Assembly (NCBI RefSeq): GCF_016859285.1
Contig: NC_053416.1
Location: forward strand, 14,242,001-14,306,000
From: Xiphias gladius
Lineage: Eukaryota > Chordata > Actinopteri > Istiophoriformes > Xiphiidae
Length of the DNA stretch: 64,000 bases
Direction: 5' to 3'
A program made the position numbers and the translations under genes. Shown piece after piece: positions 1 through 64,000 of the stretch. The notes beneath the pieces were generated by a model that saw only the letters and a program-made list of their open reading frames with translations, ran no database searches and had not been told where the DNA came from. How positions within the stretch are numbered: the stretch's first letter is position 1; every line of letters starts with the position of its first letter.

Positions 1-1371
1 AAGGGGGGAAACAGCTAGCCTGGCTCTCTCCAAAGAAAAAAAAAAAAAAAAAAAAAAACTACCAGCGCTTCTAAAGCCCTCTAATTAAACAAAAAGATAT
101 GAATGCTGATTAGTGAGCTACTTTTGCAGTGACAGGAGTGGTCTACAAGTGAAAACACATACAAACTGTGCATTGCTGCTGTAAAATGAAGTAAATCGAT
201 TGTATTAGTGTTAATTTAGGATTTTATTTAGATATGACTCCCAGTGATGTCAGATTTGCAGCCGTTTTGTGGTTTGTTGGCACATCTGTAGTTCTTTCAA
301 CATATAGGAGATATCACTGTCAGAAATTCCCCATATTGCCGATGAGGTATTACAATTACGGAGCCTGATGTTAATATTGTTTTTCAACTCCGTTGCTCAT
401 AATTAGCGTATGTGCGGCAGCTCTCAATTCTTTTATAGCCTGGAACTGAGTCTCTTGGGTTTGGAGCTCAGTTCCCCTCCAACGTCCCTGGTCATGGTTT
501 CAGATATCACTTTCAGCTGCATCAGCACTGTGACAAGTTGCTACTGATGCAAGCTGAACATTTCCTGCTGCTGCCTCACATTAAAAGATTTTATCGTGAA
601 GCCGCCACGGGAAATGTACTGTGTTGTCCACAATTAGTGGTCAAAAGGGCAACACAACAAGCTGTGGACATATGTATTTGTTGCTACTTGGTCAGAGGAG
701 CAGATTAAAACTGCAGTAACTTAATTTATTTATTTATTTATTTTTGGGCCACTTAGGGCCAGTGGAAACAGGTTGTGAACACAGTATTGACTTATTATCA
801 CTTTTTAAGTATTATTTACACATCCCATAGTTATGGAGCAAGCTTTTTTCAGCTCTGTTTTTGATCTCCACAACTAAACAATGAGCTTAGACGCACTATA
901 AAGCTCTGTAAAGCCGAGGGGAGCCGCAGATTTAAGAGATAACTGTCTGTATTTTCATCACCAAACCACGAGCAACCCCTTTCTCATTGTCATATCGTTC
1001 TCACTTTGTCATCTGACACTTTTTTTATTGAAACGATAAATGATGGCTCTGGCTGCTTTGCATGAAGGAATTCAAACAGTAGAAACAGCCACTGTTAGAT
1101 GGCAGATGTAGAACTGCAAGCGACTGGTTCTTGTGTTTCTTGCCTGGGCTCAGCGCGAGTATCCTGGTACTGGATCTATGGTTTACCACAACAAAGCATG
1201 CCATGCAGGTTCTCCTTTGTCTAGTTTACGGTGTATCAACACACATGGCGGTCCTTTTCAGCGTGAAGGTGCTATGTATCCATCATTAATGACATTAATA
1301 ACCACTTCATCATGCCAGGATCAGAAGGAATAACAGGCCCCTGTAAGTAGTGATGGACGGACATGCATTAC
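1..1371. other. Last intron or 3' flank of myl10, no gene seen
   Basis: Holds a poly-A run at 36-58 and an ATTT microsatellite near 724-745. No final light-chain exon was found on the minus strand and no plus-strand gene. The 66-codon open frame at 1133-1333 has no recognisable content. Confidence 0.5.
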
Positions 1372-4300
1372 CTCATCCTCTGTGAACTTGTCTGCCTGAG
1401 ACATAAGGTTGTATTTGATGCTGTGAAAGGAAAACTACAATTTGTTACTTGTTTTTAAATCTTGACAAATATTTTCCCCCTTAAAATTTTTTAATTCTTA
1501 TTGGCTCATCGACAGAGCCACTAGTATGGCTGTAATATGGCCTTGTTGTAAAGATATTTTAAAATGCTTACTCCTCTCCTCTTAAGACGCCTTTTCCCTC
1601 AGGGTCAAAGATCTTGAAAGCGTTAAGAATGGTTTCCTCAGGGTCGGTTCCTAAACAGTGAAAGATGTTTCAAGAAGACTGCTTTAATATTATTTACTTT
1701 TTAATTTTTTTACTATTATATACTCTAGTTAGCTTGGTGTAGCAGCGGTTAAACATCAACGGGAAACCAGTTCTAGTTCACAGAAAGCCTGACTAACCTT
1801 TGAGCTTCTCTCCAAACATAGCTAGGAAGATGGTAAAGTTGATGGGGCCCGGAGCCTCCTTCATCATCTCATCCAGCTCATCATTGCCAACATTAAGACG
1901 TCCTGCACAAAGAGCAGACAAAGCAATAAATCACAACGCTACTCACCTAATGCTGATGGGCGTCTTTCGGCAGAGTCCATATGGGGACGCTCCTTGTGTT
2001 ATATTGTCAGTTGAAACTTCCCAGATAGTCTCTCCTAAAAAGCATTCATTTTGTTGCACTCACATGAAAAGGGACAGAAGTGAAGTGAAAAATGAAGCTA
2101 GAGTTTAGTCCATCATTCCTGTTTACTTTCTCACCTCCGCACACCTGGCCAATCGCTCTGTGAGGTAGACATGTTCGCCAAATTACTGGTTTCAGAAAGT
2201 TATAGTAATTTGTTGGATGTAGCCCCACCCACCAATGGAAAGCTGTGGGGGGAGGTGTTTCAGACACTGTTAGACAACCCAGCGAGCATTTCAACTGAAG
2301 CAGACTAAAACCTCAAGGCAAGTACCAACCAAGCCTGATTTTAATACAGAATTGGTCGCCCCCGACTGATTTTGGAATCGAGCCGAATGTCTGCCAGATC
2401 TCAGTGCCTCATTAGCTGTCTGAACAATCAGCGATCCATCTCTCGGACGATCGGTTGGATTTCTGTGACAGTGAGGCCTTCCCTGCAGCCCCTAACACCT
2501 GACTTGTAGCCCGAGGCAAGCTACCGTAGAGCCCACCTGCTCACCTAGAGCAGCGAACGTGTCTCTCAGGTCGCTCTTGTCAATGAAACCATCTCTGTTC
2601 TGGTCCATGATGGTGAAGGCCTGGAGTAAGAAATGCACAGAGATGTCATTTTTCTGCAGTTGTGTATGTTACTGCATAGAATCTCACATCTTAAAACTAC
2701 ATTTTTAATCAACATGCATTCATTAAAAGCATCTTCCCCTGTTAGTGTGCATGTTTTCATTTGACTCAAACACTACAGCATCTTATTTCACGGATTGACA
2801 AACCTTCGACCTGCAGCCTGTCAGGCCTTGATAGGTCATGGAGAGAATCATCTGCCATAGGCAATGTCCTTATTACTTACTTTTCAACTTGAGCAAATAT
2901 CCCAGTGTCCTATACTGTAATAACTATAGGTGGAAGAAGTGTACAGATCCTTCAGTTAAGTGAAAGGAACTTGGGCACAATTACAATTAGACAAGGAAAA
3001 GACCTACACTCATTTTTTTTTGTTTTTAGCACAAGCACAGTGATATTATCAGCAATATGTTGCTGCGTTATCATTAATGATTCAATAACGTACAAATTTT
3101 AATGCTCTAGCTGGTGATGGAGATAATTTTTAATTCGGTATACTTAATCAGGTTTAATCTACAGCAAAGCATCCTATTCTATGAGCTGATCGTTTGGTAT
3201 GTAAAATGTGTATCTGTAAAATAACTATAGTTACAGGAATAGTTAAACAGTTTTCCTAAATATGTTTATTTCAAAGAGTGAGATAAGAAGATTGATATTA
3301 TTCTCATGTCTGTGTGTTAAATTGGAGCTGGAGTCGGGATGTTTTAATCTTAATTTAGCATAAAGACTGGAAGCAGGGGGAATAGCTAGACTGGATCTGT
3401 CTAAAGGGACAATATATCTTGTTTTTTCAATATGTACAAAAATGCAAAATAGACAGTTTGTTGTTTTAGGCGTAGTTATGTGCTTAAAGCTCAGGTGCAA
3501 TTATTTGTAATACAAGATAACTAAAAATGTGACAGGCGTAAATTTAGGCAGTTGTCTCACCTCCTTGAACTCCTGGATCTGTGCCTGCTCAAACATGCTG
3601 AACACATTTGAGCCAGCCTCGATCGTCTTCTTCTTCGCCTTCTTTGGTGCCTGATGGAAGAATTTGAGAGATTGCTTGTATATCAAACATTTATGAATTC
3701 TACTTTCTTTGTACTGTACTTTACTAATTCCTTTACAGTACATTTGGTAACTCTAGTTTATGGGATCTCGTTTTTTCCTGATTTTTTGATCAGTATCATT
3801 GAATTTGTTATCCAGTACTTCTAGAGTTTCACAATTTCAAAAGAAATCTAACCTTTATTGGAAGTGTGTTTACCTTGGTGCAAAGATGTGCACCTACACA
3901 CATAAGGGCGTGAGGGCAGAAGAGTCAAAGGATAATGCCCCAACATCGGAATGTAGCCGAACCTTTCATCGCAGGAACCGCCCAAATTATTACAACCCGC
4001 CCAAAACATGCCCATTTGTATAAAAAGTAGCCCAACTGGTCAGAAAATGGCCCAATCTGCTAACACTGAACAAGGGCATTTAGTTTTATCTATTTATTTA
4101 TTTGGCTGCATTTCAACAATGTACGACATGTAGGAGTCACATGAGACGCACTCTGCTTTAAGTTTAGTCTTTATACGTTGGATCTCTGGGAGTGCTCAAC
4201 ACAGCCACTTAAAGAAAACACATGAAAATAAAAATAAAAAATACAGGCAAGTTTTCCCTCCATTTTTCTTGTGTGGATCAAGCATTTACATTATTTAACC

Positions 4301-4549
4301 ATGATGACAGTCTTGTGATATATTCAATGTAACCTTTTAGGTCTAATAACCTAAATGAAAATGTCTGGTATTAGTTTTTTCCACATCATATTTCTCAGAG
4401 ATACAGCAATGTGGCACCTCCATCCTTGCGTATCCTTGTGAACCGGATATTCTTTCTTCCTACCACCGACCCAAGAGAATAGACCTGAGCAAACAAGGCG
4501 AGGAGAACAGACAAATAAAGAAGGATGTGAAGGAGGGCAGGCTTACCAT
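1372..4549 (-). CDS. myl10: myosin regulatory light chain 10 (partial, 3' end off the left edge)
   Basis: Sarcomeric-type myosin regulatory light chain, an EF-hand protein that binds the neck of myosin heavy chain. Coding exons on the minus strand are 4547-4549 (ATG alone), 3561-3650, 2545-2620, 1798-1902, 1572-1650 and 1372-1420. All have GT/AG borders and join in phase to give residues 1-134 of an expected length near 165-170. Seen: basic N-terminus MAPKKAKKK, Ser15 before NVFSMFEQ where the family is phosphorylated, the single Ca/Mg-binding EF-hand loop at about residues 37-48 ([12 protein letters not shown]), then [15 protein letters not shown] and GTDPEETIL. The GTDPEETIL stretch and the [13 protein letters not shown] segment look more like MYL10 than MYL2 or MYLPF; that assignment is from memory of the family. 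The 79- and 49-nt exons match the family's exon sizes. I could not find the last exon (end of EF-hand 4, ITHGEE-type tail) in bases 1-1371, so it is probably outside the window. Confidence 0.85.
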
Positions 4550-4589
4550 GGCGAGGAGTTTCTCAGCACGTTCCGAGCTTCCTGAGAGG

Positions 4590-4620
4590 TAACTTTTTCA
4601 TCACCCTCTGCAGTTATATA
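4590..4620 (-). promoter_or_regulatory. TATA box and probable start region of the light-chain gene
   Basis: A TATATAA lies at 4614-4620 on the minus strand, 65-71 nt before the ATG at 4549. It would put the transcription start near 4585-4590 and leave a 5' leader of about 40 nt. A TATA promoter with a short leader fits a muscle gene. The start site itself is inferred. Confidence 0.4.
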
Positions 4621-6820
4621 GACCTGACCACATCAACCACCTTGGCTAAGTTTAGACAATTGGGGGTGGATCAATATCCCAGGTATTCCTGCCATATAGA
4701 GACTGAACAGTTCGCAGCCACCTTCATTATCCATAAAACTTCTATTGTTACCCATTGTAGTGACAGGGGGAGCTGTCACCACAGGACGGGTATGGGCCAT
4801 GGACAAATGCTCATACCTGAAGCCTCATTCAAGCTAATCATAGCTCACAGTAGCGCCCACATTAGCTCCATAATGAAATAATACTCCTGAGCGTTAGAAG
4901 AGGCTAAATACATTAGCGTGACCTTTGCATGCAAATAAAAAGTTCTGTTGTCAAATAGAAATAATTTTTGCCACTTTCTTGCCAAGTTTTGTCTGTTTAC
5001 ATTTAAATTTTTGTCAAATCTAGTATGACTCATAGAGCAGCTCAGGAAAAAAGTATAGCAAATATTTATTTTATTTACTTTATTGTGTGAGGAAGCATGT
5101 GCTGAACCATGAGTAGTTGGATAGAGTGCTCTGATTTATCTCCATTTTTTTGTTTTGTTTTGCTTAGTAAAAACAGTCCATAGTGTGAATATGTCATACA
5201 GCTGTACCTCTAACTCGCGGCCACACAACCTTGAAACTTTGGAGACACATGTTTTGGATGACTAATATGTCCATCTAAAATAGCTGTATATTTTCATATC
5301 CATATATAGTGTATGCAGTGTATGTAATGTGTGTGTGTTCCCTGTGCACATAGTTGTACAACGATAAAATGAGAGCCTGAAATGGCCGACAGGCACCAAT
5401 GCACTGCAAATGGAGAAACCAGAAGAAAATTAGAAAACATGTTTGTTCAAATAGGACAGTTCATTCAGTTTAACAGGTAATGCTACAATGCAGTGTACCG
5501 GTACACAATTCTGAAATTTAACCAATTATTTTTCAAAGAAACTGACTATTACTGGGCAAAACACGCAACTGCCCAGGGGCCTCAAAAGTCCCAGGTTTTC
5601 TATATATCATTTGATTGATCATAATTTGATTAATATCAAATGTCATAAATTTACTTGAATGGAATAGAAAAGGCACTATCTATATAGTCCAGGATTCAGG
5701 AGCATATACTCCTGAATCCTGGGGAAGAAAAGCTGCCTCAGCTGGATGCAGTAGGTGAGGAGAAGTGCTCCATCCTTCACAGCTCCACCTGCCACAACAA
5801 AGAGACACTTCTGCTCTGTCAGAGCTGCAATCCAAGGATAGAATATTAAAAGTTGTCTTACCTGCATAGTTATTGCGACGCCCCCTATTTTTTTTCTCCT
5901 TTTTGAATTCATTTTTGAATTTCATTTATACTTGCATTTTTATTCTATGATGATTTGTTTGCAAGCATGTTGCTGCTGTGTAGTAATGTTCAAACTGTTA
6001 TTTCTTTTAGACACTCTGAGTGATTAGTACTTACATTGTAAACCTTATGCAACCTATTTCTAAAAAACTCATGCCAATACAATAAATCTGAATTTGAGAT
6101 TGAAAGCAAGACTTAAAGGGAGAGAGAGGCAAGAGGAAGTAGACCAACAGACAATATCAATTGTCCGACTTCTGAGTCTCCGTGTTGATGTGTAGCTGGG
6201 ATCTTTGATTCCTCCTGTCAGAAATGACACTGTCTCCTTCAGCGCCTGATGTGTTCATAATGATTAAACACTTGCAGCTTGTCAGTGCAAGTTAAAACTG
6301 AAACTGAACCAACTCTGTTTTATTGCATCAAGTTGTCGCCCATGTGCAGAATTCTTTTGTGTTTGTAGTAGTAGTTAGCCAGTACATGTGCAGTTTGACG
6401 TCCAGTCAGACAGGCCTTGGGTATGTCTTTGAGACTATACAGAGTCTAATGTAAAAACATCCAACAATTACAAAAAGGAAACTAAGTTTGCCATTCACCA
6501 GCAACAGTGGCATGCAGTTTTCACATGGGTACATATCTTGTCGGTGTTTTTATGATAAAAAAAAGGCTTATTGAACACTGATCACCAAACTGTATGGAAG
6601 ATTAAATAGACTTTGTAATCCTGATGTTTTTAATGTAATTATGATCTCCCCTGTAAGGAATCACACAGCATTTTAAGTGATATAATGTGGTTTGTGCTTT
6701 TTCTTGTGTATTTTTCTCAGCTGCCTGAATAGACAAAGCTGAAAATGAGTTGCCGGGTCCTATATGGCAGCGATCTACGATCCGGCGGCCAAATTAAAGG
6801 AAAAACCTGAATAAATGAGT
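4621..6820. other. Intergenic sequence between myl10 and the Tc1 remnant
   Basis: AT-rich DNA with no gene that I can support. It holds a perfect 14-bp hairpin at 5689-5722, reported separately. The two overlapping minus frames at 5676-5925 cover the same sequence, including that palindrome, and do not look like protein. Confidence 0.5.
5689..5722. repeat. Perfect short hairpin (14-bp stem, 6-nt loop)
   Basis: The left arm at 5689-5702 (CCAGGATTCAGGAG) is the exact reverse complement of the right arm at 5709-5722, with loop CATATA between. Pairing stops sharply at both ends. Confidence 0.9.
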
Positions 6821-6839
6821 GGAGAAAAAAACAAATGCA

Positions 6840-7710
6840 GATGCTCCACATAGGCTCACTGCATGGTGCAATAAAGCAATTAACATCCAATCATGCTCTG
6901 TTGCATGTATAAAAAATCTGAGCAGGCCCAGTTGATTCTGATTTTGTATCAAGATGGCAGGAGGAAAAGATCTGAGTGACTCTGAAAGAGGGTTCATTGT
7001 TGGGGCAACGGATGGCAGGAGCTTCACTCACAAAGACAGTTCAACTGGCTGGTGTTTCAATAGGGCCAGTGACTAAAGTGACATCTATTTACATCTATGG
7101 GAAAGACGACGGTAAGTAGGGTCATAAATTGTCGACAGCGCACATTTGATGAGCGTGATGCTCGTGCATTAGTGCAATATGCAAAGAAAAACAGAAATCA
7201 AACTCTTCCTCAGGTGACTGTGAATGTCAGTGCAGGCTGGATCAGACCGTGTCAGCAAGAACAGTCCGTCGACAGTTAGAGAGGGTTATAGTGGGGTTGC
7301 TGTCCATAGACCTCTCATTACAACGATGAATCCACATTTGAGAGTTCAATGGTGCAAAAACCAGACACTGGTCTGAAGAGATGTGGAAAAAGGTGATATG
7401 GTCAGATGAGTCATCCTTCACCATATTCCCGACAAGTGGGCGAGTGCATGTACTGCGTACACCAAGAGAAAGCTAAAGGCCTGCGTGCTTGACCCCTACA
7501 CCGGGTGGAGCTGGTGGCTCTGTTATGCTGTAGGGGGGCATTTTGCTGGCATGGTTTGGATCCACATGTACCCTTAGAGGGAAGGGACACCGGAAATCAA
7601 TACCGAGTTGTTCTGACTGATCAGAGCCCCTCAGAGCACTCGCTGAGTGGACGTCATGACGGTCTGCGGACACGTCACATCACGTACGACCGAAGACAGC
7701 ACGGGCCCAG
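6840..7710 (+). mobile_element. Dead Tc1-like DNA transposon
   Basis: The leading part resembles the start of a common fish Tc1-like element (a leader ending in a CAAGATGGCAGG start context). A transposase remnant follows, readable in pieces across frames: an N-terminal helix-turn-helix part (about 6955-7080), a RRTFDERDARALVQYAKKNR-like stretch near 7130-7195, WSDESSFTIFP (about 7400-7430), part of the DDE catalytic domain, and a GGSVML..GG segment near 7510-7540. Several frameshifts and stops break it, and similarity fades after about 7710, before the last catalytic acid and the right terminal repeat. It cannot move itself. It lies just upstream of the kctd7 promoter region. Confidence 0.85.
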
Positions 7711-7739
7711 TCCGGACTGCTAACACTTTGGATTAAGTA

Positions 7740-8104
7740 TTTGACCACATCTACTACCTGTGGCCTTTGATGTTTTATTTTGGAAGGCGGAATCTCACTG
7801 CTTCCGCTGCTGGTTTAAAGGCTGGGCGTGTCCCTGCAGCTGCTCGAGCCCCACCCTCTGCTGCGCGCTGTAGTAGTAGTTGTTGTTATTAACAGTCGCG
7901 CGCTGTGGCTCGTGCTATTATCCTCTGGTTTGTGCGGAGAGTTGGCTCGTCGCGCGCATGCAGCAGAATGGCTCGAGCGGGTCCAACGGTTCCGATGGCT
8001 GCAGCAGGGAGCGCCAGTCTCTGTCCTTCAGCCCGCTGCCCGCCGCTACTACACGGGTAAGACGCTTCATTCAGGAAAGACGGACGCTGCCTTTACCCAG
8101 AGTG
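7740..8104 (+). promoter_or_regulatory. CpG-rich promoter and 5' leader of kctd7
   Basis: Base composition changes sharply here to GC-rich with many CpGs (clusters of CGCGC at about 7863-7870, 7904-7912 and 7950-7957), unlike the AT-rich surroundings. This suggests a CpG-island promoter with no clear TATA box. The frame of kctd7 stays open upstream to about 7880 and holds in-frame ATGs at 7880 and 7958, so a longer N-terminus cannot be excluded. Confidence 0.5.
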
Positions 8105-8314
8105 ATGGTGGTATTCTCGGCCGCAGGGGACACCGAGAAACCGAGCGATGCCATGTCCAGCTCGGACTCTGCGGAGGACGATTTCCGAAATCCGGCCTCC
8201 CCCTCGCCGAGCCTCACCCTCAGCAAGCCGCTCCGCTCTCCGCTGAGCACACAGGAGCAGGAGGTAGGCCGCTATACAGCACTGTTGTCCGTGGAAAATG
8301 TCATGAAACCAGCT

Positions 8315-8366
<52 letters not shown>

Positions 8367-10324
8367 GCTAACAAAGTGCAAAGTGCACTCTGATAATATT
8401 TAGATTCAGGCGTAAAAGTCGGTAGTACTTAAGTATCCCCATAGACATAAGATTTACTTCTGAATATATAAATAACAGCAGAAATGTACTGAAAATAGAG
8501 AAAGTACAAATACACAGCCACTGCCAGTGTACAACTTCACTGCCTTCTTCACTGGTTTAAGTGTGCATTTAACTAAAGTAATTATGACCATAGCCTTATA
8601 ACCAAAACCTTCGCTTAGCTGAAGGTGACATCTTCAAATGACTTGTTTTGTTAGACCAAAAGCACCCCCCCCCCCCCCCCCACAACCCCCACATTTTTTC
8701 AGTTTACAGTGATATATGACAAAGAAACTTCTCTTTTGAGAAGCTAGATACAGCAGATAATTGACCTCTTTGCATAACCCAATGACTAAATGACAAATTA
8801 TTCGATTATCAAAATAGTTGCTGATTTATCTTTCTGTTCTTAATCGACTAATCGTTGCAGCTCCAATAAAATTTATGACTATAGTTCCCAATACACAAGA
8901 TTACAACCAAATTATTATACTTGCCTGCATATGGCTATTAATATACAGTCAGTGGATAAGGGCTCCGACTAAGAATTAATTTTATTATCGGTTAATCTAA
9001 TGATTATTTTTTCAATTAATCATTTAGTCTATGAAACAACAAAAAACCGTCCAAAAATGTAAGTAATCCGAGTAAGTAAGTCAGGTGGATATTCTTAAAA
9101 GCTGTACGGTAAACTGCAGGATGTTAAACAGAATTAACTGCACATTGAATATATGTATATTATATTAACAATTTACTATGTATTTACTTATGGTAACAAC
9201 ATAATGTACATTCAGTACTTCAAAGGATGATCAACAGATGAATCTGAAATATATATCGGTTGTTGGATTTGGTTAAGCCAGCCTGGCCCTGTTATGATTG
9301 GCTAGCAGCTGTGTCACATGACTTAAATTAGCAACCATATGATTTGCGCTCCTCAGACCATCCAGCCTGCTGAAAGATCTAAACATGGCCACAGCAGAAT
9401 AATCCTCTTATAGCCCTCTGTGGTCTGACTGTAAATTCACGGCTGATCGGACACTTGGAGGGACACATTCATCCTCACACAGGCTCTCGACCAGCTCTTG
9501 GTGGTCGAGAGCCTGCTCTAAAGGAACATTTTTATTAGGTTTCCTTTGGTGATCTAGTGGATGCAGTCCATTAAAGAACAACAACACATGTATTTATATA
9601 GGAAATCAGCATTGTATTCTTTAGATAGTTTGCCCATGGTGTGCATGTACAGGGGTTGGGTGGAACTATTTCATTTAACTCCTATAATGTAATTCAGACA
9701 AATACGAAAAGTAGGTAGGATGACTACTACACAGCACAGGTGCTGTTTGTCTAAATTAATTTTAGCTGCTAACGGTCTGTGGACTGAAATGTCAATGATG
9801 ATATAAGTACAAGTGTTGGACAGGGTGCATTGTAAGACGCATGTAAATTTGTTGCAAACGTATCTAAAATTACTTTTTCAAAAGACAGCACATTTTTAAA
9901 TAATTAAATCAGCTAACTCATCATTACAGATTAGCAGTTAAGACATCAAAAAGCTCATGCATTAAGAGAAGAGATTTCCCAGAAACTCACCAAAATAATT
10001 AAATTTATTTAACGAATATTGCTGTACTCTGGTCAGGACAGATGATCAGGACAGATCAAGTCTGCATTAAAGCCTTCCTGAGCCGCTCTGAACCTTTTAT
10101 TAACAAGAAACAGAAAATCTCTAATATTTCTTCAACATATTCGGTGGTTAAAAACAATTGTATTTGTTTGTAGTAAAATATACCCTATTTCACATCTCTT
10201 GTAATATTATAAATAGATTTGAATAACACTTTTGTCTTCTCAGGCCATGTGAGTTCATTTGATACGTACATTAAATTTTCGATGAAATACCCAGCCCCAG
10301 CTAGTGTCATGGCTGGGGGGAAAA

Positions 10325-10359
<35 letters not shown>

Positions 10360-13300
10360 AATATATAATATATATAAATCTATATATATATATATATATA
10401 TAATTTTTTTTTTTCCCCTCTAAATTTTTCATCCGTTCTGCAGTTGTATTTATGGTGTTGTTATTTACCGGTTTTATTTCCATTCTCCTCGGAAGTTTCC
10501 AGAGGTCATCTCACTTAACGTTGGGGGCATGTACTTCACCACACGCCTGTCCACGTTACGGCGATACGAGGACACCATGCTGGCTGCCATGTTCAGTGGC
10601 CGTCACTACATCCCACGTGATGCTGAGGGACGCTACTTCATCGATCGGGATGGAACATACTTTGGGTGAGCAACCTTATGCGTGAGCTGTACCACGGCTG
10701 TTTTTCGGCCAGGGAGCTCGGCCAAATATCAGATATCAATATCGATAGATTTAATATATTAGATCCATTGGAGATGTAAAAGAAGGAGACATCATTATTT
10801 TCACAATTATTTAATGCAGTTGTTATTTAGACTAGACTTTGTCTAGGGACCAGTTGCAGGAATATTGTCTCATGAGTATGACAGAAACACTGGGGAGAGG
10901 AGGGTTATGTGCAAGAGTAGAAAGTGTATCAAGATAGCGGAGAAAAAACATGTAGTCCCTAAAAAATGTTCACACTCTGTAATGTGAAAGTGGCTTTAAA
11001 GCTGCTGAAGGCAAGTCATCATATTCTGACAGGTATCCTTGAATCGGGTATTCTATGAGAACAGTTGGCATCTCTGGCTTCTGCTAGTGTTGTAACCTGA
11101 TCTATGTGCTTCTGCTTTTTCTTGCTTGTTAATTTTAACTTTTTCCTAACTTCACTGCTGCAGAAAAGTTTCATGAGAAAAAAGGCCAATATCTCTGCAG
11201 TGTCAGCCTCATACAAAAGGCCCACCAAAGCCATATCATCAGCATACATTAGTAAACTAAATTTTTGGTCGTGGATTTTAAATTCATTGGTATGCAAAGA
11301 ACACAACAAAGGCCTTTAGTTACATGACAATGTTGTTCTGCATTGTGGAGGAGTGGAGAGGGCAGGAAACTTGTGAGCAGAGCCAGCAGAAACTGACTGT
11401 CCCTGTAGCCATCTCAGCTACTAATATCATGAACCTCATCACAGTTTAACAAAACTTTACTGAGACTTCTAAAGGTTTGTTCACCGCTTAGATCCTTCAG
11501 CTTACAGACAAAAAAAAAATCATATTTCACTGAGAGGATTTTTTTTTTTTTTTAAATTAGTGCAAAACAACGAATAACCTGCAACACAAACCAGTTAACA
11601 TGTAACAGTACAGCAATAAAATGACAGTTATATACAAAATAATATTAAATTGTAAATTAATTGAAATTGTCAAGGATTACATAAAAAATACATACATTAC
11701 ATGCATTGGTTAAACCAATAATTAATATATTCTTAATGTACAACACTGGTTAACTGTTGCATCTACGATGTTACACAGCTGCCCACCACTAGCTGGGGCT
11801 GCAGCCCCGGCAGACAGCAGTCCCCCTCTCCCTTATTAACAGGAAAGTGGGACGGATGACATTTCGTAACACCGGCGTGTTTTGGCAGTATTTTCATCTG
11901 GAAAATGAAAATAAGGTTATATGAAGGCTGTGTCAGAATAAACTGGCATATAACCACTCGACCGGAGCAATGTGTAACCACATTCAGCACGGGCATGTGG
12001 ACGTTAGCCTGCAAGCAAAGTCGGCCGTTGGTGCTGACACTGCAACCGTTATTCACACTAAGCAAACGAATACAACATGCAGTGTTTCCCATTAATTACA
12101 CAGACTGTGGCGGCCCACCAGTCTAATTTGTTAGCGGCTCCCAGAGGGCAGAGGTTTGAAAAGCTAAGAGATCACCAAAGTGATTACAATTCATCCTTCG
12201 GGCGGCACGGAGGTCTGTTCCAAATTTCTAACAGCGGCCAAGACACAGATGTCTCATCCACAAATTTTAAACCTCATGGTGGCGCTAGATGAAAAGTGAA
12301 AGGTTTACACCTAGTCAGTAGGATTCGCCCCCTGGGGACCATAATGATCTAGCTATGGTGTTTCCTTGCTAAATTTAAATATGAATGCGATAACGAGCAG
12401 AGTCACTTTGTATGACTTATGTAAGAAGTGGGTTGGGGTAAGGTCAATTCTGTATTAAGACTCAGAGTGTGTGTCTGTGTGAGGACGTGTGTATTAAATA
12501 TTTAAACACAAGGAGCTAACAGAATGAGAGATGGAAGGTATGTAACTATATAAAATAACAACAAAAAAAACCTTCAGAGGATGTTGAACCATTGTAGTTG
12601 TAAAGACACTGAGACGGAGCCTTTTCATTTAGGATATTAATACTGGTGTTTATGGGGCTGTTGTCTTGCTGGAAGATAAATGCTGTTGTGTTGTGCACTG
12701 CGGCAAATATCTTCCAGGACCCTTTCCCCTCAGGTTCATGAAGAGAAGCAGAAGCAGAAGCAAAATCAGCTTTATCAGCCAAGTATGTTGATTTGCAAAT
12801 GGATTTTGAGTCCGCTTGTCAGTAGCATTCAGTAAACTTAAACACAGTGCTGAGAACAGATAAACAGGAAGATTCAGATATAGACTTAAAGCTACATAAA
12901 GATAAGCGGAAATAAGTATTTAGCTAGTGTATACAGAGAGGTAAGTTTGAAAATAAATATAAAGCAACCACTGGAAAAAAGCAGGTGTTATCTGTACACA
13001 GATTAAATTGCTGTAGCTAGGGGTGTGATATATTTATGTCATAACTTCATTCAGCAGTAGTATACCTGGCTGAAAGTGAAAGTAAAGGTGTAATAGTTTT
13101 TCTTTTCAAAAAAGTTAATAACAGTAGTGCAGAAGAGGGTTTGGTAACATGAATCTTAAGAGAAAAAAGATGTTAATTCATTTGTGTGTGTCATAATGTA
13201 ATAATTTACAGGATTGGGCAATATGGATAAAATCCTCTGTCACTGTATATGCACTAATTGATGTATTGAAGTGATGTAGTCAGTTGTACAGAAAAACAGT

Positions 13301-16300
13301 TTAGAAACTTTATATGTCATTTGTACGGGGATAAAATAGGCAGGAATGTCTCTTTCTGTTTAATATATCGTAATATCTGATGAATAAAAACTCTTAACTA
13401 CATCGATGTAAAGATCATGTGAAAATCCAATATTGTCATAAGGCAGGCTTGCCTATCGGGTGCTTTATGCTCAAACTTGTGACTTAAACTTTCAGAGTGA
13501 GATGATGTTACAGAATGTGGAAACTTGGCTACACAAAAAAAAGAGTGAGGCTCGACACGAGTTTTTGTTTTAAAAAAACTGATCATGAACAAATAAGATG
13601 AGACTCAGCTCCCTAGATGACAGTTATTGATTGTTCAGGTTTAAAAATTGGCTTTGCAGCTAGCTATATGTTATCAGAATGTTGCAGTTTTCAGGAAAAA
13701 ATAAATGAGTAGTTTCACTCGTTCCTGCTCTTCCATATTCCACCTGACAGCCAATCAGAACCGCAAATTATCAGTAGCCATCATACTAATAAAGGTCAAC
13801 TTACTGTGTCTTCTTAAAACATTTGGCTGCACCAGTGATGAGCAAGTTCCGTGTTAAAATTTGTTTCCTGTTTGATTTATAATTTTTATCAGTGTAGTAC
13901 ATCTAATCACCACTGCATTGCCATCATTTTCATCCTTTTTTTTTTTAAATTTATTTATTTATTTATTTTTTATCACTTTAATTTTAAAATAGAGCCAGCC
14001 CTCTTAAATCAAAGCAGAGTTGTCAAAGTAGGATTTACTCAGGTAGGAACACGGTTTTGCCTGGACATGTTCTAGTCATACTGTTTTCCATCCAAAGGGA
14101 CATCCTGAATTTCCTCCGAGAAGGCGAGCTTCCTCACAGGGACCGAGTGAGAGCGGTGCACAGAGAGGCTCAGTACTACTCCATTGGCCCGCTGCTGGAC
14201 AGCCTGGAGGACATTCAGCCACTCACGGGAGAGAAAGTTCGACAAGCTTTCCTCGATCTGCTGCCCTACTACAAAGGTAACTGAAAGGAGCATGGCTGGT
14301 AATGTTCATGAACTAGGGAAAATGTTACAAAATCTAAATCTGACATGAGCATTAAAGCTTCGCCGGTTTACACAACTGAGCACTATTGCAGGGGGTTTTA
14401 AAGTCTGACACTGTGGACTATGGATTCAGTGAGTTACAGTGTGGCTCACAACATGAGCCCCATTTTTTTTTCGCCTATATTTGTTCACATTTTGGCAAAG
14501 CGACACCATTAAAAGCATGCCGAATTAACTATTAGCGGTTTCTGTTTGCAGTGAACCCGTGAATGTACAGACAACTATCACTGAATCACTATTATACTGA
14601 AGAAAAACTTAAAAATCTGATAGTTCTCGGGCAAGTTCTGCAGTTATAAGGAACGTTTTTTTTAAGAGCATTTGTCGATGTTTATTCACGATGACATCAG
14701 CGATAATGTCCTCAAAAGATGTAAGTCACACTGAATCTAAAAATATGTGTTTCGTGACGGTGTGTTCAGATTTGACTGTGATATGACTCAGAGCAGAAAG
14801 TATGATTATGATTCAAATTGCAGCAATCGGGTTCAGGGTTTTAAAGGGCTTAATTGTCTCCACTAGCTGTGTGTTATTGCCACTGCTATTGCTTCAACAG
14901 TTGATTGCGTTGGTAAGCAGGTCAAACTAGAATAACTAACTCCCTGTTTTGTTTTGGGTTTTTTTTTTTACCAGCGTGCACCTCAGCTCACACAGTGTCT
15001 TTGCCTCATCTCTTACACCCCCTCTTCAACTCTCCTGTGTGCCTCACAGTTTGAAAACCTCTGCATTATTGCAACATCCACACTGCAAAGCAGTGAAGAA
15101 AGAGTTGTGACTCAAAAAAACCCCAGATTGTCGACGGAGCTCTCAGGTTCAGTAGTATTTTATCAAATCTTAGTCAGTATTCGGCAGAAGTAAAGATAGC
15201 TAAAACTCAGAGATAAAGCTGAGCTTTTTTTTTGCTGAGAAGGCAGAAACAGGTTTGAGTGGCAGCTTAATGGTTGTTCAAAACCTTTTTAATCTCCCAG
15301 TTAAAATTCCACCCCTGACACTGATGAGATGCAGAGACGATGATGTAGAGAGGACCACCCACAATACATTGTGCTCCCTCCATGCACGTTGCTGTGAGCG
15401 TTGCAAAATAACGTGGCAGCAAACGTTTGTTAAGTTCAGCTCATGAGGGGTCCTCTGTGAGGTGTGCTGTTTCTTTCCTTTACCTGAACCTGCAAGCAAA
15501 GAACTGGGTTGGGTGTGGACTGGCCAACCATACAATACATAGTACACACACATTTTGCTTTTAGGAAATGTTAGGAGTTGTTTTACAAGTTTTGGCATTT
15601 TATTTCAAATGAGAAGGAATACAACCTGATTAGGTAGTTATTTAGTATATACTTTACCCTGATTTGATTTAAGGATAGGGGATATCATTCAAAGTTACCG
15701 TCTTTTTAGCACAAAGCTTGCTCTTTGCTTTGCTCTCCCTCCACCACTGCTCAAAAAGGAAACAGATGCAGTGTCCACGTGATTTGTCCAATGACTGCTG
15801 AAACTTCAGATAAATGTTGGACACGTTTTCACACAGAACAAGGACACCAAATTTTGCCCCCCTTTAATTACATTGTAAAAATGTTAGGGTAACATGAGTA
15901 TGAACGGAAGGAATGATTACAGCAACCAAAAACTGGCCAAATGTTCATATGGGCACCTGACAAGACAGACTTGAAAAAGTCTGAATCTAATCCTTGAATA
16001 CGTTTCTAAATATTTTTGAAATGGCATCAATAAATGTAACATAATGTATGTTTTCATTTCAGACAATCTGGAGCGCATTGTGGAGATTGCCAAACTAAGG
16101 GCCATGCAGAAAAAGGCACGATTTGCCAAGTTGAAGATCTGTGTGTACAAGGAGGAGATGCCTATCACTCCATATGAGCGTCCCCTTTTTAACTCTCTGC
16201 GCTTTGAACGCTCGGACAGTGAGGCCAAGCTCTTTGAGCATCACTGTGAGGTGGACGTTTCCTTCGGACCTTGGGAGGCCGTGGCAGATGTTTATGACCT

Positions 16301-16439
16301 GCTGCACTGCATCGTCAGTGACCTGGCTGAGCGCGGCATCACTGCCGAGCAACAGTGCATTGGTGTCTGTGACAAGCACCTTATCAACCATTACTACTGC
16401 AAGAGGCCCATCTATGAGTTTAAGATCACGTGGTGGTGA
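8105..16439 (+). CDS. kctd7: BTB/POZ domain protein KCTD7 (complete)
   Basis: KCTD7 is a cytosolic BTB-domain protein linked to Cullin-3 ubiquitin ligase; loss in humans causes progressive myoclonic epilepsy (family knowledge). Coding exons are 8105-8263, 10496-10665, 14098-14276 and 16063-16439, all GT/AG and in phase, giving 294 aa against 289 in human. Residues 1-53 are a Ser-rich, low-complexity start (MVVFSAAGDT, then AMSSSDSAEDDF, which matches the human N-terminus and decided the start). The BTB/T1 fold follows from about residue 54 (FPEVISLNVGG, TTRLSTLRRYEDTMLAAMFSG, FIDRDGTYFG) to about 150 (EGELPHRDRVRAVHREAQYY). The C-terminal part is near-identical to the mammalian protein (ARFAKLKICVYKEEMPITPY, HHCEVDVSFGPWEAVADVYD) and ends YEFKITWW. 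No damage was seen. A CA microsatellite begins 58 nt past the exon 1 donor. Confidence 0.96.
8321..8365. repeat. (CA)n microsatellite
   Basis: A nearly uninterrupted CA dinucleotide run of about 45 nt in intron 1 of kctd7, close to the exon 1 donor. It produces spurious open frames on both strands. Confidence 0.98.
8665..8681. repeat. Poly-C tract
   Basis: Seventeen consecutive C residues in intron 1 of kctd7. Confidence 0.9.
8750..9060. repeat. Copies of a fish MITE with ATTAATCG-type ends
   Basis: Two fragments (about 8750-8872 and 8965-9060) have the GCTGCAAC / CGATTAAT / TTAGTC word pattern seen again at 29425-29730, 35705-35880, 44026-44220 and 45938-46255. The family is hAT-like in general look. 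Assignment is by shared words only. Confidence 0.55.
9480..9515. repeat. Perfect short hairpin (14-bp stem, 8-nt loop)
   Basis: The left arm at 9480-9493 (CAGGCTCTCGACCA) is the exact reverse complement of the right arm at 9502-9515; the loop is 9494-9501. It lies in intron 1 of kctd7. Confidence 0.9.
10319..10402. repeat. (AAAT)n followed by (TA)n microsatellites
   Basis: About ten AAAT units are followed by irregular and then pure TA repeats. The run lies about 95 nt upstream of kctd7 exon 2. Confidence 0.95.
11019..11330 (-). mobile_element. Decayed non-LTR retrotransposon (reverse transcriptase fragment)
   Basis: The minus strand reads TNEFKIHDQKFSLLMYADDM followed by ALVGL, which contains the reverse-transcriptase catalytic box (YADD) in the setting usual for fish LINEs. 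Only about 40 codons around the box are convincing; the rest is lost or scrambled. It lies in kctd7 intron 2, antisense to the gene. Confidence 0.7.
12080..12360. repeat. Dispersed fish repeat (antisense copy)
   Basis: It has the words CTCATGGTGGCGCTAGA and GTCAGTAGGATTCGCCCCCT. These are the reverse complement of a repeat seen on the plus strand near 34860-35060 and 20790-21120 (GAGGATGAATC, TTTCCTCTAGC). Divergent, with no coding content. Confidence 0.6.
14277..16062 (+). other. Intron 3 of kctd7
   Basis: Begins GTAACT and ends TTTCAG. I see no gene or clear repeat in it. The minus frame at 15278-15598 and the plus frame at 14954-15193 have no recognisable content. Confidence 0.85.
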
Positions 16440-16641
16440 AGCTGGAGGGAGACAGTCATGGCTGATTGGACCAAAAAGCAAAAGGATGGATGTTTCATTT
16501 TTCTATATAACTCATCCGATACTGGTTTTTGTATTGAAGTTTCCCATATTCTGTGCTGATGTCTTAAAATGTGACCCTATATATCATCCTCCAATATATA
16601 AATATTCCCCCAAATATTTCTCGCTATGAATCAAACAAATT

Positions 16642-17050
16642 ATACTCAGTTGCCAATTTATTAAGAACATCTAGCTAAAACTAATGCGGTCTAATACAAC
16701 AGTCCTGCAATAAATCCTCCCTTCTTGAAGGTTATAATGTTCCTTTTCTGTTGAAACTGTTCAAGAGAGGTGTTAATTCGACTGTGTGATCATTTTACAG
16801 TCTGTAGGTGGTGGTGCTGTTGAACTGTATTGCATTACAGAGAGAGTTGTTTCTGTTATTTAGCCTACCCTCATCAATATAAATGAGGCGGACAAAGTAG
16901 TAGAAACGGCCGTCAATATAGTGCAGTATCAGTTAACAGCCCCACAAAACCTCCGGCCTCTAGAAGGATGATCATAGAGTTGAATTGGTGCCTCTCTAAA
17001 ACAGTTTCAACAAAAAGCTAGGTGTACCTAATAAACTGGCAACTGAGTGT
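16642..17050. mobile_element. MITE with about 35-bp terminal inverted repeats
   Basis: The left end (16642 on: ATACTCAGTTGCC, then TTTATTA, then CTAGCT) is mirrored by the right end, whose reverse complement starts ACACTCAGTTGCC and contains TTTATTAGG and CTAGCT. The element is 409 bp with no coding capacity. It starts 203 bp past the kctd7 stop and supplies an AATAAA at 16709-16714. A split relative lies at 57539-57620 and 59484-59605. Confidence 0.85.
16709..16714 (+). terminator. First canonical poly(A) signal after kctd7 (AATAAA)
   Basis: Between the kctd7 stop at 16439 and this point I find no AATAAA or ATTAAA, only weaker variants such as TATAAA near 16598. This hexamer lies inside the MITE. 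Use by kctd7 is inferred. Confidence 0.4.
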
Positions 17051-18518
17051 AAATACCAACACTTTCGAGTCAAATACTACTAATAGTTTAAGGCGTAAGG
17101 TAACACCCCCTGAAAATCATGTTTTTGCTGACCTCCAGTGGTTTAAATTCTCATTAATGACGTACAGACAAAGCACCCTTCTGACCACACCCATCAGTTA
17201 TGACGAAGAACCCCCCACCAGAGAGGGCAGAAACACTGCTGTTCAGCCTTCGACTTAAGTTACTGTTTAAAGCTCTATTGACCTTCAAATGATGAAAGTT
17301 ATGACAAATTTCAGACCTATTTTTATTTCCTCAGCCAGTGTCTTCACTAGATGAGCTCAGGCACAGTAATGCTTGTGTGATCAGACGGGTTTTGGTAGCA
17401 CTCAGAGCCTAGCTCACAGTCACTGTAGTAACGTGCAAGTTTAAGAACAAAACACAACACGAAGAAATATGCCTCACGTCACAGCTATGCGTGTAAAGCA
17501 TAAGTGAAAAGGGAGCCATTATGCAGCTTCTGTAGACAGTTGTGTTGATTAAAACGGGTGTATCTGTCAAAAAACATGGCACAGGTCGGTGTAGACAGCC
17601 TGTTGTGCGTCTCATGGAACAGCTTTGCTTTCATTTTAATCAATACGGCCGTCTTCACTGGCCACTCAAAGCAGAATTATGTAGCTTTTGCCAACCAGCA
17701 TCCACTGGGGTTATCATTAACAAAAACTGGATAATAGTAAATAAATGTAGTGTAACAGTAGCACAAGTAAAGTGGAGTCATTAATAGGGTGTGTCTATTA
17801 GCCTGGGTTTGATCTGCTTTAGCCACACTGTGCCAAGCAAAGTGGTCATGCTTGGTAGCAGGGCCGACCATGGCCAACTCATGACGGTCTCCTCCCCTCA
17901 CCTGTGTCCTCAGTGGCTAAACTCCTGTGTGTGTGTGTCTGTGTTCACTAGTTTTGTTTGCTGTGTTAAGTCACTGCTGATGCAAACTGAACCTTTCTTG
18001 CTTTTTTATAAAGTAGTGTCTATCTAATGTCCGGCTAACATTGGTCATACCAGATTAAGTACAGCTGTAGCTGCCAAACAGTGGTGCATATTTTTTTATT
18101 CAACTTTTCATTGCCAAGATAAAGAATGGATTTCCTCATTTTTCAAAAGTTATGTAGTCCAGCTTTAAGGCATCTAACATTGACCCAAAGTATATTTTTA
18201 GGCTTTAAATCTATTTTCTTCCAACTTGTGCGTGTAAGTAGTGACTTTTTGTTGGACTGCAAGGTCTGCCAAGACCAATCTGAACGCCTAGCACCACTGT
18301 GAACGCAACCAGTGCGGACACTAACGAGGAACTGAAGCTGTTGCTGAAGCTCTTGCTAGGCAGCCAATGTAAACAAAATGTTAAGAGTAAAAATCTGAAT
18401 GTGCAAAAATGTACAAAAAATCCGAAGTCTGAGATGATTGTCACATCAGAAGTGGGTGATATGACCTATATCTAATTTAAAAGCCAATTCTGCCCATTTT
18501 CTGGTAATATCCAAAATG

Positions 18519-18520
<2 letters not shown>

Positions 18521-18563
<43 letters not shown>
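18521..18563. repeat. (ATT)n microsatellite
   Basis: About fourteen TAT/ATT units in a row. Confidence 0.97.
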
Positions 18564-19891
18564 TCCTACATTAATTTATTCCTAATGATTTATCAATTTA
18601 TCTGTAGCTTTGACCTAATCTGGATTGATATGCAGTTGAGTTCAGGACTGTCTCGCCATATTTCCAGTACTAGTATTCAAGAACCTTGTAGTAAATATTG
18701 AATATTGTAAGTAAGTAAACTGAAGTCAAATCTCTATTTTTTAGGCCTAACTTTTGTTTCAGGATACAGATTAACTGTGAGCTTGTTCCTTTTGGATAAA
18801 CAGAGTATATATTAATTATGCAACCTCCTGAGGAGTGTGTTTTTTGAAGGATTTTAGAGAGGTTGGGTGGTATCCATTTTGTCGTACTGTCAAACAGTCT
18901 TCACATTTTGCACATATCATCATGGCAGAAATACAGAGAGAATCTTAAATCTAACAATTTAAGTAGTTAGTTAATGTCAGCTTCCACTCCACTTTCTCCA
19001 CATTGCAACATTGTGAAATTCATTGAAGCTCCGATATAGAGCTCCAAAAGCTAAGTTAAATGAGTACTTCCTACTGTACATGATGATAAAGTCTGAGCAC
19101 CTTGTGACTGTAACCAAGATAGATATTTTTTTACCCCAACCAACTCCATAGCTTTCAACTATAGAAAGTAACAGCACCAACATCAGCTCATTTATCTTCA
19201 CTAAGAGAGCCAACATGCTTATGTTGTCGATGTACCTTTGATAGATGATGCAGGATGGACATATTCTTCCTTTGGAGCTCTACTTACCTTGATTTACATT
19301 GTTATATTTGCAATGTTTTGAATGTTTTTTTTATATTGTTATTTATCTCCTTCTGTTAGCTTCTAGGAAGCTATACATCTATACTCCTCTTTGGGTTTAG
19401 TTTGTGAAAAAGCAATGTATACGTTTTATTATTTATGGTAAAATTAAAAATAAGTTGAATGCTAAACGTGCCCCCTTTTATTTGCGAAATAATGAAGTAT
19501 TGACAAGAACACAGATAAATATCGGTACTGAGAGGAAATCATAGTCAATCAAATTGTAATGCGGCTCCAGCATGTGTTTCTTGAAGTCTGAAACATCAAG
19601 GTTTGCGCCAACTGTGCGCAGCTCTTTGTTGATAATTGGCTCATTGGTTTATGTTAACCCAATCACTTCCTTTTCCTGCCTCCTCCGGAAACACACTGAT
19701 TGTCAGATGATTGACATATTTATCGAGACCAGAAGAAAGTAAAAGCAGGTAGAAGCCAGCACACATGCTCTACAGTAGCAAAATACAGTCACTTAAACTA
19801 AGTTTTAACAAAGAACCCTCACCTTCGGCTTTTACCTGCTTTTTTCTAAATAACAAAAAAGACGTCTGATTCTGCTGGATCGATTACGACC

Positions 19892-19924
19892 TTTTTTTTT
19901 TTTTTTTTTTTTTCTTTTTTTTTT
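19892..19924. repeat. Poly-T tract
   Basis: A run of T interrupted by a single C. It could be the tail of an antisense retroposed copy, but no body was recognised. Confidence 0.8.
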
Positions 19925-20351
19925 AACTTGTAAAGCTAGCGTGAAGTAGTGATGAGTCCCAAAAATTTAGCCTCTGACCTGCTGAAGCTCCTTCAGTGAG
20001 AGACCCAAATATCTTCAACTCCACAACCAGAGTCCAGAGAAAGGTTTCATTTTCACCTGAAATTGTGCTCTCTGTGATTTGTCTGCACTGCTATATTGTG
20101 TACATTTCTCTTTGTACATTTTCTCCTCTGCAGCCTCCTGATAATGGTGGGCGGATCAATCCCCAGAGCATTGCAGGTATCCAGCCATAAACCAGTGCAG
20201 TTATAGGTTTGTGCTGAAAGCAACAAACACAGCTAAGAAGACAGTTCTCTGGCGGTGGCAAACCTGAAACCATGTTGCCCATAAACATGCAGTATATTAA
20301 GCAACAGTAATATCTAACTCTGTACAGTATTTTACACCTTAGCACAATAAT

Positions 20352-20510
20352 GTCCATTTGTATGGTGATGATACCATCTTGTATGTAAACCTTGTTCTAA
20401 ACTCCAAAAAGACAAAGTGTATGGATAAATTTCACAGGAGCATGCTCAGATTCATGCTCTCTATGGAAATCTATGCACCAAAAGCATCATAAACGCCTAG
20501 GAATTTGGGT
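20352..20510 (+). mobile_element. Decayed LINE reverse-transcriptase fragment
   Basis: The plus-strand frame reads LYGDDTILYV directly joined to LVLNSKKTKCM. This pairs the reverse-transcriptase box (here GDD instead of ADD) with the downstream LNxxKTK motif usual in fish L2/Rex-like LINEs, with the stretch between them deleted. Stops follow soon after. Confidence 0.65.
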
Positions 20511-20789
20511 GGAGAGTAGATCAGCTGGCTCAAAAACTAAAACTTCAAAGTGGAGCGTGTTTCTCCTTTCAAAATGTAATAAAAAAAAAAACACAATTCA
20601 CTAAACTATCGGCCACTCAGTTCATTACACCAAACAGCTCCCACATTCACGGTTTGAGTTATAATAAAACAGGTCAAAGGTCATCAGTGACATCTAGAAA
20701 GAATCAGTCTACCTGTGTTTTCATTTTTGTTTTTCAGTGACGTGACCTCTTAGCTAAGGAAAAAAACAACATAGTCAGTTCCTACGAAT

Positions 20790-21480
20790 GTTTTAAAATG
20801 AATGAAGTGATGTACAAATCCGCAGTGATTCATGGTTTCCACCTCTACAAATACGGCAATGTCGGTTGCTCCACCACTTCGGTCCAGACCAAGTGTCTCA
20901 ACAGCTTCTGGATGGATTGTCATGAGATAGTCATCTTCCTCAGAGGATGAATCTTGCAGACTTTGCTGGTACCATGACTTTTCTTGTAGCGCCACCAGCA
21001 GTTTGACGTTATTGGCTTTTAGTAAAACATCTCAGCAGCTACTGGATGGACTGTCAGGACAGTTACGTTTCCCAGACAATGAATCCTAATGACTTTGGTG
21101 AGCCCCTGATTTTTCTTCTAGGGCAGTGGGTCTCAAACTTCTTCTGTCATGCAACCCTTCAGAAGCCTAATTAATTAATTAATTTAAAAAAATTTAATGG
21201 CCAGTCCACTCTTGTGTAAACTGATTTGATTTCAATCATTAACAATACTTGGGAAACTATTTTTAAAAAAGCCAAGGGAATAAAAAATTAATCGTTTTAT
21301 TTTGTCCGATCCTTTGTTTTAAGACCAAATACTCGAAAAACCAATGACATTCCCATCAGGCTCAGCTGTACTTCATGTTTTGTGCAAACTAGCAGATGTT
21401 AGCATGCCAACACGCTAAACTAACATGGTGAACATGGTGAACAGTACACCACTGCTTAACATCAGCGCATTGTCCCTGCT
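20790..21480 (+). repeat. Dispersed fish repeat (two tandem fragments)
   Basis: Two stretches carry the phrase order CTGGATGGATTGTCATGA, then GAGGATGAATC, then CTTTG, then a GACTTTTC-like word. A second part near 21360-21440 carries GTTAGCATGCCAACACGCTA. The same order recurs at 34855-35460 with 35930-36070, and at 62285-62660. Non-coding; probably one old transposon family. Confidence 0.6.
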
Positions 21481-21658
21481 GTGTATGACTGACTTGTCTC
21501 TCTATGATGTTGCATATGTACTTTCTTCTCAGGTCTCTCTTATAGAAGTGATCTTGATCTCAGTGAGACTTTTTAAATAAATAAAGCTTAACTAACTAAC
21601 AGTGATTAGACGTGGTAACTTCCTGCTGGCAGAGACCTTCCCACTCATGTGGAGAGAG

Positions 21659-21661
<3 letters not shown>

Positions 21662-21707
<46 letters not shown>

Positions 21708-21710
21708 GAG
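21662..21710. repeat. (GA)n microsatellite
   Basis: About 48 nt of GA/AG with one interruption. Complementary in sense to the CT tracts at 22322-22441. Confidence 0.97.
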
Positions 21711-22321
21711 CATCCAGGATAATTCCCAGCATCAGCACCATGGAGAGCTCCATATTGTTAGGTGACTGTTGGTCAGACCAAAAAAAAAACAAAAACTATT
21801 TGAATAAGTTAACTTGGGCTTCAGGAAATAATGATCTACCTTTTCACCATTTTCTGACTTTTTGAAACTTAAACAATCAATTATTAAAGAAAAATATTTG
21901 TCAGATGCAGTAGACGATGAAAAATGATTGTTGGTTGCAGTCTTGGGATAATACGACTTCACACGAGGTTTGCTGTGTGTTAATTACTTCCGACACAGAA
22001 AACTGCAAGCAACTTTACTACGAACGAGCTCAATAACCTAAAAACAATAAAGGTCTTAAAACTAGATTTTGAAACAGGGTCCCTCTACGAGACAAGGCAA
22101 GATGGAGGATGGAGGACATAGTTTATTTTGTGCTTCAGAGATTCTAATTTCTAACAAATATGCAATTGGAGTAAAACGATGTGTAGTGAACCTGGATTTT
22201 TTTTAGGGGCCCCTGAGGGTCTGGGGCCCCCGGGCCTTTGCCCACTTTGCCCGGTTGGTAATCCAGCCTCGGTTGTCACTTTCCTACTCATTTCTCCGCC
22301 TCCCTGTCTTCCTCACTCACT

Positions 22322-22323
22322 CA

Positions 22324-22354
<31 letters not shown>

Positions 22355-22386
22355 CTCGGTGTTTCTCTTCCTCATCTCTGCCTCTT

Positions 22387-22441
<55 letters not shown>
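22322..22441. repeat. Two (CT)n tracts in the presumed kcnj6 promoter
   Basis: CT runs at about 22322-22350 and 22394-22441, with other pyrimidine-rich sequence between. They end about 170 nt before the ATG of the leader exon. Open frames here (LSLSLS-type) are artefacts of the repeat. Confidence 0.95.
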
Positions 22442-22445
<4 letters not shown>

Positions 22446-22664
22446 GCGTTCACCTATGTCTCTCTCCCAGCTGAGGGGTGGAGGCTGACGGCCGATGCCG
22501 TGTCGGCGGAGAGGATGGAGAAAAGGGGGAATTAGTGGCTGCTCTCCGGTAGGTCTTCGCGGGGCGACTTGGTGATCGGAAGCTCCGACCTCAGCGGAGA
22601 ATCTTCCATGGCAACAGAACCACTTGAAATGAGCCGGGGAGTGAACGCTGATCTGCCGCAGCAG
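22442..22664 (+). promoter_or_regulatory. Probable 5' leader exon of kcnj6 with a short upstream ORF
   Basis: A GC-rich, CpG-containing block follows the CT tract and ends in a strong donor (GCAG|GTATGC, exon end 22664). It contains an ATG at 22608 with 19 open codons (MATEPLEMSRGVNADLPQQ). If joined to the acceptor at 33641, the next codons are GCT TGA, so this would be a 20-codon upstream ORF ending 18 nt before the channel start codon. The join is inferred; an undetected middle exon could change it. Confidence 0.45.
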
Positions 22665-23568
22665 GTATGCACCTTTCCCCGTCCGCCGCTCCTCGGAGCG
22701 GTGATCGCCTGTTAAATGTAGTCATCTGTCATGTGGGGGGCGAGGGGGCGGGTAGTTACATAACAGCGCAAGGCGAATCGGAGATTAATTAAGAGAATAA
22801 TCAGCGCGGAGGAAAAACGCATCCACATGTGAATGTGATCGCTAACCGTGGCCCGGCCGATCCCGATGGCCGATTTTCCTCCCGTGGCATGTTGACGGGA
22901 GAGCAGCCCGGCGGATGGAAGGAAACTGGAAGCGGCTGAAGGGAGCGTTCCGGGCTGTGAGAGCCCGCAGGCCCGCGGCCTCGCATCGGCACAGGACCAC
23001 AACACAGATGGGGCTCCTAGACGAGTCGCACTGGCGCATAGAAAAGGCAGAAAACGAGCCCGCATCAGGAGGCTGTTGTTATTATTGTTATTATCTGGAT
23101 CGGCTCCATCTCCATGACAGCGGGAAATCTCCAGCCTGTTAGTTTGCTCTCCGCTTCCTGCGGATGCACCTGATCCCAGCAAAAAAAAAAAAATAATAAT
23201 TTAGCCCAGCCTGCTCTGTGATAAAATCCGGTCTTTATGCTGAGCAAGACTCTCCTTTAACCCGCATTGTGAATTTTAAACCAGCAGTGATCTCTGCTAC
23301 AATGGCTACAGGCTAATAACAGTGGAGCCAGTTATCCTGTAACAGGCTAATTCAGGTGTACTCTACTGCACTGAAAAAATTAATGTATAAAAACATTTTT
23401 AAAAAGTTATTCTGAAATATAGCGAGGTCTATTTAAAGGCAAGAGGAGTCATTATTTCTGACCAAATCTGAAATATATATATATATAAAACTGAAATGAC
23501 TTCATATAATGAAAAATCAAATGTTTTTGTGCTTGTCATCTGACCTTAATGGAAATTATAGACCTACT

Positions 23569-24435
23569 GGTACCACTGTCTGGTAAGGCAATATTTATAA
23601 AAGGTTTATAAGCTTTAATTAATGGATTTATTATTGGTTCATACATAATTTACTAATGCTTTCTACATCAGTTATAAGCCATGGATAAGAGCAACTTTTG
23701 AGTTGCCAGGTTGTGGAAAATCCTCCTCCAGCAAGGCTCTTTAATTGATTAGGTAGACTTCTCCAATAGACTAACTGGAGGGGTCTCCATCTGGTACAGG
23801 ATTGCAGGACAACTGCACTAAAATCCTTTCATAAAGTACTTCTTAACATTTACAGCTACAGATAATTGACTATAGAACCCATGCTTTATTAACATTTAAC
23901 ATATCGCAATAGAAACGCACAGCATTTTATTACCAAAACATTTTATTTAAATAGGAAACACTTATGCAAGAGGGTCTTGTCTTAAACAACAGAATGGGAA
24001 CTTCTTAACTTTAAAATGTCGTAAAATCAGCCTTTACCGTCAAGATTTCACATTTACTGTATTCTCTCTACATTCGTACTGTGTATTGACAGGCAAAGTT
24101 AATAAATTGTTGTAACATGATAAACCTGTAGTTGTAAATGTTAATAAGCAGTGTTTAAAAGGATTTTAGTCCAGATGTCCAGCAGCCCTTTTCCAGAAGA
24201 TAAGTGGTCAAACAGTCAAATGGGGAGGTCTCGCTAATGAATTAAAGAGCTAACAAGATAAGCAAAGTGTTGTGCTGGAGGAAGATTTTCCACAACCTGG
24301 CAACCCAAAAGTTGTTCTTAATTGCTTATAAGAGATCTATGAAGCATTAGTAAATGATTTATTTACCATTAATAAAGCTATTATTTAGAGTTTATAAAAC
24401 CTGTCGTAAATGGTTCCTTATCAGAAAGTGGCACC
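23569..24435. mobile_element. Fold-back element with about 230-bp imperfect inverted repeats
   Basis: The left side (GGTACCACTGTCTGGTAAGG, then ATTTACTAATGCTT, then GTTGCCAGGTTGTGGAAAAT) is mirrored by the right side read in reverse (GGTGCCACTTTCTGATAAGG, the same inner words). No transposase is present. Part of a right-end copy recurs at about 61081-61215. Confidence 0.8.
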
Positions 24436-25833
24436 GACCTATTTCACACCAATGTTCACCTGCTCCTCATACCTAGGTCCAGGCATAAGCAAATTAAATT
24501 TAAACTTTATCTAATCATGTAGTCTCTTTGAGAGTGAGATCTCGTTTTCAAAAGAGACCGGAGGATAAGATAACGTTCATAATTCTGCAAAAACAACATA
24601 ACAAATATGGCTTCTTTTTAGAATTACAGTTTATTTATTTAATCACTAATAAAATCCTAATGGCAAATCGATCTAGTTAATCTGTGGCCTGGTGTGATGA
24701 AACACCTCAGTACTGGTGTTGATTTTTGAGATTTCTTACCAAACTTTAGAAAAAATCGGCATTTCATGAGTTGAAAATGGCTCAACACACCGCGTACTGT
24801 TTTGAATCATCCTGAACCTTGCAAGGCCATTGCTGACCATTTGAGACTTCTTTACCGCATGAAATTTCTATAGAAAAAAAAAACGAATGTTAACGCCCTT
24901 TAATCAGAGGTGGGTGGCCCACCTCACCCAGCACCCATCCTTGAGTGGGAGTGTGTGAAACCATGCTCATTTTCAAACATATACTGATCGGGAATCATCA
25001 TTTACTGGCGTTTACGCTATTTTTTTCTAACCCACTACTTAGTATTTCTCAGTTTTGGCGCAGTGGTTCAGACTTCTGCTTTTGATGGTTGTGGAAGCAC
25101 CTCCAGACTGCACTCTTTCCCTTCAGACCCTCATATGGCTCAGCGATGGTTGCAGATGGGAGCAGGTCCCTCGATAGCAACATGCTGCTATGTACATTTG
25201 CAATGGGCATTTTTCACAAGCGTGCCTCTAACAAAATGCACAGCTCCGAGAGCTCTGGTTTCAGACATTACTGAGGCTGCAGCCAGTGGCTCGGGACCAC
25301 CATCCTCCACCACACTAATGTTCACTTTAGGTAATTCTGGAGGGGAACAGACCTCCTGCCTTGCAATTTTGTGTCATTCTTCATTTTTCTCCGGCCTGGG
25401 GTTGTCACTGAGCAACTGCCTCACACATCCAAACAAACCAAGACCTTTTTAGTTTGTGGTGTTACCCAGTTAAGTCTGATACCTTCTCTGCAGCCATAGC
25501 AGAGCAGAAACTCTAGTTCCTGACAGTCACTGTAGTGTATCATAGTCATTCTTTGAAGTACGGCTGGTAACATGATTCAACACCCACCAGAACTCTACCT
25601 GTGTCAGTTTGACAACTTAGTTTGATCTGGTTTGAGCCCACCTAAAGTGGTTGTGAGTTTAAATGTACCCTTAAAATGAGAAAATTAAAGTTTTTTCCAC
25701 TATGGATGAGGGAGCCCTGTCCCCCTCAAGTTCCAAAATCCTATTTTTGTCCCCCCCCCAGTTTTACAGTTTCAGGTTAATTTTCTCACCAACGTCTCTC
25801 TGAAGGATGTTCAGCCACTATGGTCCAGGAGCA

Positions 25834-26474
25834 GGTTGCACCAGCTGTTCCTAAAGTAAAACTTAGCTTTGTTATAATGTAAGTGTTTACTAAGTGGAAA
25901 TGTATCCATCACTAATTTAAAACAACTTGCAACAACAACCCAGTTGTTACGTAGAAATCAGGATTGAGTTGCGTCCATAGGTTGCACCAGCTATTTGCCT
26001 ATTAGGAAGTTTCTTTCCTACTTCTTAGTAACTACTGGCTATTTTGAAAGTTGTGAATTACTAAATCAGGTTGCACCATTAAAACCGAGAAATGTCTTAG
26101 CTAGTAAATCTGTTGCTCAGAAATATCTATAATGCTCAATCAACTATGTAAACAAGAAGTCAATGTAGCATCCAAAAATTATAGTTTTAGAGGCACAATG
26201 CCACATGGAGAAATATGTGTTTCAGAGATAGGAGTATTCATACTGTTTAGAATGAGCTGAAAATATTTGATTATGCTAACCTGATATTGTTTACTCATTT
26301 AGTCATAATTTAAGGTATGTTATGTTATTTTTCTGAAATGTCATTTAAAATATTCAAGATATATAGTATTATTATTAAACATTAATCACGTTTCAGGTCA
26401 AATGTCACCATCGAAACTTGCAAGTAGATACTAAGAGCTTAGGAAGGATTTAAATACAAACTAGCTGGTGCAAC
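25834..26474. mobile_element. Inverted-repeat element with GGTTGCACCAGCT ends
   Basis: GGTTGCACCAGCT at 25834 is matched by AGCTGGTGCAAC ending at 26474. Extra copies of the end motif at about 25980 and 26069 inside suggest nested or tandem insertions of the same family. No coding content. Confidence 0.7.
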
Positions 26475-26726
26475 AGATTCTGCTAAGAATAGATTCGAGT
26501 GGACAAAAATATTGATAAACTCACCTGAGTGCCTTCATTATTACTGTTTGCTCAAAGCAATGAGCTTAACAGCGGCAGCGATTGCCTGGCCGACTTTTTT
26601 TTTTTTTACCTGAGTTTTACTTCTCAGGCAACAGGTAAGGAGCCTACCTGTTTTCTGATCTGATCCTCTTTTACTTTGCTATTGATGGTGTTTTCTGCTA
26701 AGGCAAACTGAACACTTTCTGAACAG

Positions 26727-26807
26727 ATGTTTCACATTAAAAACCTCCAGGGGAGGGTGTCTACTAGGAATCCACTCCTTCCCCAATAAGCTTTTAATGT
26801 GAAACAT
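26727..26807. repeat. 81-nt two-stem hairpin, microRNA-precursor-like in shape
   Basis: A 16-bp perfect outer stem (ATGTTTCACATTAAAA at 26727-26742 with 26792-26807) encloses an internal loop and then a second stem of about 8 bp (GGGGAGGG with CCTTCCCC, one G-U pair), with a terminal loop of about 19 nt. It lies inside the presumed kcnj6 intron. Transcription is not shown. Confidence 0.6.
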
Positions 26808-29110
26808 ATGCAGTGTTTTTTGAATGTATTATTTTCATTGCCAGTTAACCAGGCTCACACCTTTCTCATCAAAGGGTCAGCTCACCCAATTCACAGAAAA
26901 TAAAAATTCTCAGCCACTTACTACACTTACTAAGTAAATTTGTGTCAGTTTCAGTTCCCCCTTTGTTTTATTTTTTGTGTAATTTCACTGATCCTTTAAT
27001 CCCCCTATCACTGTTAGGCTAATTTGCTGTGTTTTTGTGAATCAGCTCTTAAATGAGTGTTCTTCCACTGAGCTCTATTCTCACCTGAGCTCTAAAGAGC
27101 TGGAGAAAAACTGTGTGTGCTAAGATTTGAGATTATTTGCATTGGACGTTTAATACTCGTCAGTACTCAGCTGTTTGTATGCCTAAAAATAGTATGTGTC
27201 CCCATGCGGCCTCAGCTAAATTTTGGCCACATCTGGGTCTAAATAACTGCTTAACCGTGTCTACTGATATGTCCGCACATTTCGCCCATATCGACAGACT
27301 TTCCTTGGAGTTGAGGTTCATCCGACACAATATCTATACTGTATGTACACCACATCCCGCTGCAGACCAAGCACGTGGTTCAACATAGATGCACTTATAC
27401 AACCATCAGTGGAACCAATTATCTTGTATTCAGTAACCTCTAATGATTCAATTTAGTCCCAACTTCATGGGTGGCCTCTGGTTTGCAGGAGGATCTATTT
27501 TGGGCGCCCCTAGATCTGGAGGTAAAAGTGCCATTAATATTCCCACATGGACAGTGTTACATTACTCACAGTTGGAGCTCTTCTATATCTTGGATGGACA
27601 TTAAACTCTTCTGGTTAAATCATCAGTACAGAAGATTGAGAACATTAGAAAATATCTGTCTCTGATAAAAAGTCAAAGGTACAAGCCTGTGTATATAAAA
27701 ACTTTTAAAAAAAAAGAATGTCATTTTACTGAGCAAACTAATTTTTTGTGAAAAACTCTATTAATGGCTACTGTAAGGGACGTGTGGGGGTTAAAATGTG
27801 CTTGTTCAATATAACACTCTATTAAATTTAAGAGTTTAATTACCTTTAACAACGGACTGTAGCTGATGTGACATCCATATTTTTGGATGTCACAACCATT
27901 TTTTCTTAGAAAAGTGAAACATACAGTTTGAACATGCTAACAATACATCTATCTTCTGCTCGTCCAAGTTAGAGTGAAACAATTCATGCTAACCTTTTCC
28001 CTGGGACATGTGACTGTTAGTCTTATCCTAAGTCTTCTAGCATGATGTATTTTAATGAGTTAGCCTCAATTAGCAAGCAAGCTACCCCTGACAAAATCTA
28101 CTGCTGACAGTGGTCATTTCAAGTAACAAAATCGACAGTCATTGGTTAGAGATTAATATTGAGTGGTAAATCTGCCACTTTTATCCGTAGCTAGCAAAGA
28201 GATGCTCATTTACACATCCAGCAGTTGCAGAGGGACATTAAAATTAATATTATTCGTGTTTGTGTTCACCTGATAATGTCAGTGTAATATTCACTCTCTA
28301 TTAACTCTGATTTTTTTCTTTACCCACTCCTTAGAAAAATATGGCTCTTTAGCTGCCAAATGCACCACTGTGTTCACCAGCTGGTCACTAACTTTATCCG
28401 CCTTTTGGCACAGGTAGCGTTAAGTATTTTGTTTTTTTCAGAGCTTTTTTGACTGAAAAGCCACCTGATGCAGTCAGAAAAATGAAATGATAGAAGCGGT
28501 TAGAGAGAATCAAAACAGTGAATTGTGGACTGTAAAACCAAAAAAGGAAAAAAGAGGAAAGTTGAAAGAGGCAACATCAGCTAATTCACTAATAACAATC
28601 AAAACTATTGTTGATTATATTGGCTTTTATTGTCTCTTTATTGAAAATGAATGACGGCTTTATGAACAAAGCAGATACCGTAGATAGTTCTTCCTCAGGC
28701 CTTCTGAAACAAGATGACACAGACAAATGTTATCCAATGCTGCGGCCTCATCCAGTGCATTCCTGCTATATTGTGAGCACTTGGTAGACCGAGCTGTGCG
28801 TTACCATGGAAACCAGCGCTGCTGAAGCTCATAATATTCCCCTGTGAATGGAGAGCAGAACGGCTTCAACACAGCCATTTGTTCCAGTGGTAAAAACACT
28901 GATGATGGCTCAGGCTGTGTGCACAGAAAAGAAAATCTTTCCTGATCTGAGGACAGTCCACAGCACGGCCGGAAAAAAAAAAAAAAAACTATATGTGTAA
29001 GCCACATCAGAGGGATCACATAACAACTCTATTGTAATTCATAGGAGCTGCATGTGTTTATTTTTAACCTGGTGGTGTCCGAGTTAGCTCCTGGAGGAAC
29101 GTGTTCTGAG

Positions 29111-29880
29111 CTGTGGAGGAAGAAGTATTCAGATCCTTTACTCAAGTGAAACTACTAATTATTACCACACTGTGAAAATACTCCATTACAATTAGAAATC
29201 CTGAATTGAAAAAGTTACTGAAGTAAAAGTCAATATAATCAGAACAATGTACTTAAAGTATTAAAAATAAAAGTATTCAATGAAAAATAAATGTCCCTGT
29301 GATTTTTACTGTACGATTATATATTTTATCAATAGATTATCCTTATTCAACCATGAGTGTGTAAGCAGCCTTTTGCTGTTGAAGTTGGTTGAGGGGGAAC
29401 TCATTTATAACTATTTCATGTAGGACTGCAAATAATTATTTTCCTTATGGATTAATCTCCTGATAATTTTCTCAATTAATCAATTTGATTGAATTTTCGG
29501 TATGTAAAATTTCAGAAAATAGCAACACCTTCACAATGCTTGTTTTGTTCAATCAGTAGTCGAAACCTCTAAATTCTGAAAACCAGATTAAAATGATTAA
29601 AATAATTAAAAGTAAAAGCAGTAAATCTTCACATTTGAGAAGCTGGAACAGTGAAATTTTTGACATTTCGCCTAAAAATGACAAAATAGTTACTGATCAA
29701 TTTTCTGTCAATCGGTTTCAGCTCCATGTGTACATATTGTTAGGTATTGTAGTTTAATCTGTAACAAAAATCATATTTTATAATCTGATCATATGTCTTG
29801 TAAGGGAAAATCTTAACTTGTAACTAGTAATTAAAGCTCTCAAAGAGTTGTAGTGGAGTAAAAAGTAAAATAATAATGTT
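29111..29880. repeat. hAT-like MITE interrupted by a second MITE
   Basis: The outer element starts CTGTGGAGGAAGAAGTA with repeated AAGTAAAAGT words, and resumes at about 29740-29880 (GTAGTGGAGTAAAAAGTA). In between, about 29425-29730, lies a copy of the family with GATTAATC/CAATTAATCAA words, which suggests nesting. Confidence 0.55.
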
Positions 29881-32800
29881 TTTGGAGTGTAGTCTCCCAG
29901 TGGTTAAGGATTGATTTACGCTCAAAAAGAAGTACTTATTATAACGTGTCGTCCGACCACGGCAGAAATCAAATGCATTTATAGCTGTTCTGAACTGCCA
30001 ACTTGAAAAGCGAAAAAGCCTGCTGTTTTAGAGAGGAGGAGGAGGAGGTGTAATATTGTTTAAATATGGGGCTAATGGTGCTAATTTTCTCACCTGGAAG
30101 ACATTTAGACTCGAACAGTTGTGTAAAGACTGAACAAGTCTAGGTCAAAACCTGGTGCATGGCTGGAACTCCCTTTATCTGTTTGTTTTTCTCTCCTACT
30201 CTCTTTGCTCACATATACCGTAATATAATGCAGCAGAATTCCCGATAAAGTTGTTCTCACTTACATGTTTCTCTGTTTCTGTTGTCAGGCAATGGAACAA
30301 GTATGAAATAGTGACTGGAATACAACTCATTTAGACTACATGTTAACCAGTAGTCGATTACAAGCCACTTCCCTGCTGCTCTGCGCTGCTAAAATCCTGA
30401 TTTTATAACCGCGAGGTTGTCTGACAAAATTACCACACACAATAGTTAAAGACAACGGCTGTGCAGTGATTTCGGCTATATTTACTTGTTAAATGATTGT
30501 TCAGAGAGAAAGTTAGAAGCTCATTCACGTCTGTGTCAGCTACAGTGCGGTCAGTTGAATTAGACTCATAGAGAAGTGTGCCCGTGTGCCCGGACTCGCG
30601 CTCAGGGGGCCAAACTGGTGGATCTCTTCTACGGGAAGTAGCTAAGGTTTGTCAAAAGACGCTAGATTTGTTGCCAGGTACTATTGTGAAAAAAGTTGCT
30701 AAAGGGATGTGAAAAGTCAGTCAATGTAGCAACAAAGGCGCAAAGTTCACAACAGTGCCTGTAAACACCCCCCTGATGACGACAAAGAAACGGTTTGCAC
30801 CAATTCATTTTGAAAGAGCAACGACCAATTGGGAAACTCTAACACTCAGCCAGCCAAACAATGGTGTAACTTCAGCATTCAGTCACGCGTCACTCAGCTG
30901 ACCAATGGTGTAACTTCATCTCTCAGTCAGTGACAGACATTCACGTTTATAGGGCTGGCCCCGCTGTTGCGGTGCAGCTGGAGCGATGTTTGCTGAACAA
31001 TATGACAATAATCTATGAAAACAGCATAGTTAAGAAATGTACAGTGCTTTACTTCAAAAGTGATGCTGTTGGTTGAAAACTGCATTTGAACATGAGTATT
31101 TTGTTCATGCTTGAGAGCTCCTTGTAGCAACAGTTCAGCACAGAGAGAATATGATGGAATACCACACAAAAGGAATAGGAAACAATCAGGAAAGCTTGTG
31201 CCGCCTCAATAATATAAAAAAGGATAACAACACCCAGTTGTTGGATGGGGTGTGTTATTCTGGTTGGGACAGCCATACTTTGAAACCTACTGTTTGCTTG
31301 TTAGGTCAGACGGCAGAAGTTCACAAGGTGATACAGAATGATGTGCTTTGTATCACTGTATGAGACCTCAGAGTGGTCATAACCTAAAGGCAACCTGTGA
31401 GGACATCAAGAAAGTTAAACATAGAAATGGACATCATTTAGGTCAAAGTTAAAACATCTGATTTGACACCATTTCAAATTTATCTTCAGTGGGTAATTAC
31501 CTCATTCATCAGATGTGGTCACCTCACAGTATGATTTCCCCATGGGTGCACCCACAACGCATTACGACATTAATTCAGTGTTCCACACCCACTCTATACT
31601 GCAGGAGTTACTGTGACAAAGTGTAGCTTGATTTTGGCAGTGTGGATGGTGACACATTCTCCTTCGTGCTTACTGTAGCTGCACAGTTTCATGCTGAAGC
31701 TATTTAGTACTACTGGGGTATCCGCGTACTGGACTCTGTTCACGTGGTGGTGATTGTGGAAACAATGGCATATTAGGAGGTCTATTGTTTGTGATATTAT
31801 CTGCATGCATCCCTTGTTTGCGTAGCTGCCACTCAGTCTGAGAGTGCATCCACATCAAACTGTTAAATTTGCAAAAGCATCTTTGTCTGTCAGTTTCAGC
31901 CCACCGTCCAGACTAAAACAACATTTTTCACCCCCGAAAAATTGAGTTTTTTCCAAAATGGCCGCCAGAGTGTGTACATTTGAAAACGCAGCTTTGGTGT
32001 TTCAGTGTGCATGGGCTAAACTGAGATTTTCAAAACAATGATGTAAGCGGCTCAATGAGGGTCGACGTTGTGATTATAAAATAATTATGTTATCACCGCA
32101 GCGTCGAAGCTTGGAAACGACTGCTGGTTAACATGTAGTGTTTATAGGGCACAATTAAATCACTGTTTCATACTTGTGCAGTTGTCTGAAACAGAAATAG
32201 AAAAACGTGTGCTGTAAATGAGAACAAATATGCGGTGACACAGAGAGCAAGAGGCTGTAACTCGTCACAGTAACCCAGCTGTGTGTAGAAAAGTTAAGAA
32301 GATAACTTTCTGTCGTCTCTCTTTTTTCTGTAATCTCACATTTTAAATGTTGATATAGCCGATGATACAGCACAGCTTTTGTCATTAACCTGTATGTATG
32401 TTGGTTTTGTCAGATGATGTCCCAACCATGAAATAATGATTTGGTCCACTGGGCTGTCTGTCTCACTCCTTACCAGATGTTGACTGTGATGTAGTTTTGT
32501 TGTTTGGCAACTGAAAAGAGGCTGAAGAAGAGTTTCAGTCGTTTTATGTTTTTCAAATCTTTTACTGTGGACAGAGGTCTCCACAAAAACAAACTGGAAA
32601 CAATAATGTGGATGCAAAGCATTTTCATGTAAAAACAGTATTTTATTATTTCTGAGTAGTAGCCTGAGCCAAGTTAGTTTTTTCCATAGCTCATTTAATT
32701 TTTGAATCTTGGAAATCGGGTGGCACACTCATTGAAAACACCCCAGACGTGTTTTAATGATTTTATGTTAACGTCATATGGAAAATCGTTCCTTCAGTTA

Positions 32801-33059
32801 TTAAAGACAAAAAGCAAAAACATTTCTTTTTAACATAGGTTTTTTAAAATGAAATATGACGGTAAATTCATACATAAAGGGAAATACATATCATAATGTA
32901 TATTGTATTTCACTTGCTTGTTTTTATTTAGGAATTTTAAATCTTCCATAATAAAAAAAAGCCTACTTGGACAGAAAACTGCCCAATCTGGCAAGTCTGG
33001 CTCCAGTGTGGTGTCGATCAGGTTTTCCGTGTTATATCTTACAGCCCCTGTAAAGTATC

Positions 33060-33521
33060 CAGTGTTGGAAGAAGTAATGAGATCTTTTATGTAAGTAAAG
33101 GTAGAAATACAACACTATAAAAATATTACATTACAAGTAAAAGTCCTGCATTCACTGTTTGACTTAGATAGAAGTACACAAGTATTAGCAACAAAATGTA
33201 CTCAAAGTATCTAAAGCAAACGGGCTCATATGTGACAGGATGGTACCCTTTCATAGTGTTATATTATTGGATTATTAGTATTACTAATGCATTAAGGTGC
33301 ATTTTAATATTCTTCTAAAGTTTCAGCTGGTTGGTGTAGGGAAAACTCCACCAGTCAGATAAATGTACTGCAGTAAAAAGTACAATACTTCCCTCTGAAA
33401 TGTAGTGAAATAAAAGTATGATGAACTTTAAAATGAAAGTACTCAAGTGAAGTACAAGTACCACAAAACTGTACTTAAATACAGTACTTTACTAAATGTA
33501 CCTAGTTACTTTCCAGCACTG
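33060..33521. mobile_element. Non-autonomous hAT-like element
   Basis: The left end CAGTGTTGGAAGAAGTA and the right end TACTTTCCAGCACTG are inverted repeats. The inside is rich in AAGTAC/GTACTT words, as in the very common fish family of this type. It ends about 120 bp before the kcnj6 coding exon acceptor. Confidence 0.8.
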
Positions 33522-33665
33522 CCTACAGCCTCTGTAAAGTCTCCATCATCGGTACTTGCTCTGTATCAAAGCAAAAACAACATTGCACTTGCAATTGCTA
33601 ATTAATACTAATAATTACTGCCATTTTTTCCTCTCTTATAGGCTTGAATTTCACCTAGAAATCCC

Positions 33666-36600
33666 ATGGAGCAGGATGTGGAGAGCCCAGCCATCATCAG
33701 ACAGCCCAAGTTGCCAAAGCAGGCCCGTGAAGACCAGCCTAAACAGCTGGCAGAAATGGACAGGGCAAAGAAGATCCAGCGGTACGTCCAGAAAGATGGG
33801 AAGTGCAACGTCCATCACGGGAATGTTCGAGAGACATACCGGTATCTGACAGACATTTTCACCACGCTGGTAGACCTCAAATGGAGGTTCAACCTCTTCA
33901 TCTTCGTGTTGGTGTACACAGTGACATGGCTCTTCTTTGGCTTCATGTGGTGGCTTATTGCTTACCTCCGGGGTGATCTGGACCATATAGCAGACAATCA
34001 GTGGACTCCATGTGTCAATAACCTCAATGGGTTCGTATCAGCTTTTCTGTTCTCCATTGAGACCGAAACCACCATTGGTTATGGATATAGAGTCATCACG
34101 GACAAATGCCCCGAGGGGATAGTACTGCTTTTAGTTCAGTCAGTGCTGGGATCTATCGTGAATGCCTTCATGGTGGGTTGCATGTTTGTTAAGATCTCAC
34201 AGCCCAAGAAGCGAGCTGAGACACTAGTGTTTTCCACCAATGCGGTCATCTCAATGAGAGATGGGCGACTGTGCCTGATGTTCAGAGTCGGAGACCTCCG
34301 AAACTCACACATTGTGGAGGCTTCAATCAGGGCCAAGCTTATCAAGTCTAAGCAGACCAAGGAAGGGGAGTTCATCCCTTTGAACCAGACGGACATAAAT
34401 GTGGGTTACAACACGGGAGATGACAGGCTCTTCCTAGTGTCGCCACTCATCATCTGCCATGAGATAAATAAGAACAGCCCCTTCTGGGAGATCTCACAAG
34501 CCCACCTGGCCAAGGAGGAGTTGGAAATTGTTGTGATTCTGGAAGGGATGGTTGAGGCCACAGGTGAGTCCTCAGATTCATAAAGTCAGAGTCTTTCTGG
34601 CTGGATGGTATATTTGTGATGTTGTTAGGAATATATTACAATGATGTGTACAGCAGTTATTATTCAATGGATTTAACTATGTTGCACAATCAAAATATAG
34701 GATTACTGTACTTCGTTAACTCAGATTGACTCATTTTCAGTGAGCACAGAATTGTTTCATCATTACAATGCATGTCAAAAAGTAGTAACGTTTTTATTTT
34801 CTTTATTAATTTCATTCAATTTAACAAACAATACATTGACAGTTACAATATTTTTAGGGATGGCTATGTCGGTCAGTCCACCACATGGTCCAGACTGAAA
34901 TATCTCAATAACTATTAGATACATTGCCGTGTAATTTTATACAGACATCCATGGTCCCCAGAGGATGAATCATACTGGCTTTGGTGATCCCCTGACTTTT
35001 CCTCTAGCACCACCAGCAGATCAAAGTTTTCACTTATCCTGTGAAATATCCGCTAGATGGATTGGCACAAAATTTTGTACAGACATTCAGGGTTTAGCTT
35101 AAAGCACTTCTTTGTGGTTAAGTAAAGACTCTTAGTCTTGTTCTGTTCTAACGTAATTACTCTGATGTTTTCCTAACCTAAATCAAGTGACTTTATTAGC
35201 CTAGATTTACCCTTGCCTTTATCATCCTACAGTATATACAACACTAAGAGTTTATAGCCACACTAGCAGCCCTGGTAGGTTGCACTTAGACATGGCACTG
35301 GTTTAGCATGTGTAATATTCACAGTAGTCATTTTCTTAGGCAGGATGAATCCTACTTACATTCATGATCCTCTGTCACCATTTGGTTGACATTTGTAATT
35401 TTCAGTGAAACGTCTTGCCAAATATTGAATGGATTGCCCTGAAATTTGGTGCACACATTTGCATCTCCTAAGTACATTTACTCAAGTACTGTATGTAGGT
35501 GTAAATTTGAGGCACTTGTACGTGAGTTGAGTATTTTCATTCCATGCTACTCGATACTTCTACGTCACTGCATTTCAAAGTATTCCAATTATTTGACAGC
35601 TATTGTTACTAGTTACTTAGATTAAGATTTAACATACAAAGCAAATGCAGAGCCTCTAAAACATGATTAATTGTTATAGATTAAACAATAAATAGTGTAT
35701 AAAGTTAGAGCTGAAATATTTAGTCAATTCATCGATTAGTTAATCAACAGAAATGAAAACTAGTTTAATAACTGATAATTGTTGATGTCATTATTTATGC
35801 AACATTTCAAAGTTCCAGCTTCTCAAAAGTGGAATTTTGCTGATTTTCCTTGTCTTAAATTACAGTAAAAAGAATCATTTTTAGGTTTGACTATTGTTGA
35901 CAATGCTAATATGTTGTTGTTTAACACGTTTACAGTATTCATTAGCTTAGTTGACCACATTAACTATCTTAGTTTAGCGTGTTAGCATGCTAACATTTGC
36001 TAATTAGCACTAATACAGCTCAGCCTGATGGGATTGTCACTAATTTTGCAGGTATTTGGTCTTAAACTAACGTATCGAACGTATTGTTTACATATAGATA
36101 AACTGAACGAACGACTGACATGACCACGCAGCTAACAAGGCTAAATACTAAGGAAAAAAAAAAATCACCACCAGTGACCATTTTGCAGGAATTAGTAAAA
36201 CTCAGATTGGCTGGCAACAGGAACGTGCTCACATTTCTTCATATGCTGATCACGAGATTGTTCAAAGAGGGCCATGGAGGGAGAGACGAGAGGCAGAAAC
36301 ACTGCGTGAGGTGGGAGGGACAGGTGCGTCCAGGTGTTCGGAAATAACAGGAAGTTTAGTTATTGTAGTGTGGCTTGCTGATCAACCCACACAGTTCATG
36401 GAGGCAATTTAAAACAGTTAGCGCCTGATTGCCCCAATTTTGTGTCAGGATTCGTACTCCTTCTCAGAGTCGTAACTCAGTCAATCCTGAACACAGAGAC
36501 ATGATACACGTTTTTAGATTCAGTGTGTCTTACACTTGCCAAGGTTATCATTTTTTCTAATGTCCATTGCAAATAAACGTCCATAAATCTGCCTAGTAAT

Positions 36601-37454
36601 CATAGAAAAACAGTTTTTCCTTATAACTGAGAATTGTCATGTTTTAAGTTTTCTTCGGTATCAAAGTGATTCATTGATAGTTATATGTACATCCATGGAC
36701 AAAGTGCAAACAGGAACTGCTAATAGCTAATTCAATGTAATTTTTAATTCCGCCAATTTGAAAAAATGTAAATAAATATAGGCATAAAAAAAACAAACTG
36801 TAGTAGCATAGCTCACTGAATCCATGGCAACATTAATACTTATTATACTTATTCTTTTTGACATCCTCAGTGTGCACCACAAACAAAATTCATTCAAACC
36901 ATTGTACTAGGGCGGAGGCAGAAATCTGAGGGACAGAGATCTCAAAACCTGGACGAATAAAACCAAAACTATGGGTAGACACCATGAGAGGAAAGTGGGA
37001 AACATGTTTTTTTGTAATTTGGATAGAATGACCCTCTGAGGTGGCCCAAACTAAACTTTTCCATAAATGTTTTAATCCTGACTGTTGCATTGTGTCTCCA
37101 GGCATGACATGCCAGGCGAGGAGTTCATATGTCAGCAGGGAAATCAAGTGGGGCTACCGCTTCACACCAGTCCTGACACTGGAGGACGGCTTCTATGAGG
37201 TGGACTACAACAGTTTCCACGACATCTACGAAACCAACACACCCACCTGCAGTGCCAAAGAGCTTGCTGATATGACAAGCCGCACCCGCTTGCCCCTAAC
37301 CTGGTCGCTGGCCAGTAAGCTGAGTCAACAGGGGCTGCCAGAGTCTGAGCAAGAGGGTCAGGAGACAAAGACCAGCCTGGACAACCAGGGGAAGAGCCAG
37401 CAGACTGAGAGGAACGGGGACATTGCCAACATAGAGAGTGAGTCCAAAGTGTAG
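33666..37454 (+). CDS. kcnj6: G-protein-gated inward rectifier K+ channel GIRK2 (complete coding region)
   Basis: Kir3.2 forms tetrameric plasma-membrane potassium channels opened by G-beta-gamma, PIP2 and sodium. Coding exons 33666-34563 and 37102-37454 join in phase (GT/AG) to 416 aa; human GIRK2 has 423. The start is fixed by an in-frame TGA at 33645-33647, just after the acceptor at 33641, so the extra N-terminal residues of mammalian GIRK2 are not encoded by this exon. Seen: TM1 at about 75-98, selectivity filter TIGYG at 136-140, TM2 at about 152-176 with pore-lining Asn166 (human Asn184), Asp210 at the sodium site (human Asp228), the cytoplasmic Kir domain, and C-terminal ESKV, a class I PDZ ligand. 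[15 protein letters not shown] is close to the human GIRK2 tail. The intron position inside the Kir domain suits the family. No lesions. Confidence 0.97.
34564..37101 (+). other. Coding-region intron of kcnj6
   Basis: Begins GTGAGT and ends TCCAG. It holds dispersed repeat copies at about 34855-35060, 35355-35460 and 35930-36070 (GAGGATGAATC and GTTAGCATGCTAAC-type words), a fragment of the hAT-like family near 35465-35600, and a MITE near 35705-35880. No gene seen. Confidence 0.85.
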
Positions 37455-38320
37455 CGAGCGTGCTACGGAAGGGAAAGACGGCAAGTTTAAGGTCCAAATA
37501 AGATCACTGGCCTGTACTGTACATCTCCCGTTTGGGATGACCACACGAGCTTGTGGAGCACAGATGAGAATCTGAGGTACTGAACGAGGACCAATGAGCA
37601 CAGTAGACCAAGTATCCCTGCAACAAGAACAGCTTTTTCTCAGTGATTAATGGTTACCCCAAAAACAACAACAAAACATCTAGACATGTGGCCCACCGCT
37701 GAACTGAAAACCCTTTGCGGCAAGTGCATGTTTTAAATATAATGTGATGTCCTCCTGATGAGATTCCTATTATTTTTTCTATTAAGATATTCATAGGGGC
37801 ATTTACACAAGTATTTTTGTATATACTATGAAATGTTTTGAATTCTTTGTTTTGTTGCAGTGTGAATATTTGACAGATGTTTGATACTAATTCATTTAGG
37901 TTAGTTCTGTATATATTCTATGCCTTATTGTATGTATAAAGCTTTCATTATTTGTTTTTCAGAAATATATAAGCATGTATAAACATTATCTGCAGTTAAT
38001 TTATCTTGTATTGTGTATATACTGTATGATGATAATGTTATAAGAAAAACATACATCTCAATGGATGCAAACTCTAGTTTAAACCAATGACAAATTCTTC
38101 CCCAAAGGATAGATGTTTAAGGTAATACTACACCTCTACAATACTATTCCTTGAGAAGCCATGACTTGCTGTTTACAGCTAAGTGACTTCAGACAATGGC
38201 CCTTTAAAACTGCATTTAGTCACTTTTGCACATTGGAGGCCTCTAGTGGAGAAAGTAAGTCACTATTTCCGTCTCCAGAAATCCATCACGTCACCCAACA
38301 GTATCAAAAATAAATAAACA
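37455..38320 (+). other. Probable 3' UTR of kcnj6
   Basis: The first canonical AATAAA signals after the stop overlap at 38309-38314 and 38313-38318. The stretch is AT-rich with several ATTTA words, and repeats start only at 38421. The true end is inferred. Confidence 0.4.
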
Positions 38321-38420
38321 GTAAATTGCATATTATGTACTTGATGAGGGTGTTTTTCTTTGTATATGTATATTTTTTTCAATGTGATTATCATATTTTT
38401 TAAATGTGGCATAGGTTTTT

Positions 38421-38773
38421 CAGTGATGGAAAAAGTACTGAGATCCTAGAGTACAGTAAAAGTCCGTTAGTCGAAATCCTACTTAAGTAAAAGTACAGTG
38501 GTATGATCAGTAAAATGTACTTAAAGTATCAAAATAAAAGTACGTGTTCTGTGTGACAAGGAGCCAAACCATGCCCAAAAATGTGTTGCACTTTATAAGC
38601 TTAACATAGATTTAAAATGTAGTAACTATTGCTGTCAGAAATATGTGGTGTCTGAATGTCTGAAAGTGGAGCAGAAGTATAAAATACCATCAAATGAAAA
38701 TACTCAAGTAACTCAAAACTGTACTTAAGTACAGACTTTGAATAAATGCACATAGTTACTTTCCACAACTCTG
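38421..38773. mobile_element. Non-autonomous hAT-like element
   Basis: It starts CAGTGATGGAAAAAGTACT and ends ACTTTCCACAACTCTG, with AAGTAAAAGTAC words inside. Same family as 33060-33521. Confidence 0.75.
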
Positions 38774-39049
38774 CAGTTTTTGTTTGTGGGAAAGTGAAGG
38801 CATCCTAGTGAAAGCTGGAGCAGTCAGTGTGTGTTGTTGCTTTCAGTCCATTTGCTCTGCGCTCTGCTGTCTGCCGAAGTGGCAGTCTTGACACGATCAA
38901 GAGATGGTGCTAAAGTAATGTATTTTTAAATCTTACACATAGTGGGTTTAATCTAACGTCTATGGGTTTAAATAGTTCTGAATTTAAACACTAAATATAC
39001 GGACATTGCACTACTGTATGAAAGTTTCAGGCACTACAAGTAAAGTGAG

Positions 39050-39290
39050 GATCCTACCAAAAATAATGCCATGAATAGTTTTTATTTACCAATTAACTTC
39101 ATACAAAGTGCAGTGAACAGAAAAAGCCAAAATCAATATCTGCTGTGACCACCCTTTGCCTTTAAAACGGCACCAGTTCTCCAGGTAAGACTTGGGCACA
39201 GTTTTTCAAGGTACTCAGCAGCTACGTTGGTCCAAGCATCTCGGAGAACTTGTTGTTGTACTGAATGTATATGGACCAGTTATGAGACAA
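39050..39290. mobile_element. Fragment of a DNA transposon
   Basis: The block includes TGCTGTGACCACCCTTTGCC and CATCTCGGAGAACTTG, words I recognise from a widespread fish DNA transposon end. No coding region remains. Confidence 0.5.
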
Positions 39291-39296
39291 TGGGCA

Positions 39297-40600
39297 CAAA
39301 AACATACTAAAGTACAGTTTTGAGGTATTTCCCTTTTATGCTACTTTATACTTAACTACACTGAGGAAATTAATGTATTTTTCACTCTGTTGCATTCATT
39401 TGGCATCTGAACTTGGATTTTACTTAAAAAAAATATAACAATCTTAAAAAATACAACACAGTGTTAAAGATTAAACCTGTGGTTACCAACCTACACGACA
39501 AACTGCCAACTACCAGTGGCTACCAACAAACACAGTGTTTAGCTGGGGTCCCTTGACACGTTTCAGACATTTGTCAGTTGCAAGCATTTCCACAAAAGAG
39601 ACTTTTCAACTCTAAACTTCCCAGATGGTTTTAATTGTCTGAGACCAAAGTAGTAAAATTATTTTAAAAAATGATCTAAACAAAAACTATTACCCAAATT
39701 ATTCATATTAATACACATTTGTATCACAGAACTTTGTTTTTTCTTCTTTCTTCTCCCATTAATCATCTCAGGATCCCACAGATTTATCTTTTGACCCTTT
39801 GAGGGGGCTCGACCCCTACATTAGGAACCACTGGACTAAACTACCTAACTGTATATAAAATACTTAAAACTATCTCCACCTAACCAGGGGCAACAGTAAA
39901 ACGCTGCTTACATATTGATCAATCAATGGCAATAATCTAATAATATCATATATGATAATATATCAGTTGCTGGGGCCGTTTTTCTGTACTTTTCCTTTTG
40001 ATACTTGAGGTATATTTTCATTTTAATACTTTTGTACTAGTAAGGTTTTGAATGTAGGACTTTTACTTGTCAGCATGGATGGATTACCGAATAGTACTAC
40101 CGCGCACAGACCCAGGGGCACCCTGGTCTCTCAGGCCCCAGAGCCTCTGTATGGAGTGACAGTTAATATTTCTTGTTTGAATGTCAAAGAACCCAGTTAA
40201 AAGACACAAAATGACAACAGAGAGAGGAAAAAGGACCAAAAAGAGATGCAAAAGGACGAAAGAGAGACCCAAATCATCCAAAAAAACACACAAAATGACC
40301 ACAAAAAGAGGTAAAATAAACAAAGATACACGAAATGACCACAAAGAGACGCAAAAGAACCCAAAAGAGATGAACAATAACTACAAAGAGACACAAAGCA
40401 TCTACAAAGAGAGGCAAAGCGATTATAAACGATGTGTCTCTTTCAGTCTGGAGGTCCTCCATGTTGGAGGGGGTGGGGGGCCTTTTATCTGTCTGTGTGC
40501 AGGGGCCCATTTTCTCATAATGCATCCATGCTTTTATGTAAAATTTTTTACATTGTCGTACTGGTACGTTTACTCAAGTCTTACACCCACCACTGCTTAT
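39297..40600. repeat. hAT-like repeat interrupted by a minisatellite-bearing element
   Basis: AAGTAC/TACTTTT-type sequence at 39297-40072 resumes at about 40553-40600 (GTACTGGTACGTTTACTCAA). Between them lies a distinct unit that starts near 40073 (GCATGGATGGATTACCG) and ends near 40530 (GGGGCCCATTTTCTCATAA). Confidence 0.6.
40170..40440. repeat. Degenerate minisatellite (CACAAAATGACCACAAAGAG-like units)
   Basis: About ten imperfect units of roughly 20-27 nt built from ACAAAATGAC, CACAAAGAGA and GCAAAA. The spurious frames (KRTKKRCKRTKERPK on plus; FCVSLWSF on minus) are products of it. Confidence 0.85.
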
Positions 40601-43600
40601 AAATAAGATAAATGAAGTGAATATGTTTTTTCTTAAGATTACTGTGCAGATAAACAGTAGGGTACTATCAGTCAGTCGCATCTTTACTTCACAATATCCT
40701 ACAACTACGTACATTATTCCAGTATTATGTATACTGACAAGTCATTATTCCACACATTATTACAAAGTGTATCAAAAGTCTACCCTGACCTTTATATTTG
40801 CATATGATCGTAAAATTCTGTGTAGAAAATGGTCCATATTTTACTAAATACGTTTTTATTACACAGTTATCATGTTATAGGAAATATGTCTCTGTTACAT
40901 TAACCAAACAAAAATGACACAATATGACTGAAGTATCTCTGGAGTTAATCTACCACCACCTCACAGCAGTCTGCAAAGAAAGAGACTAAATTCATTTACG
41001 TTTTACTTCCTTCTTTATTTCACTCAAAACAAAAATGCAATAATTATTATTTATATAATTTCCCAACAAATGGCATCATCCACGTTTGTGCACTCATGCA
41101 TCTTTAACTGCATTATTAAATATTTGTAATTTTGTCTAAAGAAGATTGAAGCTTCTAGTTTAATTTAGCCCAATTTTTTACCAAATAAGTCCAGAAAAAA
41201 TTCAAAAAGTCATTTCATTGTGAAATTTTGATGGACACTTTGTCATTAACCACTTAACTGTATGAAATGTTATTATATCATAAACATGAAATGTGTGAGA
41301 TTTTGGTAGCTTTTTATTTCACATTTAAGAATATGTTTGAAGGATAAGGCTGGTGTTGTTCCGAATTTTTCTTATCGTCAACAAATCCCTTGAAAGGACC
41401 AAAACCAAGAACGCGTTAGTTCCCTATCTACCCTGACCCAGCCCCAACTTAGCTCACTGGTTTCTATGGAAGACATAAATCTTTAAAAATGGCTCACAAA
41501 TATGTAGTTTTCAGTTTTTAAAAAAGGCTTAACCTTTTTCTAAAATAGCTGGGCACTGTAGGTTTTAGCAAACATCACTCAAGCAGGAGTAAATTGTGAA
41601 TTTTTGGGGACTATTTACAGCCACAGATTAATACATATTTGCTTTTTTTTTTTTTTTTACTGGTAATGGAGGAACATGTCACCCAGAGCAACAGTGTGGC
41701 TGTAATAGTTTTTGGACAACAATAGAGCTCTATGGCACAAAGGACTGAAATATATCAGGCTTTGGCTACAAACAAAATACTTGTCATTAGGATCAATTCA
41801 TTGACGGTTTTGGTCTTAGTCATAAAAATACAGAACATCACCAGACTTATTCTTTAAAGTGGTTCCTCAACTTTAAATCAATTTTAAAAAGAAAGAAAGA
41901 AAAAAGAAAGAAAGAGAGTGTCGTCAACAGCCAGTCGTAAGTCCAAATCATATGTTTCATACTTGTGGTTCTGACTCTCTACTCATAGTGCATTTATTTT
42001 AAAATAAGAGTGCTTTGGTCTTTCACATAATTTAATTTTAGATTTTAAAAAGTCAATCCAACAACTGATGTTAAAAAAAAAAAAACAAGCTGGCTAAAAG
42101 AATTAACAAAATAATTTTGGCTAGCTAACATCCTGCCATCTGGATTTGTTAAACCCCACACGACAAACTGAGTTTTACTTCTCTTTGCAGTTGAGTAAGT
42201 ATTGTAAATAACAGTAATCTAATTTTATAGGCTTTTATATGTAAAGTTGTCCCTCTGCCAGGATTAATAGTGATGTTGTGCAGTGTGATAGCACTGAAAA
42301 AAAAATTGTAGTAGGGCAGCAGTGTTTCAACCAGAGATCAAACAAAAATCAAACACATCAAACACATCAAAAAATGACAAACTAAATCATTCATTATAGA
42401 GGCGAATATGCAGAATGCTTGCATATTCGCCTGCAAATACAGTTCATTCTAAAAACACAGTACAGTTTTAAAACATATAGTGGTTTTGTAAAAACTAAAA
42501 ATAAAACCAAACGGCGTCTTGAAGTTAATTTCATAATTGACAATGACAAGACTTGCTCCAGAGTGGTTCTGTGTTTCTTCTAACTGCTGGGTTTCAGTTG
42601 CAGCTGTTCAACAAACTCCATAACAGACACATAAAACAGCTCCACACAAAATAGCTTAAACTGGGATCACGCTGCTATACTGACAAGTTGAACTGGCCTC
42701 AAAAACAAAACACAAACACGCCACCACATCCTGATGTTTATACTGGAGCGTGTTTTCAACTTGTCGTTCAAAGCCAGATTTGCGTGGAAACCGAGGTGTC
42801 TAAAATTGAAAACAATGACAATTCAGCAGCTGTGATGAAAGAGGAGCAGTGGGAGCTGAGGGCCTTTCAGAAGATTTGGCAGCCACAAACGCCCGATCAC
42901 ACCTCAACAGTATGAGATGATCACGTCTGTGTAAAAATCATAGGTGAAATAAAAGTCCAAGAAAGCCACACAAAGAATGGAATCGTCAATTGTAACTGTG
43001 CAAATGTAACTTGGGTGTTTGTAACTAGATACAACCAGCATTTTAACATTAGCAAAGTGAGGAAAAAATAATGAAATAGGATCTGACTTAATCGTGCTAT
43101 TAAATATTTGTCAGATATTAAGGATTGGCTTGTTGTATATGGTGATTTTGTGGTTGAAACCGTACCGTTACGTTTTTTATCCTGAGCGGGAAGAAGTAAA
43201 AAAAAATACTGAGGAATATGTTTCGAATTAAGGCGCAAATAATTCATTCAAATCAAACACTGTCACTAACTGACACGAGAGGTTTGCGTTTTCAGTTTTA
43301 TTCCAAAGGATATGTTATATCATAATCTGCTTCATATAGTTTTTATAGGGCTAACATAAATGTTAGCATCTCCAACAGGCTAACATCAACTTCACCTTAT
43401 GTAACGTCAACCAGGTTGTATTTTTTTTAAGTGAATCAGCCGAGTATTTCTTTCACACCTGACACACTACAGGAAAGAATTATTGGCTATTTTCTATTTG
43501 ACTGCAAATACAGTTAGTCCCTTCCCGTGCTAGTTGGTGAACTACTGTAGCTGTTGAGTAACAGCTAGCATGTTAGTCAGTGACAATAGCTTCACAAGCT

Positions 43601-44025
43601 TCCCTCTCTTTCTGTCACTAATGAAACAGCAGGGTCTCACTTTTTATTCAAGAAATTTATTTGTACCGTTGTCTCCCGTCTCATAACTGATGAAAAACAT
43701 TCCTCTTGTGCGAGTTTATACTCCAACGGAGGAGAATTAAATGATAGTAGATGGTTTTCCCATGAAGGTTGGCACTATCAGGATGACGTTGCTATTGGTC
43801 AACAGCGCTAATCTGCATGTCCCAGGTTACCACAGTTGAAACTGACATGAAAGATTTAGTGCAGATTAATTTTGTCCCTGAGAGCAAATCTACCGATCGC
43901 TGTGATTCCATTGAAATGAACTGATTTCTCTGTGAAATATCGCCTTTCTAAACGCTGCTGAGACCATGGCTGTGTCTGAAATCCCTCCTTCGTCCACTCC
44001 TCCACTACTCCCTGGACACTCAATT
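40601..44025. other. Intergenic DNA between kcnj6 and rabgef1
   Basis: No gene seen. It holds a GAAA-rich run at about 41888-41917, poly-T at about 41643-41658, and the perfect hairpin at 42400-42432. The frames at 42688-42915 and 42921-43247 have no recognisable content. Confidence 0.5.
42400..42432. repeat. Perfect short hairpin (13-bp stem, 7-nt loop)
   Basis: The left arm AGGCGAATATGCA (42400-42412) is exactly mirrored by 42420-42432, with loop GAATGCT. Confidence 0.9.
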
Positions 44026-44220
44026 AGAGCTGCAACGATTGATCAATTAGTCAAGCTACAGGGAAAATCTCGGGTTCTGGACTGTTGGTCGGACAAAATA
44101 AGACATCTGAAGGTGCACCTTGGGCTTTGGGAAGTTGTGATGGCCGTTTTTCACCATTTCTGACATGTTATAGACGAAACTATTAATTAATAATAAAAAT
44201 AATTGTTAGTTGCAGCCCTA
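44026..44220. mobile_element. Complete short MITE (GAGCTGCAAC ends)
   Basis: It begins AGAGCTGCAACGATTGATCA and ends TAATTGTTAGTTGCAGCCC, which are imperfect inverted repeats, about 195 bp in all. Related fragments occur at 8750-9060, 29425-29730, 35705-35880 and 45938-46255. Confidence 0.75.
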
Positions 44221-44633
44221 CACTAAATAGTTTACTTATTAGCGAGCAGTGAATCTGCGATTTTCAGACACTTACAAATCATCAGCATTTTGCGTGATCA
44301 CGGTCAGCCGTACAGCCGCTCGACAGTCATTTCTATGAAATACACAACAATAGTGAAACCCTACTTTTTTCTCTCCATTGTGTATTTTCTGAGGGCATTA
44401 TATAGTGGATACATTTACACACTCAGAATGAGGGAAATTGGTGGGCAGCAAATATATTGCCCGAGCCTTTAAGGTGCAGGAGAAGCTTAGCAAGATGAGG
44501 CTCCCAACTATACAGGAGATTTGTGCATGTGTGATGTTACAATCAAACTCAAAACAAAGGCAATAAGCCAACTTTTTAAAGCAGGAGTATTTTGGCTGTA
44601 TGTGAAAGGTTTTTCCTCCCTTTGTAGACTCCA

Positions 44634-47600
44634 CTACCCAGCGAATACCTGGGGCGTGAGGGGTGGTGGTAGGTTGTCGTTGTCCATGTTGTTGGCATCG
44701 ATGGCAGAAACTGTGCAAGACAAAATCTCCAGAGGGTATTTCTCCAGGATGTCGTGCACCTCCCGCTGTACATTCTCGGGCCAGGAGAGGAGGTCGGCCT
44801 GCAGGCTCTGCGCAGCCTCCATCAGCCTCTCCTGCTTGCTACTGAGGCCCGACAGCAGCTCCAGATTGTGATTGAGCTGAGCCAGGACTGGGTTGGTGGC
44901 AGTCACGCCAAGTGCCGAGCCAGTCTGGGGCCATTCACCCTCTGAGCTGCTTAATCGTGGCGAAGCTTGGCCTGACATGTAGCGCTCAAATTCCTCCGGG
45001 GAAAGGTTGAGAGACTGAGCGTCTAACTTCTCGATGAAGGCCGCTGCACAGCACTAAAAAAAAAAAAAACAACAAAAAAAACAAACACAGGAGACACAAA
45101 CTGAAAATGAAGGCTGAGTCTCTGACAGAAAGTGTGCATCAACCCGATTCATACAGAGCCAGATGGCTTCCTATGAAAGGAATAGTTTGACATTTTGGAA
45201 AATACGCTTATTTGCTAATAGTTAGTCAGACGAGAAGATCTTGTTTTATCATCTGAAATACACAAATCTGTCACCTGAGATAACCAAAACTGTTGAAATT
45301 TTGGCATAAAATAGTGATTTTATGTAGGATGATTGAGAAAAATAAGTTTCAGGGCCTTTACGCTGATGGAGTGAGCGTTTCTCCTCAGATTTTTTGTCAC
45401 CAGCTACAGGTACTGTAAATATTTGTTGATGGATTGAAATTTTACAGATTAAGTTAAACTGTAGAGGGACAACGCACGCAGCTAATTTTGAATTACCTTT
45501 TCAGTCTCATTAGCCACTGGCTTTGCACATACCATACAGTACCACTGTGAAACGAGAGGCCTCCTGCTAAAACTGGCTCTGACAAGAACTGAAGTAGAAG
45601 AAGAGAAAAAAGAAAAACTGACCAAGTTGGTGAAGTAGTATCCGTCCTCTCCGGTCATCAGCCTGCTGGGGTTACAGAAGCGGGTGATGTACTGGATGTT
45701 GGACTGAAGCCGTGGAGGGTTAGCCTTGAGCACAATGTAAATGAGTGCAGGGAGAAAGTCGTCAGCAGAGGCCGGTTCATTCTTGGTGATCCTAATGGCA
45801 CTGAAGATGTGTTTACTGCAGCGTGTGATGCACGCAAGTTTATCCCGAGGAACCCTCTTCGAGTCCATCTCAATGATATCTGCAATGTATCACCAGGGGT
45901 CAGTTCACCCAAACTCCAGAAAAAAATTTCTCACTTCTAGAGCTGGTCAATTAATAAGTTGTCCTACAGCAATGAAATCAACTATTTTGATAATCAGTTA
46001 GTCGTCTCCATTATTTTTTAAGCAAAAGCTTAAAAACTTCACTGGATCCAGGTGCTCAAATGTAAATGTTGGATGGTTTTCTTTGTCCTGCATGATAGTG
46101 AACTGAATATCTTTGCTTTTGGACACGACAGAGAATTTTAAGACGTCAACTTGAGCTCTGGGAAACTGCTAAACTTATTTTTTGACATCAATTGGCTCAA
46201 GAAAATACTCAGATGATTAATCAATGGTGAAAAATACTTGTTAATTGCCGCACTACGCGCTCTCCCCTCATGGTATCTAGCCTATCTAGATAGTTTTCGG
46301 TTTTATCTCGTTGAGAAATCTGTCTCTGAAATTTCTGCCTCCACCCTCATAGCAGATTATGTGTGTGGGTGAAGAAGACATATTGTACAGCACTTCGAAA
46401 ATATGTGCGCTGTAGCAGAAAAAAAAAATTACTTTACTTGAATTAATTGCCGTCACAGTGTAAGTTCAAGCATACTCTCTGACCTGTTATTGCTTTGACT
46501 ACATTCTCAGAGACTTCGGGGATTTCTTCATCCATAGACACACAGAGCATCTGGATGGTCACCCAGTGTAAAGCCCTGCAACACAAAGAATCAACGTAAT
46601 CTTCGCTAGAGCAAGCCAAAGCTTTCTCCTTTTTTTTTTCTTTTCTGGGATATGATACACATTTGAGAGTCAGTTTCTCCCCGGATGACAAACGCGTGCG
46701 GTCAGCAGCTGCCACTGTGCATTCACATGTGAGAAAAGCACAGAGAACTCTGCTAAAAATGGCTTTTGTGTAATCGACTGCACAAACAGACTAAGGCAGA
46801 GGGTTTTCACAGACTGCTGCAGATTAAAGAGAAGCATTGGGCAGTGATGCTTTCTAATGCTTCCACTACAACACTAAAACCAGCAAACTCTCATTAAATC
46901 AAAATGTCACTGTATCCGGTCTGAGTACGTTTGTATTGTTCCACTCCTAGTCATCAATCTCGCTCTATATATTAATATTATTATTATTATGAAAACATCA
47001 TCGCCTGATTTTGGATCCAGGGAGGCCCACCTGATCCTGTTCTGTGTGGTCAAATCCTTCTTCTCATCATCAGTGGTTTCTGGACAGAACACACTCTTAT
47101 ACAGACGAGTCATGATGTACTTTTCCACCTGGTCCATCACCTGCTCCACAGAATCCGAAGAGCCTGGTGAACAACAATTTAACAGACCACATTGGTTGAA
47201 GCTGCAGTGCCAAATTGAAAACATAAAACATAATCAAAAAAGGGACCTGAAGTATAGGATTTAATGCCTTGATAAGGGCTGAGGTCAGTGGTTTGGCTGT
47301 TGACAAGTTCTGATCTGGCTCTCTGACGTTAAGTTGAGGTTACCATCTATCCTGGTTAAAAAGTTAACCAGCTTTGCGATACCAAAAGACCTGAATTAAG
47401 CCCAAAGAGAGCTGGATAACTTGTCAATCTCGCTTTGTGATGATGGCCGTGGTCAGGGGGACAACTGAGTTGAACCTTTTAGCCATCTTTTAATCAACTC
47501 CAGTGACTGTAGAGTTTTTAATTTCAGATTTGCTGAGAACATTTGAATGTTTTCTGGACTTATTTGTTGAGTTTTTTTGATTTCACATGAGAAGCTTGTC

Positions 47601-49994
47601 TTAACCAACCTTTAAAGTGACTCATCAAGCGGTCGGCCATGCTCTGGTAGAAATCCTGAACACACTCCGAGAGTTCATCAGCACTGAGGTCCTATCAAGA
47701 CAAGACGTTAGCAGTTCCTATAGCGCTGGCCAGGATATTGATCTGGGCCCTATTTCCAGATAAGGATCTATCTTAAAAGCACTGAAGAGCAAGTGAATGC
47801 ATATGCTGTCTGTGGTGAATACGCTTTAAACTAACTTTGCTTGTTTAACTGTCTTTAAGCCGTGCTACATATTAAAAATACATCCATCACAAAGCACAAC
47901 TGTTGTAAATAACACAAATTTGTGTTTTATACTTCGAATTGTTCAGTATGAAAATGAAGCTTAATGTGCAGTGAACAGTGTGATTGATTTAGCCGCCTTC
48001 ACAGCAGACGTTACACTCCTAAACTCGCACTACGCCTAAAATGAAGCAGCGGCGGTTCCTGTAAGTTTCATGAATATGCACATCATCTAATGTAAATGTC
48101 TCTCTATCATCATTTTTGTATCAGACCTGTTGTATATCAATCTGTGGCTAACAACATACACGACATGAATTAAAAAAAAAAAGAGAAGCAATGGAACCTT
48201 TCATTTCAGCCGGAAACATCACTTAACAAAGAACATTAGCGTTCAAAAAAGTATGAACTTAAAAATGAACAAAAACAATAAAAACTTAATAAATCGTGAA
48301 GAATAAAATAAATCATGTAGTTTTCGTTTCCTCCTTCAGGTTCCGGAGCTTCTTAAGATGAACTTAGCCTCTTACGAATGGGAGGGAGGCACTCGTTTAT
48401 CTACCATCATTTCTCAGAGCATCTTCAGCCACGATGCTTTTGGAAAACACCTCTTAAGCTTGAGAAGGTTCGTAAGATCAATTTTACAATGATCTTAGAC
48501 TTAAAATGCTTTTGGGAAAGGAAAAAACGTTTAACAGTTAACCTATCATTATAAAGATTATTGTTATGCCAATACATTTCAAGTCATTGACTGATTTCTG
48601 AGTACAACGGACCTTCTTGCTCGACATGTTCACTATGAAGGCTCGACACTGCTTATGGATCTCCCGGCCGGGCTTCTGGAGGTTTTTCAAGAAGTCCACA
48701 AAATCCTTGGACACCTGATCTGTATCGAAGCTAGCATGGCGGCTGATGGATGGACTGGTTGTCTTGCCCTCTTGGGTTTCTGATGAGGAAGAACCACAAT
48801 TAGGGAAAGAAATAATTTTGACTACCATCTTCTCCACAGTCTGTGTCTACAAGGTGCCTTATTCCCCATGCACTGCAGTCCCGGTCACTCCTAGCCCTGA
48901 CAGTGGCCCAGATGTGCCCAGCCGTCGTTGCCAGGAAATAGTTCCAGTATGCAACTCCCTCCAAATTACAAACCAACATTTTTTTCATTCTTCTTTGTGC
49001 ACAGATTAAAAACAAACCATATGTAACATGTTAACTAATGAGTTTCAGTCCAAAAGTATAACAAACTGGAGAGCGGACTGAGTTGTATGTTGTGCTAACT
49101 TCATACCTTTCTTGGGAGCAGTGCGTGATGAAGGGCTGAAGAACTTCTTAACGGTGGTCACTTTTCGCGTCTTCTCATTGGTTTTCTTTTCCTCAAACTT
49201 GGAAAAGGGACCTAGAGAGGCGTGTCCTGGGTGTGGTGCTGTGGACTGGGCGTGGGACTGGGTCTGCACTCCGTGACTACTTGCATACGCTGCCTCCTCC
49301 TCTCGTTGCAACCTAGGGCCGAGGAAAATTGATAGATGGTACTAAAATACTGTGGTCGACAGTATAAAAAGCATTAGATAAATCAATGAAAAGAGCTGAC
49401 ACACTTAGTTTGCCTTTGTCAAGAGCCTGAATGATACTGTGTATTGTATTCAAAGCTGCGGTTGTTGTATCATGTTTTTACAATATGCAGACTAAAATTT
49501 CAATAAAATATTATCATAAAAAAAAGTATTCAACTGACAACAAACAAATATTTTAAAGGCTGATAACTTGTGGTATATGTCTAGAGTTATTCAAATAGTT
49601 TGAAAAATCACACAGAGTCTAAAAAAAGCTGATACAGTATATCTACGTATGCAGACAATTTCGTCAAGATGGAGGCCTTTGTCTACCAGGAGATGGACTC
49701 GTATGTTTTCATTTGTTTTCCTCTGTGTACGTCTCCGTGAAAAGTCATGCGAGGCAGAGGCGACTGGACATTTTTAAACTGGGGTGCCGAAGGCGCAGGC
49801 TAGTAAAGGTCTTACTTTTCTGCCAAGGCCCAGTCGTCCTGGATCTGTTTCTGCCGTACCCGCTGGTACTCCTCCCTCCAGCACTTGGAGCACAGACCCT
49901 GCCATGCTGCGTTGCCATAGTAGCCGCATCCCTTATTGCACAGCAGGTCTGATTGGTCGACATGTATCCCCCGTCGCTCCGTCCGCTGACTCAT
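44634..49994 (-). CDS. rabgef1: Rabex-5, Rab5 guanine nucleotide exchange factor (complete)
   Basis: Rabex-5 activates Rab5 on early endosomes with Rabaptin-5 and binds ubiquitin. Coding exons on the minus strand are 49816-49994, 49107-49312, 48613-48779, 47610-47691, 47031-47163, 46484-46575, 45623-45879 and 44634-45053. They sum to 1536 nt, an exact 512 codons with stop (511 aa; human 491). The start is the ATG at 49994 ([12 protein letters not shown]); the acceptor is at 50008. Seen: A20 zinc finger with Cys19, Cys23, Cys35 and Cys38; a ubiquitin-binding MIU helix at about 48-75 ([17 protein letters not shown]); a helical bundle around 145-235 ([27 protein letters not shown]); the VPS9 GEF domain with Asp326, Tyr367 and Thr370 at the places of human Asp313, Tyr354 and Thr357; and a C-terminal coiled-coil region ending [12 protein letters not shown]. 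The donor after exon 3 is GTCCGT, weaker than the others. No damage. It is convergent with kcnj6 and kctd7. Confidence 0.96.
45938..46255. repeat. MITE copy in a rabgef1 intron
   Basis: Starts with an AGAGCTGGTCAATTAATAAG-like end and ends GATTAATCAATGG...TTAATTGCCGCAC, similar to the 44026-44220 family but longer and more worn. Confidence 0.55.
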
Positions 49995-50611
49995 GATGCA
50001 GGACAACCTGGAATGAAAAATTCATCATCTGATTTATTAGTTTATTTGTATGCACAGCTGAACAGACTGATCTCTACACTGCTGCCTGCACAGTGTATTT
50101 ATAATGCTCTCAGATTATAGGCACTATGCCTAATGCACAAACCTCATAATTTAGACAAAAAGCAGCCTTTCTATATCATGTCAGTGAATATTAATGTGTC
50201 TGCTGGAAATGAAACTAGACTGTTCTATTTGTGTTGCTCATTATATTGCATTCTAATTTAAAATATGTGAATATTTGTTTATACATTTTCCGTGTGTGTA
50301 CCATGAAGGGGGCTACAACCACATTTCATTACGCAACCCTGTATTGTATAATGACTATAAAGGTGAACCTTGAACCTTAATGAACCTTTCAAGGTGGTAA
50401 ATAAAGAGCCACTTCAATGATAAGTATTCCAATTCCATATAGTTCAGAGACTTGCAAGAGACGGATCATGAAAAGACTGGTCATAACAGAAGTAGGAAGG
50501 GTCATGATATCCTGACTTTTAGTATCACGCTCCAAAAACTACATTTCCCCTGATGCAAGTCTTTTAAGTAAATTTGTGATGTTTTGATTCATTCATCTTC
50601 CTTCCCTGAGA

Positions 50612-50905
50612 GGGAATATTGGACTCCCATGTCTTAATTATTTGACAGAAAGAAAAACAGAAGCAAGTTGATAAAAGACAACTCTGCTAATTATAAACTC
50701 AAAGAATGAAGATCCTAAAATTTGATCTTTTTTTCTTTTCCCTCTACAAGACAAAGCTACAAGATGGGGGATGGAGGAACTGTCATTGTAGACATTCTAA
50801 TTTGCAATGATTCAGATTATGTTGGCACAAATGATATGGAGCAAACCTGGGATTTCTGGGGCCCCTGGACAGCTGGAAATCTAGCCTTGTCTGACTCTAT
50901 ACTGA
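50612..50905. repeat. Dispersed repeat, copy 1 (near-identical to 53549-53845)
   Basis: Starts GAGAGGGAATATTGGACT and runs through ATTTGATCTTTTTTTCTTTT to GGGGCCCCTGGAC. It differs from the second copy by only a few bases. A diverged relative lies at about 22075-22240. The shared open frames are a by-product of this high identity. Confidence 0.85.
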
Positions 50906-51308
50906 GGGGGGGCTTATCTTACAACAGATATTCCCTCATTCTGTGTTGTGATGATGATGATGATGATGGAGAGCAAAATTTCCCAGAGATGTTCAATTTA
51001 GTCTAGATCTGGTGACTGTGAAGGCCACAGCATCCTACTCACATCATTTTAATACACTTTGGACCATTCAGTGAGCCCTCCTGCCCCGTGTAGGGACAGT
51101 AACCACGATTCCTTGTGTGTCTCGACTCATTCAGTCAAGGTCTTCCTTTAATTTGTCGACTGTCTGTAGGTCAGCTAGCTTCAAGTGCGGCGGCGTTTCA
51201 CTCACCACTAACAGAGAAGTGATTCACCACGAAAATGTACGCTGACAGTCTGATCACTAACGTTGTACCTTAACATAGCCCGTACCTGGTGTCTGCTTCG
51301 GTACTCAC

Positions 51309-51420
51309 CGGTTTTGTTTCCACCGACCTGAAGCAGGAACAGACCTCTTCTGCGTGATGACCAATCCGTCAAGGTCAAGACACTGACGTCTGCTCTACGG
51401 CACCGCGATAGTCTGGCGAC
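51309..51420 (-). other. Candidate non-coding first exon of rabgef1
   Basis: A strong donor on the minus strand (AAAACCG|GTGAGTACC, exon end 51309) lies about 1.3 kb upstream of the acceptor of the first coding exon, in a less AT-rich stretch with CpGs (51180-51660). The 5' limit is a guess. Confidence 0.35.
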
Positions 51421-52640
51421 TACATTATTATCAAGAGATTAGACATTAGAGGCATTTGTTCAATTTACGATCCCAAAGAAGACAAACTGTTTCGAAAGCA
51501 GAGGATCGTTTTTGCCAAGGAAATCTGATTAAAGTCAGTAGTCTCTTTACTTCGGCAAAAGGGACTAATTTTCCAGGATGGGCCAATGTCCTCACGTAGC
51601 AAACCGCAAAGCGAGGGTCATGTGACCGACGGAGATCACCGAGTTAGTACGGAGCAGTACGGCGGGGTCTTTTTCTTTACTTTATTTATTCGTTTTTATT
51701 ATTACTGCAAATAACAACAACAACAAACGAAGACAGGTATTGATACAGATGATCATACATCACAATGACACACAGTGGCCAAGAGTGTTACATATAAGTA
51801 TTTTGAAATACACACATTTCATAAGGTAAGTACCGCATCATTTGCATGAAGGTTGGACATTTAGGCACTGACTTGTATTTCCATTTGTCTTCATGGAACC
51901 ACTACAAGTTTTAAATCCCAAAATCTTTCAACAACACTACCTGTTACTTGATAGTCATTGTTATTTATTTTCTTATCAGTGTGACATCATTATTGTTGGC
52001 GGGGCTGAAAGGCAAAGGGAGTTTGGTTTGCATGTGTAGAAGGGAAAGTTAACTGAAAAAAAAAATGAAAAGTGACATATAGGGATGTGTGTTTTTGCCA
52101 ACAATGATATAGCCTGGATTTAACATAGCATGGAGTAATTAGTGAATCTATATGCCAGTCTGTTGAGGAAAAAATTAACTGACATCTCGCCAAAAGTTGT
52201 GAGAATGGGAATAGATCTTTGCACTTCTTTGTAAAAAAAAAACAAAACAAAAAAAAAGACCTCAGCGTTAATACCAAGGAATGACTCTAAAAGACACCTC
52301 TTTTATCTTATTATTAATCCAAAATTGATGAGATATGGGATTATTCAGGTAAGATATTACAAATTACACAAAGACATAGTCTTTCTGGAATTAAGTACAA
52401 ATATTGTGGTTAGCCTATTGGATTTTTTTTTTTTCTCGAGGAGAAACAGATATGACCAAGAGGATCTGCAGAAAGATATGCTGCTGGGTGCAAAGTCATG
52501 ATCAAAATCCCCAATGAATCCAATTACATTAAATCAGTTAACAAACCGTGAATCCTGCTATTTCTACACTGTGATAGTATTACTTTTATATGATCTGAAT
52601 ACTTCTACCGCTCAAAGATATCAAGCTAAACAAACATAAG
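51421..52640. other. Intergenic DNA between rabgef1 and the U6 array
   Basis: AT-rich, with A runs near 52227-52255 and poly-T near 52424-52433. No gene seen. Confidence 0.5.
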
Positions 52641-53238
52641 CAAAACTATCTACAATACAGGTCAGACTGTTACTGTGAAAGTGTACACGTAATATCAGAT
52701 AGTACTAGCAAAATAGTCACATGTCATGATAGAGGAATGTAGTTATAATTATTATTACTGTTATTTAAACCATGTCAATGCTATAACCTTCACGGTGGGT
52801 GATGGGGACCTCTGTTGGTGACTTTATAGATGCTCTTTATTTTGGCAGGGAATATGGAATAGGGGTAAGAGTTTGCATAGTATTAATTAATGCTATTAAA
52901 CTAAAATAATATCACCATGTATCACACTAACTAACTTTACCTTAATCTGAAGCTATATGCAATTCATCCGCGAAATGCCTCGTTCTCCTGATAGTAAAGT
53001 TCGCAAACATTTCATTTTTATTTTGACGGTTTACTTCGACTTCCGGTTCACCCTCTCCATTGATTTCAGTCACAACGCAAGGAAAAAATTGGAAAATAAA
53101 CATTACACCGCACCAAAAAAAACCTGCAGTTTCTTACACAATGTTACGGACACTGGAAAAACGGGCCAGTTTCTCAGTTTTTTTCGGTTTTTGACGTGAA
53201 AACCGACTATAGTTAAAATCTTGAAAAAGATATCTCTG

Positions 53239-53288
53239 AAAAATGAGGAACGCTTCACGAATTTGCGTGTCATCCTTGCGCAGGGGCC

Positions 53289-53329
<41 letters not shown>

Positions 53330-53344
53330 TTATCGAAATAACAC
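53239..53344 (-). ncRNA. U6 snRNA (variant 5' stem), copy 1
   Basis: 106 nt on the minus strand. It contains the U6 core: AUAUACUAAAAUUGGAACGA, the ACAGAGA box that pairs with the 5' splice site, the AGC triad (GAUUAGCAUGG) and the internal stem-loop (CCCCUGCGCAAGGAUGACAC, then GCAAAUUCGUGAAGCGUUCC), all as in vertebrate U6. The 5' end is GUGUUAU-UUCG-AUAACAC, a perfect 7-bp stem. The usual vertebrate stem is GUGCU(C/U)GC-UUCG-GCAGCAC with a bulge. The 3' end is UUCCUCAUUUUU, with T5 at 53239-53243 as the Pol III stop. TATA and PSE are in place, so it is probably expressed. Confidence 0.88.
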
Positions 53345-53412
53345 GACCTTACCCTGTCGCTGTTCGGTTAATATAGGGGGTCGGGTCCGGAATGCACCAC
53401 AGTCATGGTGAC
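53345..53412 (-). promoter_or_regulatory. Pol III snRNA promoter of U6 copy 1 (PSE + TATA)
   Basis: TATATTA at 53369-53375 lies at -25 to -31. A PSE-like element, GTCACCATGACTGTGGTGCA, at 53393-53412 lies at -49 to -68. Both positions are those expected of vertebrate U6 genes. Further up, at about -133 to -146, TGCAATTCCC replaces the element that lies near -235 in copies 2-4. Confidence 0.75.
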
Positions 53413-53548
53413 GGCTGCACAGAGGCAATAAGACAGGAAAGTGACTCTACGTGGCTTTATCAAGGCAGAGGACCGACGGGAATTGCATTTAGCAGCTAAA
53501 GAGCCAGATATTTCCCTCAGGAATTGGTAGAGACCAAAAACGGAGCTA

Positions 53549-53845
53549 AGAGAGAGGGAATATTGGACTTCCATGTCTTAATTATTTGACAGAAAGAAAA
53601 ACAGAAGCAAGTTGATAAAAGACAACTCTGCTAATTATAAACTCAAAGAATGAAGATCCTAAAATTTGATCTTTTTTTCTTTTCCCTCTACAAGACAAAG
53701 CTACAAGATGGGGGGTGGAGGAACTGTCATTGTAGACATTCTAATTTGCAATGATTCAGATTATGTTGGCACAAATGATATGGAGCAAACCTGGGATTTC
53801 TGGGGCCCCTGGACGAGTGGAAATTTAGCCTTGTCTGACTCTATA
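53549..53845. repeat. Dispersed repeat, copy 2 (near-identical to 50612-50905)
   Basis: Same sequence as at 50612, sitting between U6 units 1 and 2. Its left neighbour (53490-53548, AGCCAGATATTTCCCTCAGG and on) is a common fish repeat end. Confidence 0.85.
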
Positions 53846-54335
53846 CTGGAGTCAGATAAGAGCCAGATATTTCTTTCACGGTGGGTGATGGGGACCTCTG
53901 TTGGTGACTTTATAGATGCTCTTCATTTGCGCAGGGGATATGGAATAGGGGTAAGAGTTTGCACAGTATTAATTAATGCCATTCGACTAAAATTAAATCA
54001 CCATGTATCACACTAACTAACTTTACCTTAATCTGATGCTATATGCAATTCATCCGCGAAATGCCTCGTTCTCCTGATAGTAAAGTTCGCAAACATTTCA
54101 TTTTTATTTTGACGGTTTACTTTGACTTCCGGTTCACCCTCTCCATTGATTTCAGTCACATGTGGCCTTCACAACGCAAGGAAAAAATTGGAAAATAAAC
54201 ATTACACCGCACCAAAAAACCTGCAGTTTCTTACACAATGTTACGGACACTGGAAAAATGGGCCAGTTTCTTAGTTTTTTTCGGTTTTTGACGTGAAAAC
54301 CGACTATAGTTAAAATCTTGAAAAAGATATCTCTG

Positions 54336-54385
54336 AAAAATGAGGAACGCTTCACGAATTTGCGTGTCATCCTTGCGCAGGGGCC

Positions 54386-54426
<41 letters not shown>

Positions 54427-54441
54427 TTATCGAAATAACAC
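54336..54441 (-). ncRNA. U6 snRNA (variant 5' stem), copy 2
   Basis: Identical to copy 1 over the 106 nt as far as I can read, including the altered 5' stem, ACAGAGA, AGC triad, internal stem-loop and T5 end (54336-54340). Confidence 0.88.
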
Positions 54442-54680
54442 GACCTTACTCTGTCGCTGTTCGGTGCATATATGGGGTCGGGTCCGGAATGCACCACAGT
54501 CATGGTGACGGCTTCACAGAGGCAATAAGGCAGGAAAGTGACTCTACGTGGCTTTATCAAGGCCTAAAACAACAGTATACAGAGGTCTGACTGCTGTGTT
54601 GTGAACTTATTGTGACTCGCAGTGACTCGGTCCAGGTTCTGTTTCCCGTGCTCAGGAGTTTGAGGATAGACGGGAATTGT
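54442..54680 (-). promoter_or_regulatory. Promoter of U6 copy 2 (distal element, PSE, TATA)
   Basis: The TATA region at about 54466-54472 is altered (TATATGC instead of TATATTA). The PSE is at 54490-54509, again -49 to -68. ACAATTCCCG at 54671-54680, about -230 to -240, resembles the core of a ZNF143/Staf site (ACTACAATTCCC type) at the distance of a distal enhancer; this last reading is inference. Confidence 0.65.
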
Positions 54681-55185
54681 ATGCAGTGAGCCTTTACCTC
54701 AGACACCAAGGATTGGTTTGCAGCTGGCGGGAGAACGAAAGGTTAACTCCCAGCGACCCCTTCAGCCCTCCTCTCAGAGGCACTACCCCACCTCCCTCAA
54801 AGCATTTTCATGTCTTCAAATATGATTTAGTTTTTCTCCATCAGGGGTTTAGACTACAAAATCCTGCATACTGTCAGTTGTATGCCAGATTAAAAACTAA
54901 ATGTACATTTACCCCTAATTGTTAACAAAACCCATCCCGATGTGTGCCAAAAACAACACAATTCCATCTAAATAAAATATACAACTAAAAATAATGAACC
55001 TACATAAGCAAAAAGAAGCAAAACTGATAATAAAATTAACAGCCAAACTAAATCCAACCAAAACAAATGAAACCCTGTTTGTCCAGGGTGTCCCTAAATC
55101 TGTGTATCCCTGCCTGTGTCAGGGACCGCAGGAGAGGGAGCTGCACAGGTGTGTGATGTCTGGGTAGAGCTGCAGAAAACTGGTT

Positions 55186-55906
55186 GTGCCAACATTACAC
55201 ATTATTGATTATAAATTACTAACATGCTTTTTATCACTGTTGTTTGTTAATTGTGCTATTTTAAATAAATAGGGATAATGCCCTGTCTAAGTGTTTCCCA
55301 GCAGAAAGTCTTTACTCTGAACTGTTTATCACCGTCACCTTCCAATGTTCAAGTCAGACTCAGGGCCACACTAACCCACTACTGGGTCTGGGCAACAACT
55401 GGGCTGTGGATCTCAACTGAACACACAACCCAATTTTCCCAGAGTCCCAGAAACTTCACAATTTTTTCAGAGCTTGAATGCGCAGCCTCGGATTTCCTGT
55501 GTGTCAGCTTGTGATAATTTGAACAAGCGAAACGTCATTTAAAAATATGCACCATGTGAGAATAATATCACTTGATATTTTTATGTTAAGAGTGACAACA
55601 TGAAAACGACGCGACAAAGTGAAGGAGGTTGTAGTGATGAACCTGCAGCTCCCCTCGGCTGTACGCAGCTTATATTGAGTTTCAGCTCATTGTTTATATG
55701 TCTGGGCCACAACTTTACTGTTTTGATTCACTCTCACTAGCGTTGTTTTTGGCTGCAGGAGGCAGCTGTTTCCAGTGAAAAAGCTCTAAAAACCCACTGT
55801 ACACTACCTGCTCAGCTGCAAACAGGAGACAGACACAATAAGCGACCAGCTGCTGAACATAGTTGAGCATTTAGCAACTAAAGAGATATTTCTAAAGATA
55901 TTTCCT
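55186..55906. other. Spacer between U6 units 2 and 3 with a dispersed repeat
   Basis: The stretch about 55660-55906 (GTGAAAAAGCTCTAAAAACC, CACTGTACACTACCTG and on) is a copy of a repeat seen again at 63765-64000. The frame at 55278-55514 is not recognisable as a gene. Confidence 0.55.
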
Positions 55907-56502
55907 TCACGGTGGGTGATGTGGACCTCTGTTGGTGACTTTACAGATGCTCTTCATTTGCGCAGGGGATATGGAATAGGGGTAAGAGTTTGCACAGTAT
56001 TAATTAATGCCATTCGACTAAAATTAAATCACTATGTATCACACTAACTAGCTAACTTTACCTTAATCTGATGCTATATGCAATTCATCTGCGAAATGCC
56101 TCGTTCTCCTGATAGTAAAGTTCGCAAACATTTCATTTTTATTTTGACGGTTTACTTTGACTTCCGGTTCACCCTCTCCATTGATTTCAGTCACATGTGG
56201 CCTTCACAACGCAAGGAAAAAATTGGAAAATAAACATTACACCGCACCAAAAAAAATTCCGTTTCTTACACAATGTTACGGACACTGGAAAAAATTGGAA
56301 AAACGGGCCATTTTCTTCGTTTTTGGTTTTTGACGTGAAAACGGATTAAAGTTAAATATCTTGTTTTGATGCAGTTTTTTTCTCAGAAGGTTTGAAACAG
56401 ACACTTCTGACTCGTGCCGCTGCGCTGCAGCACCGCCGCCGGTGGCGCTGTCTCACCCAAATAAAAAGTTGAACAGGACAAAAATGCTACTTTATATCTC
56501 TG

Positions 56503-56552
56503 AAAAATGAGGAACGCTTCACGAATTTGCGTGTCATCCTTGCGCAGGGGCC

Positions 56553-56593
<41 letters not shown>

Positions 56594-56608
56594 TTATCGA
56601 AATAACAC
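56503..56608 (-). ncRNA. U6 snRNA (variant 5' stem), copy 3
   Basis: Same 106-nt sequence as copies 1, 2 and 4, with the T5 end at 56503-56507. The inserted 130 bp lies after the terminator and should not disturb it. Confidence 0.88.
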
Positions 56609-56854
56609 GACCTTACTATGTCGCTGTTCGGTTAATATAGGGGGTCGGGTCCGGAATGCACCACAGTCATGGTGACGGCTGCACCGAGGCAATAAGGCAG
56701 GAAAGTGACTCTACGTGGCTTTATCAAGGAAGAAATCAACAGTATACAGAGTTTTGGCTGCTGTGTTGTGAACCCTGTACTTATCGTGGCTCACAGTGAC
56801 TCGGTCTAGGTTCTGTTTCCCGTGCTCAGGAGTTTGAGGACCGACGGGAATTGT
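56609..56854 (-). promoter_or_regulatory. Promoter of U6 copy 3 (distal element, PSE, TATA)
   Basis: TATATTA at about 56633-56639 (-25 to -31), PSE at 56657-56676 (-49 to -68), and the distal ACAATTCCCG word at about 56845-56854 (-237 to -246). Confidence 0.7.
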
Positions 56855-57538
56855 ATGCAGTGAGCCTTTACCTCAGACACCAATGATTGGTTTGCAGCTG
56901 GCGGGAGAACAAAAGGTTAACTCCCAGCGTCCCCTTCAGCCCTCCTCTCAGAGGCACTACCCCGCCTCCCTCCCGGAAGTACCAGCGTGGCCGGTTTTAC
57001 GTTGTTAAATCAGAGCCTGGGCAGAAACGAGCCTGTACGAACATAAACATTAGATATAAATAGTCCAAATAAAAACGACTAAAACCCCGCTTCTTCCTCT
57101 ACCGGCTGCTTCTTTTGTTTTCAATCATTAAATTCAATTGCAGTTCCACAAACTCACCACCAGGTGTCAGTGTATAACCGGTCTGCGGGGCGCTGTGTGG
57201 GACAGGGAGAGAAACAGAGTACCCAACATTAGTGACAAAAACTGGATTTATATACATGCATATGTCCTTGGTGTGAATTGTTGTATTGTTTAACAATAAT
57301 TTATGCAAGGAACTCGCCAAACCGTGTTCTATTGATACAATGTGATAATTTAGAGTCTTGTCGTTTTTCCACAAAGTATTTTCATGTCTTCAAATATGAT
57401 TTAGTTTTTCTCCATCAGGGGACTACAAAATCCGGCATACAACTGACACCCAGTACCGTTGTCACCGCTGTTCACCTTACAGTCTGCTATCAGAGGACGC
57501 AGCCAGAAGACCACAGTGAGTGTATTTACAGAGCACAT

Positions 57539-57620
57539 GCACTCAGTTGTCAGTTTATTAGGAACACCTAGTTAAAACTAATGCAGTCTAATTCAACAGT
57601 CCTGTTCAGATTTTGCTGAA
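57539..57620. mobile_element. Left part of a split MITE
   Basis: CACTCAGTTGTCAGTTTATT, then GGAACACCTAG, then CTAATGCAGTCTAATTCAAC matches the left part of the MITE at 16642. Similarity stops at GCTGAAACTG near 57620. The continuation of that family (AGAGGTGTT and on) resumes at 59484. Confidence 0.75.
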
Positions 57621-58315
57621 ACTGTTTTTTTTCCTCTTTTTAAAAAATCAAAGTTCAGATACATCACATATATTCAGACTATTTTATCTAAATATTTTAT
57701 CTAAAATACAGGTCAGACTGTTACTGTGAAAGTGTACACGTAATATCATATAGTACTAGCAAAAATAGTCACATGTCATGATACAGGAATGTAGTTATAA
57801 TTATTATTACTGTTATTTAAACCATGTCAATGCTATAACCCTCACGGTGGGTGATGGGGACCTCTGTTGGTGACTTTATAGATACTCATTATTTGGGCAG
57901 GGAATATGGAATAGGGGTAAGAGTTTGCAAAGTATTAATTAATGCAATTCGACTAAAATTAAATCACTATGTATCACACTAACTAGCTAACTTTACCTTA
58001 ATCTGAAGCTATATGCAATTCATCCGCGAAATGCCTCGTTCTCCTGATAGTAAAGTTCGCAAACAATTCATTTTTATTTTGACGGTTTACTTCGACTTCC
58101 GGTCCACCCTCTCCATTGATTTCAGTCACATGTGGCCTTCACAACGCAAGGAAAAAATTGGAAAATAAACATTACACCGCACCCAAAAAAACTGCCGTTT
58201 CTTACACAATGTTATTGACACTGGAAAAAATTGGAAAAAACGGGCCAGTTTCTTCGTTTTTGGTTTTTGACGTGAAAACCGACTATAGTTAAATATCTTG
58301 AAAAATCTAACTATG

Positions 58316-58365
58316 AAAAATGAGGAACGCTTCACGAATTTGCGTGTCATCCTTGCGCAGGGGCC

Positions 58366-58406
<41 letters not shown>

Positions 58407-58421
58407 TTATCGAAATAACAC
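58316..58421 (-). ncRNA. U6 snRNA (variant 5' stem), copy 4
   Basis: Same 106-nt sequence as the other copies, with the T5 end at 58316-58320. After the terminator its 3' flank differs slightly from copies 1-3. Confidence 0.88.
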
Positions 58422-58660
58422 GACCTTACTATGTCGCTGTTCGGTTAATATAGGGGGTCGGGTCCGGAATGCACCACAGTCATGGTGACGGCTGCACAGA
58501 GGCAATAAGGCAGGAAAGTGACTCTAAGTGGCTTTATCAAGGCCTAAAACAACAGTATACAGAGTTTTGGCTGCTGTGTTGTGAACTTATTGTGACTCGC
58601 AGTGACTCGGTCCAGGTTCTGTTTCCCGTGCTCAGGAGTTTGAAGACCGACGGGAATTGT
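58422..58660 (-). promoter_or_regulatory. Promoter of U6 copy 4 (distal element, PSE, TATA)
   Basis: TATATTA at 58446-58452 (-25 to -31), PSE at 58470-58489 (-49 to -68), and the distal ACAATTCCCG word at 58651-58660 (-230 to -239). Confidence 0.7.
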
Positions 58661-59483
58661 ATGCAGTGAGCCTTTACCTCAGACACCAAGGATTGGTTTG
58701 CAGCTGGCGGGAGAACGAAAGGTTAACTCCCAGCGACCCCTTCAGCCCTCCTCTCAGAGGCACTACCCCACCTCCCTCAAAGCATTTTCATGTCTTCAAA
58801 TATGATTTAGTTTTTCTCCATCAGGGGTTTAGACTACAAAATCCTGCATACTGTCAGTTGTATGCCAGATTAAAAACTAAATGTACATTTACCCCTAATT
58901 GTTAACAAAACCCATCCCGATGTGTGCCAAAAACAACACAATTCCATCTAAATAAAATATACAACTAGAAGCAATGAACCAACATAAGCAAAAAGAAGCA
59001 AAACTAATAATAAAATTAACAGTCAAACTAAACCAAACCAAAACAAATGAAACCCTGTTTGTCCAGGGTGTCCCTAAATCTGTGTATCCCTGCCTGTGTC
59101 AGGGACCGCAGGAGAGGGAGCTGCACAGGTGTGTGATGTCTGGGTAGAGCTGCAGAAAAGTGGCTGTGCCAACCCTCAAGCCTCAAAGATGTCTTGTACA
59201 AATAGACGATTGGGATTGATTTATATATCTTTCTTTTTTTATGTTTTGGTTTGTTTTGGGGTTTTTTTGTTTTTTTTTAATGAATTTGACAAAGGTTTTA
59301 TGCTCCACAGTGACCAGCGGATGTGATTGAATTGTGAGAATAGCTTTTCTATACATGGTTATTGGAACTTGTTAAATATTTGGTGATTTCTTTTACTCTG
59401 AATGCGTCCTTTTAGGGTGCAATGTCGATTAAGTTAAGTTCTCTGTTCTTGTAATTTTTTATTATTGTTTTGTGTGCAATGAA

Positions 59484-59605
59484 TTAAAGAGGTGTTGATG
59501 CAACTGTGTGAGCATTTTGGATGCTGTGGTCTGTGGTGCTTTTGAGCTGTATTGCATTATGTTGATAGGTGTTCCCATTATTTTGTCCACCTCATTCAAA
59601 TCCAA
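59484..59605. mobile_element. Right part of a split MITE
   Basis: AGAGGTGTTGATGCAACTGT, then TGAGCTGTATTGCATTA, then GTCCACCTCATT matches the middle and right part of the MITE at 16642-17050. The far terminal repeat is missing. Confidence 0.65.
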
Positions 59606-61468
59606 TGAGTGACCCAACACTGACCAAAGTGCTTTGATGGAACAATGGGACTATTGGACTGATGATTGCAAACAAATCAAAATACATAACTAAGTAAGAG
59701 GATATGAGTCTTTTTTTTTTTTTTTTTAAAAGCACAGAACATCTGGATAAAATCATAACATATTCTTGTTATGATGAACAGCGCCTCAATGATAAGAAAC
59801 CAGTAGTCAGAAAACACAAGACTAAGAATAAAGACTAAATACACAAAGACCCAAAATGATTGTAATGTGATTTAAAAATTTAATAAGTACAGTTTAGTCA
59901 TTTTTATATGATCATGTCTCATGTATGATAATGTCGTTATTTATTAAGTGCTCAACTGTACTGCGCTTTGGGCTAAATTAAAGACTGATTGTTACCCATA
60001 CTACTTTCATCCAATATTATTTGTAGAGTAAATAAAGTGCTTTTTTTCCTATTTTGAACACCTCAGTCATATTACAGTAACAGGTAATCTGTAATGTATC
60101 CACAAACTCCAATTTTGCCAAATTTAATGTCAATAAATACTCAGAACCGCTCCATGCAGGATTGAATGGTACATAACTTGACGCTGTATGTTTTCTACAC
60201 ATTGGTGAGCATACACATTTAACATCGATCCAGTCGGATCATTTGGAGCATAGGAGCTGTCTTCAGGATGTTTCCTGAACTCTATCAAAGATCTCAAGAC
60301 TTTTAAAGCAGAGCTTCAAACCCAATATCTGGATATTCCAAATCAATTCTGTAATCATGTAAGCGGAACAATTACACACAGGATTTACTGTAGTGGGAGT
60401 ACCGTGCACAGCCTGAAAATGCAACCAAATGCAACAGCCTTATAAATTAATTTACCAAACAGAAGCAAGTTCTATAACTTGTAGCCCACAGATATGACTG
60501 TCTCCTAAAAAATGTAAATTTTACTCTGCCCCTGGGAGCAGATTTGGGATGCTGCGTGATGAATATGGCATGCTTTATTCATGTTGGAGTAATGTAAACT
60601 AATATTTTAATTTATTTTGTTTTTTTTTTTTTTTTCTGCTTTTTTGCTTTATTATTTTTGACTCTTACTTGAGCCATTACCAGAGTTAATGAAAGCTGAG
60701 ATTGCTGACGGTCCGGCAAAGTAAATCTGCCCCTCATAGTGAGCTGACTGCTTGCTTATTGACATTAAGGTTAATGTTCAGTGGTTGTTTCAAAGTCTAA
60801 ATGCCAATTTGATTACAAAAAGTTAGATGAATTCATTTTCATTTTAGGCTGCACTGACTCTGAAATGGATGATTACTATACACTTGCTGTCATGTTGATA
60901 TTTATTTCAGTAATTTCCATTTTTATTCTCTTTCTGACAAAAGCTGACACAATATCACCACTTCTGAAATAGTGATTTTTCGCGGGACAGTTTTTTGTGC
61001 TATTGAACCACATGTTAAATAAATCCTGCACTTTCAACCTTTGACAGGAGAGGTAGAATATGTTTATGTAAACAGACTGTGGTCCAGATGTCCTGCAGCT
61101 CTTTTCCACAGGCGAAGGCAATCAAACAGTCCATTGGTGACGTACCCCTGATGAATTGAAGTCAAGCAGTCAAGCAGTGTCATGCTGAAGGAGTTTCTTC
61201 CACAACTTGGCAACACAAAAAGCTGTTATGTTCCTGTAACTACTGTATGTAATAGTACTACTGTGTATAAACCCTTGTTTCACTTCAGCTAATGCGTTAT
61301 GCATTTCTATTTAAACCCTTGAGTGCTTCGTTGGACTGGTCATGCTGATAACGTCATTCTGACTGGGGCAAATAAACACACAGGGAGTCAGAATCGCAGA
61401 TAACAAGCAGACCTGTTTCACACACATACACATATCAACACACACTGGTTAGACATACAGATATAGCC
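59606..61468. other. Intergenic DNA before the last gene
   Basis: AT-rich. It holds poly-T runs near 59711-59726 and 60621-60635, and a right-end copy of the fold-back element at about 61081-61215. No gene seen; the frame at 60781-60972 is not recognisable. Confidence 0.5.
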
Positions 61469-63267
61469 ATGATCCTCTTGGGTCGCAGTCTGTGTCTTCC
61501 TTCTCCAGCCACTGTCCAGGAGCTGTTCTCTGTGGCTCGGGATGCCAACATCATCCCTGATATCTCCTTGGATCCGGTCCTCACCACCTTCTTGTCAATG
61601 GACTCCTCTGCAGCGCTGCAGCATCAGTATGCCTTCTTACAGCAGAGCATGAGCAGGGAGCAGCAGACTGAATTCAGCCTCAGCCTGACTGGACAGCTGG
61701 GCGGCAGCAGCAGGGTCACCTATGGAGGAGTAGGGGTTGTTGCTCTGGCTCTGTCTATGCTTTTTGACCAGGTTGCCCAACAAGTAGGTCAAACTTTTGT
61801 CTAGTGTTTGTATGTCTTCATTGAATACTGGTCTCTGCAATTCTCAAAAAGCTCAGAACACGCAATTTTCTGAAATCAGCTGAAGCCTGTACTGACTTTG
61901 GTGATCCTGTGACTTTTCTTCAAGCACCACATTGAGGCTGACATTTTGTTTTCAGAGAATTTTGTTTTAGAGACTACTTCGGTTTATCTCTCTAGTTTGG
62001 TTTTATTTTCCACCTCACACAGCCCCCACTGTAGCTGTAGACTCCTTATTCCTGTTACCAGGTAACTACAGCGAAAGTAAGATCCTGACAGGATGGGGCA
62101 AAGGACGACTTTGTTTTCTTTTCTTTACTCGATTTTTACAATATACACAAAGTGAGGGCCTAGAGGGCCCTTACTGTTCAAATATCATATGCCATCTTCT
62201 TCCACAAGGATGTTTCAAGTTCAGAATTTTGGTACTGAATGCTCTACTGAAACTTTTGTTACATGTTAAACAAAAACCGTGCTATATCTCAGGTCTGTCG
62301 CAGACTGAAATATCTTAGAAACTATTTGATAGATTCCGAATTTTGTACAGACATTCATGTTTCCCAGAAGAAGAGTCCTCACCTCAGGGTTAATCATAAT
62401 AACTCTAGTGCCATCATCAAGTCCAGTACTTTGGTTTATGCCCAAATAACTGCAAAACCAAGGACATTCCCATCAGCCTCAGCTTTACTTTGTATTCAGT
62501 ACTAATTAGCTAATGTTAGCATGCTAACACACTAAACTAAGATGGTGAACATGGTAAGCATTACACCTGCTAAACATTAGCACGTTAGCATTGTTACTGA
62601 ACATGTGCTATCATGCTATCATGTTAGAATTTAGCTCAAAGTACCACTGTCTATTTACAGCCTCACAGAATGGCTAGCATGGCAGTAGACTCTTAGTCTT
62701 GTTTTTTCTGCTCTTGCCCTTCCTAAAGCATATTTCCCACTATTTCAGTTGTATATTCGACCCGGCTATGTACAGGAGAATTTTTCTATACAGACAAACT
62801 AATGCATTCATTACACTGGATCAGTTTGTTTGTGACCTGAGCCCAAAGGCTACTGTTTGAATCGCTTGAAAATTTGGTTTCACAGGCTTGCTGTGTAACC
62901 AAGGTCTCTATTAGATCTTTCTTTTCTGTTACCTCAACAGGTCCGAATGCAAAGATCAACAGAGAGGGACCTATCAACTCAGAGCTCACAGGCTAAGAGG
63001 ATTTTTGGCATCAGCACCTCTTCAAGAATTGGCTTGATTATCCAGAGCTACCTCAGTCTGATCCCTGGGATTGCCAACAACCAGGAGAAGATGGCTGAGA
63101 CTACAGAGCTCTATGACAACTGGCTGAAACTTGAGCTAATTGACCATTACGAGAGGATGACCACTAAGAAGAGAATGAGCTCAGTGTCCATGCAGCAGTG
63201 GTTGACAGGAGCTGCATTTCATCTGCACATGAGAATCCACCAGGTCGGGACACAGAAAAAAGCTTGA
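61469..63267 (+). CDS. Uncharacterised two-exon protein gene
   Basis: I do not recognise this protein. Exon 1, 61469-61783 (donor CAACAA|GTAGGT), and exon 2, 62941-63267 (acceptor after CCTCAACAG), join in phase to 213 aa. Features: N-terminal MILLGRSLCLPSPATVQELF, an acidic and polar middle, a hydrophobic stretch at about 85-100 (YGGVGVVALALSMLF), then a mostly helical-looking, basic second half with KRIFGISTSSRIGLIIQSYL and ending GAAFHLHMRIHQVGTQKKA. No signal peptide is clear. Both exons read as real protein without repeats. A possible donor at 63244 (CAG|GTCGGG) means the true 3' end could lie in further exons past the window. An AATAAA at 63691-63696 could end the transcript if not. Confidence 0.7.
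61784..62940 (+). other. Intron of the uncharacterised gene
   Basis: GTAGGT...CAACAG. It holds a copy of the dispersed repeat at about 61880-61960 and 62285-62660 (GAAATATCTTAGAAACTATT, GCATGCTAACACACTAAACT). Confidence 0.65.
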
Positions 63268-63764
63268 TGTTAAAAAGGATGTTTTTGAAAAAAATCCCTG
63301 CTACAGTATAAATATCTGCTTTGTACATTACATGTACTCTGTAAAAAAAGGATTGGTTGGGTCCCTCATTAACAAAATAAGGTAAGGATTGTATAAAAAT
63401 GATTTGCAGAAGAGTGTCAATACTATGTTAAAGACATACCTAACTTGATTACATGTTTTGGAGATGTAAATAGCCTTCATCAAAGTTGTAAAGATAGATT
63501 TTTTTCCAGTGGAATTTCAGAAGTGCTTGAAAACCAAACAAACATGGATGCCTCACATCAGTCAAAGAATTTCATTCAATGTAATTACATCCAAATTTAA
63601 TATATATGGTGTTATGCTCTCAATACCAAGTGCTTTAACCCGTCTGTTTTCGGCATCTAAAGCGACTACAGTTGATATTTTTATAACTGTAATAAATGTG
63701 AAAGGTGTCACTAGGGATGAATCTACAGAGAATTATCACCTGAATCTGCATCTCATGTCTGCTT

Positions 63765-64000
63765 TGTGGAGCTATATAATGAGTTGCAGCTCCTTGTTTT
63801 TCTGTTCAGCTCACTACTTTCCTGTTTTAGAACACTCTCACCACTCTCAAAGAGTTGTTCTTGGTTGCAGCAGGCACCTGTTTTCAGTGAAAAAGCTCTA
63901 AAAATTCACTGTACACTGCCTGATCAGCACCAAACGTCGGACACCATTAGCAACTAGCTGGTGTGCATATTGGAGTATTTAGCAAGTAAAAAGCCAGATA
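63765..64000. repeat. Dispersed repeat running off the right edge
   Basis: Matches 55660-55906 (GTGAAAAAGCTCTAAAAATT, CACTGTACACTGCCTG) and ends the window with AAAAAGCCAGATA, the same word that precedes U6 unit 2. Confidence 0.7.

Follow-up and report, generated by a model that had tools for sequence, protein, structure and literature searches.

Four U6 snRNA genes with a rewritten 5′ hairpin in Xiphias gladius, and a second U6 type with a matching U4 in the same assembly

Four U6 genes in a duplicated array

The window, a stretch of 64,000 nucleotides of the Xiphias gladius genome, carries four U6 snRNA genes, all on the minus strand (Table 1), each of them a 106-nt match to RF00026 over model positions 1–105 that scores 116.1 bits against a cut-off of 44. 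RF00026 was the sole Rfam family to reach gathering level in the window, and a laxer scan of positions 50000–64000 returned no U6 fragments beyond the four genes. The copies, which we call type A (U6-A), are identical at 106/106 positions within the gene, with 9–34 mismatches in the 200 nt upstream and 2–77 in the 200 nt downstream. All four begin with the 5′ stem GUGUUAU-UUCG-AUAACAC, as the initial annotation had described; the 18-base hairpin itself, GTGTTATTTCGATAACAC, has four mismatch-free matches in the window, where shuffles predict 0.07 matches with three mismatches allowed.

Table 1. Features of the U6-A array. Positions are those of the window; distances are counted from the start of the respective gene.
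Feature	Positions	Strand	Remarks
U6 snRNA gene type A, copy 1	53239..53344	-	RF00026, 116.1 bits; hairpin 53327-53344
U6 snRNA gene type A, copy 2	54336..54441	-	RF00026, 116.1 bits; hairpin 54424-54441
U6 snRNA gene type A, copy 3	56503..56608	-	RF00026, 116.1 bits; hairpin 56591-56608
U6 snRNA gene type A, copy 4	58316..58421	-	RF00026, 116.1 bits; hairpin 58404-58421
TATA box, copy 1	53370..53375	-	-31 to -26
TATA box, copy 2	54467..54472	-	-31 to -26
TATA box, copy 3	56634..56639	-	-31 to -26
TATA box, copy 4	58447..58452	-	-31 to -26
PSE-like element, copy 1	53394..53411	-	TCACCATGACTGTGGTGC; -67 to -50
PSE-like element, copy 2	54491..54508	-	-67 to -50
PSE-like element, copy 3	56658..56675	-	-67 to -50
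PSE-like element, copy 4	58471..58488	-	-67 to -50
SPH-like element, copy 1	53475..53483	-	ATTCCCGTC; -139 to -131
SPH-like element, copy 2	54669..54677	-	ATTCCCGTC; -236 to -228
SPH-like element, copy 3	56843..56851	-	ATTCCCGTC; -243 to -235
SPH-like element, copy 4	58649..58657	-	ATTCCCGTC; -236 to -228
Irregular array of duplicated units	52782..58778		one U6 gene per unit; repeat families D1, D2, D4

Judged by sequence, the U6-A genes have a gene-external Pol III promoter (PSE and TATA box) and an intact T-run terminator. The PSE-like element is the same in all four window copies, and CACCGTGACT, also PSE-like, recurs at a fifth U6-A copy described below and upstream of four of the five U4-A genes looked at. 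The SPH-like element scores 12/19 against the SPH consensus as commonly given, a value that 17 of 500 shuffles of one stretch also reach, and is weak evidence taken alone; in copy 1 it stands at -139 and not near -236 because this copy has different DNA farther upstream. For a working tilapia U6 promoter, the TU6 report gives a TATA box at -31 to -23, a PSE at -46 to -76 and an SPH at -233 to -254 (PMC8041756), distances close to those of the TATA box, the PSE-like element and, in three of the four copies, the SPH-like element of U6-A. The earlier description of intact promoters is therefore borne out in 4/4 copies for the TATA box (at -31) and the PSE-like element (at -67), and an SPH-like element is likewise found in 4/4.

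The genes follow one another start-to-start at 1097, 2167 and 1813 nt, and the identity of duplicated 300-nt blocks to the reference copy is 86, 91 and 95%. As the four copies lie in duplicated DNA, they do not count as independent evidence, and their identity, which the initial annotation had offered as an argument for selection, mostly reflects recent tandem duplication.

A compensated change of the capping hairpin

U6 is among the most conserved of vertebrate RNAs, and its 5′ hairpin is the site of capping by MePCE; to our knowledge, vertebrates share one U6 5′ stem sequence. Our comparison sequence was the canonical vertebrate (human) U6 as commonly given, and not a database entry. Aligned with it, the body of U6-A is equal from ACAUAUAC through GCGUUCC, so that the claim of a core kept letter for letter holds, and the ACAGAGA box, the AGC triad and the internal stem-loop sequence are retained relative to both RF00026 and this human U6. 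U6-A thus resembles vertebrate U6 in its full-length model match and its body, and differs from it in three stem pairs, a lost bulge, the loop-closing pair and the 3′ tail. The last two points had escaped the initial annotation: the tail is unlike that of the human U6 used for comparison, and the pair closing the UUCG loop is U-A where the canonical RNA has C-G.

The three altered stem pairs are changed on both arms (C-G to U-A, G-C to A-U and C-G to U-A), and the bulged base of the canonical stem is absent, in agreement with the compensatory change first proposed; when the six partner bases are changed at random, all three pairs stay Watson–Crick in 3.8% of trials. The predicted energy of the hairpin is -4.4 kcal/mol against -7.8 kcal/mol for the canonical form, that is, 3.4 kcal/mol weaker, with a possible effect on capping or stability, and its seven pairs have probabilities of 0.81–1.0 when the whole RNA is folded. 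Singh et al. reportedly found in 1990 that mammalian U6 capping requires the stem-loop and AUAUAC. Both the UUCG loop and AUAUAC are kept in the window copies, as had been noted, so U6-A presents a 5′ hairpin followed by AUAUAC, the form of the capping signal, with stem letters unlike the usual ones. In fly, worm and plant U6 the 5′ stem is the part that varies between phyla, changing by compensation; the change in U6-A is likewise compensatory, but lies within vertebrates.

Two types of U6 and of U4 in the assembly

Genome-wide searches were made in the window's own assembly (690.8 Mb). With 48 of 67418 candidates scored, the RF00026 model gave ten matches, nine of which pass the cut-off, and nine U6 cores are intact: the four in the window, one copy with the same stem on C10, and four of a second type, U6-B. 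A 22-base core pattern with up to two mismatches occurs at 12 places, nine exact (the same nine genes) and three with two mismatches, so that the exact-core search agrees with the model search even though the latter scored only 48 of its 67418 candidates. The two-mismatch place on C21 is a decayed U6 that stays under the cut-off at 38.8 bits; those on C1 and at C10:27.61M were rejected as U6, with no U6 in the surrounding DNA. The usual vertebrate stem is absent from the assembly at up to two mismatches. Allowing three gives seven places, all with three mismatches (a reversed control pattern has one match), four of which are the U6-B genes, and the other three are missing from the list of the U6-core search. 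This leaves five U6 genes with an ordinary vertebrate body, and 5/5 carry the rewritten stem.

The fifth U6-A copy, at C10:27120036 on another chromosome, is identical to the window copies over nt 1–105, with nt 1–101 covered by a second count, despite flanks in which 57–66 of about 200 upstream positions differ (with gaps besides) and the downstream 200 nt can barely be aligned. Such identity between diverged flanks suggests an old origin of the rewritten stem in this genome, or its spread by gene conversion, and together with the promoters in place it upholds the earlier view that these are genes and not pseudogenes. Neither the variant stem nor any animal U6 had a match in the public collections viral_contigs and genome_contigs, which thus do not address its spread across fishes, and the letters of the variant stem have no mention in open PMC main text, the scope of that search.

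The four U6-B genes repeat in tandem at C10:15633671-15636432 with a unit of 886 bp. Since the copies are a tandem array 98% alike, their sameness is no evidence of selection. In the U6-B stem, GUACUUGC-UUAG-GCAGUAC, the bulge is retained, and the departures from the usual stem are a single compensatory pair and a single loop base; the AUAUAC that forms part of the capping signal is changed to AUAUAA; and the telestem has gained one U on each strand, the two facing each other (GGAUACG with CGUUUCC), with six pairs remaining. No SPH-like element was found by our search pattern upstream of the three of four U6-B copies looked at. One base of the U4-pairing stretch is changed as well, from CUGCGCAAGGAU to CUGCGAAAGGAT (as RNA, CUGCGAAAGGAU). 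Structural work describes a GNR(N)A pentaloop in the internal stem-loop, of which the changed C would be the free base, a position that can therefore vary without harm to the active form, and at which a change could alter U4 pairing without touching catalysis.

This base change predicted a matching U4, and such a U4 was then found. The U4 model has 40 matches genome-wide (42 of 45577 candidates scored), of which 31 were read, 30 as genes and one, on C10, as a decayed copy. Like the nine U6 genes (five A, four B), the 30 U4 genes read fall into two sequence types: 11 are U4-A, beginning A(G/A)CTTTGCGCAG (two with G, nine with A), and 19 are U4-B, with ATCCTTTCGCAG in 18 and ATCCTTTTGCAG in one. 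The main U4-B end pairs with U6-B at 12/12 positions, and the further change in the one odd copy gives a G-U pair; U4-A has a mid-stretch mismatch with U6-B, U4-B likewise has one mismatch with U6-A, and the second base of U4-A is mismatched with both U6 types. When the U4-A 12-mer is given random triple changes, it comes to match U6-B in full in only 36 of 200000 trials.

U6-A pairs with U4 in both stems I and II, stem II with U4-A comprising ten consecutive pairs. Stem II energies are -23.8 kcal/mol for U4-A/U6-A, -26.7 for U4-B/U6-B, -17.3 for U4-A/U6-B and -22.2 for U4-B/U6-A, so that cognate pairing is favoured over swapped pairing by 11.0 kcal/mol summed over both sets, or 10.6 by co-folding of the 5′ domains. 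Nearly all of this preference is due to U6-B; that of U6-A alone is weak, U4-B falling only 1.6 kcal/mol below U4-A in stem II. Discrimination is thus predicted to be one-sided: in the models U4-A is strongly rejected by U6-B, and U4-B weakly by U6-A.

Standing of the two types

We consider the window genes very probably to be the ordinary working U6 of Xiphias gladius, their stem having drifted under pairing constraint, with a second pair, U6-B and U4-B, altered in step with each other, present beside them. Because all five ordinary-body U6 genes carry this stem and the canonical one was not found, it would be the standard U6 stem of the species, to the extent that the assembly leaves no gaps. 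The initial annotation had placed the variant next to a standard U6, and had itself named as the contrary outcome that the stem is the standard one of this fish; the contrary outcome is what the 690.8 Mb contain. Pol III would transcribe U6-A from the PSE and TATA box into an RNA that would retain the vertebrate catalytic, U4-pairing and U2-pairing body and whose partner would be the ordinary U4, U4-A. In an ancestor of the lineage, the capping hairpin would have passed from a GC-rich stem with a bulge to an AU-rich, bulge-free stem of seven pairs, both arms changing together, presumably by drift; the change may have been tolerated because the enzyme that adds the cap probably requires a hairpin at the 5′ end with AUAUAC after it, and no particular stem sequence. 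The U6-A genes are probably functional and not pseudogenes, and gene conversion, not selection, could keep the five copies alike.

It might be argued that canonical U6 genes sit in tandem arrays missing from the assembly, type A being a minor variant, as snRNA arrays assemble poorly (U4, U2 and U5 are partly on small contigs) and those of U6 could be absent. We think this unlikely, given that the assembly does contain two U6 types, at three loci, and that neither the core pattern (two mismatches) nor the stem pattern (three mismatches) recovered a canonical copy or fragment. Somewhat less likely still is the first proposal, a selected variant U6 that, next to a standard one, supplies a pool specific to certain tissues or altered in capping. 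Two U6 types do occur in the genome and may divide the work between them, with type A possibly in the specialised role; however, a U6 with the standard stem was not found in the assembly (two mismatches allowed), type A combines the ordinary vertebrate body with AUAUAC, and it is U6-B, with AUAUAA, that deviates in its body, its capping element and its pairing with U4. The window copies do lie within duplicated units, as would repeats or pseudogenes that derive from U6 and were multiplied locally, but the 106 nt are unchanged in 4/4 copies despite differing flanks, the T-run terminator is intact, the promoter elements stand in their places and another chromosome carries a fifth copy, all of which makes that origin very improbable.

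Since U6-A keeps the hairpin and AUAUAC in form, the candidate for altered capping is U6-B rather than the window genes, and a specialised U6, if there is one, is more likely to be U6-B than U6-A. If U6-A is the standard U6, a standard vertebrate U6 with a rewritten and weaker hairpin would offer a natural test of the requirements for capping and stability; primers or probes directed at the 5′ end of human U6 in its usual form would fail to match it.

Maternal and somatic snRNA types of zebrafish are said to be the subject of a 2020 preprint by Pagano et al. Zebrafish has its maternal U1 and U6 genes on chromosome 4, with the somatic genes located elsewhere (PMC11075544, citing a preprint), a likeness to the two U6 types within one fish genome seen here. 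Zebrafish Dada-U6 elements are inserted in GCGAAA or GCGCAA (target nt 65–70), which is the same difference as that between U6-B, with GCGAAA, and U6-A (PMC3706591). From these zebrafish types and variants we infer that both U6 types may be old among fishes and that U6-B/U4-B are the better candidates for a specialised, probably maternal, set, the window's U6-A then being the general or somatic U6. Damage by, or escape from, the Dada transposon was rejected as an explanation of the stem, as the window genes are intact at nt 65–70, the Dada-U6 target, and the changed stem lies elsewhere (PMC3706591).

Tentatively, and with somewhat less than even confidence, the two U4/U6 sets, each preferring its own partner (U6-A with U4-A, U6-B with U4-B), could represent separately assembled maternal and somatic spliceosome pools, to which the different 5′ capping hairpins and telestems would contribute. 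The second set makes it possible to ask whether the variants of U4 and U6 are sorted into distinct di-snRNPs in eggs and in somatic tissue. We also considered whether U1 and U2 belong to a complete second set, and set this idea aside because their 5′ functional parts are the same in the copies read (6 of 42 U1 matches, 7 of 46 U2 matches). Some array copies of U1 and U2 have small deletions, which may be assembly errors. Arrays of U4, U2 and U5 lie partly on small contigs, the U5 model has 38 matches in the assembly, and the U1 and U2 genes each fall into two groups of clusters.

U6-B and its proposed U4 partner

The second U6 type of the swordfish assembly, U6-B, carries compensatory changes in both the 5′ stem and the telestem, and reads AUAUAA where AUAUAC is usual. 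It is perfectly complemented by the 5′ end of U4-B, one of the two U4 types of this genome, in 18 of the 19 U4-B copies read. A decayed U6 on another contig combines a type-B-like body with a stem closer to the usual vertebrate stem, and may be a relic of the gene from which U6-B descends.

Features located in the window and its assembly (G000; C, contig; L, locus)
Feature	Location	Strand	Details
U6-B array	C10:15633671-15636432 (L006-L009, L023-L024)		4 copies, 886-bp unit
Decayed U6	C21:32498314-32498406 (L010)
U4 arrays	C1258, C1259, C1261, C1262, C8 (L028-L057)		two U4 types
U1 + U2 genes, cluster group 1	C7:26.307-26.312M, C1205		interleaved
U1 + U2 genes, cluster group 2	C7:29.226-29.244M, C806, C678		interleaved
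Inward-rectifier potassium channel	window 33648-37451	+	two exons; IRK, IRK_C domains

Other snRNA clusters and a channel gene in the window

The U1 and U2 copies read (6 of 42 and 7 of 46 matches, respectively) encode almost identical RNA, with small deletions in some. Most U5 matches in the assembly (26 of 38) form an array on a single contig, C31, spaced ~0.9 kb apart. Within the window, the channel gene has a split coding region reminiscent of kcnj13.
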